Made by a program: the position numbers and the translations under genes. 64,000 nt of DNA, taken from contig NZ_CP107845.1 of NCBI RefSeq assembly GCF_041431415.1, positions 2,976,001 through 3,040,000 on the forward strand, given 5' to 3'. This DNA comes from Streptomyces sp. NBC_00513 (GTDB lineage: Bacteria; Actinomycetota; Actinomycetes; Streptomycetales; Streptomycetaceae). This document shows positions 1 to 64,000 of this stretch, in pieces. The stretch's first letter is position 1; every line of letters starts with the position of its first letter. Under the pieces are notes generated by a model. The model searched no databases. It saw only the letters and a list, made by a program, of their open reading frames with translations, and was not told where the DNA came from.

Positions 1-277
1 CGGCGGCGACGCCACCCGGCAGCCGGTAGGCGGAGAGGAAGAGCAGCGGGAAGAAGGCGCCGATGTTGAGGGTGCCCAGGACCGCCGACTTCCACCACCA
101 CTCGCCCTTGGGGAGGGTCCGGGACAGGGCGACGAGCAGCAGTCCGGCGGGCAGGGCCCGCATGACCCCGGTGAACAGGGGCCGGTCCGGTGGCAGCAGT
201 TCGGTGGCGACGGCGTAGGTGGAACCCCAGGAGACGGGGGCCAGGGCGGTCAGGGCGACGGTGGCGAAGCGGTTCAC
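1..277 (-). CDS. EamA/DMT-family transporter, N-terminal part (cut by window edge)
   Basis: Only the first 92 residues are in the window; the gene runs off the left end. It starts at a GTG preceded by a GAGGAGCT ribosome site. The visible protein reads MNRFATVALTALAPVSWGST at its N-terminus and then alternates hydrophobic helices with short charged turns. The early SWGSTYAVATELLP stretch is the usual first-helix signature of EamA (RhaT/YdcZ-like) drug/metabolite transporters. It is probably a 10-helix inner-membrane exporter; the substrate cannot be told. It lies 63 bp downstream of the MFS gene on the same strand, so the two may be co-transcribed. Confidence 0.8.
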   Translation of the reverse strand, partial: MNRFATVALTALAPVSWGSTYAVATELLPPDRPLFTGVMRALPAGLLLVALSRTLPKGEWWWKSAVLGTLNIGAFFPLLFLSAYRLPGGVAA

Positions 278-340
278 GAGAGCTCCTCGGGCGGATGGGA
301 GCGGATGGGAGAAGACAAGGGAGCGGGACTCGGGCGCGGC

Positions 341-1663
341 TCAGGCGGCGCCGGCGACGCTCTCGCGCGGGATCGGTGCGGGCGTCGGGGTCGCCGTCGC
401 GGCCGGGGGCACCGCGTACACGGCTTCCGCCGGGAGTCGGCGCTCCAGCCGGGTCAGGGCCAGTGCGGCGCCGAGGGCGGCCACGGTCAGGACGGCCCAG
501 GGGAGCCGGCCGTCGACCGAGAGCAGGGCGGTGAACAGGGACGGGGCCAGGGCCGAGGCCAGGGAGTAGGACAGTTGGTAGGTGGCGAGGTAGCGGCCGC
601 GTACGGCCTCGGGCGCGGCCGACACCGACAGGGCGCCGCCCGACGGGCTGTGGACCAGTTCCCCGACCGTGTAGACGACCACGATGACCAGCAGGGCGAT
701 CAGGGTCGCGGTCCGTCCGGGCCGTACGGTGCCGAGCACGATCTGGCCCACGAACGCGGCCGCGAAGAGCAGGGCGCCGAGCGCGGCGGAGCGGGTCCGG
801 CGGGCTCCGGAGCGGCGGACCCGGCTCGCGATCAGGACTCCGGCGCCGGCGCACAGGGCGGTGTTGACGGTGAAGGCGGCCCCGGTGAGGGAGTCGGGGC
901 CGTTCAGCCAGGTGGCGATGTAGAGCGGGAAGAGCACGGACAGCGCCGAGTAGCCGAGCGCGGTCAGGAAGTTGGCGGCGGTCAGGCCGAGGAAGGGGCG
1001 GTCGGCCAGCACCATGCGGTATCCGGCGGGCGGCGGCCCGGCCGAACCGGCCGCGGCGGCGGGCGAAGCGTCCCGCACCGGCTTCACACGGGCGACGAGC
1101 ATTCCGGCGAGCGCGAAGGCGACCGCGTTGCCCCAGGCGGTGTGGGTGAATCCGGCGGTGCCCCACACCGCCAGGACGCCCGAGACGATCAGCGCGCCGG
1201 CTCCCATGCCGGCGTTCTGCAGGGCCCGGATGGAGGCCTGGAGCCGGTCGCGGGAGGAACCGCGGGCCACTTCCCCGATCAGGGACTGCTGGACGACGGG
1301 GAACGACCGGTCCGCGAGGGCGGTGACCAGGGCGACGGCGGCGAAGGCGGGGAGCGTGTCGGCGAGCGGGTAGAGCGCGAAGCCGAGGGCCCGGATCGCG
1401 TAGAGGAGCAGGTTGACCTTCCGCGCCCCGAACCGGTCGACGGCCGAGCCGGCCAGGGGCATGACGGCGAGTCCGGCCAGGCCGGTCACGGTGAGCACGA
1501 CGCCGACGACGGCGAAGGAGAGTCCCGTGACGTGGTGGAAGAAGACGAGCGAGAAGGGGACGTACATGCCGATCCCGATCGCGCTGATCCCCACCCCGAG
1601 GAGCAGGGACCGCTCCCCCCGCACCCGTTCCCCCGCCGGCCGCCTCGTCTTGTCCTCGCCCAC
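341..1663 (-). CDS. MFS transporter (multidrug-efflux type)
   Basis: A protein of about 440 residues with roughly twelve hydrophobic segments, in the size range of 12-helix major-facilitator exporters. The loop after helix 2 holds the MFS-like stretch GSAVDRFGARKVNLLLYAIR, and a long charged central loop separates the two halves. I place the start at GTG 1663 because GGGGGAG lies 8 bp upstream; a GTG at 1672 in the same frame would abut that site. The gene is divergent from a MarR regulator, with a perfect palindrome between them, so it is probably the regulator's target. An exporter of a toxic small molecule is the best guess; the substrate is unknown. Confidence 0.85.
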   Translation of the reverse strand: MGEDKTRRPAGERVRGERSLLLGVGISAIGIGMYVPFSLVFFHHVTGLSFAVVGVVLTVTGLAGLAVMPLAGSAVDRFGARKVNLLLYAIRALGFALYPLADTLPAFAAVALVTALADRSFPVVQQSLIGEVARGSSRDRLQASIRALQNAGMGAGALIVSGVLAVWGTAGFTHTAWGNAVAFALAGMLVARVKPVRDASPAAAAGSAGPPPAGYRMVLADRPFLGLTAANFLTALGYSALSVLFPLYIATWLNGPDSLTGAAFTVNTALCAGAGVLIASRVRRSGARRTRSAALGALLFAAAFVGQIVLGTVRPGRTATLIALLVIVVVYTVGELVHSPSGGALSVSAAPEAVRGRYLATYQLSYSLASALAPSLFTALLSVDGRLPWAVLTVAALGAALALTRLERRLPAEAVYAVPPAATATPTPAPIPRESVAGAA

Positions 1664-1692
1664 GTGAACCACTCCCCCGTTAGATCGCTTGG

Positions 1693-1716
1693 AAGTAGCT
1701 TAGCGCTAAGCTACTT
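1693..1716. promoter_or_regulatory. 24-bp perfect palindrome, probable MarR operator
   Basis: The half-site AAGTAGCTTAGC is followed directly by its exact reverse complement. It is AT-richer than its surroundings and lies between the divergent MFS (start 1663) and MarR (start 1770) genes. A MarR dimer here could repress both promoters. That this is the binding site is inferred from symmetry and position. Confidence 0.75.
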
Positions 1717-1769
1717 TCCGTCAAGCAACTTTCTTGCGTTCAATCAAACGGAAGCCGGATACTGCGCCC

Positions 1770-2267
1770 ATGACCGAGGAGAACAAGGACGCCGTCGACG
1801 CGATCACCGCTCAGTGGTACGCCGTACGACCGGATCTCGACACCGCACCCATGGCCGTCTTCGGCCGGATCTACCGGATCACCAAGGCCATGGGCGACGA
1901 GATGGAACGCACCTACAACCGCTACGGGATCTCCCGCGGGGAGTTCGACGTCGTCGCCACCCTGAGGCGATCCGGAATGCCGTACACCCTCTCGCCCCGG
2001 CAGCTGTCCGCGACGTTGATGCTCACCACGGGCGGCATGACCGGGCGTCTGGACAAGCTGGAGAAGGCAGGACTGCTGACCCGCAGCCCCGATCCGCACG
2101 ACCGGCGCGGGCTCCACGTGACCATCACCGACCGGGGCCTGACGCTCATCGACGAGGCCGTCACCGCGGGCCTGGAGGTACAGCGCGCCGCGCTCACCGG
2201 GCTCGACCCGCAGGAGGTCGAGGTCCTCACCGGCCTGCTCAGGAAGTTGCTCGCCGGGACCCCGTGA
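1770..2267 (+). CDS. MarR-family transcriptional regulator
   Basis: A 165-residue winged-helix regulator, the normal length for MarR. The DNA-binding region is clear: LSPRQLSATLMLTTGGMTGR is the helix-turn-helix and DKLEKAGLLTRSPDPHDRRG is the wing with the conserved DxRG turn. The start is ATG 1770; an in-frame TTG at 1734 would place translation only 17 bp after the palindrome. It probably binds the palindrome at 1693-1716 to control itself and the divergent MFS pump, with a small ligand releasing it. The ligand cannot be predicted. Confidence 0.92.
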   Translation: MTEENKDAVDAITAQWYAVRPDLDTAPMAVFGRIYRITKAMGDEMERTYNRYGISRGEFDVVATLRRSGMPYTLSPRQLSATLMLTTGGMTGRLDKLEKAGLLTRSPDPHDRRGLHVTITDRGLTLIDEAVTAGLEVQRAALTGLDPQEVEVLTGLLRKLLAGTP

Positions 2268-2321
2268 GGGCCTGCCGCCGGGGCCGCGTGCACGTCGCGG
2301 GCCGGGACCCCGCGAACACGA

Positions 2322-2383
2322 CGGGGCGCCGGGAGTCCGCGACACGGCCGACACGCGTCGGCGTACGGACCCCCGGCGCCCCG
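2322..2383. terminator. Probable bidirectional terminator (long-loop hairpin)
   Basis: Two 12-nt arms (2322-2333 and 2372-2383, core GGGGCGCCGGG and its complement) are separated by 38 nt, between two convergent genes. No T-run follows, which is common for Streptomyces terminators. The long loop makes this tentative. Confidence 0.4.
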
Positions 2384-2434
2384 GAAGTCATGAGGGGTGA
2401 CCACCCCGCGCGGGAGCGGTCACGTGAACGGACG

Positions 2435-2674
2435 TCAGTCCGTGGGCTGCTGCTTGCGCGACTTGTCGCCCACCATGACGAGGCCCGCGATGACCAGGAA
2501 CAGCACGATCGGCGTGGCCACGAACAGGCCGAGCGTCTCGCCAATGCTCAGGGGCGGAGCCGGGTCGTCGCCGTCGTCGCGGGTCAGCGCGAGGGCGGGA
2601 GACGTCATCAGCAGCATCATCAGCGTCGTTCCGGCCGTGACGGCGCCGGCGCGCAGTGCGTTCTTCTTGTCCAC
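2435..2674 (-). CDS. Small exported or membrane protein of unknown function
   Basis: A 79-residue protein starting at GTG 2674. Residues 2-29 form a typical signal sequence: KK near the N-terminus, a hydrophobic core and the end SPALAL. A short acidic, proline-rich stretch (TRDDGDDPAPP) follows. Residues about 47-68 are a membrane helix (LGLFVATPIVLFLVIAGLVM), and the tail is short and basic (GDKSRKQQPTD). The predicted topology is a small extracytoplasmic loop held by one or two membrane passes. It begins 20 bp after malQ on the same strand, so it is probably the last gene of that operon. I do not recognise the family. Confidence 0.75.
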   Translation of the reverse strand: MDKKNALRAGAVTAGTTLMMLLMTSPALALTRDDGDDPAPPLSIGETLGLFVATPIVLFLVIAGLVMVGDKSRKQQPTD

Positions 2675-2694
2675 GGTGCAAAAGTAGCGAACAC

Positions 2695-4671
2695 CTAAAC
2701 GGAGCGCGCGCCCGGGGGTGCCGTACGGGTCCGTACGCCCTCGCGCACCGCGCTCAGCAGGGCGTTCGCCCGCGAGGAGGCCGTCAGCGCCTCCAGCGTC
2801 AACGGTCGCCCCGACCCGTCGGCGATCGGCAGCCGCCAGTTGGGGTACTGGTCCCAGGTCCCCGGCACGTTCTGCGGCCGCCGGTCCCCCACCGCGTCCG
2901 GCAGCCACACGCCGACGAGCCGGGCGGGCGTGCGCAGCAGGAAGCCGTACAGGGCCCGCACGGCGGACTCCTCGTCCTTCGTCTCCAGCCCGAGCCGGTC
3001 CAGCAGGGCCAGCCACTCGGCGGTGTCGGCCTCGTCCTCGGCCCGTTCCACCTCCACCGGGCGGGCGAGCAGACCGAGCCGGTCGCGCAGTTCGACATGG
3101 GCCCCGGCCAGCTTCGCGGCGGTGGGCGGCAGATCGTGCGTCGTGGCCGTCGCCAGGCAGTCCGCCCGCCACTGCTCGGGCTCCAGCGGGGCTCCGCCGC
3201 CCGCCCAGTCGCGCTCGAACCACAGCACCGAGGTGCCGAGCACCCCGCGCCGGGCCAGGGCGTCGCGGACCCTCGGCTCCACCGTCCCGAGGTCCTCGCC
3301 GACGACCAGCGCCCCGGCCCGGTGGGCCTCCAGGACCAGGATCGCCAGCATCGCCTCCCCGTCGTGGGAGACGTACGTGCCCTCCGCCGGCGGGGTGCCA
3401 CGGGGGATCCACCAGAGCCGGAACAGCCCCATGACGTGGTCGATGCGCAGCGCGCCCGCGTACCGGAACACCCCGCGCAGCAGGTCCCGGAAGGGCGCGT
3501 ACCCGGCGGCGGCCAGCGCGTCGGGCCGCCAGGGCGGCAGCCCCCAGTCCTGGCCCCGCGCGTTGAAGGCGTCCGGCGGGGCGCCCACGGAGATGTCCTC
3601 GGCGTAGTGGCGCGGTCCGGCGACGTCCGAGCCCTGCGGGTGCACGCCGACCGCCAGGTCGTGCACGATGCCGACCGCCATGCCCGCCTCCCGGGCGGCG
3701 CTCTGGGCGGCGGCGAGCTGCTCGACCGTCAGCCAGACCAGCCAGCGGTGGAAGTCGGCCCGCTCCCGTGGATCCTCCCCGGCGTGCCCGGCGCACCAGG
3801 CCGCGTGCCGGTCCAGCTGGTCCCCCTGTTCGGTGCGGAACGCGGCGTAGGCCGCGGCGCGCCCGGCCGTGCGCGGGACGACGTACAGCAGCTCCAGGGC
3901 CCGCCGCTTGAGCTCCCACACCGCGTCCCGGTCGATGAGCTCGCCCTTCTCCAGGACCGCGCGGCGCAGCTCGGCTCCGCGTGCCGCCAGCTCGTCCAGG
4001 GCCGTCCGGTCGGGGCAGTCGGCGTACTCGGGGACGTCCTCGATCCGCAGGTGGACCGGATCCGGGAAGCGGCGGGTGGAGGGCCGGTACGGAGACGAGT
4101 CGGTCGGCGTCCCGGGAACGGCCGCGTGCAGCGGGTTGACCTGGATGAAACCGGCGCCGTGGGCGCGACCCGCCCAGCGGGCGAGTTCTGCCAGGTCGCC
4201 GAGGTCGCCCATGCCCCAGGAGCGCTCGGACAGCAGCGAGTAGAGCTGGACGAGCAGCCCGTGGGTCGTCCGGCCGGGCGCGGCCGGGGCCCGGTCGGGG
4301 GCCACGACCAGCGTCGCCTCGGCGGTGCGGCCCTCGGGCGCCTCGGCCGTGAGCCGGTGCACGCCGAGCGGCAGGTCGGGGCCCCACGGGGCCTCCCCGC
4401 CGTCCTCCAGCAGCACCCGGCTCCCCGGCGGCGCGGCCGGCAGGGGCTCCCCCCGCCAGTGCACCACCGTGCGGGGCAGGGGCCTCACGGCGGCCTCCAG
4501 GGCGGCTTCCGCGACGGCGGCCCGGATCTCCTCGGGCGTGTCGGCGGGCACCCCGAGGCACGCCAGCACCGTCGTGATGGTGGCGTGCGGGACCTGGACG
4601 GTCACGTCGGCGGCGGGCTGGTAGCTGGTGGCGATGCCGTGCAGTTCCGCGAGCCGGGCGAGATCGTCCAT
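2695..4671 (-). CDS. malQ: 4-alpha-glucanotransferase (amylomaltase, GH77)
   Basis: A 658-residue enzyme that transfers alpha-1,4-glucan segments between maltodextrins (cytoplasmic disproportionation). The N-terminal part (LARLAELHGIATSYQ) is the helical extension seen in actinobacterial MalQ. The GH77 barrel follows: the conserved PSSR-type region (TDSSPYRPSTRRFPDP), GLPPWRPDAL, the nucleophile-region RIDHVMGLFRLWWIP, the acid/base region VVGEDLGTVEPRVRDAL and the late THDLPPTAAKLAG motif. Downstream family motifs include NVPGTWDQYPNWRLPI. The start is ATG 4671, just after a 78-residue repeat peptide gene, 14 bp away on the same strand. All motifs expected of an active enzyme are present. 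Confidence 0.95.
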   Translation of the reverse strand: MDDLARLAELHGIATSYQPAADVTVQVPHATITTVLACLGVPADTPEEIRAAVAEAALEAAVRPLPRTVVHWRGEPLPAAPPGSRVLLEDGGEAPWGPDLPLGVHRLTAEAPEGRTAEATLVVAPDRAPAAPGRTTHGLLVQLYSLLSERSWGMGDLGDLAELARWAGRAHGAGFIQVNPLHAAVPGTPTDSSPYRPSTRRFPDPVHLRIEDVPEYADCPDRTALDELAARGAELRRAVLEKGELIDRDAVWELKRRALELLYVVPRTAGRAAAYAAFRTEQGDQLDRHAAWCAGHAGEDPRERADFHRWLVWLTVEQLAAAQSAAREAGMAVGIVHDLAVGVHPQGSDVAGPRHYAEDISVGAPPDAFNARGQDWGLPPWRPDALAAAGYAPFRDLLRGVFRYAGALRIDHVMGLFRLWWIPRGTPPAEGTYVSHDGEAMLAILVLEAHRAGALVVGEDLGTVEPRVRDALARRGVLGTSVLWFERDWAGGGAPLEPEQWRADCLATATTHDLPPTAAKLAGAHVELRDRLGLLARPVEVERAEDEADTAEWLALLDRLGLETKDEESAVRALYGFLLRTPARLVGVWLPDAVGDRRPQNVPGTWDQYPNWRLPIADGSGRPLTLEALTASSRANALLSAVREGVRTRTAPPGARSV

Positions 4672-4685
4672 GGTCAAGTCCCTGT

Positions 4686-4922
4686 CTAGTTGCCCGCGGC
4701 CGCGGCCGCGGCGGGTGTGGTCGGCTCGCTGGTCAGCGGGGCCTCGGCGGTGAGGGGCGGCTCGCTGGTCAGCGGCGCGTGCGCGGAGTCGGCGAGCGGG
4801 GGCTCGCTGGTCAGGGGCGCGTCCGGCAGTCCGGCCTGGGTCGGCAGGTGGGCGAGCGGGGCGAGGGGACGGGCGGCGGTTTTGCGGGCGGTGTGGATCG
4901 TGCGGTTGGTCCGGACGTTCAT
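4686..4922 (-). CDS. Small repeat-containing protein upstream of malQ
   Basis: A 78-residue protein with ATG start and a good AAGGAG ribosome site. The first 25 residues are basic (MNVRTNRTIHTARKTAARPL). The rest is proline/alanine-rich with three near-copies of APLTSEP (APLTSEPPL, APLTSEPPL, APLTSEP) and ends in an alanine run. There is no signal peptide, membrane helix or known domain. It lies 14 bp upstream of malQ and may be translated from the same message. The good ribosome site and frame support a real gene, but such low-complexity short genes can be spurious. Confidence 0.6.
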   Translation of the reverse strand: MNVRTNRTIHTARKTAARPLAPLAHLPTQAGLPDAPLTSEPPLADSAHAPLTSEPPLTAEAPLTSEPTTPAAAAAAGN

Positions 4923-5102
4923 CTGAGCACTCCTTCGCGCGGGTTCGGTGGAACGTGCCCGGGGGGACACCCTCGTGGCACGCGTGTCGGAACAGAGCGG
5001 ACCAACGCAGCCCTACCCAGTCGACGGCCGCGCATTCCTGGCGAATCCGCTCCAGATCCCCCATCCGCATTGACACTCGCACCGTGCGAATGGTGGGCTC
5101 TG

Positions 5103-5118
5103 GCTCGTTCGTACGAGC
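5103..5118. promoter_or_regulatory. Inverted repeat in the leader of the GH84-type gene
   Basis: Arms GCTCGT and ACGAGC are separated by 4 bp, 28 bp before the GTG start at 5147. A TTGACA hexamer sits upstream at 5070-5075, but no convincing -10 follows at normal spacing. It may be an operator; the evidence is weak. Confidence 0.3.
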
Positions 5119-5146
5119 GGGGGACGACTCGGGACGGGGAGGCTCC

Positions 5147-8100
5147 GTGCAGCTCAGGGGCAAGAAGCGGGCCACGGCGGCGGTGATCGCCGTCATGGGG
5201 ACGCTCTTGGGCGGAGCGACCGCTTCCGGGCCTTTGGTGATGTCCGCCTCACCCTCGGCGCCCGACATGCCCGACACGCCCGCGTCGAAGCCGGGGGCGG
5301 ACGGCGCCGCGGCGAACGGCGCCTCGCCCGCCGCGTCCGGTGCCTCGCCCGGTCCGGTCCTCGATCCGGGCTCCGACGCGCCGCGGACCGCCGCCGACGG
5401 GCCGGCCGTGTGGCCGCGCCCGCAGTCGATGAGGGCCGATCCGGCGCACGCGGTGCCGGTGGGCACCGAGGCCGTGCTGGTGGCGGCGCCGGACGCCGAC
5501 CCGTACGCCGCCGAGGTCGTCCGGACCACCCTGCGCGGGGCCGGCGTGCGGACCCTGCACGAACGGGCCCCCGGGGACGCGCTGCCCGAACACGGCCTCG
5601 TCGTACGCCTCCAGGGCCCCGACGCCCTCGCCGCACTGCGGGCGCTGGGTGCGGCCGAGGCGGGGGACCTGCCGTCCGGGGGCTACCGCATCGCGGTGGG
5701 CAGGGTCGGCGACCGGAACACCGTCGCGTTGGCCGGCGTGGGCGACGACGGCCTCTTCAACGCGGCGCAGACGCTGCGCCAACTCCTCCCGACGGACACC
5801 ACGAAGGCCCCCGGGGTGCGCGTACGGGACTGGCCGACGGCTCCCGTGCGCGGTGTCACCGAGGGCTTCTACGGGGACCCCTGGACCCGCGAGCAACGGC
5901 TCGCCCAGCTCGACTTCATGGGACGCACCAAGCAGAACCGGCTGTTGCTGGCGCCCGGCGACGACACGTACCGCACCACGCGGTGGCGCGAGGACTACCC
6001 GCCCGAGCGGCAGGCCGAGTTCCGGGCGCTCGCCGAGCGGGCCCGCGCCAACCGGGTGGTGCTCGGCTGGGCGGTGACCCCCGGCCAGTCGATGTGCCTG
6101 TCCTCGGCGGCCGAGCGGGCGGCGCTCACCCGCAAGGTGGACGCCATGTGGGACCTCGGCTTCCGGGCGTTCCAGCTCCAGTTCCAGGACGTCAGCTACA
6201 CGGAGTGGGGCTGCCTGGAGGACCGCGAACGGTACGGAAGGGGCCCCGCCGCCGCCGCGAAGGCGCACGCCGAGGTCGCCAACGAGCTGGCCGCGCACCT
6301 CGCCGCCCGCTACCCGGGGGCGCCCGCGCTGTCGCTGCTGCCGACCGAGTACTTCCAGGACGGCTCCACCGGCTACCGGAGCGCGCTCGGCGGCGCGTTG
6401 AACGCGCGCGTGGAGGTCGCGTGGACGGGCGTCGGGGTGGTGCCCCGCACCATCACCGGCAGGGAACTGGCCGGGGCCCGGGCCGCCTTCGGGCAGCACG
6501 CGCTGGTCACCATGGACAACTACCCGGTCAACGACTGGGATCCGGGCCGGATCTTCCTCGGCCCGTACGCGGGGCGGGACCCGGTGGTGGCCGGCGCCTC
6601 GGCGGGGCTGATGCTCAACGCGATGCCGCAGGGCACCCTGTCGCGGATCCCCGTGTTCACGGCGGCGGACTACGCGTGGAACCCGCGCGGCTACCGGGCG
6701 GGCGAATCGTGGGCGGCGGCGGTACGCGATCTCGCGGGCCCGGACCCCCGGGCCCGCAAGGCGCTGGCCGCCCTCGCCGGGAACACCGCCTCGTCGGGGC
6801 TCAAGCAGGAGGAGTCCGCGTACCTGAGGCCGCTCGTCGAGGAGTTCTGGCGGACCCGCGCCGCGGGCGACCGGGCGGCCGGCGCACGGCTGCGCACGGC
6901 CTTCACCGTGCTGCGGGAGGCCCCCTCCCGGCTGCCCGGTCTCACCGACGAGGCCGGCCCGTGGCTGGACCGGCTGGCGGAGTACGGAACCGCCGGCGAA
7001 CTGGCCGTGGACATGCTCCGGGCCCAGGCCCGGGGGGACGGCGCGGCGGCCTGGAAGGCCTCGCGCGCCCTGGCGCAGGCCCGCGCCGGGCTCGCGGAGA
7101 CCCGCGACACCCGGGTGGACACGGCCGTACTGGACGCCTTCCTCACGAAGGCCACCGCCGAGGCGGACAGCTGGACGGGAGCGTCGCGGACCGTCGGCAC
7201 GGTGTCGCGGGGCGCCGACGCGTGGACCGTCCGGCTGGACGGCGTACGCCCCGTGTCGGCGGTCACCGTGATGACGGACCCGCTCGCGCCCGGGACGCTC
7301 GCCACGGTGGAGGCTCACGTACCGGGCGAGGGCTGGCGCAAGGTCGCCGACGCGGGCGCCTCCGGGTGGACCCAGGCCGACCTGCGAGGTCTGCGGGCCG
7401 ACGCGGTACGGCTGGTCTGGCCCGGGGCCTCCCCCGCCGTGCACCACGTGGTGCCCTGGCTCGGGGACGGGCCCGCGGCCCGCTTCGAGCTGGCCGGCGG
7501 CGGGCGGGCGGACGTGGAGATAGGCGGCGCCCCGCTGCGGGTGTCCGCGGACCTGTCCGCCCTGCGGCCCGGCGAGGTCCGGGGCGCGCTGTCGGCTGCC
7601 CCGCCGCCGGGGATCGCGGTCCGCGTCCCGGGCGAGGTGAAGGCCCCCCGGGGAACCCTGGTCAGCGTCCCGCTGGAGGTCACCGTCGCGGCCGGCACCC
7701 CGGCGGGGGTCTACTCCGTCCCGGTGACCTTCGCCGGTCAGTCGCGCACCCTGACGGTCCGGGCGGTGCCCCGCACGGGCGGCCCGGACCTGCTGCGGGG
7801 CGCGAAGGCCTCCTCGTCCGGCGACGAGACCCCGGCCTTCCCCGCCTCGGCGGTCCTGGACGGAGCCGACACCACCCGGTGGTCGTCCCCCGCGGTGGAC
7901 GGGGCGTGGTGGCAGGCCGAACTGGCCGCCCCCGCCAGGATCGGCCTGCTGACCCTGCGCTGGCAGGACGCGTATGCGTCCGCGTACCGGGTCGAGACCT
8001 CCGCGGACGGGGTCACCTGGCGCGCGGCGGCGTCGGTCACCTCCCGGGGCGGCACGGACACCGTCCACCTGGACGCGCCGGGGACCCGGTTCGTCCGCGT

Positions 8101-8173
8101 CACGTGCGACAGGCGCGCGACGCGCTTCGGCTGCAGCCTCTGGTCGGCCACGGCCCGAGCGGTCACCCCCTGA
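5147..8173 (+). CDS. Secreted GH84-type beta-N-acetylglucosaminidase-like protein with CBM32 domain
   Basis: A 1008-residue protein starting at GTG 5147 behind GGGGAGG, with a signal sequence (KKRATAAVIAVMGTLLGGATASG). An alanine/proline-rich linker leads to a GH20b-like N-terminal domain (about 85-230), then a GH84-like barrel beginning with RGVTEGFYGDPWTREQR (about 233 on). A galactose-binding CBM32/F5-8C domain occupies about 880-1008 (SAVLDGADTTRWSS, SAYRVETSADGVTW). The barrel should carry an Asp-Asp catalytic pair; here the position reads FQDVSY, that is Gln347-Asp348. So the fold is clear, but classical substrate-assisted activity is uncertain. Likely substrates are extracellular GlcNAc-containing glycans. 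It stands alone between a divergent small gene and a convergent HNH gene. Confidence 0.85.
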   Translation: MQLRGKKRATAAVIAVMGTLLGGATASGPLVMSASPSAPDMPDTPASKPGADGAAANGASPAASGASPGPVLDPGSDAPRTAADGPAVWPRPQSMRADPAHAVPVGTEAVLVAAPDADPYAAEVVRTTLRGAGVRTLHERAPGDALPEHGLVVRLQGPDALAALRALGAAEAGDLPSGGYRIAVGRVGDRNTVALAGVGDDGLFNAAQTLRQLLPTDTTKAPGVRVRDWPTAPVRGVTEGFYGDPWTREQRLAQLDFMGRTKQNRLLLAPGDDTYRTTRWREDYPPERQAEFRALAERARANRVVLGWAVTPGQSMCLSSAAERAALTRKVDAMWDLGFRAFQLQFQDVSYTEWGCLEDRERYGRGPAAAAKAHAEVANELAAHLAARYPGAPALSLLPTEYFQDGSTGYRSALGGALNARVEVAWTGVGVVPRTITGRELAGARAAFGQHALVTMDNYPVNDWDPGRIFLGPYAGRDPVVAGASAGLMLNAMPQGTLSRIPVFTAADYAWNPRGYRAGESWAAAVRDLAGPDPRARKALAALAGNTASSGLKQEESAYLRPLVEEFWRTRAAGDRAAGARLRTAFTVLREAPSRLPGLTDEAGPWLDRLAEYGTAGELAVDMLRAQARGDGAAAWKASRALAQARAGLAETRDTRVDTAVLDAFLTKATAEADSWTGASRTVGTVSRGADAWTVRLDGVRPVSAVTVMTDPLAPGTLATVEAHVPGEGWRKVADAGASGWTQADLRGLRADAVRLVWPGASPAVHHVVPWLGDGPAARFELAGGGRADVEIGGAPLRVSADLSALRPGEVRGALSAAPPPGIAVRVPGEVKAPRGTLVSVPLEVTVAAGTPAGVYSVPVTFAGQSRTLTVRAVPRTGGPDLLRGAKASSSGDETPAFPASAVLDGADTTRWSSPAVDGAWWQAELAAPARIGLLTLRWQDAYASAYRVETSADGVTWRAAASVTSRGGTDTVHLDAPGTRFVRVTCDRRATRFGCSLWSATARAVTP

Positions 8174-8177
8174 CCGA

Positions 8178-8197
8178 CCGGCCCCCGGCCGGGCCGG
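8178..8197. terminator. Hairpin terminator
   Basis: A 7-bp stem, CCGGCCC with GGGCCGG, and a 6-nt loop begin 5 bp after the GH84-type gene and precede the convergent HNH gene. It could serve both strands. Confidence 0.55.
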
Positions 8198-8219
8198 ACA
8201 ACCCAGCCTCGCCGGGAGG

Positions 8220-8768
8220 CTAGGACGCGGCGGCCGTCACCCCGATCCCGATCCGATCGAGGGCGTCGTCGGCCCCGTACGGCTGGAGGTACGGCATCCA
8301 CCGCGGGTCCCGGTGGCCGGTGCCGATGATCCGCCAGGCGAGGCCCGACGGTGGTGCCGGCTGGTGCCGCAGCCGCCAGCCCAGTTCCAGCAGGTGGCGG
8401 TCCGCCTTGACGTGGTTGCAGCGTCGGCACGCGGCGACGACGTTGTCCCACGCGTGCTGCCCACCCCGGCTGCGCGGGATGACGTGGTCGACGCTGGTGG
8501 CGACGGCCCCGCAGTACATGCAGCGTCCGCCGTCTCGGGCGAAGAGCGCGCGGCGGGTGAGCGGAACGGGCCCCCGGTAGGGGACCCGCACGAAGCGCTT
8601 GAGCCGGACCACGCTGGGAGCGGGGACGGCTCTCGTCGCGCTGTGCAGAAAGGCGCCGGATTCCTCCAGGGAGACTGCTTTGTTCTCCAGGACGAGGACG
8701 AGCGCGCGGCGGAGCGGTACGACGCCGAGCGGCTCGTACGACGCATTGAGGACCAGGACGTGCGGCAC
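8220..8768 (-). CDS. HNH endonuclease domain protein
   Basis: A 182-residue protein. Residues 71-125 form a zinc-bound HNH fold: C83-x2-C86 and C114-x2-C117 bind zinc, D94-H95 is the catalytic pair, N109 is the central Asn, and the third HNH position lies at N118-H119. The N-terminal half (VLVLNASYEPLGVVPLRRAL) matches the widespread bacterial single-copy HNH family, usually encoded outside mobile elements. Nuclease activity is expected but the biological role is not known. Nothing nearby (no intron, phage or restriction gene) points to a homing or defence role. Confidence 0.9.
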   Translation of the reverse strand: MPHVLVLNASYEPLGVVPLRRALVLVLENKAVSLEESGAFLHSATRAVPAPSVVRLKRFVRVPYRGPVPLTRRALFARDGGRCMYCGAVATSVDHVIPRSRGGQHAWDNVVAACRRCNHVKADRHLLELGWRLRHQPAPPSGLAWRIIGTGHRDPRWMPYLQPYGADDALDRIGIGVTAAAS

Positions 8769-8973
8769 GGACTGCCTCCTTGTACGCCGGCGGCGCGTGG
8801 CTCGCGCCGGGACGATCTGCTCTCCAGTCTCCCCTTATGGCAGGTCGAAGCGCCACCACGCGCCCGTAACGGGTCCGGGGTGTTTTCAACCACACCCGCC
8901 TTCTCGCCGGGTGAGTCTGGTCTCTCCCTCCACGACGACAACAAGGTCGGGCGAGTGCCCCGTTAGTGTGGTT

Positions 8974-9006
8974 GGTCTGCCCGCACAAACCTCTCGCGGG
9001 CAGACC
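8974..9006 (+). promoter_or_regulatory. Perfect leader hairpin upstream of the MscS-type gene
   Basis: Arms GGTCTGCCCGC (8974-8984) and its exact complement (8996-9006) flank an 11-nt loop. It ends 9 bp before the GGAGG ribosome site of the channel gene. A TAGTGT sequence at 8964-8969 could be a -10 box, which would make the message begin with this hairpin. It could stabilise the message, attenuate, or bind a regulator. Confidence 0.5.
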
Positions 9007-9028
9007 GCTATGCCTGGAGGTTCCCGCC

Positions 9029-10096
9029 GTGCCCTCGCCCGCCACCCTGCTACCGCTGGCAGCGACCACCGACGACGCCGCGGAGAGCGTCACCAACGCC
9101 GCGGACTTCATAGAGCAGAACTGGGCCGATTGGCTGGCCATGGGGCTGCGGATCGTCTTCATCCTGGTGATCGCGTTCGCGCTGCGCTCGGTGATCCGCA
9201 AGTCGCTGACCAGGCTCATATCCCGGATGAACCGGGGTGCGGCGGCCGTCGAGGGGACGACGCTGGGCGGGTTGCTGGTCAACGCGGAGCGCCGGCGTCA
9301 GCGATCCGAGGCGATCGGTTCGGTGCTGCGGTCGGTGGCCTCGTTCCTGATCCTCGGCACGGCGGTGCTGATGGTGCTCGCCGAGCTGAAGATCGATCTC
9401 GCGCCGCTGCTGGCGAGTGCCGGTGTGGCCGGTGTGGCGATCGGTTTCGGTGCGCGGAACCTGGTGACGGACTTCCTGTCCGGCGTGTTCATGATCCTCG
9501 AGGACCAGTACGGCGTCGGCGACAAGATCGACGCGGGGGTGGCCTCCGGCGAGGTCATCGAGGTCGGGCTGCGCGTGACGAAGCTGCGCGGCGACAACGG
9601 CGAGATCTGGTACGTCCGCAACGGCGAGATCAAGCGGATCGGCAACCTCAGCCAGGGCTGGGCCACGGCGGGCGTGGACGTGCAGGTCAAGCCGACCGAG
9701 CGGCTCTCCCACTTGCGCGAGGTGGTCCAGGAGGTCGCGGACGCCATGGCGAAGGAGTCCCCGTGGGACGAGCGCCTGTGGGGTCCGGTGGAGGTACTGG
9801 GCCTGGACGAGGTGCTGTTGGCCTCGATGACGGTGAAGGTGTCGGCGAAGACGATGCCCGGTCAGCAGTTCGCCGTGGAGCGCGAACTGCGCTGGCGGAT
9901 CAAGGAGGCCTTCGACGCGGCGGGCATCCGGATCATCGGCGGGCTGCCGGACGCGGAGGAGGCCACGGAGGCCGCCGACCCGTCGGCCTCCGTGGCGGCG
10001 CCGTCGGCGATGTCGAACCCGACGTCCCCGCAGGCACTGGCCACCACACCGATCCCCGGACCGAGCGCGCCCGGCAATCCCCGGATCACCAAGTAG
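9029..10096 (+). CDS. MscS-family mechanosensitive ion channel
   Basis: A 355-residue membrane protein starting at GTG 9029 with GGAGG 8 bp upstream. Helices are visible at about 31-52 (LAMGLRIVFILVIAFALRSV) and 98-118 (VASFLILGTAVLMVLAELKI). The pore helix and following beta domain are typical MscS: APLLASAGVAGVAIGFGARN, LVTDFLSGVFMILEDQYGVG. A cytoplasmic alpha/beta domain follows (about 175-295), then an alanine/proline-rich tail. It releases solutes from the cell on hypo-osmotic shock. It is preceded by a perfect leader hairpin and followed by a strong terminator, so it is likely transcribed alone. Confidence 0.92.
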   Translation: MPSPATLLPLAATTDDAAESVTNAADFIEQNWADWLAMGLRIVFILVIAFALRSVIRKSLTRLISRMNRGAAAVEGTTLGGLLVNAERRRQRSEAIGSVLRSVASFLILGTAVLMVLAELKIDLAPLLASAGVAGVAIGFGARNLVTDFLSGVFMILEDQYGVGDKIDAGVASGEVIEVGLRVTKLRGDNGEIWYVRNGEIKRIGNLSQGWATAGVDVQVKPTERLSHLREVVQEVADAMAKESPWDERLWGPVEVLGLDEVLLASMTVKVSAKTMPGQQFAVERELRWRIKEAFDAAGIRIIGGLPDAEEATEAADPSASVAAPSAMSNPTSPQALATTPIPGPSAPGNPRITK

Positions 10097-10115
10097 CCGC
10101 CGCATCGAACGCTTT

Positions 10116-10149
10116 CGCCGCCCCGCAGGTCACATCCTGCGGGGCGGCG
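10116..10149 (+). terminator. Strong hairpin terminator after the MscS-type gene
   Basis: A 14-bp perfect stem (core GCCGCCCCGCAGG) with a 6-nt loop begins 20 bp after the stop codon, just before the csn promoter. It separates the two transcription units. Confidence 0.85.
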
Positions 10150-10152
10150 CCA

Positions 10153-10188
10153 TTGACAGGGCTCGAACGGCGATAGGAAACTTACCTA
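10153..10188 (+). promoter_or_regulatory. csnR promoter with CsnR-type operator
   Basis: TTGACA at 10153-10158 is a consensus -35 box. The imperfect palindrome TAGGAAACTTACCTA at 10174-10188 (6 of 7 base pairs match around a central C) lies where the -10 should be. It closely resembles the AGGAAA/TTTCCT operator that I recall for CsnR of Streptomyces lividans. Autorepression of the operon is the likely result. Confidence 0.65.
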
Positions 10189-10219
10189 ACAGTTCATCTC
10201 GGTGAGGGAGAAACGCTCC

Positions 10220-11437
10220 ATGCCCGCCGCCACCCCCGGTACGCCCAGCCTGTTGCGCGCCATGAACGACCGCGCCGCCCTGGAGCTGCTGCTGACGCAC
10301 GGCCCCCTGTCGCGGACCCGGATCGGCCGGCTGACCGGACTGTCCAAGCCGACCGCCTCCCAACTGCTGGCCCGGCTGGAGGAGGCCGGGCTGGTCGTGG
10401 CCACCGGCACCGACGGCGGCCGCCCCGGCCCGAGCGCCCAGCTGTACACGCTCAACGCCCGGGCCGCCCACGTCGGCGGACTGGACGTCACCCCCGAACG
10501 GATCGTCGCGGCCGTGGCCGATCTGACCGGCGCGGTGGTCGGCACCTTCGAACTCCCCTACTCCGAGGGCGCCGGCGCCGTCGACCAGGTCACCGAGGCG
10601 CTCGGCGAGGCCGTCAAGGCCGCCGGGCTCCAGCGCTGCGACCTGCACCGCCTCGTCATCGCCACCCCGGGCGCGTTCGACCCGCAGACCGGCCGGCTGC
10701 GGTACGCCAGCCACCTCCCAGGCTGGCACTCCCCCACCCTCCTCGACGAGCTGGCGGCGGCCCTGCCGATGCCGGTCGAGTACGAGAACGACGTGAACCT
10801 GGCCGCCGTCGCCGAACAGCGGCTCGGCGCCGCCCGAGGCCACGAGGACTTCGTCCTGCTGTGGAACGAGGAGGGCCTGGGCGCCGCCCTGGTGCTCGGC
10901 GGCCGACTGCACCGCGGCTGGACGGGCGGCGCGGGCGAGGTCGGCTTCCTCCCCGTGCCCGGGCACCCCCTGGTCCGGCAGGTCGCCCGCGCCAACACCG
11001 GCGGCTACCAGGAACTGGCGGGCGTACAGGTACTGCCCCGGCTCGCCGCCGAGCTGGGCATCGAGGTCCCGACCGGGCCCGAGGTCTCCGTCGGCGTCGC
11101 GCTGCTGGAGCGGGCCGCCGCCGAGCCCGAGGGCCCGCACCTGGGCTTCCTCCGCTCGTACGCCACCGTCCTCGCGACGGGCCTGGCCTCGCTGGTCTCC
11201 GTGCTCGACCCGGAGATCGTGGTCCTGTCGGGGGCCCTGATCGGCGCGGGCGGGGCGCCGCTGCACGCCCTGTTGGAGACCGAACTGGCCGAGCTGGCCC
11301 CCTCCCGCCCCCGTCTGGTCGCCGGCGAGGTGCGCGAGCGGCCCGTCCTGCGGGGCGCGTTGGAGAGCGCCCTGGCCGCGACCCGTGACGAGGTCTTCGA
11401 CACCTCCCGTCGGCCCCTCCAGCAGCCCCTGCACTGA
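10220..11437 (+). CDS. csnR: ROK-family repressor of chitosan-oligosaccharide uptake operon (CsnR-like)
   Basis: A 405-residue ROK regulator. The N-terminal winged helix spans about 10-70 (LLRAMNDRAALELLLTHGPL, RTRIGRLTGLSKPTASQLL). The C-terminal ROK sugar-kinase-like domain contains PMPVEYENDVNLAAVAE and the region GGAGEVGFLPVP; the classical ROK zinc-binding cysteines are not obvious. I chose ATG 10220 because GAGGGAG lies 9 bp upstream; an in-frame GTG at 10202 is possible. It heads an operon whose order (repressor, binding protein, two permeases, GH4, kinase) is that of S. coelicolor csnR-E-F-G-H-K, where CsnR represses chitosan-oligomer use. It probably responds to glucosamine oligomers or a phosphorylated product. 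Confidence 0.82.
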   Translation: MPAATPGTPSLLRAMNDRAALELLLTHGPLSRTRIGRLTGLSKPTASQLLARLEEAGLVVATGTDGGRPGPSAQLYTLNARAAHVGGLDVTPERIVAAVADLTGAVVGTFELPYSEGAGAVDQVTEALGEAVKAAGLQRCDLHRLVIATPGAFDPQTGRLRYASHLPGWHSPTLLDELAAALPMPVEYENDVNLAAVAEQRLGAARGHEDFVLLWNEEGLGAALVLGGRLHRGWTGGAGEVGFLPVPGHPLVRQVARANTGGYQELAGVQVLPRLAAELGIEVPTGPEVSVGVALLERAAAEPEGPHLGFLRSYATVLATGLASLVSVLDPEIVVLSGALIGAGGAPLHALLETELAELAPSRPRLVAGEVRERPVLRGALESALAATRDEVFDTSRRPLQQPLH

Positions 11438-11506
11438 CACCTCCCCCTCGCGCACCACCGCGGCACCCCTCACGGAAGTTCCCTCACGCAGAGAGCGAGC
11501 CCCGCC

Positions 11507-12850
11507 ATGCCCAGAACCGGACGACCGATGCTCACGGCCGCGCTCCTCGCGGCGATATCCGTACTCGCCGGGGCCTGTACGGGCCAGGGGGGATCCGCCG
11601 CCGCGGACGACCCGAAGGCCGAGGTCACGCTCAACTTCTGGCACGGCTGGTCCGCACCCGGCGAGGTGAAGGCCATCGAGGACAACATCGGCCGCTTCCG
11701 GCGGGCGCACCCCAACATCAAGGTCCGGATCACGGGCAACATGACCGACGACAAGATCAACCAGGCGTTGCGCGCGGGCGGGGACAAGGCCCCCGACGTG
11801 GTCTCCTCCTTCACCACCGACAGCGTCGGCAAGTTCTGCGACTCCGGCGCGTTCGCGGACCTGAACCCCTTCCTCGCCAAGTCGGGCGTCGACAAGACGA
11901 AGGTCTTCCCCAAGACCCTGCTGGAGTACACCCGGTTCGACGACAACCAGTGCACGCTGCCGCTGTTGAACGACGCGTACGGCCTCGTCTACGACAAGAC
12001 CGCCTTCGCCGCCGCCGGGATCACCGCGCCCCCCAAGACCTGGAGCGAGTTCGTCGAGGTCGCGCAGAAGCTGACGGTGCCCCGCGGGGACACCTACGAC
12101 CGGCTCGGCGTCATGCCGACCTTCCACGGCTACGAGACCACCCCCATGCGGCTGGCCGCGCAGTGGAGCCCGAGCTGGTTCGACGCGCGGGGCAAGTCGA
12201 ACCTGGCCGCCGACCCGGGCTTCGCGCGGATGCTGACCGCGCAGAAGGACCTGGTCGCCAAGTTGGGCGGTTACGAGAAGCTGGAGCGCTTCCGCAGCAC
12301 CTTCGGTGACGAGTGGAGCGCCGAACACCCTTTCCACCGGGGCCAGGTCGCCATGCAGATCGACGGCGAGTGGCGCCCCGCGATGGCCAGGGAGGCCGGG
12401 GTGAAGTTCGAGGTCGGGACGGCGCCGCTGCCCGTCCCGGACGACCGGCTCGCCGAGTACGGCAAGGGCTACCTCTCCGGCACGGTCATGGGCATCTCCG
12501 CGGCGAGCGGGAAGCAGAACGCCGCCTGGGAGCTGGTGAAGTACATGACCACCGACACCGACGCGGTGGTGGACTTCGCCAACGCCATCCACAACGTGCC
12601 CTCCACTCTGGCCGCGCTGGAGTCCCCGCGGCTCCGGGTGACCCCCGAGTTCCGGACCTTCATCGACATCGCCCGGCACCCCGCGTCGAGCACCACGCCG
12701 GCCCAGGCCGACGGCGGCACCTACCAACTGACCTTCCAGGAGTTCGCGTACCGGGTCGAGAAGGGCGACGTGCCCGACATCGCGGCCGGTCTCGCCGCGA
12801 CCGACAAGCAGATCGACACCGACATCGCGAAGGCCAAGCAGCCCCGATGA
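11507..12850 (+). CDS. csnE: Sugar ABC transporter substrate-binding lipoprotein (chitosan-oligosaccharide type)
   Basis: A 447-residue type-1 extracellular solute-binding protein. The signal peptide ends in the lipobox LAGAC, so Cys24 should be lipidated and the mature protein anchored outside the membrane. The family opening VTLNFWHGWSAPGEVKAIED and the late GISAASGKQNAAWELVKYMT motif are clear. By position in the csn-like operon it probably binds glucosamine oligomers. Its stop overlaps the start of the first permease (ATGA). As is usual for this family in Streptomyces, no ATPase gene lies in the operon; a shared MsiK-type ATPase elsewhere is expected. Confidence 0.85.
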   Translation: MPRTGRPMLTAALLAAISVLAGACTGQGGSAAADDPKAEVTLNFWHGWSAPGEVKAIEDNIGRFRRAHPNIKVRITGNMTDDKINQALRAGGDKAPDVVSSFTTDSVGKFCDSGAFADLNPFLAKSGVDKTKVFPKTLLEYTRFDDNQCTLPLLNDAYGLVYDKTAFAAAGITAPPKTWSEFVEVAQKLTVPRGDTYDRLGVMPTFHGYETTPMRLAAQWSPSWFDARGKSNLAADPGFARMLTAQKDLVAKLGGYEKLERFRSTFGDEWSAEHPFHRGQVAMQIDGEWRPAMAREAGVKFEVGTAPLPVPDDRLAEYGKGYLSGTVMGISAASGKQNAAWELVKYMTTDTDAVVDFANAIHNVPSTLAALESPRLRVTPEFRTFIDIARHPASSTTPAQADGGTYQLTFQEFAYRVEKGDVPDIAAGLAATDKQIDTDIAKAKQPR

Positions 12851-13788
12851 CCACACGCACCTTGCGGGCGAAGCGCCGCGGGGCGAGGCTGCGCACCGCG
12901 GCCTTCATGTCGCCCTGGCTGATCGGGTTCGCGGTGTTCTTCGCCTACCCCCTGCTGTCCACCGTGTACTTCTCCTTCACCCGGTACGACGGCTTCCGTC
13001 CACCCGTCTTCAACGGCCTGGACAACTGGGCGTACGTGTTCTCGGACTATCCGCTGTTCTGGCCCGCGATGCGCAACACGCTCTGGTTGGTCGTGGTCAT
13101 GGTGAGCTGCCGGATCGTCTTCGGCCTCGGCGTCGGCCTGCTCATCACGCGGATCAAGACGGGCGCCGGGATCTTCCGGACCCTGTTCTACCTGCCCTAC
13201 CTGGCCCCGCCGGTGGCCGCGACCCTGGCCTTCGTCTTCCTGCTCAACCCGGGGACCGGGCCGGTCAACGTGCTGCTGGACTCGGTGGGGCTGCCCACGC
13301 CGGGCTGGTTCACCGACGCCGAATGGTCCAAGCCGGCGCTGACCGTGCTCGCCGTGTGGGGCGTGGGCGACCTGATGGTGATCTTCATGGCCGCGCTGCT
13401 CGACGTACCGAGGGAGCAGTACGAGGCCGCCGAGCTGGACGGGGCCGGTGCCTGGGCCCGGTTCCGGCACATCACCCTGCCGAACATCTCGCCGATCATC
13501 CTGTTCGCGGTGGTCACGGGGGTCATCCAGGCCATGCAGTACTACACCCAGCCGCTGGTGGCGGGGAAGGTCGCGGCGGGCGTCATCGGCGGCTCGGGGC
13601 AGCAGTTCGAGCCGGGCTACCCCGACCGGTCCACGCTGACGCTGCCGCAGGTCGTCTACAACGTCGGCTTCCAGCGCTTCGACTACGGGAGCGCGTCCGT
13701 GGTCGCGCTGGTCCTCTTCGCCCTCTCCATGGCCTTCACCGCGCTCCTCATGCGCCGCCGTGGCGGACTGATCGGATCCGGTGACTGA
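12847..13788 (+). CDS. csnF: Sugar ABC transporter permease (MalF type)
   Basis: A 313-residue inner-membrane permease with six predicted helices. The first is MSPWLIGFAVFFAYPLLSTV. The ATPase-contacting EAA loop reads EQYEAAELDGAGAWARFRHI, a near-perfect match to the family. It overlaps the binding-protein gene by 4 bp and the next permease gene slightly, consistent with translational coupling. With the partner permease it forms the channel of the oligosaccharide importer. Confidence 0.88.
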   Translation: MTTRTLRAKRRGARLRTAAFMSPWLIGFAVFFAYPLLSTVYFSFTRYDGFRPPVFNGLDNWAYVFSDYPLFWPAMRNTLWLVVVMVSCRIVFGLGVGLLITRIKTGAGIFRTLFYLPYLAPPVAATLAFVFLLNPGTGPVNVLLDSVGLPTPGWFTDAEWSKPALTVLAVWGVGDLMVIFMAALLDVPREQYEAAELDGAGAWARFRHITLPNISPIILFAVVTGVIQAMQYYTQPLVAGKVAAGVIGGSGQQFEPGYPDRSTLTLPQVVYNVGFQRFDYGSASVVALVLFALSMAFTALLMRRRGGLIGSGD

Positions 13789-14644
13789 AATGGCCGACTC
13801 GACCGCGCTCCCCCGGGGCCGCAAGCCGCTGCTGCACTGGGTCGCGGTGCACTCCCTGGGGGTGGCCGCCGCCCTGTTCTTCGTCCTCCCCTTCGTCTTC
13901 CTCTTCCTCACCTCGCTGATGAGCGACCAGCAGGCGCTGACCCGTGACCTGTGGCCGCGCACCTGGGAGTGGGACAACTACGTCCAGGTCTGGAACACCC
14001 CCGGATTCCTGACCTGGTGGCGCAACACGCTGCTGTACGCCGGACTCGGCACACTGCTGACCGTGGTGTCCTCGGTGCCCGTCGCCTACGCGCTCGCCAA
14101 GTTCCGCTTCCGCGGCAGGCGACTGTCGCTGCTGCTGGTGATCGCCATGATGATGCTGCCGCCGCAGGTGGTGGTCATCCCGATGTACCTCTTCTGGGCC
14201 AAGCAGTTGGACCTGTCCGGGACCCTGTGGCCGCTGATCGTCCCGATGGCGTTCGGCGACGCCTTCTCGATCTTCCTGCTCCGCCAGTTCCTGCTGACCA
14301 TCCCCGACGAGTACCTGGACGCGGCCCGCGTCGACGGCTGCGGCGAGGTGCGGACGCTGCTCCGCGTGGTCCTGCCGATGGCCAGGCCGGGCATCGCGGC
14401 CGTCGCCCTGTTCCAGTTCTTCGCCGCCTGGAACGACTACTTCGGCCCCCAGATCTACGCCTCCGACAACCCGGCCGCCTGGACGCTCAGTTACGGCCTG
14501 GAGTCCTTCAAGGGCGCGCACCACACCAACTGGAACCTGACCATGGCCGCGACCGTGCTGGTCATGGCCCCGGTGATCGTCCTCTTCTTCCTCGCCCAGA
14601 AGGCGTTCGTCGAGGGAGTCACCCTGACCGGAGTGAAGGGCTAG
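13781..14644 (+). CDS. csnG: Sugar ABC transporter permease (MalG type)
   Basis: A permease of 284-287 residues. The start may be GTG 13781, inside the previous gene, or ATG 13790, just after its stop; neither has a clear ribosome site, which fits coupling to the upstream gene. Helices run from LGVAAALFFVLPFVFLFLTS to the last, AATVLVMAPVIVLFFLAQKA. The EAA loop is DEYLDAARVDGCGEVRTLLR. It pairs with the MalF-type permease to form the membrane pore. Confidence 0.88.
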   Translation: MTEMADSTALPRGRKPLLHWVAVHSLGVAAALFFVLPFVFLFLTSLMSDQQALTRDLWPRTWEWDNYVQVWNTPGFLTWWRNTLLYAGLGTLLTVVSSVPVAYALAKFRFRGRRLSLLLVIAMMMLPPQVVVIPMYLFWAKQLDLSGTLWPLIVPMAFGDAFSIFLLRQFLLTIPDEYLDAARVDGCGEVRTLLRVVLPMARPGIAAVALFQFFAAWNDYFGPQIYASDNPAAWTLSYGLESFKGAHHTNWNLTMAATVLVMAPVIVLFFLAQKAFVEGVTLTGVKG

Positions 14645-14649
14645 ACACG

Positions 14650-15915
14650 ATGAAACTCGCAGTGGTGGGCGGCGGTTCCACCTACACCCCCGAGCTGATC
14701 GACGGCTTCGCGCGGCTGCGCGACACCCTCCCCGTCCACGAACTGGTCCTGATCGACCCGGCCGCCGAACGGCTGGAGCTGATCGGCGCTCTCGCCCGGC
14801 GGATCCTCGCCCGCCAGGGCCACCCGGGGCTGATCACCACCACCTCCGATCTGGACGCGGGCGTGGCCGACGCCGACGCGGTGCTGATCCAACTGCGGAT
14901 CGGCGGCCAGGCCGCCCGTCTCCAGGACGAGACCTGGCCGCTGGAGTGCGGCTGCGTCGGCCAGGAGACAACCGGCGCGGGCGGCCTCGCCAAGGCGCTG
15001 CGCACGGTCCCGGTGGTCCTCGACATCGCCGAGCGGGTGCGGCGCGCCAACCCGGACGCCTGGATCATCGACTTCACCAACCCGGTCGGGATCGTCACCC
15101 GCGCCCTGCTGAAGGCCGGGCACAAGGCGGTCGGGCTGTGCAACGTCGCCATCGGCTTCCAGCGGAAGTTCGCGGCGCTGCTGGACGTGGCCCCCGCCGA
15201 GATCCACCTCGACCACGTCGGGCTCAACCACCTGACCTGGGAGACCGCCGTACGCCTCGGTGGTCCCGGGGGCACGGACATGCTGCCGGGGCTGCTCGCC
15301 GAGCACGGGGACGCGGTCGCCGCCGACCTGCGCCTGCCGCGCGCGGTACTGGACCGGCTCGGCGTGGTCCCCTCGTACTACCTGCGCTACTTCTACGCCC
15401 ACGACGCGGTGGTCCGGGAGCTCGGCGAGAAGCCCTCGCGGGCCGCCGAGGTCGCCGCGATGGAGAAGGAACTGCTGGCGCTGTACGGGGACCCGGCCTT
15501 GGACGAGAAGCCGGCGCTGCTGGCCAAGCGGGGCGGGGCCTTCTACTCGGAGGCGGCCGTGGACCTGGCGGCGGCCCTGCTGGGCGGCGGCGGCCCGTCC
15601 GTGCAGGTGGTCAACACCCTCAACAACGGGACCCTGCCGTTCCTCGCGGACGACGCGGTCATCGAGGTACAGGCCCTGGTCGACGGCTCGGGGCCGGTGC
15701 CGCTGGCCGTGTCGCGCCCGGACCCGCTGTACGCCGGGCTGATCTCGCACGTCACCGCCTACGAGGACCTCGCGCTGGACGCGGCCCTGCGCGGAGGGCG
15801 CGAGCGGGTCTTCCGGGCGCTGCTCGCGCACCCCCTGGTGGGGCAGTTCGACCTCGCCGAGGGGCTGACCGACCGGCTGCTCGCGCACAACAAGGAGCAC
15901 CTGGCATGGGCGTGA
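14650..15915 (+). CDS. csnH: GH4 family 6-phospho-beta-glycosidase-like enzyme
   Basis: A 421-residue cytoplasmic enzyme of glycoside hydrolase family 4, which uses NAD+ and a divalent metal in an oxidation-elimination mechanism. The NAD-binding loop is at the very N-terminus (KLAVVGGGSTYTPELIDGF). The metal ligands are visible as Cys in GLCNVAIGFQRKF (about residue 163) and His in HVGLNHLTWE (about 196). The family motif IQLRIGGQAARLQDETWPL is present. In the csn-type operon it would split imported, probably phosphorylated, glucosamine oligomers. It overlaps the kinase gene by 10 bp. True substrate specificity is inferred from context. Confidence 0.85.
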   Translation: MKLAVVGGGSTYTPELIDGFARLRDTLPVHELVLIDPAAERLELIGALARRILARQGHPGLITTTSDLDAGVADADAVLIQLRIGGQAARLQDETWPLECGCVGQETTGAGGLAKALRTVPVVLDIAERVRRANPDAWIIDFTNPVGIVTRALLKAGHKAVGLCNVAIGFQRKFAALLDVAPAEIHLDHVGLNHLTWETAVRLGGPGGTDMLPGLLAEHGDAVAADLRLPRAVLDRLGVVPSYYLRYFYAHDAVVRELGEKPSRAAEVAAMEKELLALYGDPALDEKPALLAKRGGAFYSEAAVDLAAALLGGGGPSVQVVNTLNNGTLPFLADDAVIEVQALVDGSGPVPLAVSRPDPLYAGLISHVTAYEDLALDAALRGGRERVFRALLAHPLVGQFDLAEGLTDRLLAHNKEHLAWA

Positions 15916-16916
15916 GCCGGTCCGGCCCGGCGGCGGTCCTGGCCGTCGACGCGGGCAACAGCAAGACCGACGTGGCGCTGATCGCCGCAGACGGCACGGT
16001 GCTCGGCACCGGACGGTCGGGGGGCTTCCAACCGCCCCGGGTCGGGGTCGAACCGGCCGTGGACGTGCTCGCTCGGGCCGTCGCGGAGGCCGCCGAGGCC
16101 GCCGGACTGCCCCGGCCGCGGCCGGGCGCCCCGTACGCCGCGCAGGTCTCGGCCTGCCTGGCCAACGCCGACCTGCCGGTCGAGGAACGCCGACTGGCGG
16201 ACGCGATCGGCGCGCGCGGCTGGGGCGCGGCGACCGAGGTCCGCAACGACACCTTCGCCATCCTGCGGGCGGGGCTCGCGGACACCGGGCCGGCGCGCGG
16301 GGTCGCGGTGGTGTGCGGGGCCGGCATCAACTGCGTGGGGATGCTTCCCGACGGGCGGACCGCGCGGTTCCCGGCGGTCGGTCGGATCTCCGGCGACTGG
16401 GGCGGTGGGGCCGGCCTCGCCGAGGAGGCCGTGTGGTGGGCGGCCCGGGCCGAGGACGGCCGGGGCGGGCCGACGGAGCTGGCGCGGGCGCTGCCCGGGC
16501 ACTTCGGTCTCGGCTCCATGTACGAGTTGATCGAGGCCCTGCACCTGGGCGGGGCACCCCAGCGGCGGACGCACGAACTGGTGCCGGTGCTGTTCGCGGT
16601 GGCCGCCGAGGGCGATCCGGTGGCGGCGGCGATCGTGGACCGGCAGGCGGACGAGGTGGTGGCGATGGCCTCGGTGGCGTTGGGCCGCCTCGACCTGCTG
16701 GGCGAGGCGACTCCCGTCGTGCTGGGCGGCAGTGTGCTCGCGGCCGGGCATCCGCGGCTCAACGGGCGGGTCGAGGCGGGGCTCGCCGAACGGGCTCCGC
16801 TGGCCCGGATGTCGGTGATCGTGGCTCCGCCGGTGCTGGGGGCGGGGCTGCTGGGGCTGGACGCGCTGGGCGCGCCTGCCGGGGCCCGTGAAAAACTCCG
16901 TGCCCATTTCGGGTGA
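15906..16916 (+). CDS. csnK: BadF/BadG-type amino-sugar kinase (N-acetylglucosamine kinase-like)
   Basis: A 336-residue ASKHA-fold kinase. The first phosphate-binding loop is AVDAGNSKTDVALIAADG; other family motifs are ATEVRNDTFAILRAG, VVCGAGINCVG and VGRISGDWGGG. It probably phosphorylates glucosamine, N-acetylglucosamine or their oligomers after import, supplying the GH4 enzyme or central metabolism. It is the last gene of the operon and is followed by a 239-bp gap before the next unit. Substrate preference is inferred from the operon. Confidence 0.82.
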   Translation: MGVSRSGPAAVLAVDAGNSKTDVALIAADGTVLGTGRSGGFQPPRVGVEPAVDVLARAVAEAAEAAGLPRPRPGAPYAAQVSACLANADLPVEERRLADAIGARGWGAATEVRNDTFAILRAGLADTGPARGVAVVCGAGINCVGMLPDGRTARFPAVGRISGDWGGGAGLAEEAVWWAARAEDGRGGPTELARALPGHFGLGSMYELIEALHLGGAPQRRTHELVPVLFAVAAEGDPVAAAIVDRQADEVVAMASVALGRLDLLGEATPVVLGGSVLAAGHPRLNGRVEAGLAERAPLARMSVIVAPPVLGAGLLGLDALGAPAGAREKLRAHFG

Positions 16917-17155
16917 ACCGGCCCCGGGGGGCGTCCCGTCTGGAACCGTGGCGGTCGTGTGGACGTATACACGGTGAAGGGGTGGCGGGAGCGGCGCGGC
17001 GGGGGCCCGACGACGACACCGGGGGCGGGCTCGGGACGTATCACCCGAGAGCCGACACCGGGTGCTGTGGTTGACCTCCACTACGTCCATACTGCTGCGA
17101 CGGGGGTACCTTCCAGCGGTGGCTGGGGGATTTCAGGACCGAGGGGGAGGTCACG

Positions 17156-18562
17156 GTGGCCATCACATCACGCGCGCCCGCGCCCGGCGGCGGTGTCTCC
17201 GCACCGCCCGCCGGGCCGCCCGCGGGAACGCCCGAACCGCCCGGCCGGGGAACGGCCTGGGCCGAGGGCGTGGACCTGCTGCGTGAGGCGGCGACCACCG
17301 AACCGGGCCGGCTGCGGATCATCGGGGCCGTGCTGGCCGCCCTGGTCGTGCTGTTCGGCGCGGTCACCGTGTGGGAGATCTCCGACCGGGCCACCGCCGC
17401 CGACGACGTGGTGGGCCACAGTCAGCCGCTCAGCGCGGACGCGGCGAACATCTACCGCTCACTCGCGGATGCGGACACGGCCTCCTCCAGCGGCTTCCTC
17501 GCCGGCGCCCAGGAACCCCGCGAGGTTCGCCAGAGGTACGAGAAGGACATCGCCAACGCCTCCCGGCTGCTGGTGAGCGCGGCGGCCAACACCGGCGCCG
17601 GCGGGGAGTCCCGCAAGGAGATAGCGCTCCTCGGCGAGGAGCTGCCCCGCTACACCGGGCTGATCGAACAGGCCCGGGCCACGAACCGGCAGGGGCTGCC
17701 GCTCGGCGGCGCCTACCTGCGGTACGCCAACGAGCGCATGAGCACCGTCTTGTTGCCGGCGGCCCAGCGGCTCTACGAGGCGGAGACGGGGCGCCTCTAC
17801 ACGGACTACGACGACGCCCGCTCCTGGCCGTTCGCCTCGATCGGCGCGGGTCTGCTCGGCATCGGCGCCCTGGCGTGGGCGCAGCGACGCAACTACCGGC
17901 GCACCAACCGGGTCTTCAACCACGGCCTCGTCGCGGCGACGGCCGCCTCGGTCGTGGTGCTCCTGTGGCTCGTCGTCGGGACCACGGTCGCACGATCGGG
18001 GCTGAGCGAGGCCCGGTCGGACGGGCAGGAGTCCCTCAAGGTCCTCAACGACGCGCGGATCGCCTCCCTCCAGGCGCGGGCCAACGAGAACCTGACGCTG
18101 GTCGCGCGGGGCGCGGTGCTGGCCGAGGACAAGAAGTCCGACAAGTACGACGTGGACTACACGAAGAACATGAAGGAACTGGACACCCGGCTGTCGGCGG
18201 CGCTGCGGCTGGCCGACGACGACAGCGGCGAGGAACCCGTCTCCAAGGCCGTCGCCGGTGTGACGCAGTGGAAGCAGCGGCACGCCTCGGCCCGGGAGAG
18301 CGACATGCGGGGCGACTACGATCTCGCGCTGGTCCAGGTGGTCGGCGACAAGGACCACAAGGACAGCAGCGGGGCCTCCTTCGACACCGTGGACGCCTCC
18401 CTGGAGCAGGCCGTGGTCCACGAGCAGCGGGAATTCACTCAGGCGGCCCGGGGCGGACTCGGGGCGCTGGGCGGGCTGACGACGGGAGCGGCGGCCCTGG
18501 CGGTCGTCGGCGCGGCGGCGGCACTGCTCGGCATCGGTCGCAGGCTTTCGGAGTACAGGTGA
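17156..18562 (+). CDS. glnX: GlnX-like membrane sensor protein
   Basis: A 468-residue protein starting at GTG 17156 with a strong GAGGGGGAGG site. Four membrane helices are visible: about 52-72 (IIGAVLAALVVLFGAVTVWE), 224-240, 258-280 (AATAASVVVLLWLVVGTTVA) and 440-462. Two charged, mainly alpha-helical regions (about 75-220 and 283-435) lie between helices 1-2 and 3-4 and would be outside the cell. This topology and the downstream GlnH-PknG genes match mycobacterial GlnX (Rv0412c type), which passes amino-acid signals from GlnH to PknG. The next gene overlaps it by 4 bp (GTGA). Confidence 0.82.
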   Translation: MAITSRAPAPGGGVSAPPAGPPAGTPEPPGRGTAWAEGVDLLREAATTEPGRLRIIGAVLAALVVLFGAVTVWEISDRATAADDVVGHSQPLSADAANIYRSLADADTASSSGFLAGAQEPREVRQRYEKDIANASRLLVSAAANTGAGGESRKEIALLGEELPRYTGLIEQARATNRQGLPLGGAYLRYANERMSTVLLPAAQRLYEAETGRLYTDYDDARSWPFASIGAGLLGIGALAWAQRRNYRRTNRVFNHGLVAATAASVVVLLWLVVGTTVARSGLSEARSDGQESLKVLNDARIASLQARANENLTLVARGAVLAEDKKSDKYDVDYTKNMKELDTRLSAALRLADDDSGEEPVSKAVAGVTQWKQRHASARESDMRGDYDLALVQVVGDKDHKDSSGASFDTVDASLEQAVVHEQREFTQAARGGLGALGGLTTGAAALAVVGAAAALLGIGRRLSEYR

Positions 18563-19650
18563 GATCGATGCGGATACGAGCGGGGCGCGACCAGGGGCAC
18601 GGAGCGGACGGCGACGCCGGCGCGGACGGCCGGACCGGCGCCGACGGCGTCCCCGGGGCGGGCGGACTGCGACGGGTGACGCGCCGCCTGCGCGGCTGGG
18701 GCGGGGTGAGCGCCATGGCCGCCGCCTGCGCGGTGACGGCCGTCGTCGTGCTGCTGCCACTGGCCCACGCCACGCCGGACACCGGCGGTTCCGGCCCGGT
18801 CCGCCCACCCGCCACGATGGCCATCGCGCCGGCGGGCCCGACCGACACCTGCCAGGACCCGGAGGCCAGCCTGCGCCCGTCCGGCGTCGACGGCCCGACC
18901 ATCGAGCGGATCCGACAGGCGGGCAAGCTCGTCGCGGGCGTGGACCAGAACAGCTTCAAATGGGGCTACCGCAATCCCGACGGCCACCTCGACGGCTTCG
19001 ACATCGCGCTGGTGAAGGCCATCGCCAAGGACATCCTGGGCGACGAGAACGCGGTGATCTACCGGGCCATCCCCACCAGCCAGCGCGTGCCGGCCCTCCA
19101 GGAGAACCGCGTCGACGTCGTCGTGCGGACCATGACGATCAACTGCAAGCGGCTGGAGGACGTCGCCTTCTCGACGGCGTACTTCGAGGCGGGGCAGCAG
19201 GTCCTGGCTCCCAAGGGTTCGCCGATCACCGGGTACGACGCCTCCCTGAACGGCCGCCGGATCTGCACGGCGACCGGTTCCACCGCCGAGGCCGCGCTCA
19301 AGTCCCGGTCGTACGGGTCCCGGTCCGTCTCCGTGTCGAACCAGCTGGACTGCCTGGTGCGCCTCCAGCTCGGCGAGGTGGACGGCATCATCACGGACAA
19401 CGCCCTCGCCGCCGGCCAGGCCGCGCAGGACCCCTCGGTGCAACTGGTCGGTTCCCCGTTCACCCGGGAGTTCTACGGCATCGCGATGAACAAGGACGCC
19501 TCCGATCTGGTGCGCCGGGTCAACAAGGTGCTGGAGGACTACCGCGCGGGCGGCGACGGCAGCCCCTGGATGCAGTCCTACCGCAAGCACCTGGAGGCCG
19601 TGCTGCCCAAGGTGACCGCCCCGCCCGCGCCCAAGTACCGGGACGGCTGA
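18559..19650 (+). CDS. glnH: GlnH-like amino-acid-binding protein of the PknG pathway
   Basis: A 363-residue protein. A basic, glycine-rich N-terminus is followed by a membrane segment (SAMAAACAVTAVVVLLPLAH), then an SBP_bac_3 domain (about 110-350). Typical motifs are IRQAGKLVAGVDQNSFKWGY, GFDIALVKAIAKDILG, DVVVRTMTINCKRLEDVAFS and LGEVDGIITDN. Unlike most binding proteins it has no lipobox, so it is probably anchored by an uncleaved helix. No ABC permease or ATPase gene is near, which argues for sensing rather than transport. Mycobacterial GlnH binds Asp/Glu; that specificity is only an inference here. GTG 18559 is preferred (GGAG 5 bp upstream); ATG 18568 is the alternative. Confidence 0.85.
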   Translation: MRSMRIRAGRDQGHGADGDAGADGRTGADGVPGAGGLRRVTRRLRGWGGVSAMAAACAVTAVVVLLPLAHATPDTGGSGPVRPPATMAIAPAGPTDTCQDPEASLRPSGVDGPTIERIRQAGKLVAGVDQNSFKWGYRNPDGHLDGFDIALVKAIAKDILGDENAVIYRAIPTSQRVPALQENRVDVVVRTMTINCKRLEDVAFSTAYFEAGQQVLAPKGSPITGYDASLNGRRICTATGSTAEAALKSRSYGSRSVSVSNQLDCLVRLQLGEVDGIITDNALAAGQAAQDPSVQLVGSPFTREFYGIAMNKDASDLVRRVNKVLEDYRAGGDGSPWMQSYRKHLEAVLPKVTAPPAPKYRDG

Positions 19651-19676
19651 GGCCCGTGACGGAGGCAGAGCCCTAC

Positions 19677-21038
19677 ATGAGCGGTGTGGTCGGACCGGGT
19701 CGTCCGCAGGAGGGTGCGGCGGTCATGGACGGGGAGGACGTGGACCGCGCGCTGAGCCGTCTCGGCGCGGAACACGAGGCGGTCGAGACCTCCCTGCTGG
19801 CCCTCCAGGACCACTCCGGGCGGCGACTGCTGGAGGGCGCCGCGCTCACCGGGGTCACGAAGGAGCGGTGGACCGCCGCCGACACGGCGATCACCCGACT
19901 GTGGACGCTCTTCGACGCCTACAGCGGGGCGCTGCGCGCCGCCCGGGAGATCCGCGAACGGCGCCGCCGGCCGAGCCGCGAGGACCTGGTCGAGTTGACG
20001 GAGCGGCTGCGCGGGCCAGGGGTGCTGATCGCCGGCGCCGGGGTGGAGGGCGCCGCGCTCGCCGAGCGGCTCTCGCTGGCGGAGCTGGTGGCCCGGATGA
20101 ACGGGTTGTACGCGTCCTCCCTGGACGTGGTGGTCGCCGCCGACGCGGTCTGGTCGGCGCTGCCCGCGCGGATCGACCTGCTCGCCGCCGAGCTGCACCG
20201 GACGCGCTCCCTGGCGCGCTCGGTGGGCATCCGGCCGGGCGAGCACCCGTCGGGGGACGACCTGGAGGACATCACCGCCGAGCTGACGGAGCTGCGCGCG
20301 CGGGTGATCGCGGATCCGCTGGCGTTCTGGTCGGCGGCCGCGGGGAGTTCCGCCCCGGGCGGCGGCCGCCCGGACACCGGGCGCTACGACCGGGCGGCCC
20401 GCGCCCTGGACGACGTACGCCGGGAGATCGAGGCGGTCCTCGACGTGCGGCAGGACTCCGAGCAGCGGCTGATCAGCCTGCGGGACGTGCTCTCGCGGGC
20501 CGACCGGACGCTGGCCGAGGCGCGGACGGCGCGCGGCGAGGTGCTGGCGAAGATCGCGGCGTCGGAGGTGCCCGCGGTCAGCGGGCCGCCGACCGCCCTG
20601 CAGGAACAGTTGGCCGCGGCGGCCGAGTACCGGCGGCAGTCGCAGTGGCACCGGTTGTCGCCCCTGTTGGAATCGCTGGAGGAGCGGGCCGACGAGGAAC
20701 TGCGCAGGGCCCGTGAGTCGTTGACGGCCGTGACGGCCCCGCTGGCGGTGCGGGCGGAGCTGCGCGGCCGGCTGGACGCGTACAAGGCGAAGGTGGCCCG
20801 GCTCGGGATGGCGGAGGATCCGCTGCTCATCGAGCGGTACGACACGGCCCGAAGGATGTTGTGGAGCGCTCCCTGCGATCTGCGGGCCGCCGAGGAGGCC
20901 GTGCTGCGCTACCAGTGGGCGGCGGCCGAATCGTCGGCCCCACCGCCGCCGCGGCACGCACCGCTCCCGCCGGGCACGGCGCCCGCCGACCGCTCCGATG
21001 AACACCGGCCCCACCGGCCGGGGAAGGATGACGCATGA
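19677..21038 (+). CDS. Coiled-coil protein of unknown function between glnH and pknG
   Basis: About 453 residues from ATG 19677 (GGAGG 11 bp upstream); in-frame GTG 19656 and a later ATG are alternatives. It has no signal peptide or membrane helix. Most of the protein is charged, leucine-rich alpha-helix, for example ETSLLALQDHSGRRLLEGAA, REIRERRRRPSREDLVELTE and DSEQRLISLRDVLSRADRTL, suggesting long coiled coils. The tail is proline-rich and basic. I do not recognise a family. It is locked into the operon by an ATGA overlap with pknG, so it is probably a cytoplasmic scaffold or adaptor between the GlnX/GlnH sensor and the kinase. Confidence 0.8.
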   Translation: MSGVVGPGRPQEGAAVMDGEDVDRALSRLGAEHEAVETSLLALQDHSGRRLLEGAALTGVTKERWTAADTAITRLWTLFDAYSGALRAAREIRERRRRPSREDLVELTERLRGPGVLIAGAGVEGAALAERLSLAELVARMNGLYASSLDVVVAADAVWSALPARIDLLAAELHRTRSLARSVGIRPGEHPSGDDLEDITAELTELRARVIADPLAFWSAAAGSSAPGGGRPDTGRYDRAARALDDVRREIEAVLDVRQDSEQRLISLRDVLSRADRTLAEARTARGEVLAKIAASEVPAVSGPPTALQEQLAAAAEYRRQSQWHRLSPLLESLEERADEELRRARESLTAVTAPLAVRAELRGRLDAYKAKVARLGMAEDPLLIERYDTARRMLWSAPCDLRAAEEAVLRYQWAAAESSAPPPPRHAPLPPGTAPADRSDEHRPHRPGKDDA

Positions 21039-23806
21039 GCCCGAGCGGAACCGCGTGCGGTCGCCCCGGCTGCCCGGGGACGTACGAGGACATGGGTGGC
21101 GGCGAGCTGTACTGCGACACCTGCGGGCTGGCGCCGATCGGCTCCGTCGCGGCGGGTGCGGAGGAGCTGGTCTCGCCGCCGACGGGGATGACGAGCGCGG
21201 CGCGCCACGGTGACTCCCCGGGCTCCGCGGGCTCTCGGGGCTCGGAGCGTTCGGGCTCCTCGGCCTCCGCGCGCTCCTCACGGTCCTCCCGGTCCTCCTC
21301 CTCGCGGCGTTCGGTGTCCGGGCGGCTGTCGCGGTCCCTGTCGGGGGCCGCCTCCGCCCGCTCGGTGTCGGTGCGCAGTTCGGGCTCGGCACCCTCGGTC
21401 TCGGGGCGCGGCCGGCTCGGGGCCGGGCTGGTGAACGTACCGGAGGTGCCCCGTCCGGATCCCTCGGCGGCGGTGCTGGAGAACCCGGAGGTCCCGGAGC
21501 GCAAGCGGTTCTGCTCGCGCTCGGACTGCGGGGCCCCGGTGGGCCGGGCGCGCGGCGAGCGGCCGGGCCGGACGGAAGGGTTCTGCACCAAGTGCGGGCA
21601 CCCGTACTCCTTCGTGCCCAAGCTGCGTGCCGGCGACGTGGTGCGCGGCCAGTACGAGGTCGCGGGCTGCCTCGCCCACGGCGGGCTGGGCTGGGTGTAC
21701 CTGGCGGTGGACCGGGCGGTCTCGGACCGCTGGGTCGTCCTCAAGGGCCTGCTGGACACCGGCGACCAGGACGCGATGGAGGCGGCGATCTCCGAGCGGC
21801 GCTTCCTCGCGGAGATCGAGCACTCCAACATCGTGCGAATCTACAACTTCGTGGAGCACCTGGACCAGCGGACGGGTTCGCTGGACGGGTACATCGTCAT
21901 GGAGTACGTCGGCGGCAAGTCGCTGAAGGAGATCGCCAACGAGCGCCGCCGGCCGGACGGCAGACGCGATCCGCTGCCGGTGGAACAGGCCTGCGCGTAC
22001 GGGATCGAGGCGCTGGAGGCGCTCGGCCACCTGCACAGCAGGAACCTCCTGTACTGCGACTTCAAGGTCGACAACGCGATCCAGCAGCAGGACCAGCTGA
22101 AGCTCATCGACATGGGCGCGGTCCGCCGGATGGACGACGACGAGTCGGCCATCTACGGCACGGTGGGCTACCAGGCCCCGGAGGTCGCGGAGACGGGCCC
22201 GTCGGTGGCCTCCGACCTGTACACGGTGGCGCGCACGCTGGCCGTGCTGACCTTCGACTTCCAGGGCTACACGAACGTGTTCGTGGACTCCCTGCCCGAT
22301 CCCGAGCACATCGAGGTCTTCGGGCGGTACGAGTCCTTCTACCGGCTGCTGGTACGGGCCACCGACCCCGACCCCGGGCGGCGGTTCGCCTCCGCGCAGG
22401 AGATGGCCGACCAGCTGACCGGGGTGCTGCGCGAGGTCGTGGCGCTGCAGACGGGCAAGCCCCGGCCGCAGTTGTCCACCCTGTTCGGGCCGGAACTGCA
22501 CGTCCCCGACAACCGGTTGTTCGCCGACGAGGCGGGGGCGGAGGCGTCCCGGCTGGGGGCGCGCTCCACCGCGCCGAAGGGCCGACACGGGCGATCCGGG
22601 CGGACCGCGCCGGCGCCGGTCGTCGCCGTCCCGCCCGCGCCGGTGCCCGCGCCGACGGGCCCGGTACCGACGGGGTCCGGGCCGGTGGCGTCCGTGTTCG
22701 CCGGGGGCGCGCCCGCGTCGGCCCCGGCGGCCGTCCTGGGGACCACCGCCACGCACGTGTCGGCCGCGGCGCCGCTCCTGCCCCGGCAGGCGGTCGCCCC
22801 GGTCGCGCCCGCCCCGGGCCCGACCCTCCTGTCCGCGCCGGTGCCCCGGCAGGCCCACGGGCCGCTGCACGCCGGCATCGGCCTCGCGATCCTGGACGCC
22901 CGGAGCGCGGCGCTGGCCCTGCCGGTGCCGTTGGTGGATCCGGCCGACCCCAACGCCGGGTTCCTGACCGGCCTGCTCGCCTCCGCTCCCGCCGACCTGC
23001 TCGGCGCGCTGGGTGCGGCGCCCGCCGACTCGGCCGAGCTGCGGCTGCGAGAGCTGCGGGCCCGGCTCGAACTGGGCGAGTTGGCCGTGGCCGGACAGGC
23101 CCTGCTCGAACTGGAAGTGCGACATCCGGACGACTGGCGGGTGGTGTGGACGCGCGGCATCGCCTCGTTGGCGATCGGGGACGACGAGACGGCCGCCCTG
23201 TCCTTCGACGCGATCTACGACGCCTTTCCGGGCGAGCCGGCGCCGAAGCTGGCGCTGGGCCTGTGCGCGGAGGTCCTGGGCCAGTTGGACAACGCCGCCG
23301 AGTACTACCGGCTGGTGTGGATCACCGATCCCGGTTTCGTCAGCGCGGCCTTCGGGTTGGCCCGGGTCCAGTTGGCCGCCGGCGACCGGGCCGGGGCCGT
23401 ACGCACCCTCGAATCGGTGCCGGAGGCGTCGATCCACCACACCGCCGCCCGGGTGGCGGCCGTACGGGCACGCCTGCGCGACCGCTCCCCTGAGGAGGCG
23501 CTGCTGCCCGACCTGACGGCGGCTGCCGCGCAGGTCGAGGCGTTGGCGCGGTTCGGGCTCGACGCCGAACGGCACGAACGGCTGTCGACCGAGGTTCTGG
23601 GGTCGGCGCTGGACTGGGTACTGTCGGGTGGCCGGGGTGCAGACCCCGGTCGGACCTCGTTGCTCGGCAGTCAACTGGACGAGCGGGGGCTGCGCTTCGG
23701 CTTGGAGCGCTCGTACCGCGTCCTCGCTCGGCTGGCGCAGCGGGGCGAGGAGAGGATCGAACTGGTGGAGCGGGCAAACCGTTTCCGTCCCCGGACGTGG
23801 GTGTGA
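21035..23806 (+). CDS. pknG: Serine/threonine protein kinase PknG
   Basis: A 923-residue soluble kinase. Order: a zinc ribbon (about 7-32, CGRPGCPGTY and YCDTCG), a Ser/Arg-rich linker (60-125), a second zinc ribbon (about 155-190, FCSRSDCG and FCTKCG), a kinase domain (about 200-475), a Pro/Ala-rich linker, and a TPR domain (about 640-923). The glycine loop is CLAHGGLGWVY, the ATP lysine is in VVLKGL, and the metal site is DMG, as expected for the PknG family. The catalytic loop reads YCDFKVDN: the Asp, Lys and Asn are kept, but Val replaces the usual Pro. In mycobacteria PknG controls glutamate metabolism by phosphorylating GarA. Here it is coupled to phosphatase, VWA and FHA genes. Confidence 0.95.
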   Translation: MSPSGTACGRPGCPGTYEDMGGGELYCDTCGLAPIGSVAAGAEELVSPPTGMTSAARHGDSPGSAGSRGSERSGSSASARSSRSSRSSSSRRSVSGRLSRSLSGAASARSVSVRSSGSAPSVSGRGRLGAGLVNVPEVPRPDPSAAVLENPEVPERKRFCSRSDCGAPVGRARGERPGRTEGFCTKCGHPYSFVPKLRAGDVVRGQYEVAGCLAHGGLGWVYLAVDRAVSDRWVVLKGLLDTGDQDAMEAAISERRFLAEIEHSNIVRIYNFVEHLDQRTGSLDGYIVMEYVGGKSLKEIANERRRPDGRRDPLPVEQACAYGIEALEALGHLHSRNLLYCDFKVDNAIQQQDQLKLIDMGAVRRMDDDESAIYGTVGYQAPEVAETGPSVASDLYTVARTLAVLTFDFQGYTNVFVDSLPDPEHIEVFGRYESFYRLLVRATDPDPGRRFASAQEMADQLTGVLREVVALQTGKPRPQLSTLFGPELHVPDNRLFADEAGAEASRLGARSTAPKGRHGRSGRTAPAPVVAVPPAPVPAPTGPVPTGSGPVASVFAGGAPASAPAAVLGTTATHVSAAAPLLPRQAVAPVAPAPGPTLLSAPVPRQAHGPLHAGIGLAILDARSAALALPVPLVDPADPNAGFLTGLLASAPADLLGALGAAPADSAELRLRELRARLELGELAVAGQALLELEVRHPDDWRVVWTRGIASLAIGDDETAALSFDAIYDAFPGEPAPKLALGLCAEVLGQLDNAAEYYRLVWITDPGFVSAAFGLARVQLAAGDRAGAVRTLESVPEASIHHTAARVAAVRARLRDRSPEEALLPDLTAAAAQVEALARFGLDAERHERLSTEVLGSALDWVLSGGRGADPGRTSLLGSQLDERGLRFGLERSYRVLARLAQRGEERIELVERANRFRPRTWV

Positions 23807-23809
23807 TTG

Positions 23810-25390
23810 ATGTCGATGCATCGGCCGTCGGGCTGCCCCAGCTGCGCTGAGCCCCTGGAAGAGGGGGACCGTTTCTGCGGCGTGTGCGGATACGCCCTCT
23901 CTTCCCCAACCGCGTCTGCGGATCCCGACCCGACCCTCCCGATCACCGCGCCCGAACCCGCGCCGCCGGGCAACGCCGGTGCGGGTCGCGGCGCCACCGG
24001 GTATCCGGCCGGCGCGCCCGCGCCGGGCTGGGGCAGTGTCGCGGGCGCCGCCCCGACCCTCGTCGGGGACCCGGCCGGCTGGACCGGCGCACCGGCTCGG
24101 TCGACTCCCGACGCACCGTGGGGCCCGGTTGGGACCGCGTACGGCTCGTCCCCGGAGCAACAGCCGAGCCACGCCGCCGCGCAGGGCCCTTCGGACGGCC
24201 GCGGCGCGTCGTACGGCGCCGCCGCCGCGCCCCCCGAGGGCGCTCCCTGGGGGGCCGCCGAACCGCCGTCCGGGCACCCCGAGCCCCCGGCCGGGCACCC
24301 GGTCGACGGATCCGACCGGGCCCACGAGGCGCCGGCCGGTCCCGCCCCGCACGGCTTCGGCGACGCGGGCGAGCGGTACGACCCGCCCGTCCCGGCGCCC
24401 GCCGCTCCCGTAAGCGCGGGCGCTCCCGCGAGCCCCGCCGGTGGCGACGCCGGCAAGACCTGCGTGGCCTGCCGCGCCGGCCGGGTGGACACCGACGGGT
24501 ACTGCGAGCACTGCGGCCACGCCCAGCCCCGCGAGCGCGACCACCTGGAGGAGGAGCTCGGCAGCGTCGCCGCGGTCAGCGACCGCGGGCTGCGCCACCA
24601 CCGCAACGAGGACTCCTTCGCGGTGGCCGCGACGGCCCTTCCCGACGGTTCCGCGGCCACCGTGGCGATCGTCTGTGACGGCGTCTCCTCCGCCAGCCGT
24701 CCCGACGAGGCCTCGGCCGCCGCCGCCGGCGCCGCCAACGAGGCGCTGTTGGAGGCTCTCCCCCGGGGCGCGCACCCCGTGGAGGCCATGCACGAGGCGA
24801 TCCTGGCGGCGGCCGCCGCGGTGAACGCACTGGCCCCGGAGGTGCCCGGCGCCCAGAACGCCCCGGCCTGCACCCTGGTCGGCGCCGTGGTCAGCGGTGG
24901 GTTGCTCACCATCGGCTGGGTCGGGGACAGCCGCGCGTACTGGGTTCCCGACGACCGGGCCGCGCTTCCCCGGCGGCTCACCGAGGACGACTCCTGGGCG
25001 GCCCAGATGGTCGCGGCCGGCCTGATGGGCGAGGCCGAGGCGTACGCCGACGCCCGGGCCCACGCCATCACCGGCTGGCTCGGCGCCGACGCGTACGACC
25101 TCGAACCGCACACCGCCAGTTTCAAGCCCGACCACCCGGGTGTGGTCGTGGTCTGCACCGACGGGCTGTGGAACTACGCCGAGTCCGCCAGGGATCTGGC
25201 CAGGATCCTGCCGCGGGACGCGGCGGTCCGGCCGCTGCACAGCGCGCAGGTACTGGTCGGGCACGCCCTCGACGGGGGTGGCCACGACAACGTCACCGTG
25301 GCCGTCGTGCCGTTCTCGGCCCTGCCGGACGCACCGCCGGCGGCACGACCGGAACCGCAAGCGGAAGCGGATCCGCGCGCCCAGGCCTGA
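23810..25390 (+). CDS. Zinc-ribbon PP2C-type Ser/Thr protein phosphatase
   Basis: A 526-residue protein. An N-terminal zinc ribbon (CPSCAEPLEEGDRFCGVCGY) is followed by about 180 residues of low-complexity Pro/Gly/Ala linker. A second zinc ribbon (CVACRAGRVDTDGYCEHCGH, about 222-241) precedes a PP2C domain (about 250-510). The metal-binding Asp motifs are all present: DRGLRHHRNEDSF, VCDGVSSASRPDEAS, GWVGDSRAYWV, CTDGLWNYAES and GGHDNVTVAVV. It should remove phosphate from Ser/Thr and is the natural counter-enzyme to PknG, whose gene ends 3 bp upstream. Starts at TTG 23807 or ATG 23816 are also possible. Confidence 0.93.
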   Translation: MSMHRPSGCPSCAEPLEEGDRFCGVCGYALSSPTASADPDPTLPITAPEPAPPGNAGAGRGATGYPAGAPAPGWGSVAGAAPTLVGDPAGWTGAPARSTPDAPWGPVGTAYGSSPEQQPSHAAAQGPSDGRGASYGAAAAPPEGAPWGAAEPPSGHPEPPAGHPVDGSDRAHEAPAGPAPHGFGDAGERYDPPVPAPAAPVSAGAPASPAGGDAGKTCVACRAGRVDTDGYCEHCGHAQPRERDHLEEELGSVAAVSDRGLRHHRNEDSFAVAATALPDGSAATVAIVCDGVSSASRPDEASAAAAGAANEALLEALPRGAHPVEAMHEAILAAAAAVNALAPEVPGAQNAPACTLVGAVVSGGLLTIGWVGDSRAYWVPDDRAALPRRLTEDDSWAAQMVAAGLMGEAEAYADARAHAITGWLGADAYDLEPHTASFKPDHPGVVVVCTDGLWNYAESARDLARILPRDAAVRPLHSAQVLVGHALDGGGHDNVTVAVVPFSALPDAPPAARPEPQAEADPRAQA

Positions 25391-25422
25391 TCTTCGACCG
25401 ATCCTCCGAGGGAGTCCCATCG

Positions 25423-26751
25423 ATGGCGAACTTCGCCAAGCCGAGCGCCCCGCGCTTCAGCGTGGAGGTGTACCAGAACGAGTTCCTTCCCGAGGGCGGC
25501 CGCGACGTCCACGCCATCGTCACGGTCACCTCCAGCGGCGGGGCCACCGCCACCCGGGCCGCCGTCCCCGCTCCCGGCGGGGCCGCGGTCGTGATCATGG
25601 TGGACTGTTCCGGGTCCATGGAGTACCCGCCGGACAAGATGCGCGGTGCCCGCGAGGCCACGGCCGCCGCGATCGACACCCTGCGCGACGGCACCAGCTT
25701 CGCGGTGATCGCCGGCACGCACGTGGCCAAGGAGGTCTATCCCGGTCAGGGCCGGCTGGCCACGGCGGACGCGGTGACCCGCGCGCAGGCCAAGGAGTCC
25801 CTGCGCGGCCTCGGTTCGGGCGGCGGCACCGCCATCGGGACCTGGCTGCGGCTGGCCGACGGGCTGCTGCGGCAGTCCCCGGCCACGATCCGGCACGGGA
25901 TCCTGCTCACCGACGGGCGCAACGAGCACGAGGAACCGGCCGTGTTGCGCGCCACCCTCGAAGCCTGCGCGGGCCGCTTCACCTGCGACGCGCGCGGTGT
26001 GGGCACCGACTGGGAGGTGAAGGAGGTGACCGGCATCGCGAGCGCGCTGCTCGGCAGCGCCGACATCGTCGCCGATCCCGCGCACCTCACCGAGGACTTC
26101 ACGCGCATGATGGAGAACGTCATGGGCAAGGAGGTCGCGGACGTCGCCCTGCGCCTGTGGACCCCGGTCGGCGTGGAGATCCAGTACGTGAAGCAGGTCG
26201 CGCCGACCGTCCAGGACCTGACCGACCGCCGCACCGAGGCCGGCCCGCGGGCCGGGGACTACCCGACGGGTTCGTGGGGCGACGAGTCCCGCGAGTACCA
26301 CGTGTGCGTCCGGGTCCCGGGGGCGGCCATCGGGCAGGAGATGCTGGCGGCCCGCGCGACGCTGATCGTGCCGGACACGGCGGGCGGGGCGCCGACCGTC
26401 CTCGCCCAGGGTCTGGTGCGGGCGGTGTGGACCGACGACCTCGTCGCTTCCACGGCGATCAGTCCGCAGGTGGCGCACTACACCGGGCAGGCGGAGCTGG
26501 CCCAGGCCATCCAACAAGGTTTGGAAGCGCGCAAACTGGGTGATGTCGATGGTGCGACGGCCAAACTCGGACGCGCGGTACAACTGGCGAGCGCGTCCGG
26601 CAACGCGGACACTGCCAAACTGCTGGCGAAGGTGGTGGATGTCGTGGACGCGGCGGCAGGTACTGTGCGGCTGAAAGCGAAGGTCGCCGATGCCGACGAG
26701 ATGACCCTTGAAACGCGTTCGACGCAGACCGTCCGAGTGAAGAAGACCTGA
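25423..26751 (+). CDS. VWA-domain protein of the PknG operon
   Basis: A 442-residue cytoplasmic protein (no signal peptide or helix). After a beta-rich N-terminus, a von Willebrand A domain spans about 50-220. The MIDAS metal site is complete: VDCSGSM (about 60-66), GGGTAIGTWL and LLTDGRNEHEEP. The remaining half is beta-rich, then helical (GLEARKLGDVDGATAKLGRA, AKLLAKVVDVVDAA). VWA proteins usually act as metal-dependent assembly platforms. Its position between phosphatase and FHA genes suggests it scaffolds the kinase module. The exact role is unknown. Confidence 0.88.
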   Translation: MANFAKPSAPRFSVEVYQNEFLPEGGRDVHAIVTVTSSGGATATRAAVPAPGGAAVVIMVDCSGSMEYPPDKMRGAREATAAAIDTLRDGTSFAVIAGTHVAKEVYPGQGRLATADAVTRAQAKESLRGLGSGGGTAIGTWLRLADGLLRQSPATIRHGILLTDGRNEHEEPAVLRATLEACAGRFTCDARGVGTDWEVKEVTGIASALLGSADIVADPAHLTEDFTRMMENVMGKEVADVALRLWTPVGVEIQYVKQVAPTVQDLTDRRTEAGPRAGDYPTGSWGDESREYHVCVRVPGAAIGQEMLAARATLIVPDTAGGAPTVLAQGLVRAVWTDDLVASTAISPQVAHYTGQAELAQAIQQGLEARKLGDVDGATAKLGRAVQLASASGNADTAKLLAKVVDVVDAAAGTVRLKAKVADADEMTLETRSTQTVRVKKT

Positions 26752-26797
26752 GAAGAGACCTGCGGCGATGACGCAGGGAGAAGGGGGAAGCGTAGCC

Positions 26798-27964
26798 ATG
26801 CCGACCTGCCCGAACGGGCACCAGTCCGCCTCCGAGGACTGGTGCGAGGTCTGCGGCCACCGCATGGCTGCCGCCACGAGCGCCCCCGCGGCGCCTTCCT
26901 ACGGCTACGGCTACCCTCCCACGGCCGGTGAGCCGACCGCGCAGGCGGAGCTGTGCCCGCAGTGTCGGACCCCGCGCGAGGCCATGGCCCCGTTCTGCGA
27001 GGAGTGCCGGTACAACTTCCTGACGCGTTCGGCGACTTCGTACACGCCGCTCGCCCAGGAGACGGGCCCGGCCGCGGGCACCGGGAGCGTGGGCACCCCG
27101 CCGCCGCAGGCCCCGCCGGCCTTCTCGCAGGACCACTTCGACTACCAGGGCTCGCGGCCGTCCCGGGTCAACCGACCGGCCGAGCCGCTCCAGCGCGAGG
27201 ACGACTGGCTGCTGCCGCCTCCCTCGCACGAGCAGCAGGCACACGGGCAGCAGGCACACGGGCAGCAGGGACACCAACAGCCCTCGCACCAGCAGCAGTC
27301 GCACCGACAGCAGCCCGTGCAGCAACCCCTCCAGCAGGAGTACCAGCAGCCGCACTATCAGCAGCAGCCTCCGCCGCAGCAGCAGGAGTACCAGCAGTCT
27401 CCGCAGGCACAGCAGTCGCAGGGGCAGCATGCGCAGCAGGAGTACCAGCAGCACTCGCAGCATCAGCAACAGCAACAGCAGGTCCCGCAGCATCAAGCAC
27501 AGCAGCACCAGCAACAGCAGCACTACGGGTCCCAGGGTCAGGCCCCGTCCCTCGGCAACGGTGCCTGGAGCGCGACGGTCGGTCCCGACCGCTCGTACTT
27601 CCTGGCGATGATGCGGCGCAGCGGCCCCGAGGCGGCCGGGTTGAACATGCCCGCGTACTCGCCCGAGCAGCACCTCGCGCTCTCCGGCGGTCAGATCACC
27701 ATCGGCCGGCGGCGCGCCTCCTCGGGCGAGTCCCCGGACATCGACCTCTCGGTGCCCCCCGAGGACCCGGGCGTCTCCCACCAGCACGCGGTGCTCGTCC
27801 AGCAGCCCGACGGGAGCTGGGCGGTGGTGGACCAGAACTCCACCAACGGCACCACCATCAACGGCGGTGAGGAACCGATCCAGCCGTACGTCCCGATCCC
27901 CCTCGGCGACGGCGACCAGGTCCACGTCGGCGCCTGGACCACGATCACCGTCCGTCGGGGTTAG
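26798..27964 (+). CDS. FHA-domain protein with zinc ribbons and Gln/His-rich linker
   Basis: About 388 residues from ATG 26798 (GGGGGAA upstream; ATG 26768 is an in-frame alternative). Two N-terminal zinc ribbons (CPNGHQSASEDWCEVCGH; CPQCRTPREAMAPFCEECRY) are followed by a very Gln/His-rich linker (about 140-245, repeats such as QQEYQQ and AHGQQ). The C-terminal FHA domain spans about 275-388: TIGRRRASSGESPDI, GVSHQHAVL, NSTNGTTING. FHA domains bind phosphothreonine, so it is the likely reader or substrate of PknG, analogous to GarA. However, I see no GarA-like ETTS phosphorylation motif in its N-terminus. Its stop overlaps the stop of the convergent methyltransferase gene. Confidence 0.9.
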   Translation: MPTCPNGHQSASEDWCEVCGHRMAAATSAPAAPSYGYGYPPTAGEPTAQAELCPQCRTPREAMAPFCEECRYNFLTRSATSYTPLAQETGPAAGTGSVGTPPPQAPPAFSQDHFDYQGSRPSRVNRPAEPLQREDDWLLPPPSHEQQAHGQQAHGQQGHQQPSHQQQSHRQQPVQQPLQQEYQQPHYQQQPPPQQQEYQQSPQAQQSQGQHAQQEYQQHSQHQQQQQQVPQHQAQQHQQQQHYGSQGQAPSLGNGAWSATVGPDRSYFLAMMRRSGPEAAGLNMPAYSPEQHLALSGGQITIGRRRASSGESPDIDLSVPPEDPGVSHQHAVLVQQPDGSWAVVDQNSTNGTTINGGEEPIQPYVPIPLGDGDQVHVGAWTTITVRRG

Positions 27965-28950
27965 GCGGTCGTCCCGACCTCCCCCAGCGGCCACACGTAC
28001 GGGCCCTGGGGGTCGTCGAGCCACGACCACTGTCCTTCCGGGGTGAGCGTGACGCCGAACCGCTCGCGCGCCGGGCGGCCCTCGCGGCGCCACAGGTCAA
28101 GGGCCTCCCGGGGGTGCAGGACGCCCTCGGTCAGGATCAGGAGGAACTGGAGGCGCTCGTTGTCCACCAGCTCGTACGGGAGTCCGTGACGGGGCACTGA
28201 GGGGGCGTGCGGGGCCGCGCCCGCCCCGCGCAGCGGCACGAAGTACGCCGAGGTGTGCAGGAACCGGCCCTCCGCGAAGTCCGCGTCCCGGACGGTGAGC
28301 GCGATCAGCCCGGTCGACAGCGGCGCCAGGATGCGCGCCCCGGGCCGGCACTGGGCCGGCCAGGTGTGCGGGATCAGCGGCAGCGTGCAGGTGACCAGGA
28401 TCCGGTCGAAGGGGGCGCGGGAGGGGCAGCCGCGCGCCCCGTCGCCGGTGACGACGGTCGGGTGCAGGCCGAGCCGCGCCAGGTGGGCGCGCGCCGACTC
28501 GGTGATCTCCTCGTCCAGGTCCACCGTGGTGACCAGTTCCTCGCCGAGCCGGTGGCAGAGCAGGGCCGCGTTGTAGCCGGTGCCCGCGCCGATCTCCAGC
28601 ACGTTGTTCCCGTCGCGGACCTCCAGCGCCTCCAGCATCCTCGCCATCAGGGAGGGCTGGCTGCTGGAGGACACCAGCTCGCCGTCGCGCAGCCGGGTGG
28701 CGAGCGGGGTGTCCGTGTACACGCCGCGCAGCCAGCGGGCGCGCCGCCCCGGGTCCGGGTCCTCGGCCCAGAGGCGCTCGTGTCCGGCTCCACGACCGGT
28801 CCAGAAGTACGGGACGAAGACGTGCCGGGGCACCGCGGCGAAGGCCGCCCGCCAGTCGGGGTCGTCCAGGGCCCCGGCCGCGATCAGCTCCTTGACCTGG
28901 GCCGCGTGCGCGGTCTCGCGCAGGTCGCGTGCTTCGGCATCTGCGCCCAT
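27961..28950 (-). CDS. PCMT-like protein methyltransferase
   Basis: A 329-residue cytoplasmic enzyme with a SAM-binding Rossmann domain at about 95-210. Motifs match the protein-L-isoaspartate methyltransferase family: SSSSQPSLMARMLEALEV, VLEIGAGTGYNAALLCHRLG, DLDEEITESARAHLARLG and DRILVTCTLPLIPHTWPAQ. The usual repair enzyme is about 220 residues; this longer actinobacterial form has an extra C-terminal domain (about 225-329) and often modifies other substrates, so isoaspartate repair is only one possibility. It converges on the FHA gene with overlapping stop codons. Confidence 0.85.
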   Translation of the reverse strand: MGADAEARDLRETAHAAQVKELIAAGALDDPDWRAAFAAVPRHVFVPYFWTGRGAGHERLWAEDPDPGRRARWLRGVYTDTPLATRLRDGELVSSSSQPSLMARMLEALEVRDGNNVLEIGAGTGYNAALLCHRLGEELVTTVDLDEEITESARAHLARLGLHPTVVTGDGARGCPSRAPFDRILVTCTLPLIPHTWPAQCRPGARILAPLSTGLIALTVRDADFAEGRFLHTSAYFVPLRGAGAAPHAPSVPRHGLPYELVDNERLQFLLILTEGVLHPREALDLWRREGRPARERFGVTLTPEGQWSWLDDPQGPYVWPLGEVGTTA

Positions 28951-29097
28951 GTCTCCACTGTGCTGCCCGGCGGGGGCGAAGGCCAACGGGGGTCGGGCGT
29001 GTTCCCGCGCGTCGCGGCGTGGCGAGCGGGGTGCCGTGCTTGCGGGGAGGGTCCTGGGACCCCGGTCCTCGGTCCGGGCGTCTGAGACGATGGTCAG

Positions 29098-29502
29098 GTG
29101 AATGACGATCCGCAGGGCACGGTTCAGGAGCAGACCTTCTACGAGCTGGTGGGCGGCGAGGCCACCTTCCGCCGCCTGGTCCACCGGTTCTACCAGGGTG
29201 TCGCGGAAGACCCGCTGCTGCGCCCGATGTACCCGGAGGAGGACCTGGGGCCGGCCGAGGAACGGTTCGCGCTGTTCCTCATGCAGTACTGGGGCGGTCC
29301 GAACACCTACAGCGAGAACCGCGGCCATCCGCGCCTGCGGATGCGGCACGCGCCGTTCCAGGTGGACGCGGCCGCGCACGACGCGTGGCTGGGGCACATG
29401 CGGGTCGCGGTGGACGAGCTGGGCCTGGCGCCGGAGCACGAGGCGCGGCTGTGGCGGTACCTGACGTACGCGGCCGCATCGATGATCAACACGGCGGGCT
29501 GA
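29098..29502 (+). CDS. glbO: Group II truncated hemoglobin
   Basis: A 134-residue 2-on-2 globin starting at GTG 29098. Key residues are visible: distal Tyr32 (B10, HRFYQGV), the proximal haem-binding His84 (F8, RMRHAPF) and Trp97 (G8, AHDAWLGHM), which defines groups II and III. Length and motif YWGGPNTY match actinobacterial GlbO. It probably binds O2 or detoxifies NO. It stands alone and is followed by a hairpin terminator. Confidence 0.93.
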   Translation: MNDDPQGTVQEQTFYELVGGEATFRRLVHRFYQGVAEDPLLRPMYPEEDLGPAEERFALFLMQYWGGPNTYSENRGHPRLRMRHAPFQVDAAAHDAWLGHMRVAVDELGLAPEHEARLWRYLTYAAASMINTAG

Positions 29503-29519
29503 GGCGGCCGACGGAACGC

Positions 29520-29540
29520 CCCCGCCGGACGTCGGCGGGG
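29520..29540 (+). terminator. Hairpin terminator after glbO
   Basis: An 8-bp stem (CCCCGCCG with CGGCGGGG) and a 5-nt loop lie 17 bp after the stop. A 17-bp direct repeat (29537-29553 and 29576-29592, GGGGACGGTGCGGCGGC) overlaps its right arm. Confidence 0.65.
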
Positions 29541-29649
29541 ACGGTGCGGCGGCGCAACGACGCCCGAGGCCGGCCGGGGACGGTGCGGCGGCAAAGGACG
29601 CGACGCGCGACCGTGAGGCGGAAGGCCGAACGGAACCCGTGCGGCGTCG

Positions 29650-30372
29650 TCAGACGGGCCGGACCAGCAGGGCGCCGAGGCCCCCGGTCCCGCCGGGGCG
29701 GCGCATGGCGACGGACCCGTACGGGGTGCGCAGCCGCAGCCAGCCCCCGGATGCCAGCAGCGCCACCGGTGCGGGGGCCGCGGGCGGCCCGGTGGGGCCG
29801 GCGGGCACGGAGGCCCGTACCGGCCGCAGGAAGCCCAGGGACTGTGCGGCGTGCACGGCGCGCAGCGGAAGTTCGGTGTCACCCAGCGTGCGGGACCAGA
29901 TCTCGCGGCCGATGCGGTCGCGCTCGGACCGGGTCCGGTGCTGCGGGGGCAGGGCCTCGTCCCGGGCCCGGAACTCGGCGACGGCGCCCGCCACGACGGC
30001 CCGCATCGCCTCGGGGCTCGGCAGGCCCGCCACCGGCTCCCAGCCGCCGCGCGGAGGCAGTACGCCCGCCCAGGGCGGCCCGGTGACCGGGCCGGGCACG
30101 ACGATGCTCGCGGCGCCCTCGTCCACCGATTCCAGCAGCTCACCGGCGGACACCGTCAGGTCCAGGGGCGTCCCGACGGGCGCGGCGAGGCGCACGGTGC
30201 GGACGGCCAGTACCTCGAAGGAGGGCGGCCGCCCGAAAACGGCGAGCGCGCCGCCGCCCGCCCGCGCCTGAAGGCGGACGGCGGCGGCGCGGTCGTAGTG
30301 CACCAGCCGGCCCAGGAAGGCGGCGAGGTCCGCCGCCTCCCCGGCGTCGGCGCAGTGCAACCGGTCGTTCAT
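29650..30372 (-). CDS. Conserved-looking hypothetical protein
   Basis: A 240-residue cytoplasmic protein with no signal peptide or membrane helix. It is mostly mixed alpha/beta with an arginine-rich middle (HRTRSERDRIGREIWSRTLG) and ends in a beta-rich stretch (LRLRTPYGSVAMRRPG). I do not recognise a family. Its start overlaps the stop of the thioesterase gene (ATGA), so it belongs to the ettA-thioesterase operon. The tight coupling and codon use support a real gene. Confidence 0.7.
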   Translation of the reverse strand: MNDRLHCADAGEAADLAAFLGRLVHYDRAAAVRLQARAGGGALAVFGRPPSFEVLAVRTVRLAAPVGTPLDLTVSAGELLESVDEGAASIVVPGPVTGPPWAGVLPPRGGWEPVAGLPSPEAMRAVVAGAVAEFRARDEALPPQHRTRSERDRIGREIWSRTLGDTELPLRAVHAAQSLGFLRPVRASVPAGPTGPPAAPAPVALLASGGWLRLRTPYGSVAMRRPGGTGGLGALLVRPV

Positions 30373-30842
30373 GCCGCGATGCGCCCTTCCGAACCCTTGG
30401 CGCGCTTGGCGTCGCGGGGCTCGTCCAGGTACTCCTCCAGGAAGCTCCGCTCCTCGGCCGTGATGCGGCGGGGCCGCCCCGCGGCGAGGTCGTACGGCAC
30501 GACCACGGTCTCGGCGCGCACGTAGACCGTCTCGGGCGTGGACTCGGTCGCCTCGTCCTTGACCTCGTAGCGGATGGTCAGGGACGCGGCGCCTATCCGG
30601 GTCACCCAGGACTCGATCAGCACCGGCTCGTGCCGGTGCACGAGAGGCAGCTTGTAGTCGATCTCGTGACGGGCCACGACGGAACCGCCCGTGAAGGACT
30701 CACTGCCCTCCCCGGGCGCCAGGCGGAACATGAAGTCGATGCGCGCCTCCTCCAGGTAGCGGAGGAAGACGACGTTGTTGACGTGCCCGAAGGCATCCAT
30801 GTCCGCCCAGCGGAGGGGGCACCTGTAGTGGTGTCTGGCCAT
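30369..30842 (-). CDS. Hot-dog acyl-CoA thioesterase (4HBT family)
   Basis: A 157-residue single hot-dog domain. The signature CPLRWADMDAFGHVNNVVFL holds the catalytic Asp and the conserved GHVNN turn, followed by YLEEARIDFMF. It would hydrolyse a short- or medium-chain acyl-CoA; the substrate is unknown. It lies 11 bp after ettA and overlaps the next gene by 4 bp, so the three genes form one operon. Confidence 0.88.
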   Translation of the reverse strand: MARHHYRCPLRWADMDAFGHVNNVVFLRYLEEARIDFMFRLAPGEGSESFTGGSVVARHEIDYKLPLVHRHEPVLIESWVTRIGAASLTIRYEVKDEATESTPETVYVRAETVVVPYDLAAGRPRRITAEERSFLEEYLDEPRDAKRAKGSEGRIAA

Positions 30843-30853
30843 GGTCCTCGACC

Positions 30854-32518
<1,665 letters not shown>

Positions 32519-32754
32519 GAGAAACCGTCCGGCAGATCGATGGGTGGGCAGATACACCCCATCTTGCCAGTCGTCCATAGCTACGGGCGAATGGGTAGGT
32601 CAGGCCCCCCTGACCCCGGCCGCCTCGGACCGGCCCGGCCGGCGGGGGCCGACGCCGATCGTCGGAGCCCGCCACGGCGGCGCGAACGCGAGCCGCGCCT
32701 TCCGATCACCCGGCAGGATGACGCCAGGTTCTGGGTCGATCCCTCGGAGGAAAC

Positions 32755-33384
32755 GTGGACAACGCCTGGCTGGCGCTCGCCGGCACGACCATCGCCGTGG
32801 CGGGCACTCTCGTCGCCCCCATCGTGTCGCAGCGGCTGCTCGCACACGCCGAATCCGATCGCCACGAACGCCAGGAACGGGCGGCCGACGCCCAGTGGGT
32901 CCGCGAGCAGCGAGTCGTCGAGCTGGGCAAGCGGCGCGACTGTTACGTGAACGCGAACTCCGGGTACCGCCGCCACCGCATAGAACTCATGAAGTACCTC
33001 TGGCTCGTCCACAAGCGGGGCGACACCGCGGAGGAGCGGACGGCCCTGGAGGACGCACGTCACGCGATGCACGCGTACTTCGCCGAGGCCCAGATGGTCG
33101 CCTCCGATTCCGTCCTCGCGGAGCTGGACGCCCTGGGACAGACCCTTGCCCACCTCTACGACCGGATCATGCGCCTGGAGGAGGGCGACGCGGCACCCGA
33201 CGACTCGTTCGAGGAGATACGGACCGACCTGCTGCGGGCCAACGCGCAGTGGGTGATCATGCGCGGTGAGATGCGGGCCGACCTGGGAGTGGACTCACGG
33301 CCGGCAGGCAGCTCGACGACGGCCCCTGAGTCTCCCGCCGTCACCGCCGGCGCCGACGGCCTACGGGCGGCCCAGCCGGGGTGA
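32755..33384 (+). CDS. Hypothetical membrane-anchored helical protein
   Basis: A 209-residue protein starting at GTG 32755 with GGAGG 4 bp upstream. Residues 4-27 (AWLALAGTTIAVAGTLVAPI) are a hydrophobic N-terminal helix, then the protein is highly charged alpha-helix (SDRHERQERAADAQWVREQR), suggesting an anchored coiled-coil domain in the cytoplasm. The tail is disordered. I do not recognise a family. It is divergent from ettA and faces the PAP2 gene across a hairpin. Confidence 0.75.
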   Translation: MDNAWLALAGTTIAVAGTLVAPIVSQRLLAHAESDRHERQERAADAQWVREQRVVELGKRRDCYVNANSGYRRHRIELMKYLWLVHKRGDTAEERTALEDARHAMHAYFAEAQMVASDSVLAELDALGQTLAHLYDRIMRLEEGDAAPDDSFEEIRTDLLRANAQWVIMRGEMRADLGVDSRPAGSSTTAPESPAVTAGADGLRAAQPG

Positions 33385-33488
33385 GGCAGTCCCCGCCCGT
33401 GATCCGGGCGCCGGGAGCGCTTCCCCGCGATCCCTTGCCGGCGCGCGGGCCGATGGGCCGATGGGCCGATGCGGCCGGGACACGGCCG

Positions 33489-33517
33489 CGCCCCGGCGCG
33501 TGGGTGGCGCCGGGGCG
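33489..33517. terminator. Bidirectional hairpin terminator
   Basis: An 11-bp perfect stem (CGCCCCGGCGC with its complement) and a 7-nt loop lie between two convergent genes. Just before it, at 33447-33471, GGGCCGAT is repeated three times in tandem. Confidence 0.75.
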
Positions 33518-33568
33518 GGTGGGCTGGGCGGGTGTGAGCCGGGGGGTGCGGTCGTCGCTCCGGGGGCG

Positions 33569-35107
33569 TCAGCGCGGGCGGTAGACGGTGAGGGCTTCCG
33601 GCAGCTCGTCGAGCACGAAGGCGGTGGGGGCCTTGGCGTACTCGCCGTCGTAGGCGAGGGGGGTGCCGGGCGGCACGTCCGAGATCCGCAGGCTCCGCAG
33701 GCGGGTGGCGGTGTGGACCGGGGAACGGCTGAGGGGCCCGGTGAAGGCCGCGGCCAACAGTCGCGGGCCGGGACGGCCGCCGCCGAAGACGAGCCGTACG
33801 TCGAGGAGGCCCTCGCCGAGGTTGTCGCGGCGCCTGGGTGCGGGGCCGCTGCCGTGGTACGTCCCGTTGCCCGCGAACAGCAGCCAGACGCTGCGCGGTC
33901 GCCCGGCGAGGCTCAGCCGTACGGGCCGCTCGGCCCGCAGCACCCGCCACGCCGCCAGCAGCGCGGCCGGGCCGCTCCCGATTCGGGGCGCCCACCGCAG
34001 CCGGTGTCGCAGCAGCTCGGGGTAGGCGCCGATGCTGAAGTTGTTCAGGAAGTATCCCGACTCCTCGCGCCCGGGCTCGACACCGGACTCGGGGACGTCC
34101 TCCGCCCCCTCGTCGAGAACGGAGTGTCGCCGCGGGCCGGGGGTGAAGCGTCCGACACCGACACGGACCGCGTGCCCGTCGGCCACCGCCCGACAGGTGT
34201 CCTCGATTCCGGCGAGCCCGAGGTCGAGGGCGAAGTGGTTCAGGGTGCCGCCGGGGAACACCGCGAGCGGCACCCCGGCGCGCAGCGCGGCGGTGGCCGC
34301 CGCGTTGATGGTGCCGTCGCCGCCGCAGACGCCGAGCACCTGGGCCCGGGAGGCCGCCGCGGCCAGTTCCGACTCCAGCTCGGTGCTCTCGCACTGGACC
34401 AGCTTCGCCTTCGGAAGCCGGCGCTCGAGGACGTCGAGCCCGGCGAAGGCGGCGGTACCCGAACCGGAGTTGATCACGACCGTCAGGCCGTCCCCGTCCG
34501 GCAGCGCGGGCGCCCCGGCGTCCGGCCGTTCGTCGCCCGGTACGACCCGGGCCTCCTGGACGTCACGCGCGAGCCGTCGCACGAGGAACCCGGCGGCCAC
34601 CCCGAGCGCCGCGCCCGCCACCACGTCGGACGGGTAGTGCACCCCGGTGTAGACGCGGGAGAACGCGACCGACGCGGCGACCGGGGCCAGCGCGAGCCCC
34701 CACCCCGGCGCCTCCAGCGCCAGCCCGGCGGTGAAGGCGAACGCCGAGGCCGAGTGCCCGGAGGGGAACGAGGTGGTCTGCGGCTGGGTGCGCAGCTGCC
34801 GGGTGGCGGGCACCCCTTCCAGCACGGGGCGACGCCGTCGTACGGACCACTTGCCGACGGTGTTGATCGTCGCCGAGGCCAGCGCGAGGGAGGTGACTCC
34901 CCGCACGGCGGCCTTGCGTGTCCGGGCGGAGCCGAAGGCGGCGAGCGCGGCGGCGGTCCCGCCCCACAGGACGCCGTGGTTCGCGGCCCGACCCAACCTC
35001 GGCAGCACCCGGTCGGCCCCGGGCCAATGGCGGCGGGCCACCGCGTCGAACAACTGCCGGTCCCATCGCGCGACCGACCCCTGCCAGGTCAATTCCTGTT
35101 CAGCCAT
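33569..35107 (-). CDS. PAP2 phosphatase / diacylglycerol kinase-like fusion
   Basis: A 512-residue two-domain lipid enzyme. The N-terminal half (about 60-190) is a membrane PAP2 phosphatase with all three motifs: KWSVRRRRP, PSGH and SRVYTGVHYPSD. The C-terminal half (about 205-512) is a diacylglycerol-kinase-like domain, with the nucleotide motif CGGDGTINAAATAALRAGVP and GGTLNHFALDL. Such fusions occur in actinobacteria and probably convert between phosphorylated and free lipids (phosphatidate and diacylglycerol, or polyprenyl phosphates). It lies head-to-tail with the upstream surface-protein gene, 155 bp away. Confidence 0.92.
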   Translation of the reverse strand: MAEQELTWQGSVARWDRQLFDAVARRHWPGADRVLPRLGRAANHGVLWGGTAAALAAFGSARTRKAAVRGVTSLALASATINTVGKWSVRRRRPVLEGVPATRQLRTQPQTTSFPSGHSASAFAFTAGLALEAPGWGLALAPVAASVAFSRVYTGVHYPSDVVAGAALGVAAGFLVRRLARDVQEARVVPGDERPDAGAPALPDGDGLTVVINSGSGTAAFAGLDVLERRLPKAKLVQCESTELESELAAAASRAQVLGVCGGDGTINAAATAALRAGVPLAVFPGGTLNHFALDLGLAGIEDTCRAVADGHAVRVGVGRFTPGPRRHSVLDEGAEDVPESGVEPGREESGYFLNNFSIGAYPELLRHRLRWAPRIGSGPAALLAAWRVLRAERPVRLSLAGRPRSVWLLFAGNGTYHGSGPAPRRRDNLGEGLLDVRLVFGGGRPGPRLLAAAFTGPLSRSPVHTATRLRSLRISDVPPGTPLAYDGEYAKAPTAFVLDELPEALTVYRPR

Positions 35108-35262
35108 TGTCAGCGCCTACCCCGCGCCGAGGATCCGGAACCAACCCCACCCGCCACCCGGGCCACCGGGCACGGGCGCCCCTCTCGGACCGCGTCGGGG
35201 GCGCGAGACCGGGCCCCCGTTCGACCGAGGCGAGTCGGGGGAGGCGACCCGCCCGGGGCGCC

Positions 35263-36516
35263 CTAGACCTCGTCCTGCTCGCCCTCCAGCGGCCGCTTGC
35301 GCAGCAGCAGGACGACCATGCCGCCCAGCACCACCAGGCCCACCGCGAGGGAGGCGATCACCGGGGTGGCCGCCGAGCTGCCACTGGTCGCGAGGCGTTC
35401 GCCGGCCGGGGAGTCCTCGCTCTCGGTGGTGGGCTCGGAGCCGGCCGACGGTACGGCCGTACCGGACACGGCGCCCATCGGTACCGGTTCGGGCGCGGGC
35501 CAGAGCGCCGTCGCGGTGGCGGTGGTCGCGGATTCGCTGGAGCCCGCCACGATCTGCGCCTGGTTCGGGACGCCGTTGGCGAAGAGCCGTCCGACGGGAA
35601 CCTTGGTGGAGCCCTGCACGACGACCGAGGCGAGCCCCTCTGCCGTGCCCGGCGGCACCTCGAAGTACAGCCGGGTGCCGTCGGCGGCGGCGGTCAACGG
35701 CCGCCCCTGCTCGTCGACCACCCGCACGCCCATGGCCATCGCCGCCGCGTCGGGGGTGACCGTCACGCTCTGGGCGCCGGTGCGCACCGTGACCGGGCCG
35801 AGCCGGCTGCCGACGGCCCCCGTCACCGGACCCGACACCTCGCCGGGGTCCAGTGCCAACGAGGGCGGCGGTTCCGCCATCCGGCCCGCCTCCCGCTGGA
35901 GGTAGTCGGCGAGTTGTTCCGCCGCCGGGTCGGAGGCTTCCACCTGCGCCCCGTCCGCCAGCCGCCAGATCGCCACCTGTGTTCCGGCGGCGGCGCTCTC
36001 CGCGGTGAGGGGGGCGGCGCCGGCCGTCTTGGAGAGCTCCGCCAGGTCGTTGAGCTGCGGGTAGGAGTGCTCCAGCACCCAGCGGATCCGGCCCGCGCCG
36101 TCCTTGCCTTCGAGGGGGCTGCCGTTCCAGCCGCTCTCGGTGTACCGGGCCTCGGGCTGCGCGTAGCCCGCGACGCCGACCCCGTAGGTCTGGAGCATGC
36201 CGCCGCCGTCCACGCGCATCTCGTGCAGTCCGGCCGGGACCTGCCGTACGGCTCCGTCGCCGGTGCGCAGGACGGCCTGCCCGTAGGTCTTCAGGCCGTC
36301 CAGCACGGCGCTCGCACCCTCCGGGGCCCGGCCCGGAGTGGGCTCGGAGTCCGCCGCCACCGCGGCGCCGGGCGTGGCGGCCAGGGCCGCGGCCAACAGC
36401 GCCACCGCCGCCAACGACCGGCGTGCGGAGCCCCGTCCGGGAACGGCGGCGGGGCCGATGACGGGCGCGGCGAGGGCGGGATCGGGAACGGAGGATGCGG
36501 GAACAGCGATCGACAC
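35263..36516 (-). CDS. Thioester-domain (TQXA-type) surface protein lacking the thioester cysteine
   Basis: A 417-residue secreted protein, GTG start with GAAGGGGAA 4 bp upstream. A signal peptide (about 30-54) is followed by a thioester-type domain (about 75-200) with the Gln half of the bond in GTQVAIWRLADG (Gln180). The cysteine half should read like QTYCVD; here it is QTYGVG, so Gly112 stands in for Cys. The protein has no cysteine anywhere. A beta-sandwich region (about 230-325) and a low-complexity stalk follow, then LATSG, a C-terminal helix (VIASLAVGLVVLGGMVVLLL) and basic RKR. LATSG differs from the LAxTG used by class E sortase. So both covalent chemistries look altered. Confidence 0.8.
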   Translation of the reverse strand: MSIAVPASSVPDPALAAPVIGPAAVPGRGSARRSLAAVALLAAALAATPGAAVAADSEPTPGRAPEGASAVLDGLKTYGQAVLRTGDGAVRQVPAGLHEMRVDGGGMLQTYGVGVAGYAQPEARYTESGWNGSPLEGKDGAGRIRWVLEHSYPQLNDLAELSKTAGAAPLTAESAAAGTQVAIWRLADGAQVEASDPAAEQLADYLQREAGRMAEPPPSLALDPGEVSGPVTGAVGSRLGPVTVRTGAQSVTVTPDAAAMAMGVRVVDEQGRPLTAAADGTRLYFEVPPGTAEGLASVVVQGSTKVPVGRLFANGVPNQAQIVAGSSESATTATATALWPAPEPVPMGAVSGTAVPSAGSEPTTESEDSPAGERLATSGSSAATPVIASLAVGLVVLGGMVVLLLRKRPLEGEQDEV

Positions 36517-36532
36517 AGTCTTCCCCTTCGGG

Positions 36533-36562
36533 CCGAGGACCCGGGTGCCGAGGACCCGGGTG
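36533..36562. repeat. 15-bp perfect tandem duplication
   Basis: CCGAGGACCCGGGTG occurs twice in direct contact, 17-46 bp upstream of the start of the surface-protein gene. It may alter its leader or promoter. Confidence 0.8.
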
Positions 36563-36599
36563 CCCGTGAGTACCGGGGAATCCTAACCGCCTCGAACAC

Positions 36600-37007
36600 T
36601 CAGACCACCGCCGCCTTCTGAGGCGCCATCAGCGGGGTGTCCGTTTTGACCACGCGCCGGAAGGCGGCCGTCCCCCGATTGAGGTCGTGTCCGATGACGA
36701 CGGCCTCGATGTCCGCGGAGAACCACCGCGCCCCGTCACCGTCGGGCGGATCGTCTCGGACCCGCAGCCTTCCGTGCACCACGAGGGGTTCGCCGACGGA
36801 CACGGAACTCGCCAGGTTCAACGCGAGGGTCCGTCGTGCCCAGATGGTGAAGAAGCTGGTCGAGCCGTCGGACCAGGTGTCCGTCCGCCGGTCGAAGTAC
36901 CTCGGTGTGACGGCGAATCGGAACCTCGCCGACGGGCCGGTCGGCGTCTCCTTGAAGTCGATCCGCGTCGCCACGTGTCCCACCAGCGTCACCAGGGTGT
37001 CGTTCAT
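36600..37007 (-). CDS. ssbB: Single-stranded DNA-binding protein SsbB
   Basis: A 135-residue OB-fold protein. MNDTLVTLVGHVATRIDF, then ARFRFAVTPRYFDRR, SFFTIWARRTLALN and VSVGEPLVVHGRLRVRD are the standard strands of bacterial SSB. It ends in MAPQKAAVV, without the acidic DDDIPF-type tip that recruits repair proteins. This matches the short second SSB of Streptomyces, SsbB, which is needed for chromosome segregation during sporulation. It lies 98 bp downstream of dynB on the same strand. Naming relies on tip-less structure and gene order. Confidence 0.82.
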   Translation of the reverse strand: MNDTLVTLVGHVATRIDFKETPTGPSARFRFAVTPRYFDRRTDTWSDGSTSFFTIWARRTLALNLASSVSVGEPLVVHGRLRVRDDPPDGDGARWFSADIEAVVIGHDLNRGTAAFRRVVKTDTPLMAPQKAAVV

Positions 37008-37105
37008 CCCGGTCGCCCTCCCCCGCGTGCCACACCCGTGCGGACCGTCCGCACGAGGTGTGACCATGCTGGCCCGGCGACCCGGATCCCGCTCCGGCCT
37101 GTGGA

Positions 37106-38932
37106 CTACTGACGGGTTGTGGAAAACCTCGCCACCGTCGCGTACTGCTCGCGCACCTCCCGGTAGCGCAGCAGCTCGGCCGCGACGGGCTCCAGCACCC
37201 GGGCCCGCCCGCACCCTGCCGCCGCCTGCCGCAACCGGCGTTCCGCGTCCTGGCCGTACCTGCGGGCCGGGCCCCGGGCGGCGATCGAGCAGGCCCATTC
37301 GACCAGCGGCCCGCCGACGATGCCCGCCGCCATCAGCAGCACCGGCGGCATCAGGTGCGGTGGCAGCACCCCGGCGATCTGCCCGACCAGCCACAGGCCG
37401 CCGTAGATCTGGAGCAGGGTCATCGCGGCCTGGGCCAGCACCGCGACGGGCCACCAGCCGGGGCGCGGCGGTTTGACGTGGGGCACGGCGACCGCCGTGC
37501 CCACGGTCACCGCGATCTCGTCCAGTGCCTCCGGCAGCCGGTCGGCGCCGCGCACCGCGGTCTCGCGGACCGCCTGGGCCCAGGGATCGGGCAGTCCGAT
37601 GACCGCCTCGTCCGCGACCGTCCGTACGGCCTGCTCCACCCGCTGGCGGGCGGTGACCTCCTCCTCGACGGGGAACTCGGTCGCCGTCGGGGTCCGTCCG
37701 ATCGCGGCGAGGGCGGCCAGACCCGCCAGGGAGCGCGGGGCGCGCCGGCTCTCGTACCAGCGCCACAGCCGCAGCCACGGCGTCCCGCAGGCCTTGCCGG
37801 CGTTGCGCCGCCAGGCCCGTTCGGCGGCGAGACCGGCCGCGTACGCGCCGACGGCCTCGGCGAGCCGGTCCTCGAACTCGGCGCGCGCCACCTCCCCGAT
37901 CTCGGGCCCGGGGTGCCCGTCGGCGACGTACAGCGGCCTGAGGCGCAGCGCGGCCCGGTCGACGTCGGCGGAGATCCGCCGGGTGGCCGCGCCCTTCTCC
38001 TGGGTGAACTGTCCGAGCAGCTCGCGCAGTTCCCCGACCCCTTCACCCGTCAGGGCGGAGAGTCCGAGGACGGTCGCCCCGGGTTCGCCGTGTTCCCCCA
38101 GGGCGATCCCGTCGTCGTCCAGCAGTCGTCGCAGGTCGTCGAGGACGAGGTCGGCCGACTCGCCGGGCAGCCGGTCCACCTGGTTCAGCACGACGAACGT
38201 CACCTCGGCGTGCCCGGCCAGCGGGCGCAGGTACTTCTCGTGGAGGACGGCGTCGGCGTACTTCTCCGGGTCCACCACCCACACCACCGCGTCGACCAGC
38301 GCCAGCACCCGGTCCACGTGGTCCCGGTGGGCGCCGACGGCCGAGTCCAGGTCCGGCAGGTCCACGAGGACCATCCCCCGCAGCGCCTCGGCCTCCGAGG
38401 TCTCACGCGGCCTGCGTCGCAGCCGGCCGGGGATCTCCAGCCGGTCCAGCAGGCCCGCCGCGCCGTCCGACCAACTGCACGCGATCGGCGCCGCCGTGGT
38501 CGGCCGGCGCAGACCCGTCTCGGAGATCTGCACCCCGGCGAGTGAATTGAAGAGGGTGGACTTGCCGCTTCCGGTGGCGCCGGCGATAGCGACGACCGTG
38601 TGCTGGGCCGAGAGCCCGCGCCGCGCCGCAGCCTCGTCGAGGATCCTGCCGGCTTCGACGAGGGTCTTGCCGTCGAGGATCCGGGTCCTGGACAGTCCGA
38701 TGAGCTGGCGCAGTGCTTCGAGTCGGGTGCGCAGGGCCCGCGCCTCGGGGCTGAGCGGGGGCGCGGGCACCTTGCCGCCGTCGCTGCCGGCGCCGGAGAC
38801 GGCCCGTACGAGCGCGTCGTCGCCCTCCTCGTTGTCGATCCCGGGCCAGTCGTCGTCGGCGACCCGGGGGCGCGAGCGCGCGATGAGTCCGTCGTCCCAG
38901 CGGTCGTCGGTGCGGTCGGTCAAGGCGGTCAC
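37106..38932 (-). CDS. dynB: Dynamin-like GTPase DynB (membrane-associated)
   Basis: A 608-residue GTPase. A charged N-terminal region (1-75) is followed by a G domain (about 110-310): P-loop GATGSGKSTLFNS, switch region LVDLPDLDSAVGAHRDH, and the base-recognition motif VLNQVDRL. A helical stalk follows, then two membrane segments (about 485-540, VAVLAQAAMTLLQIYGGLWL and MPPVLLMAAGIVGGPLVEW). Streptomyces DynA/DynB are encoded together and stabilise FtsZ rings during sporulation septation; DynB carries the membrane helices. It starts 4 bp after dynA. Family placement is firm; the symbol rests on topology and pairing. Confidence 0.82.
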   Translation of the reverse strand: MTALTDRTDDRWDDGLIARSRPRVADDDWPGIDNEEGDDALVRAVSGAGSDGGKVPAPPLSPEARALRTRLEALRQLIGLSRTRILDGKTLVEAGRILDEAAARRGLSAQHTVVAIAGATGSGKSTLFNSLAGVQISETGLRRPTTAAPIACSWSDGAAGLLDRLEIPGRLRRRPRETSEAEALRGMVLVDLPDLDSAVGAHRDHVDRVLALVDAVVWVVDPEKYADAVLHEKYLRPLAGHAEVTFVVLNQVDRLPGESADLVLDDLRRLLDDDGIALGEHGEPGATVLGLSALTGEGVGELRELLGQFTQEKGAATRRISADVDRAALRLRPLYVADGHPGPEIGEVARAEFEDRLAEAVGAYAAGLAAERAWRRNAGKACGTPWLRLWRWYESRRAPRSLAGLAALAAIGRTPTATEFPVEEEVTARQRVEQAVRTVADEAVIGLPDPWAQAVRETAVRGADRLPEALDEIAVTVGTAVAVPHVKPPRPGWWPVAVLAQAAMTLLQIYGGLWLVGQIAGVLPPHLMPPVLLMAAGIVGGPLVEWACSIAARGPARRYGQDAERRLRQAAAGCGRARVLEPVAAELLRYREVREQYATVARFSTTRQ

Positions 38933-38936
38933 CGTG

Positions 38937-40550
38937 TCACCTCTCCTTCTGCAGTACGGACAACGCGGCGATCAGCTCGGCCTGTGGTTCCGGGGTCACT
39001 TCGAGGGCTTCCAGGGGGGCGAGGCGGCGGTCGCGTTCGGCACGCAACACCTGGTCCAGGTGTTCGCCGACCAGTTCGCCGCCGCGGTCCCGCAGCCGTA
39101 CGGCGGCCTGTACGCCGATCCGCTCGGCGAGCTTCTCGCCCGCCGGGCGGGCCCGCTTGCCGCCGAGGAGGGCGGCGACCAACAGGGCCGCGACGCCGTC
39201 GGGGTCGGGCGCGGGCTGCTTGTCGAGCCGTGCGACCTCCTCCTCGGCGAGTTCCTCCAGGACGCGCCGCCAGCGCCGTACGGCCATGCCGATACGTTCC
39301 GCCGCCTCACGGTCGGGCGCCGGCAGCGAGACCGCGCCTGCCGCCGGTTCGCGCCGCCAGGCCTCCGCGATCCGCTCGTCGGCGGCGGCCACGGCGCACT
39401 GGAGCAGCGCGGCGAGCGACTCGGCGAGGGAGTCGAGAAGTTCGTCCGCGCTGGTGTCGAGGGGGTAGCCGCGCCATCTGGTCAGCGCGTCGCCGGCCAG
39501 GACCGCGCCCTTGTCGAGCCGGTTGCGCACCCGCTTGCCCTCGCGGCGGTACGCGTCCGTGACGGCCGATGTCAGCCGTACGGCGGCGGCGTGCTGGGCG
39601 GCCACCGCGGAGGCGAGTTCCGGCATCCGGCGGTTGAGGGAGTCCAGCGCGCCCAGCGCGGTCCGCCCGACGGCGTACTGCCGGGCGGCGGGGTCCTGGG
39701 CGTGGTGGCTGAGCCACGCGAAGAGCGGCGCGACGGCGCTGGCCGGCAGCAACCCGCCCCCGCCGGTGGACTCGGGCAGCTCGGGCACCGTGAACCGGGG
39801 CACGTCGCCGAGCCCGGCCCGGGTGAGCAGGGCCCCGTACTGCCGGGAGACGTCGGCGAGCACCTGGTGCGGTACCCGGTCGAGCACCGTGACCAGGGTG
39901 GCCTTGTACTGCTTGGCGGTGCGCAGCAGGTGCCAGGGGACGGCGTCGGCGTACCGCGAGGCGGTGGTGACCATCACCCAGACGTCCGCGGCGCAGATGA
40001 GGTCGGAGGCGAGGGTGCGGTTCTCGACGACGAGGGAGTCGATGTCGGGGGCGTCGAGGATGGCGAGCCCGCGCGGCAGGTTCGAGACGGTCTCGATCCT
40101 CAGTTCGCGGGTGGCATGGGTGTTCCCGCGGGGGGGCTTCCTGGTCGCGGGAGGGGACTCGTCCTCCTCGTGGGGCACCCAGACCCGGATCAGATCGGGC
40201 AGGACGCGCATACCGGCGAACCAGTGATGATCATCCGGATGGCAGACAAGCACCGGGGTTCGTGTCGTGGGACGCAACACCCCGGCTTCGCTGACCTGCC
40301 TCCCCACGAGGGAGTTGACGAGGGTGGACTTGCCGGCCCCGGTGGACCCGCCGACGACGGCGAGCAGCGGCGCCTCCGGCGCCTTCAGCCGGGGAACGAG
40401 GTAGTCGTCGAGCTGCGCGAGCAGCTCGGCTCTGGTCTGGCGGGCGCGCGGAGCGCCGGGCAGGGGCAGCGGCAGACGCACGGACGCCACCCGGTCGCGC
40501 AGGGCGGACAGGGCATCGAGCAGCTGAGGCCGAACATCCAAGGTCACCAC
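38937..40550 (-). CDS. dynA: Dynamin-like GTPase DynA
   Basis: A 537-residue GTPase. The G domain spans about 60-260: P-loop [19 protein letters not shown], switch [20 protein letters not shown], and [15 protein letters not shown]. The rest is a long alpha-helical region typical of a dynamin stalk, with no membrane helices. It is the first gene of the dynA-dynB operon; the two proteins act together at sporulation septa in Streptomyces. Two adjacent GTG codons (40550, 40547) could start translation. A TATAAG hexamer about 37 bp upstream on this strand may be its -10 box. Confidence 0.82.
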
Positions 40551-40874
40551 ATGCGAAGAATGCCCAATTTAGGACCATTTTTGAAGCTTATACGCCCTCT
40601 GCGCGCCGACCGCCACCCCGGAGAGACATCCCGGGACACGGCGGACGAGCGGGACGCAGGCATAACGAGTGCACAACACCCGGGGCGTCGCGGCGCAAAA
40701 GCGGTGCGAAAATCGCACCTGCCTGCGATTATCGGGACCGCTTCACCGAACCTCCACATCGTGGCACGCGGGTGAAGCAACCGGGACAAGGTGACTGGAG
40801 CCCTATCCTTGACCCGGCAAGGCCCACCGTCCCACCCACACCTTGGGCCTCCAGGCCACCACGGCCACCTTTCG
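40551..40874. other. Intergenic region between dynA and the tRNA gene
   Basis: A 324-bp divergent gap, locally AT-richer near dynA. On the minus strand TATAAG lies at 40592-40587, a plausible dynA -10 box. TTGACC at 40809-40814 may be a -35 for the tRNA, but no clear -10 follows. No gene or strong palindrome is visible. Confidence 0.6.
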
Positions 40875-40950
40875 GCCCCCGTAGCTCAGTGGATAGAGCA
40901 GGTGCCTTCTAAGCACTTGGCCGCAGGTTCGAGTCCTGCCGGGGGCACCA
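40875..40950 (+). tRNA. tRNA-Arg (anticodon UCU)
   Basis: A 76-nt cloverleaf folds by eye: acceptor GCCCCCG/CGGGGGC, D arm GCTC/GAGC, anticodon arm GGTGC/GCACT around loop CTTCTAA (anticodon TCT), and T arm GCAGG/CCTGC with TTCGAGT. The 3' CCA is encoded. It reads AGA, a rare codon in high-GC genomes. Confidence 0.95.
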
Positions 40951-40965
40951 CTTCTCCACCCCTCG

Positions 40966-40989
40966 AAGCCCTCCCGCACGGGAGGGCTT
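40966..40989 (+). terminator. Terminator after tRNA-Arg
   Basis: A 10-bp stem (AAGCCCTCCC with its complement) and a 4-nt loop begin 15 bp after the tRNA, ending in TTTCGT. It fits an intrinsic terminator. The 233 bp from here to the next gene show nothing else. Confidence 0.88.
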
Positions 40990-41222
40990 TCGTGCAGGTC
41001 AGGGGCACATTGGCCGGTACGCCGTCGGGCGCTTCTCCCCGTCGCCCGGTGTTGAACGCCCCCTCGCGGAGAGCCGTTCGAACCCCGCACGGCCGGGAAC
41101 GCTCGGGGGAGGTCCTCGGCGGCGCGCCGGTCGCGGCGGCCATCGCGCTCGCGATCGTGTCGCGGTCATCGCCCGAGGCTCCGTCCCGACCCGTCACGAT
41201 TCACCGAATCGGAGCACCGCAC

Positions 41223-41777
41223 ATGCGGAACCACCCCGTCCTCGTCGTCGTCAGCGGGCCGCCCGCCACGGGGAAGAGCACGCTCGCCCGCCTCCTCGGC
41301 CAGGACCTGGGCTGCCCCACGATCATCCGTGACGAGATCAAACAGGGCATGGTCATGAACGCGTCCGACCATCAGGCGGGCGACGACGACCCGTTGAACA
41401 TCCCCACCCTGGAGGCCTTCTTCCAGACCATCACCGTCCTCCTCCGGGCAGGCGTCACCCTTGTCGCCGAGGCCGCCTTCCAGGACCGGCTCTGGCGCCC
41501 CCGCCTGGAACCCCTCATGCCCCTCGCCGACATCCGCGTCGTTCGGTGCACCACGCCCACACCCGGCATCGTCGACCGCATCACCGAACGCGCCCGAACC
41601 GACGACCACCGCGCCGCCCACGCCGACGAGGCACTGCTCGCCGACATCGCCTCCGGTACCTACGACCCCGAGGAATTCGAGGCCATTCGCCTCGACGTAC
41701 CGGCGCTGATCGTCGACACGTCGGACGGGTACGCACCAGGCCTGTGCGAGATCGAGGCATTTCTGGGATTCCCGTAG
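41223..41777 (+). CDS. P-loop kinase-like ATPase
   Basis: A 184-residue soluble protein. The Walker A motif is VVVSGPPATGKSTLARLLG (about 8-26). Further motifs resemble small-molecule or RNA kinases of the zeta-toxin/gluconate-kinase type: IIRDEIKQGM, AGVTLVAEAAFQDRLWRPRL and VRCTTPTPGIVDRITERAR. The substrate is unknown. It stands alone between the tRNA and the exonuclease-TerD gene, and no antitoxin gene accompanies it. Confidence 0.82.
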   Translation: MRNHPVLVVVSGPPATGKSTLARLLGQDLGCPTIIRDEIKQGMVMNASDHQAGDDDPLNIPTLEAFFQTITVLLRAGVTLVAEAAFQDRLWRPRLEPLMPLADIRVVRCTTPTPGIVDRITERARTDDHRAAHADEALLADIASGTYDPEEFEAIRLDVPALIVDTSDGYAPGLCEIEAFLGFP

Positions 41778-41907
41778 AACCGCCCCTCCTCAAGCGGGTC
41801 ACGCCGGCGCGAGGCAACTGGAGCCGGTGGCAGGGAAGTACGTGTACATCTCGACCGTGAACGCGAACGCGCCTCGGCCGGTGGCGGTGGCGGTGCCTAC
41901 AGGAGAT

Positions 41908-41934
41908 CACGGCGACCACGGCGACCACGGCGAC
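41908..41934. repeat. Three tandem 9-bp repeats
   Basis: CACGGCGAC occurs three times without gaps in the intergenic region upstream of the exonuclease-TerD gene. No function is apparent. Confidence 0.85.
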
Positions 41935-42007
41935 CGCAGCGACCCGAGAGGGGACAAATCGGCATTCCGGTTGAAGACGGAATGAATGTCGGATCATTCT
42001 GTCCGTC

Positions 42008-43963
42008 ATGAGCCTCGTCTCCGCCGCCGCCCCCGACGTGTCCGATCCGCACGACTACGCCCTCGACTGGGCGTTGGTGGACGTGGAGACCTCCGGGTTG
42101 ACGCCGCGACAACATCGGGTGCTCTCGGTGGCGGTGGTGACGCTCGCCCCCGACGGCCGACAGACGGGCGAGTTCTCGACCCTGCTCGACCCGGGCTGCG
42201 ACCCCGGACCCGTCCACGTCCACGGACTGACCGCCGAGCGGCTGCGCGGGCAGCCCACCTTCGGGCAGGTCGCGGGGCGGATCGCGGAACTGCTCCAAGG
42301 CCGCGTCCTGGTCGCCCACAACGCCCAGTTCGACTACGACTTCCTGGCGCACGAGTTCGCGCGGGCCGGGGTGCACCTTCCCGTAGCGCGGCGGCTGTGC
42401 ACGCTGGCGCTGAACCGGCGCGTGGACCCGCCGACCCCGGACCTGCGCCTGGGCACGCTGGCCGCCCACTACGGCGTGAAGCAGACCAGGGCGCACGACG
42501 CGCTCGACGACACCCGGGTCCTCGCCGGAATCCTGCGCGCCACCCTGAAGGAGGCGGCCCGGCTGGACCTGTCGCTGCCGCTGGTCCCCTGCCCGCCCCG
42601 GCAGGACCCCCGGTTCGCCCCGAAGGCGCCCAAGGCCCCGTGTGCGTACCGCAACCCCGGGAGGCCGGCCGCGGGCGGTCCCCTGGTCCAGGGCATGAAG
42701 GTCGCCATCACGGGTGACACCGAGACCGCGCGCGTCGACCTCGTGGCGCGGTCCGTCGCCGCTGGCCTGAACGTGATGGGCTCCGTCAGTCGACACACCA
42801 GCGTCCTGGTCACCAACGACACCGCCTCGGGGTCCACCAAGGCCCGGCGGGCGATCACGGAGGGCGTCCCGGTCGTCGACGAACGCGCCTTCCTCCGACT
42901 GCTGGACGACGTACGGCCGGGAACCCCGCACGAGAAGCCGGCCGCCGCGGAACCGGCGGCGACGACGGGCACGGGGACGGCGACGAGGGGGACGGCCGCA
43001 GAACCGGCGACGGGCACGGTGACGGCCGCGATCCCGAATCAGGTGACGCCGGCCGCGCGGCCCGCGCCCGCCGCCGCACCCGCGCCGCCCACACCTCCCG
43101 CCACGCCCCCGCGCCGGGCCGAGACCTCGGCCGGGGTGCGGCCGTTGAGCGGCCGGCGCGTCCTGGTCCTGGGCGGAACGCATCCGGTCTCCTCGCGGGC
43201 CCGGGGCCGCATCGTCGAACTCGGCGGGTCCGCCGCCGTCAATCTCTCCGCGAGCGTCACGGACGTCGTGCTCCTCCCGGGCGCCGAGACCGACCGGCGC
43301 ATGGCCCGGATCACCTCCCTGCTGATCCCGACGCACGACGCGCACTGGCTCACCGCGCCCGGAACGGCCCCCGACGCCACCCGCGATGCCTCACCGGCCG
43401 ACTCCCCCGCCGGCGACGAGCGGGCCCGGTCCCCGCGGGTCCTGCCGCGGGGCGGGGTGATCGACCTTCCCCGTACGGGAACGGAGTTCCGCTGGGACGT
43501 GGGCGCTTCCTGGGCCCAGCAGACGCGTTGCGAGATCGACGTGGTCGCCTTCGTCGTCGACGAGGACGAACAGGTCTCCTGCGACGAGGACTTCGTCTTC
43601 TACGGCGCCCCGGAGAACCCGAACGGATCCGTACGGCTGCTCAGCGACGGGCCGACCGAGCAGACGATCGGCGTCGACCTCGCCGCCATGCCGCCGGCCG
43701 CCCGCCGGGTCGTCGTGTGCGCCGCGATCGACGGCGCGCCCGCCTTCGGCGAGGTCGGCGCCGTCCAGGTCACCGTGGCATCGGGCACGGGCGCGATGCC
43801 CCTGGCGCAGGTCACGGTGGACGCCGCCACGACCGAACGCACCATGGTCCTCGCGGAGATCTACCGCCGTGGCCCGCTGTGGCGCTTCCGCGCCGTCGGC
43901 CAGGGTTACGACCACGGCCTGGCGGCCCTCGCACGGACCTACGGCGTCGACGTCGCCGACTGA
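42008..43963 (+). CDS. DEDDh exonuclease - BRCT - BRCT - TerD fusion protein
   Basis: A 651-residue protein. Residues 20-180 are a DnaQ-type 3'-5' exonuclease with all catalytic parts: DVETSG, VHGLTAERL, LVAHNAQFDYDFL and HDALDDTRVL. About 235-310 is a BRCT domain (MKVAITGDTETARVDLVARS). A Pro/Ala/Thr-rich linker precedes a second BRCT-like domain (about 378-455, GRRVLVLGGTHPVSS). The last 170 residues are a TerD domain with DEDFVFYGAP, VDLAAMPPAARRVVV and GQGYDHGLAALARTYGVDV. TerD domains bind calcium and act in stress responses. This suggests DNA-end processing tied to stress sensing. No ribosome site is clear; an imperfect hairpin (41980-41999) covers that place. Confidence 0.88.
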   Translation: MSLVSAAAPDVSDPHDYALDWALVDVETSGLTPRQHRVLSVAVVTLAPDGRQTGEFSTLLDPGCDPGPVHVHGLTAERLRGQPTFGQVAGRIAELLQGRVLVAHNAQFDYDFLAHEFARAGVHLPVARRLCTLALNRRVDPPTPDLRLGTLAAHYGVKQTRAHDALDDTRVLAGILRATLKEAARLDLSLPLVPCPPRQDPRFAPKAPKAPCAYRNPGRPAAGGPLVQGMKVAITGDTETARVDLVARSVAAGLNVMGSVSRHTSVLVTNDTASGSTKARRAITEGVPVVDERAFLRLLDDVRPGTPHEKPAAAEPAATTGTGTATRGTAAEPATGTVTAAIPNQVTPAARPAPAAAPAPPTPPATPPRRAETSAGVRPLSGRRVLVLGGTHPVSSRARGRIVELGGSAAVNLSASVTDVVLLPGAETDRRMARITSLLIPTHDAHWLTAPGTAPDATRDASPADSPAGDERARSPRVLPRGGVIDLPRTGTEFRWDVGASWAQQTRCEIDVVAFVVDEDEQVSCDEDFVFYGAPENPNGSVRLLSDGPTEQTIGVDLAAMPPAARRVVVCAAIDGAPAFGEVGAVQVTVASGTGAMPLAQVTVDAATTERTMVLAEIYRRGPLWRFRAVGQGYDHGLAALARTYGVDVAD

Positions 43964-43989
43964 GTCCCGACCGCGGGCTGGTTCCGGTC

Positions 43990-44340
43990 CCCGGCACGCG
44001 GCCCCGCGTACCAGCGGTCGAGAAGCGTCTGAGGCGCCGGCTCGACCCGGACGAGGTCCGGAAGATCGACGCGGCCTCCCATCGCGTCGTCGCCATGCTC
44101 GACCGTCCGGCCACCCCCACCTTCCGTTCCCGCGCGTGGCATCCGGGAGGACGACCCCGCCGTCGTCGGGGAGTTCCACGGGCTCTGGGACGAGGAGTCG
44201 CGGCGCGTGACGCCGCGGGACGGGAGCCTCCCGCTCGACTTCGCGTCCGTGCGCGACGCCCTGGAGCCGGTGGTCTCCGGAACGCGCTTCGCCATGGACC
44301 ACTACCGCAGCACGGATCGCCTCGACTACGACTGCGGGCA
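43990..44340 (+). pseudogene. Possible frameshifted gene remnant
   Basis: Two coding-like pieces in different frames are joined near 44120-44140: AVEKRLRRRLDPDEVRKIDA in one, then EDDPAVVGEFHGLWDEESRR and DYDCGHRGSR in the next. Together they read like one small helical protein with a frameshift. It has no convincing start. The family is not recognised, so this could also be chance. Confidence 0.35.
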
Positions 44341-44354
44341 TCGGGGCTCGCGGC

Positions 44355-44819
44355 TCAGGGGCCGGGGCTCCGGGGTGACTGGGGGCTCCCGGGGGTCTCG
44401 GGGTTCCGGCGGTCCTCGGCGGCGTCGCGGTCCGCGCGCCACGTCGCGACCTCGGCCTCGATGTCGAAGGTGCCCAGGTTGAGGGGCGGCCCGGGCGGGG
44501 GCATGCGCAGGGCCTTGCCGATCTTCTGGTTGATCACCGTGAGGATGTCCCGCACCTGTCGTTCGGACCGTGCCGCCCGGACCGCCTCCTTCGCGTCCTC
44601 GGCCTCCTTGCGCAGCGCGAGCGAGGGGGGAAGCGGGGAGAAGCCCTCGCGGTGCAGCTTGCCCTTGATCCACCAGAGTTCGTCGTAGGGGGCGTCGAGC
44701 GAGGCCAGCGGCTTGCCGTAGCCCGGCAGGTTCTCGAATTCGCCCCGCTCGGCGGCCTCCCGGATCTGCCGGTCCACCCAGGTCTCGATGCTGACGCCCG
44801 TCGGCTTGCGCTCGGTCAC
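44355..44819 (-). CDS. DUF1992 (DnaJ-C28-like) family protein
   Basis: A 154-residue cytoplasmic protein starting at GTG 44819 with GAGGAGGAA upstream. Residues 8-75 match the conserved DUF1992 core: SIETWVDRQIREAAERGEF, NLPGYGKPL and DELWWIKGKLHREG. The tail is Pro/Ser-rich (PETPGSPQSPRSPGP). The family is related to DNAJC28; its function in bacteria is unknown. Confidence 0.88.
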   Translation of the reverse strand: MTERKPTGVSIETWVDRQIREAAERGEFENLPGYGKPLASLDAPYDELWWIKGKLHREGFSPLPPSLALRKEAEDAKEAVRAARSERQVRDILTVINQKIGKALRMPPPGPPLNLGTFDIEAEVATWRADRDAAEDRRNPETPGSPQSPRSPGP

Positions 44820-45043
44820 GGTTCCTCCTCGGACACGAGGACCCTCGCCCGCGGGGATCCCTGTACGACGAACTGCTCCTGCCATCCAGCCTAGGCGGTC
44901 GCTTCAGGATTGTGTCGGGGCGGGCTTCGTGCCTGGTGAGGGCGGTCGAGCCGCTCTCAGGTATGAGGCCTTGTCAGACTTCCGGCAGACTCCCGGTTCG
45001 TCCTGGGGAGGGACGCGCGCGACGCCTCCCGACCGGAACACTC

Positions 45044-45577
45044 ATGACTATGAAACGCCGCCCTCTCGTCATCGCCGCCGCCACCGTGGGAGCCCTCGCC
45101 ACTGCCGCTTTCGCGCTGCCGAACCTCCCGCCCAACCCGGTCACCGACACCCTCAACGACCGCGTGTTCAAGGAGAAGAGCAAGCGCTTCGCCACCGTGG
45201 CGGACGCGCCGACCCGAGGGGGGCGGACGTTCTCGCTGCCCGGCTGGATACCGAAGGACGCCACCGACATACGCATACAGGCGCGCACCAGCGGTGAGGC
45301 CCGGCTGATCCGGTTCACGCTGGGCGAGACCCCGCTGGACGGCCCGCAGTGCACCACGGGCACCCCCAAGGCCGTGCGCAGCCCTCATCTGGGTGCCCGG
45401 TGGTGGCCGGGCGACACCCGCCGGGACGAGCGCACCGAGTGCCGGGGCGTGCACCAGTACCAGGTCGCGGTGCGCGGCAAGAAGGTCTACGCCTGGACCG
45501 ACGGGACCCGCTCACCCGGTGTCGAGTCGCGGGACGGCGCCCCGGCAACCGTCCACGCGGTGCGGGTCGGCGGCTGA
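45044..45577 (+). CDS. Secreted protein of unknown function
   Basis: A 177-residue protein with a signal peptide (MTMKRRPLVIAAATVGALAT, cut near FALPNLP). The mature part is beta-rich with conserved-looking features: FSLPGWIPKDATDIRIQART, two cysteines (QCTTG, ECRG) that may form a disulfide, and VYAWTDGTRSPGVESRDG near the end. The composition suggests an extracellular or cell-surface binding domain. I do not recognise the family. ATG 45050 is an alternative start. Confidence 0.82.
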   Translation: MTMKRRPLVIAAATVGALATAAFALPNLPPNPVTDTLNDRVFKEKSKRFATVADAPTRGGRTFSLPGWIPKDATDIRIQARTSGEARLIRFTLGETPLDGPQCTTGTPKAVRSPHLGARWWPGDTRRDERTECRGVHQYQVAVRGKKVYAWTDGTRSPGVESRDGAPATVHAVRVGG

Positions 45578-45615
45578 CGGCGGGGGCGTACACGGTTCGC
45601 CGCGTACCGCGTGCC

Positions 45616-45701
45616 GCCCTGCCGCGTACCGTCTGACGCCCTGCTGCCCTGCCGCGTACCGTCTATCGCCCTGCTGCCCTGCTGCCCTGCCGCGTACCGT
45701 C
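45616..45701. repeat. Three dispersed copies of an 18-bp repeat
   Basis: GCCCTGCCGCGTACCGTC occurs at 45616, 45646 and 45684, with shorter CTGCTGCC spacers between, in the gap between two convergent genes. It looks like an expanded low-complexity tract. Confidence 0.85.
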
Positions 45702-45734
45702 GTCGCCCTGCCGCCCGGCGCCCGGCGCCCGCCG

Positions 45735-46022
45735 TCAAGTGCCGTGGACGGTGGTGAGCTCGGTGAGGCCGGAGATCGTCAGGACGGGTTCCAGGAGGGG
45801 GCCGGCGATGAGCTCGATGCGGTCGGCGTGTGGGAAGAGCACGCTGAGACCGGCGCTGTCGAGGTATTCGACCCCGGTGAGGTCGAGGACCAGGGGGCCG
45901 TCCGTGCCCGCGAGGGCGGCGGCCAGTTCCCTGGTGTTGCTCATGTCGATCTCGCCGACGGCGGTCAGCAGCGCGGTGCCGTCGGGCCGCCGTCCGGGGG
46001 TGAGGGTCAGGGGGGTGGTCAT
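45735..46022 (-). CDS. STAS-domain anti-anti-sigma factor
   Basis: A 95-residue single STAS domain of the SpoIIAA/RsbV type. The loop [10 protein letters not shown] carries the phosphorylatable Ser56. Unphosphorylated, it would bind a partner anti-sigma kinase and free a sigma factor. It overlaps the end of the large hub gene (ATGA), whose C-terminal RsbW-like kinase and PP2C domains are the obvious enzymes to phosphorylate and dephosphorylate it. Confidence 0.9.
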
Positions 46023-49000
46023 CAGGCGATCCTCGTATGCATGTCGACGGTGGTGCCGGACGGGCCGGGGGTGATGGTGACCTGCTGCATCACTGCGCGC
46101 ATCAGGCCCATCCCGCGGCCGCGGTGGGTGTTGAGTTCCGGCTGCGGGGCTTTCCAGCGGCCGGTGTCGGCAATGGTCAGGTGCAGATTGTCGACGTACG
46201 CCTCGGCCCGGAGGTGGATGGCGTCACCGGGGGCGTCGCGGTGGCCGTGCTCGATGGCGTTGGCGCATGCCTCGCCGGCGGCGACCAGGACGTTCTGCAC
46301 CGTGGTGGGGGGCAGGTCGCACTGGGCCAGCCAGCCGCGCAGCGTCTTGCGGACGGGGGCGAGCTGGGACGATTCGGCGGGGAAGGACATCTCAAGCGGG
46401 GCCGGGTGTCGGTAGAGCAGCAGGGCGACGTCGTCGTCGTAGCCGTCGACGGGCGCCAACCGGGACATGACGTGGGTGGCGAGGTCGTCGACCGAGGTGT
46501 CCCGGCCGTCCTGGAGCGCTTCACTGGCCTGGTCTATGCCCGCGCTGAGCGGGCGACGGCGGCGTTCGACGAGACCGTCGGTGTACAGCAGCAGGGTGGA
46601 CCGGGCCGGGATGGTGCAGGAGCCTTCGGGGCGTTGGTTGCCGGGCCGGACGGCCAGCGGCAGGGAGCGCCCGTCCTCGAGGAGCCGGGTGGCGCCGTCG
46701 GGGCCGACGAGGATGCCGGGCGGGTGGCCGGCGCTGGAGTACGTCAGTTGCCCGGTCTCGGAGTTGAGCACGCCACAGAAAACGGTGGTGCAGACCGCGC
46801 CCGGCACACCGGCGGCGAACTGGTCGAGGGCCATCAGCGTCTGGGCGGGGCTGGCGTCCTGGAGCAACAGGGCGCGGCAGGCGCTGCGCAGTTGGCCCAT
46901 GACGCTGGCGGCTTCGAGGCCCCGGCCGACGCAGTCGCCGACGACGATGCCGATACGGCCGTCGGGCAGGGTGACGGTGTCGTACCAGTCCCCGCCGACC
47001 TCCAGGGGCTGGGTCGCGGGTTCGTAGCGGACGGCGAAACCGGCGGGCAGTCGGGAGGGGCCCAGGATGGCGCGTTGCAGGGCGATGGCGGTCTCGCGCT
47101 GCTGATCGAACTGGTGTGCGCGGTTCAGTCCCTGGGCGAGGTGGCCGGCGAGGAGGGACAGCAGCAGCTGGTCCTCACCGGTGAAGGGCCGGTTCTCGCC
47201 GAGGTCCATCCACAGGACGAGCGGGCCTTCGGGGAACTCCAGGAGGATGCCGGCCCCGGTGGGGTCGGCGACCGGGGTCAGGATCGGTCCCCGGCGCAGG
47301 CCTTCGAGCGCCCCACGCCGGCCGGCGGGCAGTTCGGACCAGGCGGGCGGGACGTCGGTGGAGGTCAGTGTGGGTTCGTCGCCGTGGTCGAAGACCGCTG
47401 CCAGGACCGACCGGGCACGCCACAGCTTCTTCAGTTCGTCCAGCGCGCCGGCGAGTGCCTCGGGCACGCTGGTCGCCCGGGACAGGCAGGTGCCCAGAGC
47501 TGCCAGGGCGCTTTCGCGCTGGATGGCGTAGTGCTCGGCGGTCACGTCGCGGAAGGTGCCGACGGTCACGCGGCGCCCGGTGTCGGGATCGTCGACCTGG
47601 TTGAAGGTGGCCGTCGCCCACAGCCGGTGTCCGTCGCGGTGGGTGATCGGGATGGTGTACGAGCCCTTGGTGCTGCCCAGCAGCAGGGCGAAGGCCTCGC
47701 CGACCTGCCGGTGCGCCTCGGAGTCGGTGCCGGCGTCGGGCCACCAGGGGTGGGTCGGCCGGTAGGGCAGGCCCTCGGGGCCGTAGCCGAGGATGTCGGT
47801 GAAGGCGGCGTTGATCTCGATGACGGCGCCGTCCTCGTCGCAGACGAAGAAGGCCTCCTGGAGGGAGTCCACCAGTGCGGTGCGCCAGCGGGCGTGGTGG
47901 TTGCGCAGCCGCGCCAGTTCGATGTTGGCCCTGACCCGGGCGAGGAGGTCGGCCGCGGCGAACGGTTTGACGAGGTAGTCGTCGGCGCCGGCGCGCAGGC
48001 CTTCGATGGACGCTTCCTGTCCGGCCCGGGCGGACAGCAGCAGCACGGGTACCGAGGCGGTGCGCGGGTCGGCCCGCAGCGCCGCGACCAGGGCGAGGCC
48101 GTCCAAGTGGGGCATCATGACATCGCTGACCACCAGGTCGAAGGCCTTCGCGCGGACGGCCCCCAGCGCCTGCCGGCCGTCGTTGACCGTGCTGACCTGG
48201 TAGCCGGCGCCGAGCAACAGGCGGCTGAGGTACTCGCGCATGTCGGCGTTGTCGTCGGCGACCAGGACGTGGACCGGGAGCGCAGGTCCGTGAGTCGGTC
48301 CGTGAGTCGGTCCGACGATGCCCTCCTCGATGTCCGTGACCGCGGCGGGCGTCGCCGCGGTCCGCTCGCCGGGCAGCCAGCGAAGGGCCTCCTGCACGAA
48401 GGGGTCGGTCGCGAGGGGGGCCGCGCCGGTGCCCGCCTCGGCGAGGACGGCGTCGGCGGGCAGGTGCGCGGTGCCGAAGGGCAAGCGGATGGTGAACCGG
48501 GTGCCGTGGCCCTCGGTCGATGTGGCGCCGATCTCGCCACCGTGCAGGCCGACCAGTTCCTTCACCAGGGCCAGGCCGATGCCGCTGCCCTCGTTGGAGC
48601 GGGCACGGGCGTTCTCGATGCGGTGGAACCGTTCGAACAGTCGGGGCATCTCCTGCGCCGCGACACCGATCCCGGTGTCGACGACGGTCACCACCGCCGC
48701 ACCGTCCTCGGTACCCACGGCGATGCCGATCGAGCCGTCGAAGGTGAACTTCAGCGCGTTGCTGAGCAGGTTGAGGACGACCTTCTCCCACATGCTCCGG
48801 TCGATGAAGACCGGCTCGGGCAGCGGGGGGCAGTCGACCCGGAAGTCCAGGCCGGCCCTGTCGACGGCGGAGCGGAACACACTGGCGAGTTCACCGGTGA
48901 CCGCGGCCAGGTCGACCGGCTCGTAGCCCGCCTGCATCCGGCCCGCCTCGATGCGGGAGAAGTCCAGCAGCGTGTTGACCAGCTTGCCCAGCCGCAGCCC

Positions 49001-50203
49001 GTTGCGGTGGACGACCTCCAGTTCCTCGCGCACGCCCGCGTCCGCGTCCGTGAGGCGCTCCCGCAGTTCCTCCACCGGCCCCATGATCAGTGTCAGGGGG
49101 GTGCGGAACTCGTGGCTGATGTTGGAGAAGAAGGCCGTCTTCGCCCGGTCCAGCTCGGCGAGTTCCTCCGCGCGCCGCTGCTGTGCCTGGTAGCTGCGGG
49201 CGCTGGCGACCCCGGTGGCGACATGCCCGGCGACCAGTTCCACGAAGCCGCGGTATCCGTCGTCCAGGTCCCGGTACCGGTTCAGGCCGACGACCATGAA
49301 TCCGTACGGGGCGCCACCCTGCTGCCGCAAGGGCACGACCATTGCCTGGAGGGGTACTTCGGGCCGTTCCCCCGTCGGCAGGTCCGCGAACACGGTGCCG
49401 ACCAACGGCACCAGCGCGGACTCGCCCCGAGCCGCGGCGGCGGTCGGCCACACCGTCTCGGAGCCCGGCGGGAGGTGGTCCACCGCGGCCGGGTGATCGT
49501 CGCGTATGCCGGTGGCCGCGGCCAGCGCGGCGCCGCCGTCCTCTTGGAAGAGGTACGTCAGCGTGAACGGCAGGTCGTACGGGTTGCGGCTCAGTTGCAG
49601 ACGGGCGAAGTCGAGCATCTCCTGTTCGGTGCGCACCACGCTGGGGTCGGAGCCGAGGTCGCGGAGGGTGGCCATCCGTCGTTCGCCGATGACCCGGTCG
49701 GTCTCCTCGCTGACCACGCACAGCATGCCGACCACGTGCCCGGCGTCGTCGCGCAGCGGGCTGTAGGAGAACGTGTGGTAGCTCTCCTCGGGGTATCCGG
49801 AGCGCTCCACGAAGAGCAGCAGCGCCTGGTCCCAGGTCGCTTCCCCGGTGGTGAGCACGGTGTCGATGCGGGGGCCGATGGCGTCCCAGATCTCCGCCCA
49901 GACCTCGCTCGCCGGCCGGCCCAGGGCCCACGGGTACTTCCGGCCCAGGGTGTCGCGCCGGTAGGCGGCGTTGCAGAAGAACGTGAGTTCCGGTCCCCAG
50001 GCCATCCACATCGAGAACTTCGACGACAGGAGGATGCTCACGGTCGTCTTGAGGCTCTGCGGCCAGCCCTCGGGGTTCCCGAGCGGGGTGGTCGCCGCCC
50101 AGTCCACGAGGGCCAGATCCCGGCCGACCACCTCGTCGGCGGCGAACACGTCGGTTCCGGCCGGCGCCGTCGCCTGCGGATCGGCGTCCTCGGAACGCGT
50201 CAC
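46022..50203 (-). CDS. Giant hybrid sensor: histidine kinase, receiver, PP2C phosphatase and anti-sigma kinase
   Basis: A 1393-residue cytoplasmic protein, GTG start with GAAGGGA upstream. Order: PAS-like region (about 20-180), GAF-like region (190-345), HisKA with phospho-acceptor His364 ([13 protein letters not shown]), HATPase (about 460-575, [24 protein letters not shown]), receiver with phospho-acceptor Asp694 ([13 protein letters not shown]), PAS (about 770-890), GAF (895-1030), SpoIIE-type PP2C (about 1050-1245, [35 protein letters not shown]) and an RsbW-like HATPase (about 1260-1393, [11 protein letters not shown]). It thus joins two-component signalling to partner switching in one chain. 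STAS genes lie on both sides, one overlapping its stop. Confidence 0.92.
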
Positions 50204-50672
50204 TGTCCATCCCTTCGTTCACGGCAGCCGACGCCCGGGCGTGGGCCCACCGGCGTCGAGCTCCTGTCCCCTGCGCGTCATGGCCGCCAGGACCGTGAGA
50301 CACCCACCCGGCCGCCGGCCCGTCCGTAGGGGCTCGTTGACGTGATCCGTAGAATAGGACAGCGGCGCCTCGCACGAGGAGGCACGGCCAACGAGGCGGT
50401 GTGAGAGGCGGCATGAGGGGGACCGAGTACGTCGTCCACCGGGAGGTGGGGCCGCCACCGACCCCCGTGTGCCCGTCCGGGCAGTACCGGCCGGGCGGTT
50501 CCACGCCGCGGCGGCGATCGTCACGGCCGACGGGTACCACCCGGACACCGTCGACGTCCTCGACACCCGCGCCCCGCCCCACCGACGTCCGGCTCGCGCC
50601 CCTGCCGGACCCGGCGGCGCTCGCCCTGTCCGTTCCGCCCCGCCGCACACCGCCACCCGCTCAGGAGAACAG
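50204..50672. other. Divergent promoter region between hub gene and STAS gene
   Basis: A 469-bp gap that must hold promoters for both the hub gene and the divergent STAS gene. I see no clear sigma-70 pair or palindrome. A coding-like stretch around 50480-50580 has shifting frames and no convincing gene. Confidence 0.6.
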
Positions 50673-51029
50673 GTGACCGACCGCACCCTGACCGCCACCC
50701 GCCACACCCACTCCCGCGGTGCCACCGTGCTGGTGGTCGTCGGCGAACTCGACCACCACACCGCACCGGAACTCACCCGGGTCATCCGGGAGACGCCCTT
50801 CGGCCCCGACGTCCCCGTACTGATCGACGTCTCCGAGCTCACCTACTGCGACTCCACCGGCATCACCGTGCTCGTCGGCGCCTACCACCGTGCGCACGAG
50901 GTCGACGCCGCCCTGCTCATCGTCGGGCTGAACCCCGAGCTGACGAACGTCTTCCGCATCGTCGGCCTCGATCAGCTCTTCACCTTCCAGCCCACCGTCG
51001 AGGACGCCGTCAACGCCCTGCACGCCTAG
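50673..51029 (+). CDS. STAS-domain anti-anti-sigma factor
   Basis: A 118-residue STAS domain starting at GTG 50673 with AGGAG upstream. The regulated loop is LTYCDSTGITVL (Ser61), and VVVGELDHHTAPEL is a typical first half. It is divergent from the hub gene and could be a second substrate of its RsbW-like and PP2C domains, or belong to another partner-switch. Confidence 0.9.
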   Translation: MTDRTLTATRHTHSRGATVLVVVGELDHHTAPELTRVIRETPFGPDVPVLIDVSELTYCDSTGITVLVGAYHRAHEVDAALLIVGLNPELTNVFRIVGLDQLFTFQPTVEDAVNALHA

Positions 51030-51235
51030 ACGGTCACGCCCCGCACGGCTCGTCCCGCACGGGCGCGGCGGTGGCCGGGGCGAAGCCCTCCGGGTTGTCC
51101 GGGCGGTTCGGTCCCACGGATCCGGTCGCCTCGCGGCGTGACGACGGCACTGGGCATGGCCCCCCGGGGTCTGCGGTACGACGAGTCCAGGACGAGGTCA
51201 TCCGGGGCGGCGGGTGGCTCGTCTACCCTGATCAG

Positions 51236-51937
51236 GTGACCGAGGAAGTGAATCAACTCGGCGGTGAAGCGCCGCGACTCGGCGCGCTCCCCGCGCGCGC
51301 GACCGTGGCCGTGTGGGCCCTGGACACCACGCGCGACGTGGTCGGCGGCCACGCGGTCGCCGAGGCGTCGGCGGTGCTCGACGCCGGCGAACAGGACCGT
51401 GCGGGCCGGCTGCTGCGCCCCGGCGACCGGCACCGCTACGTCGCCTCGCACCTGGGGCTTCGCGCGCTGCTCGGCGGCTACCTGGGGCTGGCGCCGGAGA
51501 AGGTCACGCTGGTCCGCGAGGACTGCCCGTGCTGCGGCGGCCCGCACGGCCGGCCCGCGGTGGCGGGGGGCGCGGTGCACTTCTCGCTGTCCCACAGCGG
51601 GGACCTGGCGTACCTGGCGTTCGCCGGGTCGCCGGTGGGGGTCGACGTGGAGCGCGTACCGAGCGGGCAGGCGGTGGCCGACGTCCTGCGGACCCTGCAC
51701 CCGGCGGAGACGGCGGAACTCCTCGCGCTCCCGGAAGCGGAACGGCGCGTGCCGATGGCCCGGTTGTGGTCCCGCAAGGAGGCCTGCCTCAAGGCCACCG
51801 GTACGGGCCTGGCCCTCGGGCTGACCGACCCGTACGTCGGCTCGGGCCCCACCCCCGCCCCGGTGACGGGCTGGACCCTGCGCGACCTGCCGGCCCCGGC
51901 GGGCTACGCCGCGGCCCTGGCCGTGTCCGGGCGTTGA
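51236..51937 (+). CDS. 4'-phosphopantetheinyl transferase (Sfp type)
   Basis: A 233-residue enzyme that attaches the phosphopantetheine arm of CoA to carrier proteins of polyketide and peptide synthases. The family motifs are present: FSLSHSGDLAYLAF, VGVDVERVPSG (Mg-binding Asp and Glu) and LWSRKEACLKATG. Start at GTG 51236. It is not inside a biosynthetic cluster here, so it is probably a general-purpose activating enzyme. Confidence 0.92.
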   Translation: MTEEVNQLGGEAPRLGALPARATVAVWALDTTRDVVGGHAVAEASAVLDAGEQDRAGRLLRPGDRHRYVASHLGLRALLGGYLGLAPEKVTLVREDCPCCGGPHGRPAVAGGAVHFSLSHSGDLAYLAFAGSPVGVDVERVPSGQAVADVLRTLHPAETAELLALPEAERRVPMARLWSRKEACLKATGTGLALGLTDPYVGSGPTPAPVTGWTLRDLPAPAGYAAALAVSGR

Positions 51938-51973
51938 GCTCTCCCGCGGGACGCGCGCCGTAGGGTGGCCGTC

Positions 51974-52438
51974 ATGGACATTCGCCGCGCCCTCACCACC
52001 GCGGAACTGCGGGCCGCCGAGGGGCTCTTCGACGGGCCGGCCCGCGAGGACTGGTCGGCTCGTTTCCTGGCCGCGCCCGGACACCTGATGCTCGTCGCGT
52101 ACGTGGACGGCGTGCCCGCCGGCATGGTCTCGGGGGTGGAGATGAGCCATCCCGACAAGGGCACCGAGATGTGCCTGTACGAGCTGTCGGTCGACGAGGG
52201 GTACCGGCGGCGCGGCATCGGTCGGAGCCTCACGCTGGCCTTGGCCGACGAGGCCCGCGCCCGGGGCTGTTACGGCATGTGGGTGGGGGTCGACACGGAC
52301 AACGAGGCCGCGCTGGCCACCTACGCGTCCGCCGGGTCCCGCGACGAGGGCCTGTTCACGATGCGCGGCTGGCCCCTCGCCCCGGAGCCCGCCGACACCA
52401 CCGCCACCGCCGACCCAATTCCGGGCTCCGTGCTCTGA
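51974..52438 (+). CDS. GNAT-family N-acetyltransferase
   Basis: A 154-residue GNAT fold. The acetyl-CoA loop is ELSVDEGYRRRGIGRSLTLA, followed by GVDTDNEAALATYASAG. Overall layout resembles the AAC(3)-I aminoglycoside acetyltransferase group, but this group also includes many housekeeping enzymes, so a resistance role should not be assumed. An in-frame GTG at 51965 is an alternative start. Confidence 0.88.
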   Translation: MDIRRALTTAELRAAEGLFDGPAREDWSARFLAAPGHLMLVAYVDGVPAGMVSGVEMSHPDKGTEMCLYELSVDEGYRRRGIGRSLTLALADEARARGCYGMWVGVDTDNEAALATYASAGSRDEGLFTMRGWPLAPEPADTTATADPIPGSVL

Positions 52439-52568
52439 TCCCCGCCCGTCCGCGCGCCCCGACGGCCGGCCCGCCCGGGGCTGCGCGTCGTCCGTGCGGC
52501 GGCGTGTCGTGCGCCCACTCGGCGCACCCTCCGCGCGCCCGGCCCGCGCCTCGCCGAGCATCGGCCGC

Positions 52569-53735
52569 ATGACCGCATTCACCGCGCTGCTCCCGGCCGC
52601 CGCCCTGCTGGCGACGGCCGCCCTGCCGACCGCGCCCGCCGGCGAGACCGCCGCCGCCGAAGCCCCCCTCGCTCCCTACGTCGTGGTCCTCAAGGACAGC
52701 ACGCGCGCGCCCGCCGCCGCCCGCGCCCTCGCCGCCGAGGCGGCGCAGTCCGGAGACGAGGTGCGGGCCGTCTACGACACCGCGCTGAACGGGTTCGCCC
52801 TGCGCACGACCGCCTCCCGCGCCGCCGCCCTGGCCGCCGATCCCCGGGTGGCGTCGGTCGAACCGGACGCCGTGTTCCACGTCGACGACACACAGCCGCA
52901 GGCGCCCTGGACCCTGGACCGGATCGACCAGCGCGATCTCCCGCTCGACGCCTCGTACACGTACGGTACGAAGGCTGCGGGCGTCACGGCGTACGTCCTG
53001 GACACCGGGATCAACACGGCGCACCAGGAGTTCGGCGGGCGCGCCCGCTTCGGCCACAACGCGGTGCGGTCCGAGACGGCGACCGACTGCAACGGGCACG
53101 GCTCGCACGTGGCGGGCACCATCGGCGGGGCCACGTACGGGGTCGCGAAGGGGGTGTCCCTCGTGGCCGTGAAGGTGGCCGACTGCAGGGGCGACGGCCG
53201 ACTGTCGGACATGCTGCGCGGCCTGGACTGGACGGTGCGGGACGCCGTCCGCGGCAAGACGCCCGCGGTGGCCAACATGAGCATGGGGGGCGCCCGCAGT
53301 TACGCCCTGGACGCGGCGGTCGTCCGAGCGGTGGCCTCCGGGATCACCTTCACGGTGGCCGCCGGGAACTCCGCCGAGGACGCCTGCGACGGATCTCCGT
53401 CCCGGGTCCCCCAGGCCATCACGGTGGGCGCCACCGACTCCGGCGACCGCGGGGCCGCGTTCTCCGGCCACGGCCGGTGCGTGGACCTCTTCGCGCCGGG
53501 CGTGTCCGTCGTGTCCGCGTGGAAGGGCTCCACCACCGCCCTCGCGCGCGCCACCGGCACCTCCATGGCGGCCCCGCACGTGGCGGGGGCCGCCGCGTTG
53601 ATCCTGGCCGGCGGCACGGCCAAGACCCCCGAGGAGGTCACCTCCGCCCTGCTGCGGGACGCCGGGAGGGACCGGATCACCGGCCTCCCGGCGGGGACCG
53701 CGAACCTGCTGCTGCACACCCCGAGCGGCCACTGA
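52569..53735 (+). CDS. Secreted subtilisin-like serine protease (S8)
   Basis: A 388-residue pre-pro-protease. Signal peptide 1-30, an I9 inhibitor pro-domain (about 36-105, PYVVVLKDSTRAPAA), then the S8 domain with catalytic Asp (YVLDTGIN, about 144), His (NGHGSHVAGT, about 176) and Ser (GTSMAAPHVAGA, about 331). The triad is complete. It is the size of proteinase K-like Streptomyces enzymes and has no C-terminal extension. Confidence 0.95.
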   Translation: MTAFTALLPAAALLATAALPTAPAGETAAAEAPLAPYVVVLKDSTRAPAAARALAAEAAQSGDEVRAVYDTALNGFALRTTASRAAALAADPRVASVEPDAVFHVDDTQPQAPWTLDRIDQRDLPLDASYTYGTKAAGVTAYVLDTGINTAHQEFGGRARFGHNAVRSETATDCNGHGSHVAGTIGGATYGVAKGVSLVAVKVADCRGDGRLSDMLRGLDWTVRDAVRGKTPAVANMSMGGARSYALDAAVVRAVASGITFTVAAGNSAEDACDGSPSRVPQAITVGATDSGDRGAAFSGHGRCVDLFAPGVSVVSAWKGSTTALARATGTSMAAPHVAGAAALILAGGTAKTPEEVTSALLRDAGRDRITGLPAGTANLLLHTPSGH

Positions 53736-53825
53736 CACCCGGCGGCCGGGCAACCCGACCGCCCCATCCACACCTCCCGGGACCTCCCGCGACCTCCCGG
53801 CCGGCCCACCGACCGGTCGGTACCC

Positions 53826-53858
53826 GATGTCCCGTCAGACCCGTTCTGATGGGACATC
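53826..53858 (+). terminator. Terminator after the protease gene
   Basis: Two 13-nt arms (one G-U pair) around a 7-nt loop form a strong hairpin 90 bp after the stop, followed by AATTTGTGTG. Further on, CATTGAC (53889) and GTCAATG (53914) form a second inverted repeat, with TTGACT possibly a -35 box for the next gene. Confidence 0.75.
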
Positions 53859-53998
53859 AATTTGTGTGTGCTTCGGGAGAAAGCAAGCCATTGACTTCTC
53901 ATCACCGCGACGCGTCAATGTCGGCCTCCGCACCGGCTCGGCCTCCCCCACACAGCGGGTGGGGGGAGGGGTTCGTCTGACGAAGGAGTCGCGACCCA

Positions 53999-55291
53999 GT
54001 GAGTACAACGTTCCGACGAAGAGTTCTGGCCGGGGCGGGCGCACTGTCCCTGGCCCTGACGGGTGGCGTCGTGGGTCTGGCGGGGACGGCGCAGGCCGCG
54101 ACCAAGACCACAGCGGTGTTCGAGAACTGCGACGCTCCGGCGCCGCAGCCCGACGGTTCCGGCAACCAGAACTTCACGGTCACCCTGCCGGACGGCGCCA
54201 AGGCCGGCGATGTCGTCCCGATCACCATCGACCCGGGCGCGAGCCCGCTGATCCCGGGCTTCTCCGTCACGACGGTGAACACCTCCAAGATCACCCTCAA
54301 GGTGGGCACGACCACCCAGGTGGTCACCAGCCCGCCCGAGACCGTCAGCGTCGTGGCGGGACAGCCCCTGGACCCGAAGGCGTTCTCCGGAACCATCAGG
54401 ATCCCGGACGGCACCGAGGGCACCTCGGTCGACGTCAAGCTCGACCTGGCCGTGACCGACGCCGACCTCAGCGGGTCGGTCTTCACCACGACCTGCACCC
54501 CGGCGCCCCGTCCGAGCGCCTCGCTCGGATCGGTCGCGGTCGAGGCCCTCCCGAAGGACCCGATCACCACCAGGGTGACGCCCAACAGCGGCAAGGCGGG
54601 CACCGCCGTCGTCGTCACGGGCGCCAACTTCCCGGCCGGCGCGGTCACCTGCTCCGCCCTGCTGGCGGGCGTGGCGACCGGTGACACCGGTACGGGTACG
54701 GCGGACGCGTCGGGCGCCGCCACCTGCGACGTCACGGTCACCAAGAAGGCCGACGCCCTCAGGATCGACGGCGCGATCACCCCGTACAAGTCCTTCGTGT
54801 TCCTGGAGGACCAGGCGGGCGTGAAGAACCCCGTGGACGTCGAGGTGCTGCCGGGGCCGCTGGCCCTCGGCCCGAAGGACGGTCAGCCGGCCGTCGACTT
54901 CGGTTCGGTCACCATCAACGGCAAGCCCCAGTCGGTGGTCGGCGTGTTCAACGCGGCGACCGTCCAGGACTTCCGCGGCGGCTCGCTCGGCTGGGACGTC
55001 ACGGCGACCCGTACGCCGTTCCTGAACGCCACGACCGGGCACTCCATGCCGAAGGCGCAGATCGGCATCCAGCCGTCCTGCACCGTCACCAACCCGGACA
55101 GCCCGAGCACGTGCACCGCGGGTACGCCCGGGGCGATCACGGACACCCCGATGCAGGTGGCCTCCCAGGCCGCCGGCGGGGACGAGTTGACCGGCGGTGA
55201 GTTCGCGGTCGGTGGCGCCGGGATGATCCAGCTCCCGTCGTTCATGTTCGCCGACACCTACCAGTCGGTCGTCACCTTCTCGATCTCCTGA
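53999..55291 (+). CDS. Secreted WxL-domain-like surface protein
   Basis: A 430-residue protein, GTG start with AAGGAG upstream. Signal peptide ends near GTAQAATK. Residues 35-175 and 180-265 are beta-sandwich repeats, the second with a TIG/IPT-like start (TRVTPNSGKAGTAVVVTGAN). The last 150 residues resemble a WxL domain: LDFGSVTIN-like VDFGSVTING, VQDFRGGSLGWDVTATRTPF and the closing strand YQSVVTFSIS. Both WxL motifs are relaxed (WDV; FSI). WxL domains bind peptidoglycan. The DUF916-like partner gene lies downstream. Confidence 0.75.
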   Translation: MSTTFRRRVLAGAGALSLALTGGVVGLAGTAQAATKTTAVFENCDAPAPQPDGSGNQNFTVTLPDGAKAGDVVPITIDPGASPLIPGFSVTTVNTSKITLKVGTTTQVVTSPPETVSVVAGQPLDPKAFSGTIRIPDGTEGTSVDVKLDLAVTDADLSGSVFTTTCTPAPRPSASLGSVAVEALPKDPITTRVTPNSGKAGTAVVVTGANFPAGAVTCSALLAGVATGDTGTGTADASGAATCDVTVTKKADALRIDGAITPYKSFVFLEDQAGVKNPVDVEVLPGPLALGPKDGQPAVDFGSVTINGKPQSVVGVFNAATVQDFRGGSLGWDVTATRTPFLNATTGHSMPKAQIGIQPSCTVTNPDSPSTCTAGTPGAITDTPMQVASQAAGGDELTGGEFAVGGAGMIQLPSFMFADTYQSVVTFSIS

Positions 55292-55326
55292 TCGGGACCG
55301 GTTCTCGATCTCCTGATCGGGTCCGG
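55277..55326. repeat. 25-bp tandem duplication across a stop codon
   Basis: Two adjacent 25-bp copies (start TTCTCGATCTCCTGATCGGG) differ at one base. The first contains the last codons and stop of the WxL-type gene, so the second repeats them just after the gene. Confidence 0.9.
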
Positions 55327-55331
55327 CCCAG

Positions 55332-55363
55332 GGTGGTGCGGCGCTCCCCGGCGCCGCACCACC
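55332..55363 (+). terminator. Hairpin terminator after the WxL-type gene
   Basis: A 13-bp perfect stem (GGTGGTGCGGCGC with its complement) and a 6-nt loop, ending in TTCCC. It lies between the WxL-type and DUF916-type genes, so read-through may set their ratio. Confidence 0.75.
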
Positions 55364-55470
55364 TTCCCGGTTTCCCCCGGCACCTGCCCGGCTTCCCAGC
55401 CCCCTCCCGGTTCCCCACCCGCCGGTCGTCCCGGCCGCCCACCGCGACCGTCCCGTCTGGAGACCCGCCC

Positions 55471-56595
55471 ATGCGCACCCGCACCTCCCCGTCCGGTACG
55501 CCCCACGGGCCGCGGCCCGGTCGACGCCCCGACCCTCTCCTCGACCCTCTCCACGGCCTTCGCCTCGACCTTCGCCTCCGCCTTCGCCTCGGTCTGCTCC
55601 TCGGCCTGCTCCTGCCGGTCGCGGGCCTGCTCCCCGCCGTCTCGGCCTCGGCCGCCGACAACGGCACGTGGGGGGTGTTCCCGACGCCGGCCGCCGGTGC
55701 CGCGATGACGGACCGGGCGTACTTCTTCCACCAGGGCGCGGCCGGGAGCACCGTCCGCGACAGCGTGACGATCGTGAACTCCTCCGACAGGGAGCTGACC
55801 TTCCAGGTCTTCGCGACCGACGCCGTGAACACCCCGGTGGGCGGCGCGTTCGCACTGTTGCCGGTCGAGTCGAAGCCGAAGGACGTGGGCACCTGGACGG
55901 CGCTGTCGACCGGGGCCGCCGGTACCGTCACCGTCGCGCCGAAGGGCCGCGAGGACATCCCGTTCACCGTGAAGGTCCCGGAGGACGCGACCCCGGGCGA
56001 TCACGTCGGTGGGATCGTCGCGCTGAACACGGCGGTGGAGGGCGTCCGGGCGGACGGCAAGGTGCAGGTCGGGGTGAAGCGCTCGGTCGGCGCCCGCCTG
56101 TACTTCCGGGTACCGGGACCGCTGACACCCGGCCTGAGCGTGGAGGACGTGCGGGTCAGCCGGGGCGCGCCGCTGCTGCCCTGGTTCAAGGACGCGCGTG
56201 CGACCGTCTCGTACGCGCTGGTCAACCGGGGCAACGTGGTCGTGGAGCCGAAGGTGAGGATCTCCGCCGAGGGTCTGTTCGGGCGGGACGTGCTGGACCG
56301 GCCGGGCCGCGAACCGAGGCTCGTGCTGCTGCCCGGACAACGGATCGAGCTCACCGAACCGTGGGCGGACTCACCACAGTTGGACTGGGTGACGGTCAAG
56401 GTGGCGGCGGGGGCGAGCGCCTACCCGGATCTCGCCTCGGAGTCCGAGACGGACTTCCTCGCCGTACCGTGGCTCGCCGCGGGCATCGCGCTGCTGTTGA
56501 CGGTCGCCGGCATCGCCTTCGCGATACTGCGCCGCAGGAGGAACATGGGGCCACAACAAGTGGAAGACGTACCGCACTTGGCGCGGACGCCCTGA
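55471..56595 (+). CDS. DUF916-like (WxL partner) membrane-anchored surface protein
   Basis: A 374-residue protein. An unusual signal region is built of Leu/Arg/Asp repeats (LRLDLRLRLRLGLLLGLLLP). About 65-200 matches the peptidoglycan-binding DUF916 domain: VTIVNSSDRELTFQVFATDA, GREDIPFTVKVPEDATPGDH and VGGIVALNTAVEG. A second beta domain (about 225-330) precedes a C-terminal helix (WLAAGIALLLTVAGIAFAIL) and a basic tail. DUF916 proteins anchor WxL proteins at the cell wall, which fits the upstream gene. Confidence 0.78.
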   Translation: MRTRTSPSGTPHGPRPGRRPDPLLDPLHGLRLDLRLRLRLGLLLGLLLPVAGLLPAVSASAADNGTWGVFPTPAAGAAMTDRAYFFHQGAAGSTVRDSVTIVNSSDRELTFQVFATDAVNTPVGGAFALLPVESKPKDVGTWTALSTGAAGTVTVAPKGREDIPFTVKVPEDATPGDHVGGIVALNTAVEGVRADGKVQVGVKRSVGARLYFRVPGPLTPGLSVEDVRVSRGAPLLPWFKDARATVSYALVNRGNVVVEPKVRISAEGLFGRDVLDRPGREPRLVLLPGQRIELTEPWADSPQLDWVTVKVAAGASAYPDLASESETDFLAVPWLAAGIALLLTVAGIAFAILRRRRNMGPQQVEDVPHLARTP

Positions 56596-56663
56596 CCGGC
56601 GAGGGTGTCCCCAGTTGACGGCGACGGCATTCGGCCGCCGCCGGCAAGGGGGAGGCACCTGCG

Positions 56664-57998
56664 ATGGGACGAGAGCACAGCGAGCCCCGGCCCGACGGGC
56701 CGTACGCGGACGACGCGCGGGCCGACCGGGTGCGGGTCGACCCGGTGCGGGCCGGCCGCGCGCAGGTGGGCCCGGTGCGGGCCGGCCCGGCGCGGGTGAC
56801 GCCCGCCCCCCGCATCACCGCCGTGGCGCACGAAGCCGGGGCCGCGGTGAAGGGCGCCGGCCTGCTGACCCGCGTCGAACGCGCCCTGGGCACGGGCACC
56901 GCCGTCTACCTCCCCGGCGACGGTTGGATCCGTCTCACCCTCCCGCTCCACGACGGCGGCCCGGTCCCGGTCACGGTCGAGGTGCTCGCGGACACCACGC
57001 GGGTGCCGCACGGCATCGCGTACCTCCTGCCGGGCGGCGGCCTGAACTTCACCGCCGACTACTTCACCCCCGATGGCCACGCGGGCGGCGGCCTCGCCCA
57101 CCACCTGCGCCGTCAGGGGCTGTTGGTCGTGGGGGTCACCCCGCGCGAGGACGCCGCCGGCGGCGTCGCCGACGTCACCGCCGACCGGGGGCTCGCGGCG
57201 CACCGCCGCGACCTCGCCGGTGTCGTCGCCGCGCTGGACGCCGTACTGCGACTGCCCTACCAGTACGCCGGTCACTCCGCCGGGGCCGCCCTGGCCCTCG
57301 ACGCCGCCTCGCACGACCCGTCGCCGCGGCTGCGCCGGGTCCTCGTCCTGGACACCACCGGCCCCTACACCGGCGACCCGGCGGCGCGGGCGGCGAGGAC
57401 CCGGGACGTGTACGCGGACCTGGTCGCGGGCGGCACGTACGCGAGCGATCCCGGCCTGGCCGCCCTCGTCGCGCGGGCGGTCACCGACCCGCACTCGCCC
57501 TCCCCCGTCCCCTGGCCGCCGGATCCGGACCTGCGCTTCACCAACGCCGGGCTGGCCCACTTCGCGCTGATCCGCACCGCCGACCTGCCCGGCGAGGCGA
57601 ACTGGATCCACCGGCGGGGCCACGCCGCCGGCGAGTACGTCTTCGGCGCGACCCCCGCCGAGGACCGGTTCGCCCTCACCCACACCCCGCTGGCCACCTG
57701 GCACGCGGCCACGGCCGCCCTGGGCAGCGGGCTGATCCCGACGGCCCTGATGCGGGACCTCGCCGCGATCTGGGCGGGCGACGAGGCCACCTACCGGATC
57801 GCCTGGGATCGCATCCGGGCCGATGTGGTGTGGGTCAACGCGGAGCTGGGGCGAGGCGACGAGTCCCGGGGCGCCGACCTGATCCGGGCGTGCGGCAACA
57901 CTCGGGTCACCTTCACCACCGTCCCGGGCCTCGGCCACGCCGACGTGGTCTGGAGCCCCACGGCCCCCACCACCGTCTGGCCCCTGCTCAGACCCTGA
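56664..57998 (+). CDS. Alpha/beta hydrolase with repetitive N-terminus
   Basis: A 444-residue protein, ATG 56664 with GGGGGAGG upstream. Residues about 18-45 repeat VR-DPVRAG-type units. The hydrolase domain spans about 90-440, with the nucleophile elbow in YAGHSAGAALALD and the acid/His region near FTTVPGLGHADVVW. No signal peptide is evident. The substrate is unknown. Confidence 0.82.
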   Translation: MGREHSEPRPDGPYADDARADRVRVDPVRAGRAQVGPVRAGPARVTPAPRITAVAHEAGAAVKGAGLLTRVERALGTGTAVYLPGDGWIRLTLPLHDGGPVPVTVEVLADTTRVPHGIAYLLPGGGLNFTADYFTPDGHAGGGLAHHLRRQGLLVVGVTPREDAAGGVADVTADRGLAAHRRDLAGVVAALDAVLRLPYQYAGHSAGAALALDAASHDPSPRLRRVLVLDTTGPYTGDPAARAARTRDVYADLVAGGTYASDPGLAALVARAVTDPHSPSPVPWPPDPDLRFTNAGLAHFALIRTADLPGEANWIHRRGHAAGEYVFGATPAEDRFALTHTPLATWHAATAALGSGLIPTALMRDLAAIWAGDEATYRIAWDRIRADVVWVNAELGRGDESRGADLIRACGNTRVTFTTVPGLGHADVVWSPTAPTTVWPLLRP

Positions 57999-58043
57999 CC
58001 GGGGGGCGCCGCGGCCACCCGCGCCGCCCCCGGCGGCGCACGC

Positions 58044-58082
58044 CGACGACCCCGGCCCGTGAGGGGTGGGCCGGGGTCGTCG
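58044..58082. terminator. Strong bidirectional terminator
   Basis: A 15-bp perfect stem (CGACGACCCCGGCCC and its complement) with a 9-nt loop lies between two convergent genes. Confidence 0.88.
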
Positions 58083-58097
58083 TCTCGTGCCGGGCGG

Positions 58098-59597
58098 TCA
58101 GTGGTTGCGGGGGAAGCCCAGGTCGACGCCCGCCGGGGCGTCGGAGGGGTCCGGCCAGCGGGTGGTGACGACCTTGCCCCGGGTGTAGAAGTGGATGCCG
58201 TCGTTGCCGTAGATGTGGTGGTCCCCGAAGAGGGAGTCCTTCCAACCGCCGAACGAGTGGTAGCCCACCGGCACGGGGATCGGGACGTTCACGCCGACCA
58301 TGCCCGCCTGGATCTCCAGCTGGAAGCGGCGGGCCGCGCCGCCGTCGCGGGTGAAGATCGCGGTGCCGTTGCCGAACGGCGAGGCGTTGATGAGGGCGAC
58401 GCCCTCCTCGTAGGTCTCCGTGCGCAGGACGCACAGCACCGGGCCGAAGATCTCGTCGCGGTAGGCGTCGGAGTCGGTCTTGACGTCGTCGAGCAGTGAC
58501 AGGCCGATCCAGTGGCCGTTCTCGTTGCCCTCGACCGTGTAGCCGGTGCCGTCCAGGACCACGTCGGCGCCCTGCGCGGCCGCGCCCTTGACGTACGAGG
58601 CGACCTTGTCGCGGTGGGCGGCGGTGATCAGCGGGCCCATCTCGGAGGTGGGGTCGTTGCCGGGGCCGATCTTGATCTTCTCGGCGCGCTCGCGGATCTT
58701 CTCCACCAGCGTGTCGGCGATGGCGCCGACGGCGACGACGGCGGAGATCGCCATGCAGCGTTCGCCGGCGGAGCCGTAGGCGGCGGAGACGGCCGCGTCG
58801 GCGGCGGCGTCCAGGTCGGCGTCGGGGAGGACCAGCATGTGGTTCTTGGCGCCGCCGAGGGCCTGGACGCGCTTGCCGTTGGCGGAGGCGGTGGTGTGGA
58901 TGTGGCGGGCGATCGGGGTGGAGCCGACGAAGGACACGGCCGCGATGTCGGGGTGGGCGAGCAGCGCGTCGACGGCGACCTTGTCTCCGTGGACCACGTT
59001 CAGCACGCCCGCCGGCAGGCCGGCTTCCGTGGCCAGCTCGGCCAGCTTGTTGGACGCCGAGGGGTCCTTCTCGCTGGGCTTGAGGATGAAGGTGTTGCCG
59101 CAGGCCACGGCCAACGGGAACATCCACATCGGCACCATCGCCGGGAAGTTGAACGGGGTGATGCCGGCGACCACGCCGATCGGCTGGCGGATCGAGGAGA
59201 CGTCCACCCGGTTGGACACCGACGTGGACAGCTCGCCCTTGAGCTGTGTGGTGATCCCGCAGGCCAGCTCGACGATCTCCAGGCCGCGGGCCACCTCGCC
59301 GAGCGCGTCCGAGTGCACCTTGCCGTGCTCGGCGGTGATCAGTTCGGCGATGGCGTCGCGGTTGGCGTCCAGGAGGGCGCGGTAGGCGAACAGCACCTTG
59401 GTCCGGGCGGCCAGGGAGGACTGGCCCCAGGACAGGAAGGCCTCCTTCGCGACGGCGACCGCCGCGTCGACCTCGGCGCTCGACGCGAGCGCGACCTGGG
59501 TGGTGACCTCGCCGGTGGCCGGGTCGGTGACCGGGCCGTAGTTGCCCGACGCGCCCTCGACGGTCTTGCCACCGATCCAGTGGTTGACGGTCTTCAT
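58098..59597 (-). CDS. mmsA: Methylmalonate-semialdehyde dehydrogenase (CoA-acylating)
   Basis: A 499-residue aldehyde dehydrogenase that makes acetyl- or propionyl-CoA from malonate or methylmalonate semialdehyde. Typical motifs: GITPFNFPAMVPMWMFPLA, ILKPSEKDPSAS, VSFVGSTPIARHI, and the catalytic Cys in GSAGERCMAIS. The final steps of inositol catabolism need this activity (IolA). Start at ATG 59597 with AAGGAG upstream. It is the last gene of the iolC-B-D-mmsA operon. Confidence 0.95.
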   Translation of the reverse strand: MKTVNHWIGGKTVEGASGNYGPVTDPATGEVTTQVALASSAEVDAAVAVAKEAFLSWGQSSLAARTKVLFAYRALLDANRDAIAELITAEHGKVHSDALGEVARGLEIVELACGITTQLKGELSTSVSNRVDVSSIRQPIGVVAGITPFNFPAMVPMWMFPLAVACGNTFILKPSEKDPSASNKLAELATEAGLPAGVLNVVHGDKVAVDALLAHPDIAAVSFVGSTPIARHIHTTASANGKRVQALGGAKNHMLVLPDADLDAAADAAVSAAYGSAGERCMAISAVVAVGAIADTLVEKIRERAEKIKIGPGNDPTSEMGPLITAAHRDKVASYVKGAAAQGADVVLDGTGYTVEGNENGHWIGLSLLDDVKTDSDAYRDEIFGPVLCVLRTETYEEGVALINASPFGNGTAIFTRDGGAARRFQLEIQAGMVGVNVPIPVPVGYHSFGGWKDSLFGDHHIYGNDGIHFYTRGKVVTTRWPDPSDAPAGVDLGFPRNH

Positions 59598-59608
59598 GCC
59601 TTGCTCCT

Positions 59609-61483
59609 TCACAGATGGCGACGTCGCTGCGCGGCTTGCCGGTCGTACTCTTCACGGGCCAGGGCCGCCGTCGATCGGGTCGCGGTCTCGGCCACGGGAA
59701 CATCCCACCACGCCTGTGCCGGGGGTGGGCCCGACACAGTGTCGGGTGTTCGGGTCTGCGCGTAGACACATGTGGGGCGGTCGCTCCCCCGTGCCTCCGC
59801 GAGAGCTTTTCGCAGGTCACCGATGGTGCGGGCGGAGATCACCACCATGCCGAGGGAGGCCGCGTTCAGCGCGAGGTCCACGGGCAGGGGCTCGCCGTCG
59901 TACGCGCCGTCCGGCCCGCGGAAGCGGTAGGCGGTCCCGAAGCCCTCGCCGCCCACCGCGTGCGACAGTCCGCCGATCGAGGCGTAGCCGTGGTTGTCGA
60001 GGATCACCACCTTGATCGGGATTCCCTCCTGGACCGCCGTGACGAGTTCGGTCGGGTTCATCAGGTACGTGCCGTCGCCGACGAGCGCCCACACCGGGCG
60101 GCCGGGCGCCGCGAGGGCCACGCCGATCGCGGCGGGGATCTCGTAGCCCATGCAGGAGTATCCGTACTCGACGTGGTACTGGTCGGCGGAGCGGGGTCGC
60201 CACAGTCGGTGCAGGTCGCCGGGGAGCGAGCCGGCGGCGTTGATCAGGATGTCGGAGGCGTCGACGAGGGAGTCGAGCAGGCCCAGTGCCTGGGCCTGGG
60301 TCGGGACGGCGTCCTCGTCGGGGGTCTGCCACGCCCGGTCGACGAGCCGTTCCCACTGCCGGGCGCCGTCCTGGTAGGCCGCCTCGTAGGCGGGGTCCAC
60401 GCGGTGGCCGGCGAGCGCGTCCCGGAGTTCCTCCAGGCCGGTCCGGGCGTCGCAGACCAGCGCCTTCGCGGCGAGTTTGTGGGCGTCGTACGGGTCGAGG
60501 TTCAGCCCGAGGAAGCGGACCCCGGGGTCGCGGAACAGGGTCGCGGAGGCGGTGGTGAAGTCGGTCAGCCGGGTTCCCGCGGCGATCACCAGGTCGGCTT
60601 CCCGGGCGAGGGAGTCGGCGGTGGCCGTCCCGGTGTGCCCGATGGCGCCCACGCCGGCGGGGTGGTCGTGCGCGAGGGAGCCCTTGCCGGCCTGGGTGAC
60701 GGCGACGGGGATCCCGGTGGCCTCGGCGAACTCCGCGAGGGCCGCCCCGGCGGCACTGTGCCGGATCCCGCCGCCGGCCACGAGCAGGGGGCGGGCGGCG
60801 GCGCGTACGGCCTCGGCGGCCTCGGCGAGTTCGTCCCGGTCGGGTCGGGGCCGGCGCACCCGCCACACCCGGTCGGCGAAGAACTCCTCGGGCCATTCGT
60901 ACGCCTCGGCCTGTACGTCCTGGGGCAGGGCGAGGGTCACGGCGCCGGTCTGCACGGGGTCGGTGAGCACCCGTACGGCCTGGAGGGCGGCGGGGATCAG
61001 GGCCTCCGGGCGGCTGATCCGGTCGAAGTGGCGGGACACGGGCCGCAGGGTGTCGTTGACGGAGACGTCGCCGGCCCAGGGGACCTCCAGCTGCTGGAGC
61101 ACGGGGTCGGCGGGTCGGGTGGCGAAGGTGTCGCCGGGCAGGAGGAGCACCGGGAGCCGGTTGACGGTGGCCAGGGCCGCCCCGGTGACGAGGTTGGTGG
61201 CGCCGGGCCCGATGGAGGTGGTCACGGCGTGGGTGGACAGACGTCCGCTCTGGCGGGCGTAGCCGACGGCGGCGTGCACCATGGCCTGTTCGTTGCGGCC
61301 CTGGAGGAACGGCATCCGCTCCGGTCCGCTCTCCAGCAGTGCCTGCCCGATCCCGGCGACGTTCCCGTGTCCGAAGATCCCCCAGGTCGCGGCGATCAGC
61401 CGCCGGCGGCGGCCGTCCCGCTCGGTGTACTGGGCGGACAGGAACCGCAGCAGGGCCTGGGCGACGGTCAGCCTGACGGTCAT
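59609..61483 (-). CDS. iolD: 3D-(3,5/4)-trihydroxycyclohexane-1,2-dione hydrolase
   Basis: A 624-residue thiamine-diphosphate enzyme that opens the ring in myo-inositol breakdown. Motifs: activating Glu in GRNEQAMVHAAVGYARQSG, VTTSIGPGATNLVTGAALAT, and the cofactor motif VGDGTYLMNPTELVTAVQEG with KVVILDN. The length matches IolD. Start ATG 61483; an upstream in-frame extension is possible. It lies 11 bp before mmsA and 34 bp after iolB. Confidence 0.95.
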   Translation of the reverse strand: MTVRLTVAQALLRFLSAQYTERDGRRRRLIAATWGIFGHGNVAGIGQALLESGPERMPFLQGRNEQAMVHAAVGYARQSGRLSTHAVTTSIGPGATNLVTGAALATVNRLPVLLLPGDTFATRPADPVLQQLEVPWAGDVSVNDTLRPVSRHFDRISRPEALIPAALQAVRVLTDPVQTGAVTLALPQDVQAEAYEWPEEFFADRVWRVRRPRPDRDELAEAAEAVRAAARPLLVAGGGIRHSAAGAALAEFAEATGIPVAVTQAGKGSLAHDHPAGVGAIGHTGTATADSLAREADLVIAAGTRLTDFTTASATLFRDPGVRFLGLNLDPYDAHKLAAKALVCDARTGLEELRDALAGHRVDPAYEAAYQDGARQWERLVDRAWQTPDEDAVPTQAQALGLLDSLVDASDILINAAGSLPGDLHRLWRPRSADQYHVEYGYSCMGYEIPAAIGVALAAPGRPVWALVGDGTYLMNPTELVTAVQEGIPIKVVILDNHGYASIGGLSHAVGGEGFGTAYRFRGPDGAYDGEPLPVDLALNAASLGMVVISARTIGDLRKALAEARGSDRPTCVYAQTRTPDTVSGPPPAQAWWDVPVAETATRSTAALAREEYDRQAAQRRRHL

Positions 61484-61517
61484 GGGGCGTCCTCCCCTCG
61501 GTGGCGGGCGGGCCCGG

Positions 61518-62375
61518 TCATACGGCGTCCTCCGCACGGTGGAACGGCAGCCGGGGGTCGATGTCCTGGCCGGCCCAGGTGTCCCGGATCCAGCCGTGGT
61601 CGGGGTGGTCGCTGATCAGCCACTCCCTGGTCCGGTCGGGGCCGGCCATCACGTTCAGGTAGTACATGTCGTGCCCGGGCGCCGCGATGGACGGCCCGTG
61701 CCAGCCGTCGGGGATGAGCACGGCGTCTCCGGTCCTCACCTCGGTGAGGATGTCGGTCTTCCCGGCCGGCGAGGGGGAGACACGCTGGTAGCCGAGGCCG
61801 GGGACGCCGTCGTGCGGGGCGATCTCGAAGTAGTAGATCTCCTCCAGCCGGGACTCCCGGCCGGGGCGGTGCTCGTCGTGCTTGTGGGGCGGGTACGAGG
61901 ACCAGTTCCCGCCGGGGGTGAGGACCTCGACGGCGATGAGCCGGTCGCACTCGAAGACGTCGGCGGCGGCGAAGTTGTTGACCTGGCGGGAGCAGGTGCC
62001 GGCGCCCCGGAGTTCGACCGGGACCTCGCGGGCGGGCCCGTACCGGGCGGGCAGCGTCTTCTCGCAGCGCGCCCCGACGAGGGCGAAGCGGCCCCCGTCT
62101 GCGGATTCGATCGAGGCGTGGCCGTCCCGGGGCAGGTACGCGAAGTCGGTGACCGCGCGGAACACGCTCGCGCGGCCGCGCAGCGCGAAGACCCGTTCAG
62201 GGGTCCGGTCCGTCGCGGCGCCGAGGGCGGCGGGCTCGGCGCACCGCACCACGCACCCTCCCGCCAGCGGGAGGACGATCCACTCGTGGTCACCGCACGC
62301 GTGTGCGTGCGTCTCGCCCGGGGCGAGTTCCACCACCCGCAGCGCGGTCAGCGTCATGTCGTGCGACACGGTCAC
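61518..62375 (-). CDS. iolB: 5-deoxy-glucuronate isomerase
   Basis: A 285-residue cupin-fold isomerase. The metal-site region is SSYPPHKHDEHR followed by LEEIYYFEIAP; other motifs are VELAPGETHAHACGDHEWIV and YLNVMAGPDR. I chose GTG 62375, which overlaps the iolC stop (GTGA) for coupling; ATG 62357 is the main alternative. It seems about 10-20 residues short at the N-terminus compared with what I recall for the family. Confidence 0.93.
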   Translation of the reverse strand: MTVSHDMTLTALRVVELAPGETHAHACGDHEWIVLPLAGGCVVRCAEPAALGAATDRTPERVFALRGRASVFRAVTDFAYLPRDGHASIESADGGRFALVGARCEKTLPARYGPAREVPVELRGAGTCSRQVNNFAAADVFECDRLIAVEVLTPGGNWSSYPPHKHDEHRPGRESRLEEIYYFEIAPHDGVPGLGYQRVSPSPAGKTDILTEVRTGDAVLIPDGWHGPSIAAPGHDMYYLNVMAGPDRTREWLISDHPDHGWIRDTWAGQDIDPRLPFHRAEDAV

Positions 62376-63343
62376 CGCCACGATCCCAGCACCTCCTCGA
62401 CCTCTTCGGCGTACGGCATGGCCGTGGAGCAGGCCAGTCGCGAGGCCACGATGGCCCCGGCCGCGTTCGCGTACCGCAGCACCTGTTCCAGCTTCCACCC
62501 GGCGAGCAGCCCGTGGCACAGCGCGCCGCCGAACGCGTCGCCCGCGCCGAGGCCGTTCACCACCTCCACGGCGACCGGCGGCAGTTCGACGGCGGTCCCG
62601 TCCCGGTGGACGGCCAGGACGCCGGCGGGGCCGCGTTTGACGACGGCCAGTTCCACGCCGGCCGCCAGCAGTGCCCGGGCGGCGGCGTACGGCTCGCTCT
62701 CGCCGGTGGCGATCTCGCACTCCGCGGTGTTCCCGACGGCCACCGTCGCGAGCGCCAGGGCGCGTTCGTACCAGGGCCCCGGTTCCCCCTCCCACAGCAT
62801 CGGCCGCCAGTCCAGGTCGAAGACGGTCGTCCCGGACTTCGAGCGGGCCTCCAGCGCCGCCAGGGTCGCGCTCCGGCTCGGCTCCGCGCTCAGGCCCGTC
62901 CCCGTCATCCAGAACACCCGGGCCGCGCGTACGGCCGCCAGGTCCACCTCGTCGGGTGCGATCTCCAGGTCGGGGGCCTTGGGGAGCCGGTAGAAGTACA
63001 GCGGGAAGTGGTCGGGCGGGAAGATCTCGCAGAAGGTGACGGGCGTCGGGTACGCGGCGACCTCGGTCGCCCAGCGGTCGTCCACGCCGAACCCCCGCAG
63101 CTCGGCCCGCAGGTACGCCCCGAAGGGGTCCGCACCGGTGCGGGTGATCACCGCCACCCGCCGCCCCAACCGGGCCGCCGCCACGGCGACGTTGCTCGGG
63201 GAGCCGCCGAGGAACTTGCCGAAGGCGTCGACCTCGGCGAGCGGTACCCCCGTTCTCAGCGGGTAGAGATCCACCCCGATCCGGCCCATCGTGATCAGGT
63301 CGAACGCGGACCCCTCCGCGGCGTTCACCGGCACGTCCGTCAC
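62372..63343 (-). CDS. iolC: 5-dehydro-2-deoxygluconokinase
   Basis: A 323-residue PfkB-family kinase. Motifs: DLITMGRIGVDLYPLRTGVP, FLGGSPSNVAVAAARLG, RTGADPFGAYLRAEL and the catalytic NGLGAGDAFGGALCHG. It phosphorylates the intermediate made by IolB. Start at GTG 63343 behind GAGGA. It heads the iolC-B-D-mmsA operon and is divergent from the TIM-barrel gene. Confidence 0.93.
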   Translation of the reverse strand: MTDVPVNAAEGSAFDLITMGRIGVDLYPLRTGVPLAEVDAFGKFLGGSPSNVAVAAARLGRRVAVITRTGADPFGAYLRAELRGFGVDDRWATEVAAYPTPVTFCEIFPPDHFPLYFYRLPKAPDLEIAPDEVDLAAVRAARVFWMTGTGLSAEPSRSATLAALEARSKSGTTVFDLDWRPMLWEGEPGPWYERALALATVAVGNTAECEIATGESEPYAAARALLAAGVELAVVKRGPAGVLAVHRDGTAVELPPVAVEVVNGLGAGDAFGGALCHGLLAGWKLEQVLRYANAAGAIVASRLACSTAMPYAEEVEEVLGSWR

Positions 63344-63409
63344 GTCTCCTCTTTCCCCCGGACCTCTTCTTTCCCGTCCCGTCGAGCCTCGCACCCTAAG
63401 GTGGCCGCC

Positions 63410-64000
63410 ATGACGTCCTCCCCGCCCACGTTGACCCGTATCCGTGTCGGTTCGGCTCCGGACTCCTGGGGTGTCTGGTTCCCCGAGGATCCCCGGCAGA
63501 CCCCCTGGGACCGCTTCCTCGACGAGGTCGCGGACGCCGGGTACGAGTGGATCGAACTCGGCCCGTACGGCTACCTGCCCACCGATCCCGTCCGTCTCGC
63601 GGAGGAGACGGCCGGGCGCGGCCTGCGGGTGTCCGCGGGCACCGTCTTCACCGGACTCCATCACGGCCCCGCCGTCTGGGAGGAGACCTGGGAGCACGTG
63701 TCGCGGATCGCGGCGCTCACCCGGGACATGGGCGCGGCCCATCTCGTCGTCATCCCCTCGTTCTGGCGCGACGACAAGACCGGCGAGGTGCTGGAGGACC
63801 GCACGCTGACGCCCGGTCAATGGCGTGATCTGGCCGCCCAGACGGAGCGGCTGGGGCGGGAGGTCCGGGACCGCTACGGGTTGCGGATCGTCGTCCACCC
63901 GCACGCCGACACGCACATCGACACCCCGGAGAACGTCGCCCGGTTCCTCGACGCGACGGATCCCGCGCTGGTCTCCCTCTGCCTGGACACGGGGCACTAC
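63410..64000 (+). CDS. TIM-barrel sugar isomerase/epimerase (inosose-type), cut by window edge
   Basis: The first 197 residues are in the window. The pattern of AP_endonuc_2-type barrels is clear: RVGSAPDSWGVWFPEDP, VADAGYEWIELGPYGYLPTD, MGAAHLVVIPSFW, RIVVHPHADTHIDTPENVAR and SLCLDTGHY with metal-binding His/Asp. Its place opposite iolC points to a keto-inositol dehydratase or isomerase (IolE/IolI-like). Which one cannot be decided here. Confidence 0.8.
   Translation, partial: MTSSPPTLTRIRVGSAPDSWGVWFPEDPRQTPWDRFLDEVADAGYEWIELGPYGYLPTDPVRLAEETAGRGLRVSAGTVFTGLHHGPAVWEETWEHVSRIAALTRDMGAAHLVVIPSFWRDDKTGEVLEDRTLTPGQWRDLAAQTERLGREVRDRYGLRIVVHPHADTHIDTPENVARFLDATDPALVSLCLDTGHY

Follow-up and report, generated by a model that had tools for sequence, protein, structure and literature searches.

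The closest described relative of the locus analysed here is the GlnX-GlnH-PknG operon of mycobacteria and Corynebacterium, which the operon accounts in PMC6069109 and PMC9769921 present as three genes without a phosphatase, with GarA or OdhI, the reader of PknG, encoded by a separate gene. In mycobacteria GarA is an established substrate of PknG, according to the part of PMC6069109 that treats it. The switch has practical weight, since in Saccharopolyspora a GarA without its phosphorylation motif led to a higher antibiotic yield, as stated in the relevant part of PMC12321487. If an eraser and a reader are common in the same operon across actinobacteria, including antibiotic producers, the mycobacterial case would be the exception and Streptomyces would be a place to learn nutrient signalling through PknG. 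No earlier report of the seven-gene set described below was found in the literature; some of the neighbours may appear in figures, for instance in Fig. 2B of PMC6069109 (STRING).

The window, the whole analysed stretch of 64,000 nucleotides from Streptomyces sp. NBC_00513, contains at 17156-27964 seven co-directional reading frames in the order glnX-glnH-ccp-pknG-pp2c-vwa-fha, where ccp is our name for the unnamed helical protein encoded by the third gene. A preliminary description had proposed a GlnX-GlnH-PknG module extended by PP2C, VWA and FHA partners, and all of its frames are indeed in place, with matches in Pfam or NCBIfam for every product but that of ccp (window positions):

17156..18562, plus strand: glnX, GlnX-family signal transduction membrane protein, 468 aa (NCBIfam NF058618; hydrophobic segments 50-77, 253-284, 435-453)
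18568..19650, plus strand: glnH, extracellular solute-binding protein family 3 (Pfam SBP_bac_3, 7.8e-24; PDB 6h1u/6h2t)
19656..21038, plus strand: ccp, conserved helical protein, start GTG 19656 or ATG 19725 (AlphaFold; homologues)
21035..23806, plus strand: pknG, extra N-terminal ribbon, rubredoxin domain, kinase and TPR (Pfam; PDB 2pzi, 9.2e-171)
23807..25390, plus strand: pp2c, PP2C Ser/Thr phosphatase with two zinc ribbons (Pfam, NCBIfam; CDGVS, GDSR, TDGL and GHDN motifs)
25423..26751, plus strand: vwa, VWA protein with complete MIDAS and a VWA_3_C domain (Pfam VWA_3 and VWA_3_C; 4fx5, 1.8e-135)
26768..27964, plus strand: fha, two zinc ribbons, Gln-rich linker and C-terminal FHA domain, start ATG 26768 or 26798 (Pfam FHA, 1.6e-15)

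The intergenic distances are 5 bp for glnX/glnH, -4 for ccp/pknG, 0 for pknG/pp2c, 32 bp for pp2c/vwa and 16 bp for vwa/fha, and glnH is separated from ccp by 74 bp if the ATG is used and by 5 bp if the GTG at 19656 is used. The gene overlaps previously claimed thus reduce to a single true one, that of ccp and pknG (-4 bp), the remaining junctions being merely close or abutting. Scans that cover Streptomyces poorly found neither a promoter-like site nor a plus-strand terminator-like site inside the operon. The whole genome encodes 34 kinase domains (E <= 1e-15) and 5 PP2C_2 domains, and just two of the 34 have a PP2C within 5 kb: this PknG and a kinase at C1:3990411, probably a PknB-type locus judging from its FHA and PP2C neighbours. 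Such rarity, together with the recurrence of the gene order in many families, indicates that the clustering is not due to chance.

GlnX exceeds the cut-off of subfamily NF058618 (480.4 bits against 250, NCBIfam) and falls far below that of the equivalog NF041460, "protein kinase G-activating protein GlnX" (192.2 bits against 780). The best PDB match of GlnH is M. tuberculosis GlnH (6h1u/6h2t, 1e-54). Of the ligand residues of the latter, R147, T162, R169 and D250 are kept and K161R, S164T and W232Q are changed; Trp232, which contacts aspartate, is replaced by Gln in 80 of the 81 Streptomyces-set rows with a residue at that position, and sensing of Asp or Glu by this GlnH is therefore not established. 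By eye, no recognisable lipobox is present in GlnH.

PknG consists of PknG_rubred, Pkinase and PknG_TPR domains (the last at 2.8e-90, Pfam), with the catalytic Lys, Asp, Asn and Asp all present. Its motifs, the zinc ribbons it shares with its neighbours and a C-terminal motif of ccp are located as follows:

20757-20783, plus strand: ELRGRLDAY, near the C-terminus of ccp
21056..21124, plus strand: N-terminal zinc ribbon of PknG, not found in 15 of 16 PknGs of the mycobacteria-like family
21173..21199, plus strand: SPPTGMTSA, a Thr-Gly motif of the variable linker that follows the N-terminal ribbon of PknG
21512..21595, plus strand: rubredoxin-type ribbon of PknG (Pfam PF16919, 1.6e-31)
21734-21751, plus strand: VVLKGL of PknG, with the catalytic Lys
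22052-22075, plus strand: YCDFKVDN, catalytic motif of PknG
22103-22123, plus strand: LIDMGAV, catalytic motif of PknG
23834..23887, plus strand: PP2C ribbon 1
24461..24514, plus strand: PP2C ribbon 2, DGYC type, by eye resembling the N-terminal PknG ribbon of other families
26807-26854 and 26954-27007, plus strand: the two ribbons of the FHA protein

The two ribbons ascribed earlier to each of PknG, PP2C and the FHA protein are present, and the exact pair occurs in most loci of the Streptomyces set where the gene was found, the window included (79/81 for PknG, 68/73 for PP2C and 65/69 for FHA), as judged by patterns that can miss ribbons; in L089 even the rubredoxin one went unfound. A [PAS]TG motif lies within 40 aa in 71 of the 75 Streptomyces-set PknGs with a pattern-found ribbon, which suggests that the Thr-Gly motif of the linker has a role. 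No conserved Thr motifs were seen by eye in the PP2C and FHA linkers outside Streptomyces.

The phosphatase scores 46.8 bits against a PP2C_2 cut-off of 24 (3.5e-12, Pfam) and possesses the metal-binding motifs. An apparent loss of PP2C in L063, L071 and L077 proved false, as PP2C motifs lie in the frames and the profile matches them. The VWA protein is MIDAS-complete, as had been described: D61/S63/S65, T136 and D164 are present and invariant in 38/38 Streptomyces-set VWA proteins. The FHA domain (57.7 bits, cut-off 20.7, Pfam) has the IGR, SHQH and TNGT motifs; the protein reaches 20.7 bits with the OdhI equivalog, for which the cut-off is 200, and no ETTS motif was seen in it by eye.

The third gene had been described as encoding an unknown protein inserted before PknG. 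It does precede pknG and has no match in Pfam or NCBIfam, but it is a conserved partner rather than an insertion: of 67 ccp places in 295 genomes, 58 have a PknG_TPR match no more than 6 kb away. It has 2596 homologues at E <= 0.001, and a Pfam domain is absent from all 120 listed. The AlphaFold model (pLDDT 86.7) is mostly helix; Foldseek returned nothing from the PDB at E <= 0.001, and a second look, with a spectrin-like or EzrA rod in question, gave generic helical matches only. Comparison of ccp with the partners gave the same direction in 6.3 of 7 independent pairs and the opposite in 0 (median p 0.031, range 0.0156-0.125). In several loci that have all partners, e.g. L092, L094, L109, L110, L119 and L120, ccp went undetected.

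A survey of actinobacterial genomes for all seven genes had been suggested, and in it the partners are not sporadic; the order is kept in the Streptomyces set, and nine other family codes have pp2c, vwa and fha all next to pknG. Of the 80 named loci, 79 of them titled Streptomyces, 68 have all seven genes in order and the remaining 12 are cut off by contig ends. A further 92 pknG loci had room for partners, a partner being counted when a profile match (E <= 1e-4) lay on the pknG strand within 8 kb; at least one of pp2c, vwa and fha is in cis in 64 of them and all three in 44, which are spread over ten family codes. By this rule VWA counts as present in L094 and L107, where it is truncated, and in L139, where it is weak; L107 is cut upstream of the PknG N-terminus, yet was kept among the 92 as "partner only". 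L103, L141, L156, L159 and L162 were excluded for lack of room, L186 and L213 were unused as 10- and 20-base stubs, and the sample leaves out the greater part of the f3 genomes and of the main Streptomyces copies in the 295-genome survey, together with a number of its f78 copies. PknG_TPR itself was found in 110/295 genomes, and in 185/196 genomes of the order. Four stretches of viral contigs matched a pattern, and none of them codes for anything related to the PknG kinase domain.

In the mycobacteria-like family, 15 of 16 pknG loci are without any partner. The N-terminal ribbon of PknG and partner presence agree in 80 of the 92 loci (54 have both and 26 have neither, against 10 with a partner alone and 2 with the ribbon alone), an agreement that rests on few independent events (3.7 same and 0 opposite, n=7; median p 0.125). 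Five f78 loci have pp2c, vwa and fha without the ribbon, and none was found in L089 (f77). The set also varies in composition: in f77 loci with moved sensor genes the order is ccp-pknG-pp2c-vwa-fha-glnX-glnH; VWA is absent, or truncated so that its domain is gone, in several f77 loci and in L107 (f83); and loci of a second type read ccp-pknG-vwa, without pp2c.

Four loci, L208, L209, L210 and L211 (three from Streptomyces, one from another genome), have kept ccp, PP2C and FHA after deletion or decay of pknG and the sensor genes next to it, suggesting from gene content that the sensor-kinase half and the ccp-PP2C-FHA half can separate. The PP2C motifs are complete in all four; between L209 and L210 the dN/dS is about 0.35 for ccp, 0.37 for PP2C and 0.50 for FHA. 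L209 and L210 are sisters (95*), so the losses may number three rather than four. The NGT motif is missing from the FHA protein of L211, and the FHA protein of L209 yielded just a single ribbon. Seven further Streptomyces genomes in the PknG_TPR survey of the order are also without pknG. Genomes that have lost the kinase naturally allow a direct test of what the ccp-PP2C-FHA half does. In the unrooted PknG tree, the PknG of the module-bearing locus L133, from a genome of the mycobacteria-like family, falls together with the 15 solo PknGs of this family (99*) as their sister, and the mycobacterial three-gene operon is on balance probably a reduced descendant of the extended form. The branch that follows outside this group, L096 (f97, support 91), has no partners either, so that reduction would need two losses, or L133 would have regained the set. 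L112, a copy from another class, may have been transferred.

We consider it somewhat likelier than an even chance that the locus is an extended form of the PknG nutrient-signalling operon in which the sensor-kinase genes and the ccp-PP2C-FHA genes make up two halves that work separately, either of which occurs without the other, with the mycobacterial operon more probably reduced than not. By analogy with mycobacteria and Corynebacterium, GlnH would bind an amino acid outside the membrane and GlnX would relay its state to cytoplasmic PknG. PknG would then phosphorylate itself and clients, GarA probably among them, PP2C would reset the phosphorylation, and the FHA protein would bind phospho-threonine produced by PknG or other kinases. 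The ccp protein may be a helical rod holding PP2C and FHA, and the ribbons on PknG, PP2C and FHA are likely docking parts. A bolder version, which is possible although we doubt it, makes the three-gene pathway a stripped remnant of an ancestral actinobacterial system that had a phosphatase, a phospho-reader, a VWA protein and a helical rod of its own, joined by matching ribbons; its ccp-PP2C-FHA half would be an independent assembly that survives PknG loss because other kinases also feed it.

The preliminary description went further and read the seven products as one obligatory, self-contained sensor-writer-eraser-scaffold-reader machine. Its core, the conserved order with tight spacing, the ribbons on three members and the tracking of pknG by ccp are real, but the machine as a whole now appears unlikely, given that L208-L211 keep ccp, PP2C and FHA after loss of the kinase and its sensor neighbours, that VWA is missing or lacks its domain in f77 loci and L107, that second-type loci do without pp2c, and that 15/16 mycobacteria-like loci hold the kinase without partners. 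A mere operon of convenience, co-transcribed with no functional link, is scarcely credible when pp2c, vwa and fha all lie beside pknG in ten family codes and the partners stay by pknG even where the sensor genes have moved (f77). Kinase, PP2C and vWA genes have also been reported together beside GAP1-N2 GTPases, but a stress or conflict system akin to these is very improbable: PADLOC matches are confined to the kinase part of PknG, with 0 families for the other six proteins, and near-universality in the order (PknG_TPR in 185/196 genomes) is unlike patchy defence genes.

The partners might alternatively serve GarA and tune the 2-oxoglutarate branch point, PP2C being its dedicated phosphatase and the FHA protein competing with or guarding it. 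A GarA-like protein, encoded at another place in this genome, bears a ribbon next to its ETTS motif, and GarA is an established PknG substrate in mycobacteria, as that part of PMC6069109 has it; but GarA was found in 141/148 class genomes against PknG_TPR in 110/295, and a ribboned GarA occurs in 59 of 89 genomes without PknG, which makes this role rather unlikely. The same 59/89 count led us to reject the GarA ribbon as a mark of the module, ribbons not being specific to it. In the first 20 chosen PknG-bearing genomes, the GarA ribbon is present in 16/16 of f1, f99, f77, f78, f73, f7, f93 and f41 and absent in 4/4 of f3/f97; a wider draw found it in 37/38 other PknG genomes (the exception being G312) and in 0/12 f3 genomes, with PknG status taken from the 295-genome PknG_TPR survey, which was assumed to contain that draw. 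The ribbon was judged from the alignment start, and G038 and G341 were set aside for internal stops. G505, one of the four ribbonless f3/f97 genomes, still has one full module.

Among known systems, the module VWA protein has a homologue in 4FX5 (E 1.8e-135), deposited as "von Willebrand factor type A" in a listing that gives no function. The cluster of this genome at C1 about 3984900-3991200, whose PknB-type name is inferred, likewise packs a kinase, a PP2C and two FHA domains into about 6 kb, but with another kinase type; the analysis covered 4 kb of this cluster (L124). PknB-type kinases have PASTA domains and act at the cell wall. GarA and OdhI resemble the module FHA protein as FHA proteins working with PknG, and the GarA of this genome is also ribboned; unlike it, they come from a separate gene, whereas the module protein has two ribbons, no ETTS by eye and the low OdhI score (20.7 against 200). 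In the section of PMC7159879 on GAP1-N2 GTPase neighbourhoods, an active kinase with a zinc ribbon, a PP2C and a standalone vWA are similarly adjacent, but beside GTPases, and that section does not name PknG, GlnX/GlnH or FHA. The mycobacterial and Corynebacterium operon, as far as the operon accounts in PMC6069109 and PMC9769921 describe it, shares the GlnX subfamily, the GlnH fold, the PknG domain set and the adjacency of sensor genes and kinase; the present GlnH differs from the mycobacterial one in its pocket (W232Q, K161R, S164T) and in lacking a lipobox recognisable by eye, and the present locus differs from that operon in four more conserved genes and an extra N-terminal ribbon on PknG.

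The seven genes proposed in the preliminary description are confirmed as plus-strand genes of the window (G000:C1:2976001-3040000), part of an 8.6 Mb genome:

17156-27964, + strand: glnX, glnH, ccp (our name for a conserved helical protein), pknG, pp2c, vwa and fha, in this order

The intergenic spacings are 5, 74 (5 if a GTG start is used), -4, 0, 32 and 16 bp, and neither promoter-like nor plus-strand terminator-like sites were found within the seven-gene stretch by scans that model sigma-70 promoters and T-tailed stems, respectively, and fit Streptomyces poorly. Judged from sequence, PknG and the PP2C have the residues that an active enzyme of their kind is expected to show, the VWA protein those of a complete metal site (MIDAS) and the FHA protein those for phospho-binding, the motifs being read as is usual for these families. 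Among the matches listed, Streptomyces sp. WM4235 is the nearest named relative over all seven genes (97-100% identity).

A scan of genome contigs gave at least 590 stretches encoding a relative, and the top 80 of these were retained, 79 under a Streptomyces title and one as 'Actinobacteria bacterium'. All seven genes stand in the same order on one strand in 68 of these 80; the other 12 are cut by a contig end, 0-315 bases past the pknG frame or, in L057, which is without fha only, 2893 bases past it. An apparent absence of pp2c from three loci of the Streptomyces set (the window plus the 80) was ruled out, intact frames being present. Conservation of all seven genes, for which a survey had been proposed, is stronger than the window alone could show.

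At class level 110 of 295 genomes have a PknG_TPR match, and at order level 185 of 196. Further pknG loci, mostly other than main Streptomyces copies and not chosen at random within families, were scanned with profiles that started from the Streptomyces set and were later broadened; 97 were usable, five of which were set aside for too little contig downstream (n = 92). The three partners pp2c, vwa and fha are all present in cis in 44/92, at least one is present in 64/92 and none in 28/92, and the partners are not sporadic beside pknG.

Further pknG loci with all three partners, by family code
f1, main copies: 6/6; second copies: 0/11
f99: 4/4; second copy: 0/1
f7: 6/6
f73: 1/1
f83: 1/1
f93: 1/1
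f41 (another class): 1/1
f77: 15/21
f78: 8/21
f97: 0/2
f3 (mycobacteria-like): 1/16

The sensor genes of f77 lie downstream of fha rather than upstream of pknG. VWA is the least constant member of the set: between pp2c and fha it gave no match in L142, L143 and L145 and a weak scrap only in L139, and just its C-terminal part is left in L094 and L107. Where Streptomyces and f78 have a second pknG copy, it often belongs to a ccp-pknG-vwa arrangement, with or without fha and lacking pp2c; other second copies are solitary. Six loci of Streptomyces and f99 (L113, L117, L175, L179, L180 and L181) encode a second-type PknG-like kinase with an N-terminal zinc ribbon and a VWA protein, without pp2c. 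At L097 (4705-6675, + strand), a ccp-like C-terminal motif is fused behind what looks by eye like a trypsin-like serine protease domain, in a gene adjoining second-type pknG and vwa. Locus L212, of the f78 genome G339, reads ccp-kinase-pp2c-vwa-fha, with a kinase that the PknG profile does not match in its TPR part.

Judging partly from locus layout, f3 most probably corresponds to the mycobacterial family; of its loci without partners, 13/15 retain glnX-glnH. In an unrooted PknG tree, built by a quick method from 98 rows of the kinase and TPR parts, all 15 solo f3 PknGs fall into one group (support 100) whose sister is L133 (99), a full seven-gene set on contig G505:C144 of an f3 genome that carries two solo pknG copies elsewhere. 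Loss of the partners in the line leading to the solo f3 PknGs is the likeliest reading, because most other large groups of the tree have the set. The next branch outward (support 91) is the f97 locus L096, glnX-glnH-pknG without partners, so that either the loss happened twice or L133 regained the set; L133 sits on a long branch of this unrooted tree, and transfer is possible.

Natural losses of the kinase bear on the proposal that the seven products form a self-contained sensor-writer-eraser-scaffold-reader complex. Three Streptomyces genomes, G295, G500 and G528, the sole same-genus cases in the class draw of 295, have no PknG_TPR match, and all retain ccp, PP2C and FHA in order. Their loci (L208-L210) were read to about 7 kb upstream, the stretch within which glnX and glnH were sought. 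The genes glnX, glnH, pknG and vwa are reduced to fragments in L208 (G295); scraps of the pknG end are all that is left of them in L209 (G500), and none was found at L210 (G528), the upstream 7 kb included; the ccp and pp2c frames of L210 are separated by 19 bp. A fourth locus, L211, from an f78 genome (G443) with another pknG locus (L166), also keeps vwa beside scraps of the pknG end and sensor-gene fragments. The PP2C motifs are complete in 4/4 of these loci and the FHA motifs in 3/4, L211 lacking NGT; a single ribbon was found in each FHA of L209 and L211. In a ccp+PP2C tree (49 rows), L209 and L210 pair up (support 95) away from the Streptomyces group that holds L208, which implies no fewer than two losses in Streptomyces, plus one in f78. 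For the L209-L210 pair, dN/dS is about 0.35 for ccp, 0.37 for PP2C and 0.50 for FHA, which speaks for constraint, part of which may predate the losses. The reverse state occurs in the f77 locus L147, where pknG-glnX-glnH is kept and ccp, pp2c, vwa and fha are absent. These losses, together with the reverse state, indicate two separable halves and weaken the one-complex model.

Pattern searches found two zinc ribbons in 79/81 PknG, 68/73 PP2C and 65/69 FHA proteins of the Streptomyces set. Outside that set, many loci of other families show by eye a DGYC pattern common to ribbon 2 of PP2C and the N-terminal one of PknG. Presence of the N-terminal ribbon agrees with that of partner genes in 80/92 loci (54 both, 26 neither) and disagrees in 12/92, among them L107, not scorable since its contig ends inside the gene; the Fisher value of 1e-12 ignores kinship among loci, which are not independent. 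The PknG tree offers seven independent pairs with a difference in partners: the ribbon changes in step with them in 3.7 and in the opposite direction in 0 (median p 0.125), whilst for ccp the concordant number is 6.3 (median p 0.031). The N-terminal ribbon is missing from five f78 loci in which every partner is present. A Thr-Gly motif (window 21173-21199), kept in 71/75 PknG linkers of the Streptomyces set that otherwise vary, is a possible site of autophosphorylation and FHA docking.

GarA, the known PknG target, is a separate gene with an ETTS motif in this genome, which also holds two paralogues of the module FHA:

L122, G000:C1:1602500-1605500, - strand: GarA homologue, zinc ribbon immediately ahead of the ETTS phosphorylation motif
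L128 5411-6454, + strand: module FHA paralogue 1, own-profile match 1e-154
L129 6003-6959, - strand: module FHA paralogue 2, own-profile match 2e-134

No other module profile matched in the 13 kb stretches around the paralogues. Of the GarA-bearing class genomes counted, 96 of 139 probably have the GarA ribbon, as read from the alignment start, and of those in f3 0/12; its inclusion in a ribbon code of the module was rejected, since a wider draw places it in 59/89 PknG-less genomes.

For the sensor, numbering and residue roles follow M. tuberculosis GlnH in PMC6069109. Across families R147 and D250 are near-constant (T250 in four f78 rows, N250 in two f77 rows), f7 and f93 have N in place of T162, and R169 is replaced in 5/20 f77 rows. 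At position 232, W stands in 13/14 f3 rows, Q in 80 of the 81 Streptomyces-set rows with a residue and Y in 20/20 f77 rows, and f78 is mixed. The window GlnH retains R147, T162, R169 and D250; at the sequence level its amino-acid clamp is kept, and its side-chain choice may differ from that of M. tuberculosis GlnH. No lipobox was seen by eye at 18568-18800, where the hydrophobic segment ends in AHA with no Cys directly after, unlike Corynebacterium GlnH, a lipoprotein according to PMC9769921.

A literature search, with figures and subscription papers beyond its reach, found no published description of the seven-gene set. According to PMC6069109, the three-gene operon is conserved throughout PknG-bearing Actinobacteria; 'phosphatase' is absent from its main text and 'FHA' occurs once, in a reference title. 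PMC9769921 describes the same three genes in Corynebacterium and a phosphatase, Ppp, acting on OdhI, and PMC7159879 notes kinase-PP2C-vWA neighbours of GTPases. Domain matches across the whole genome number 34 kinase (E <= 1e-15), 5 PP2C_2 and 12 FHA, and a kinase domain has a PP2C less than 5 kb away in two places, the window locus and one near 3985900-3991200, apparently of PknB type to judge from two adjacent FHA matches. Because of this second locus, kinase-PP2C-FHA clustering is a known kind of arrangement, as is the glnX-glnH-pknG operon; what is new is such a cluster built round PknG.
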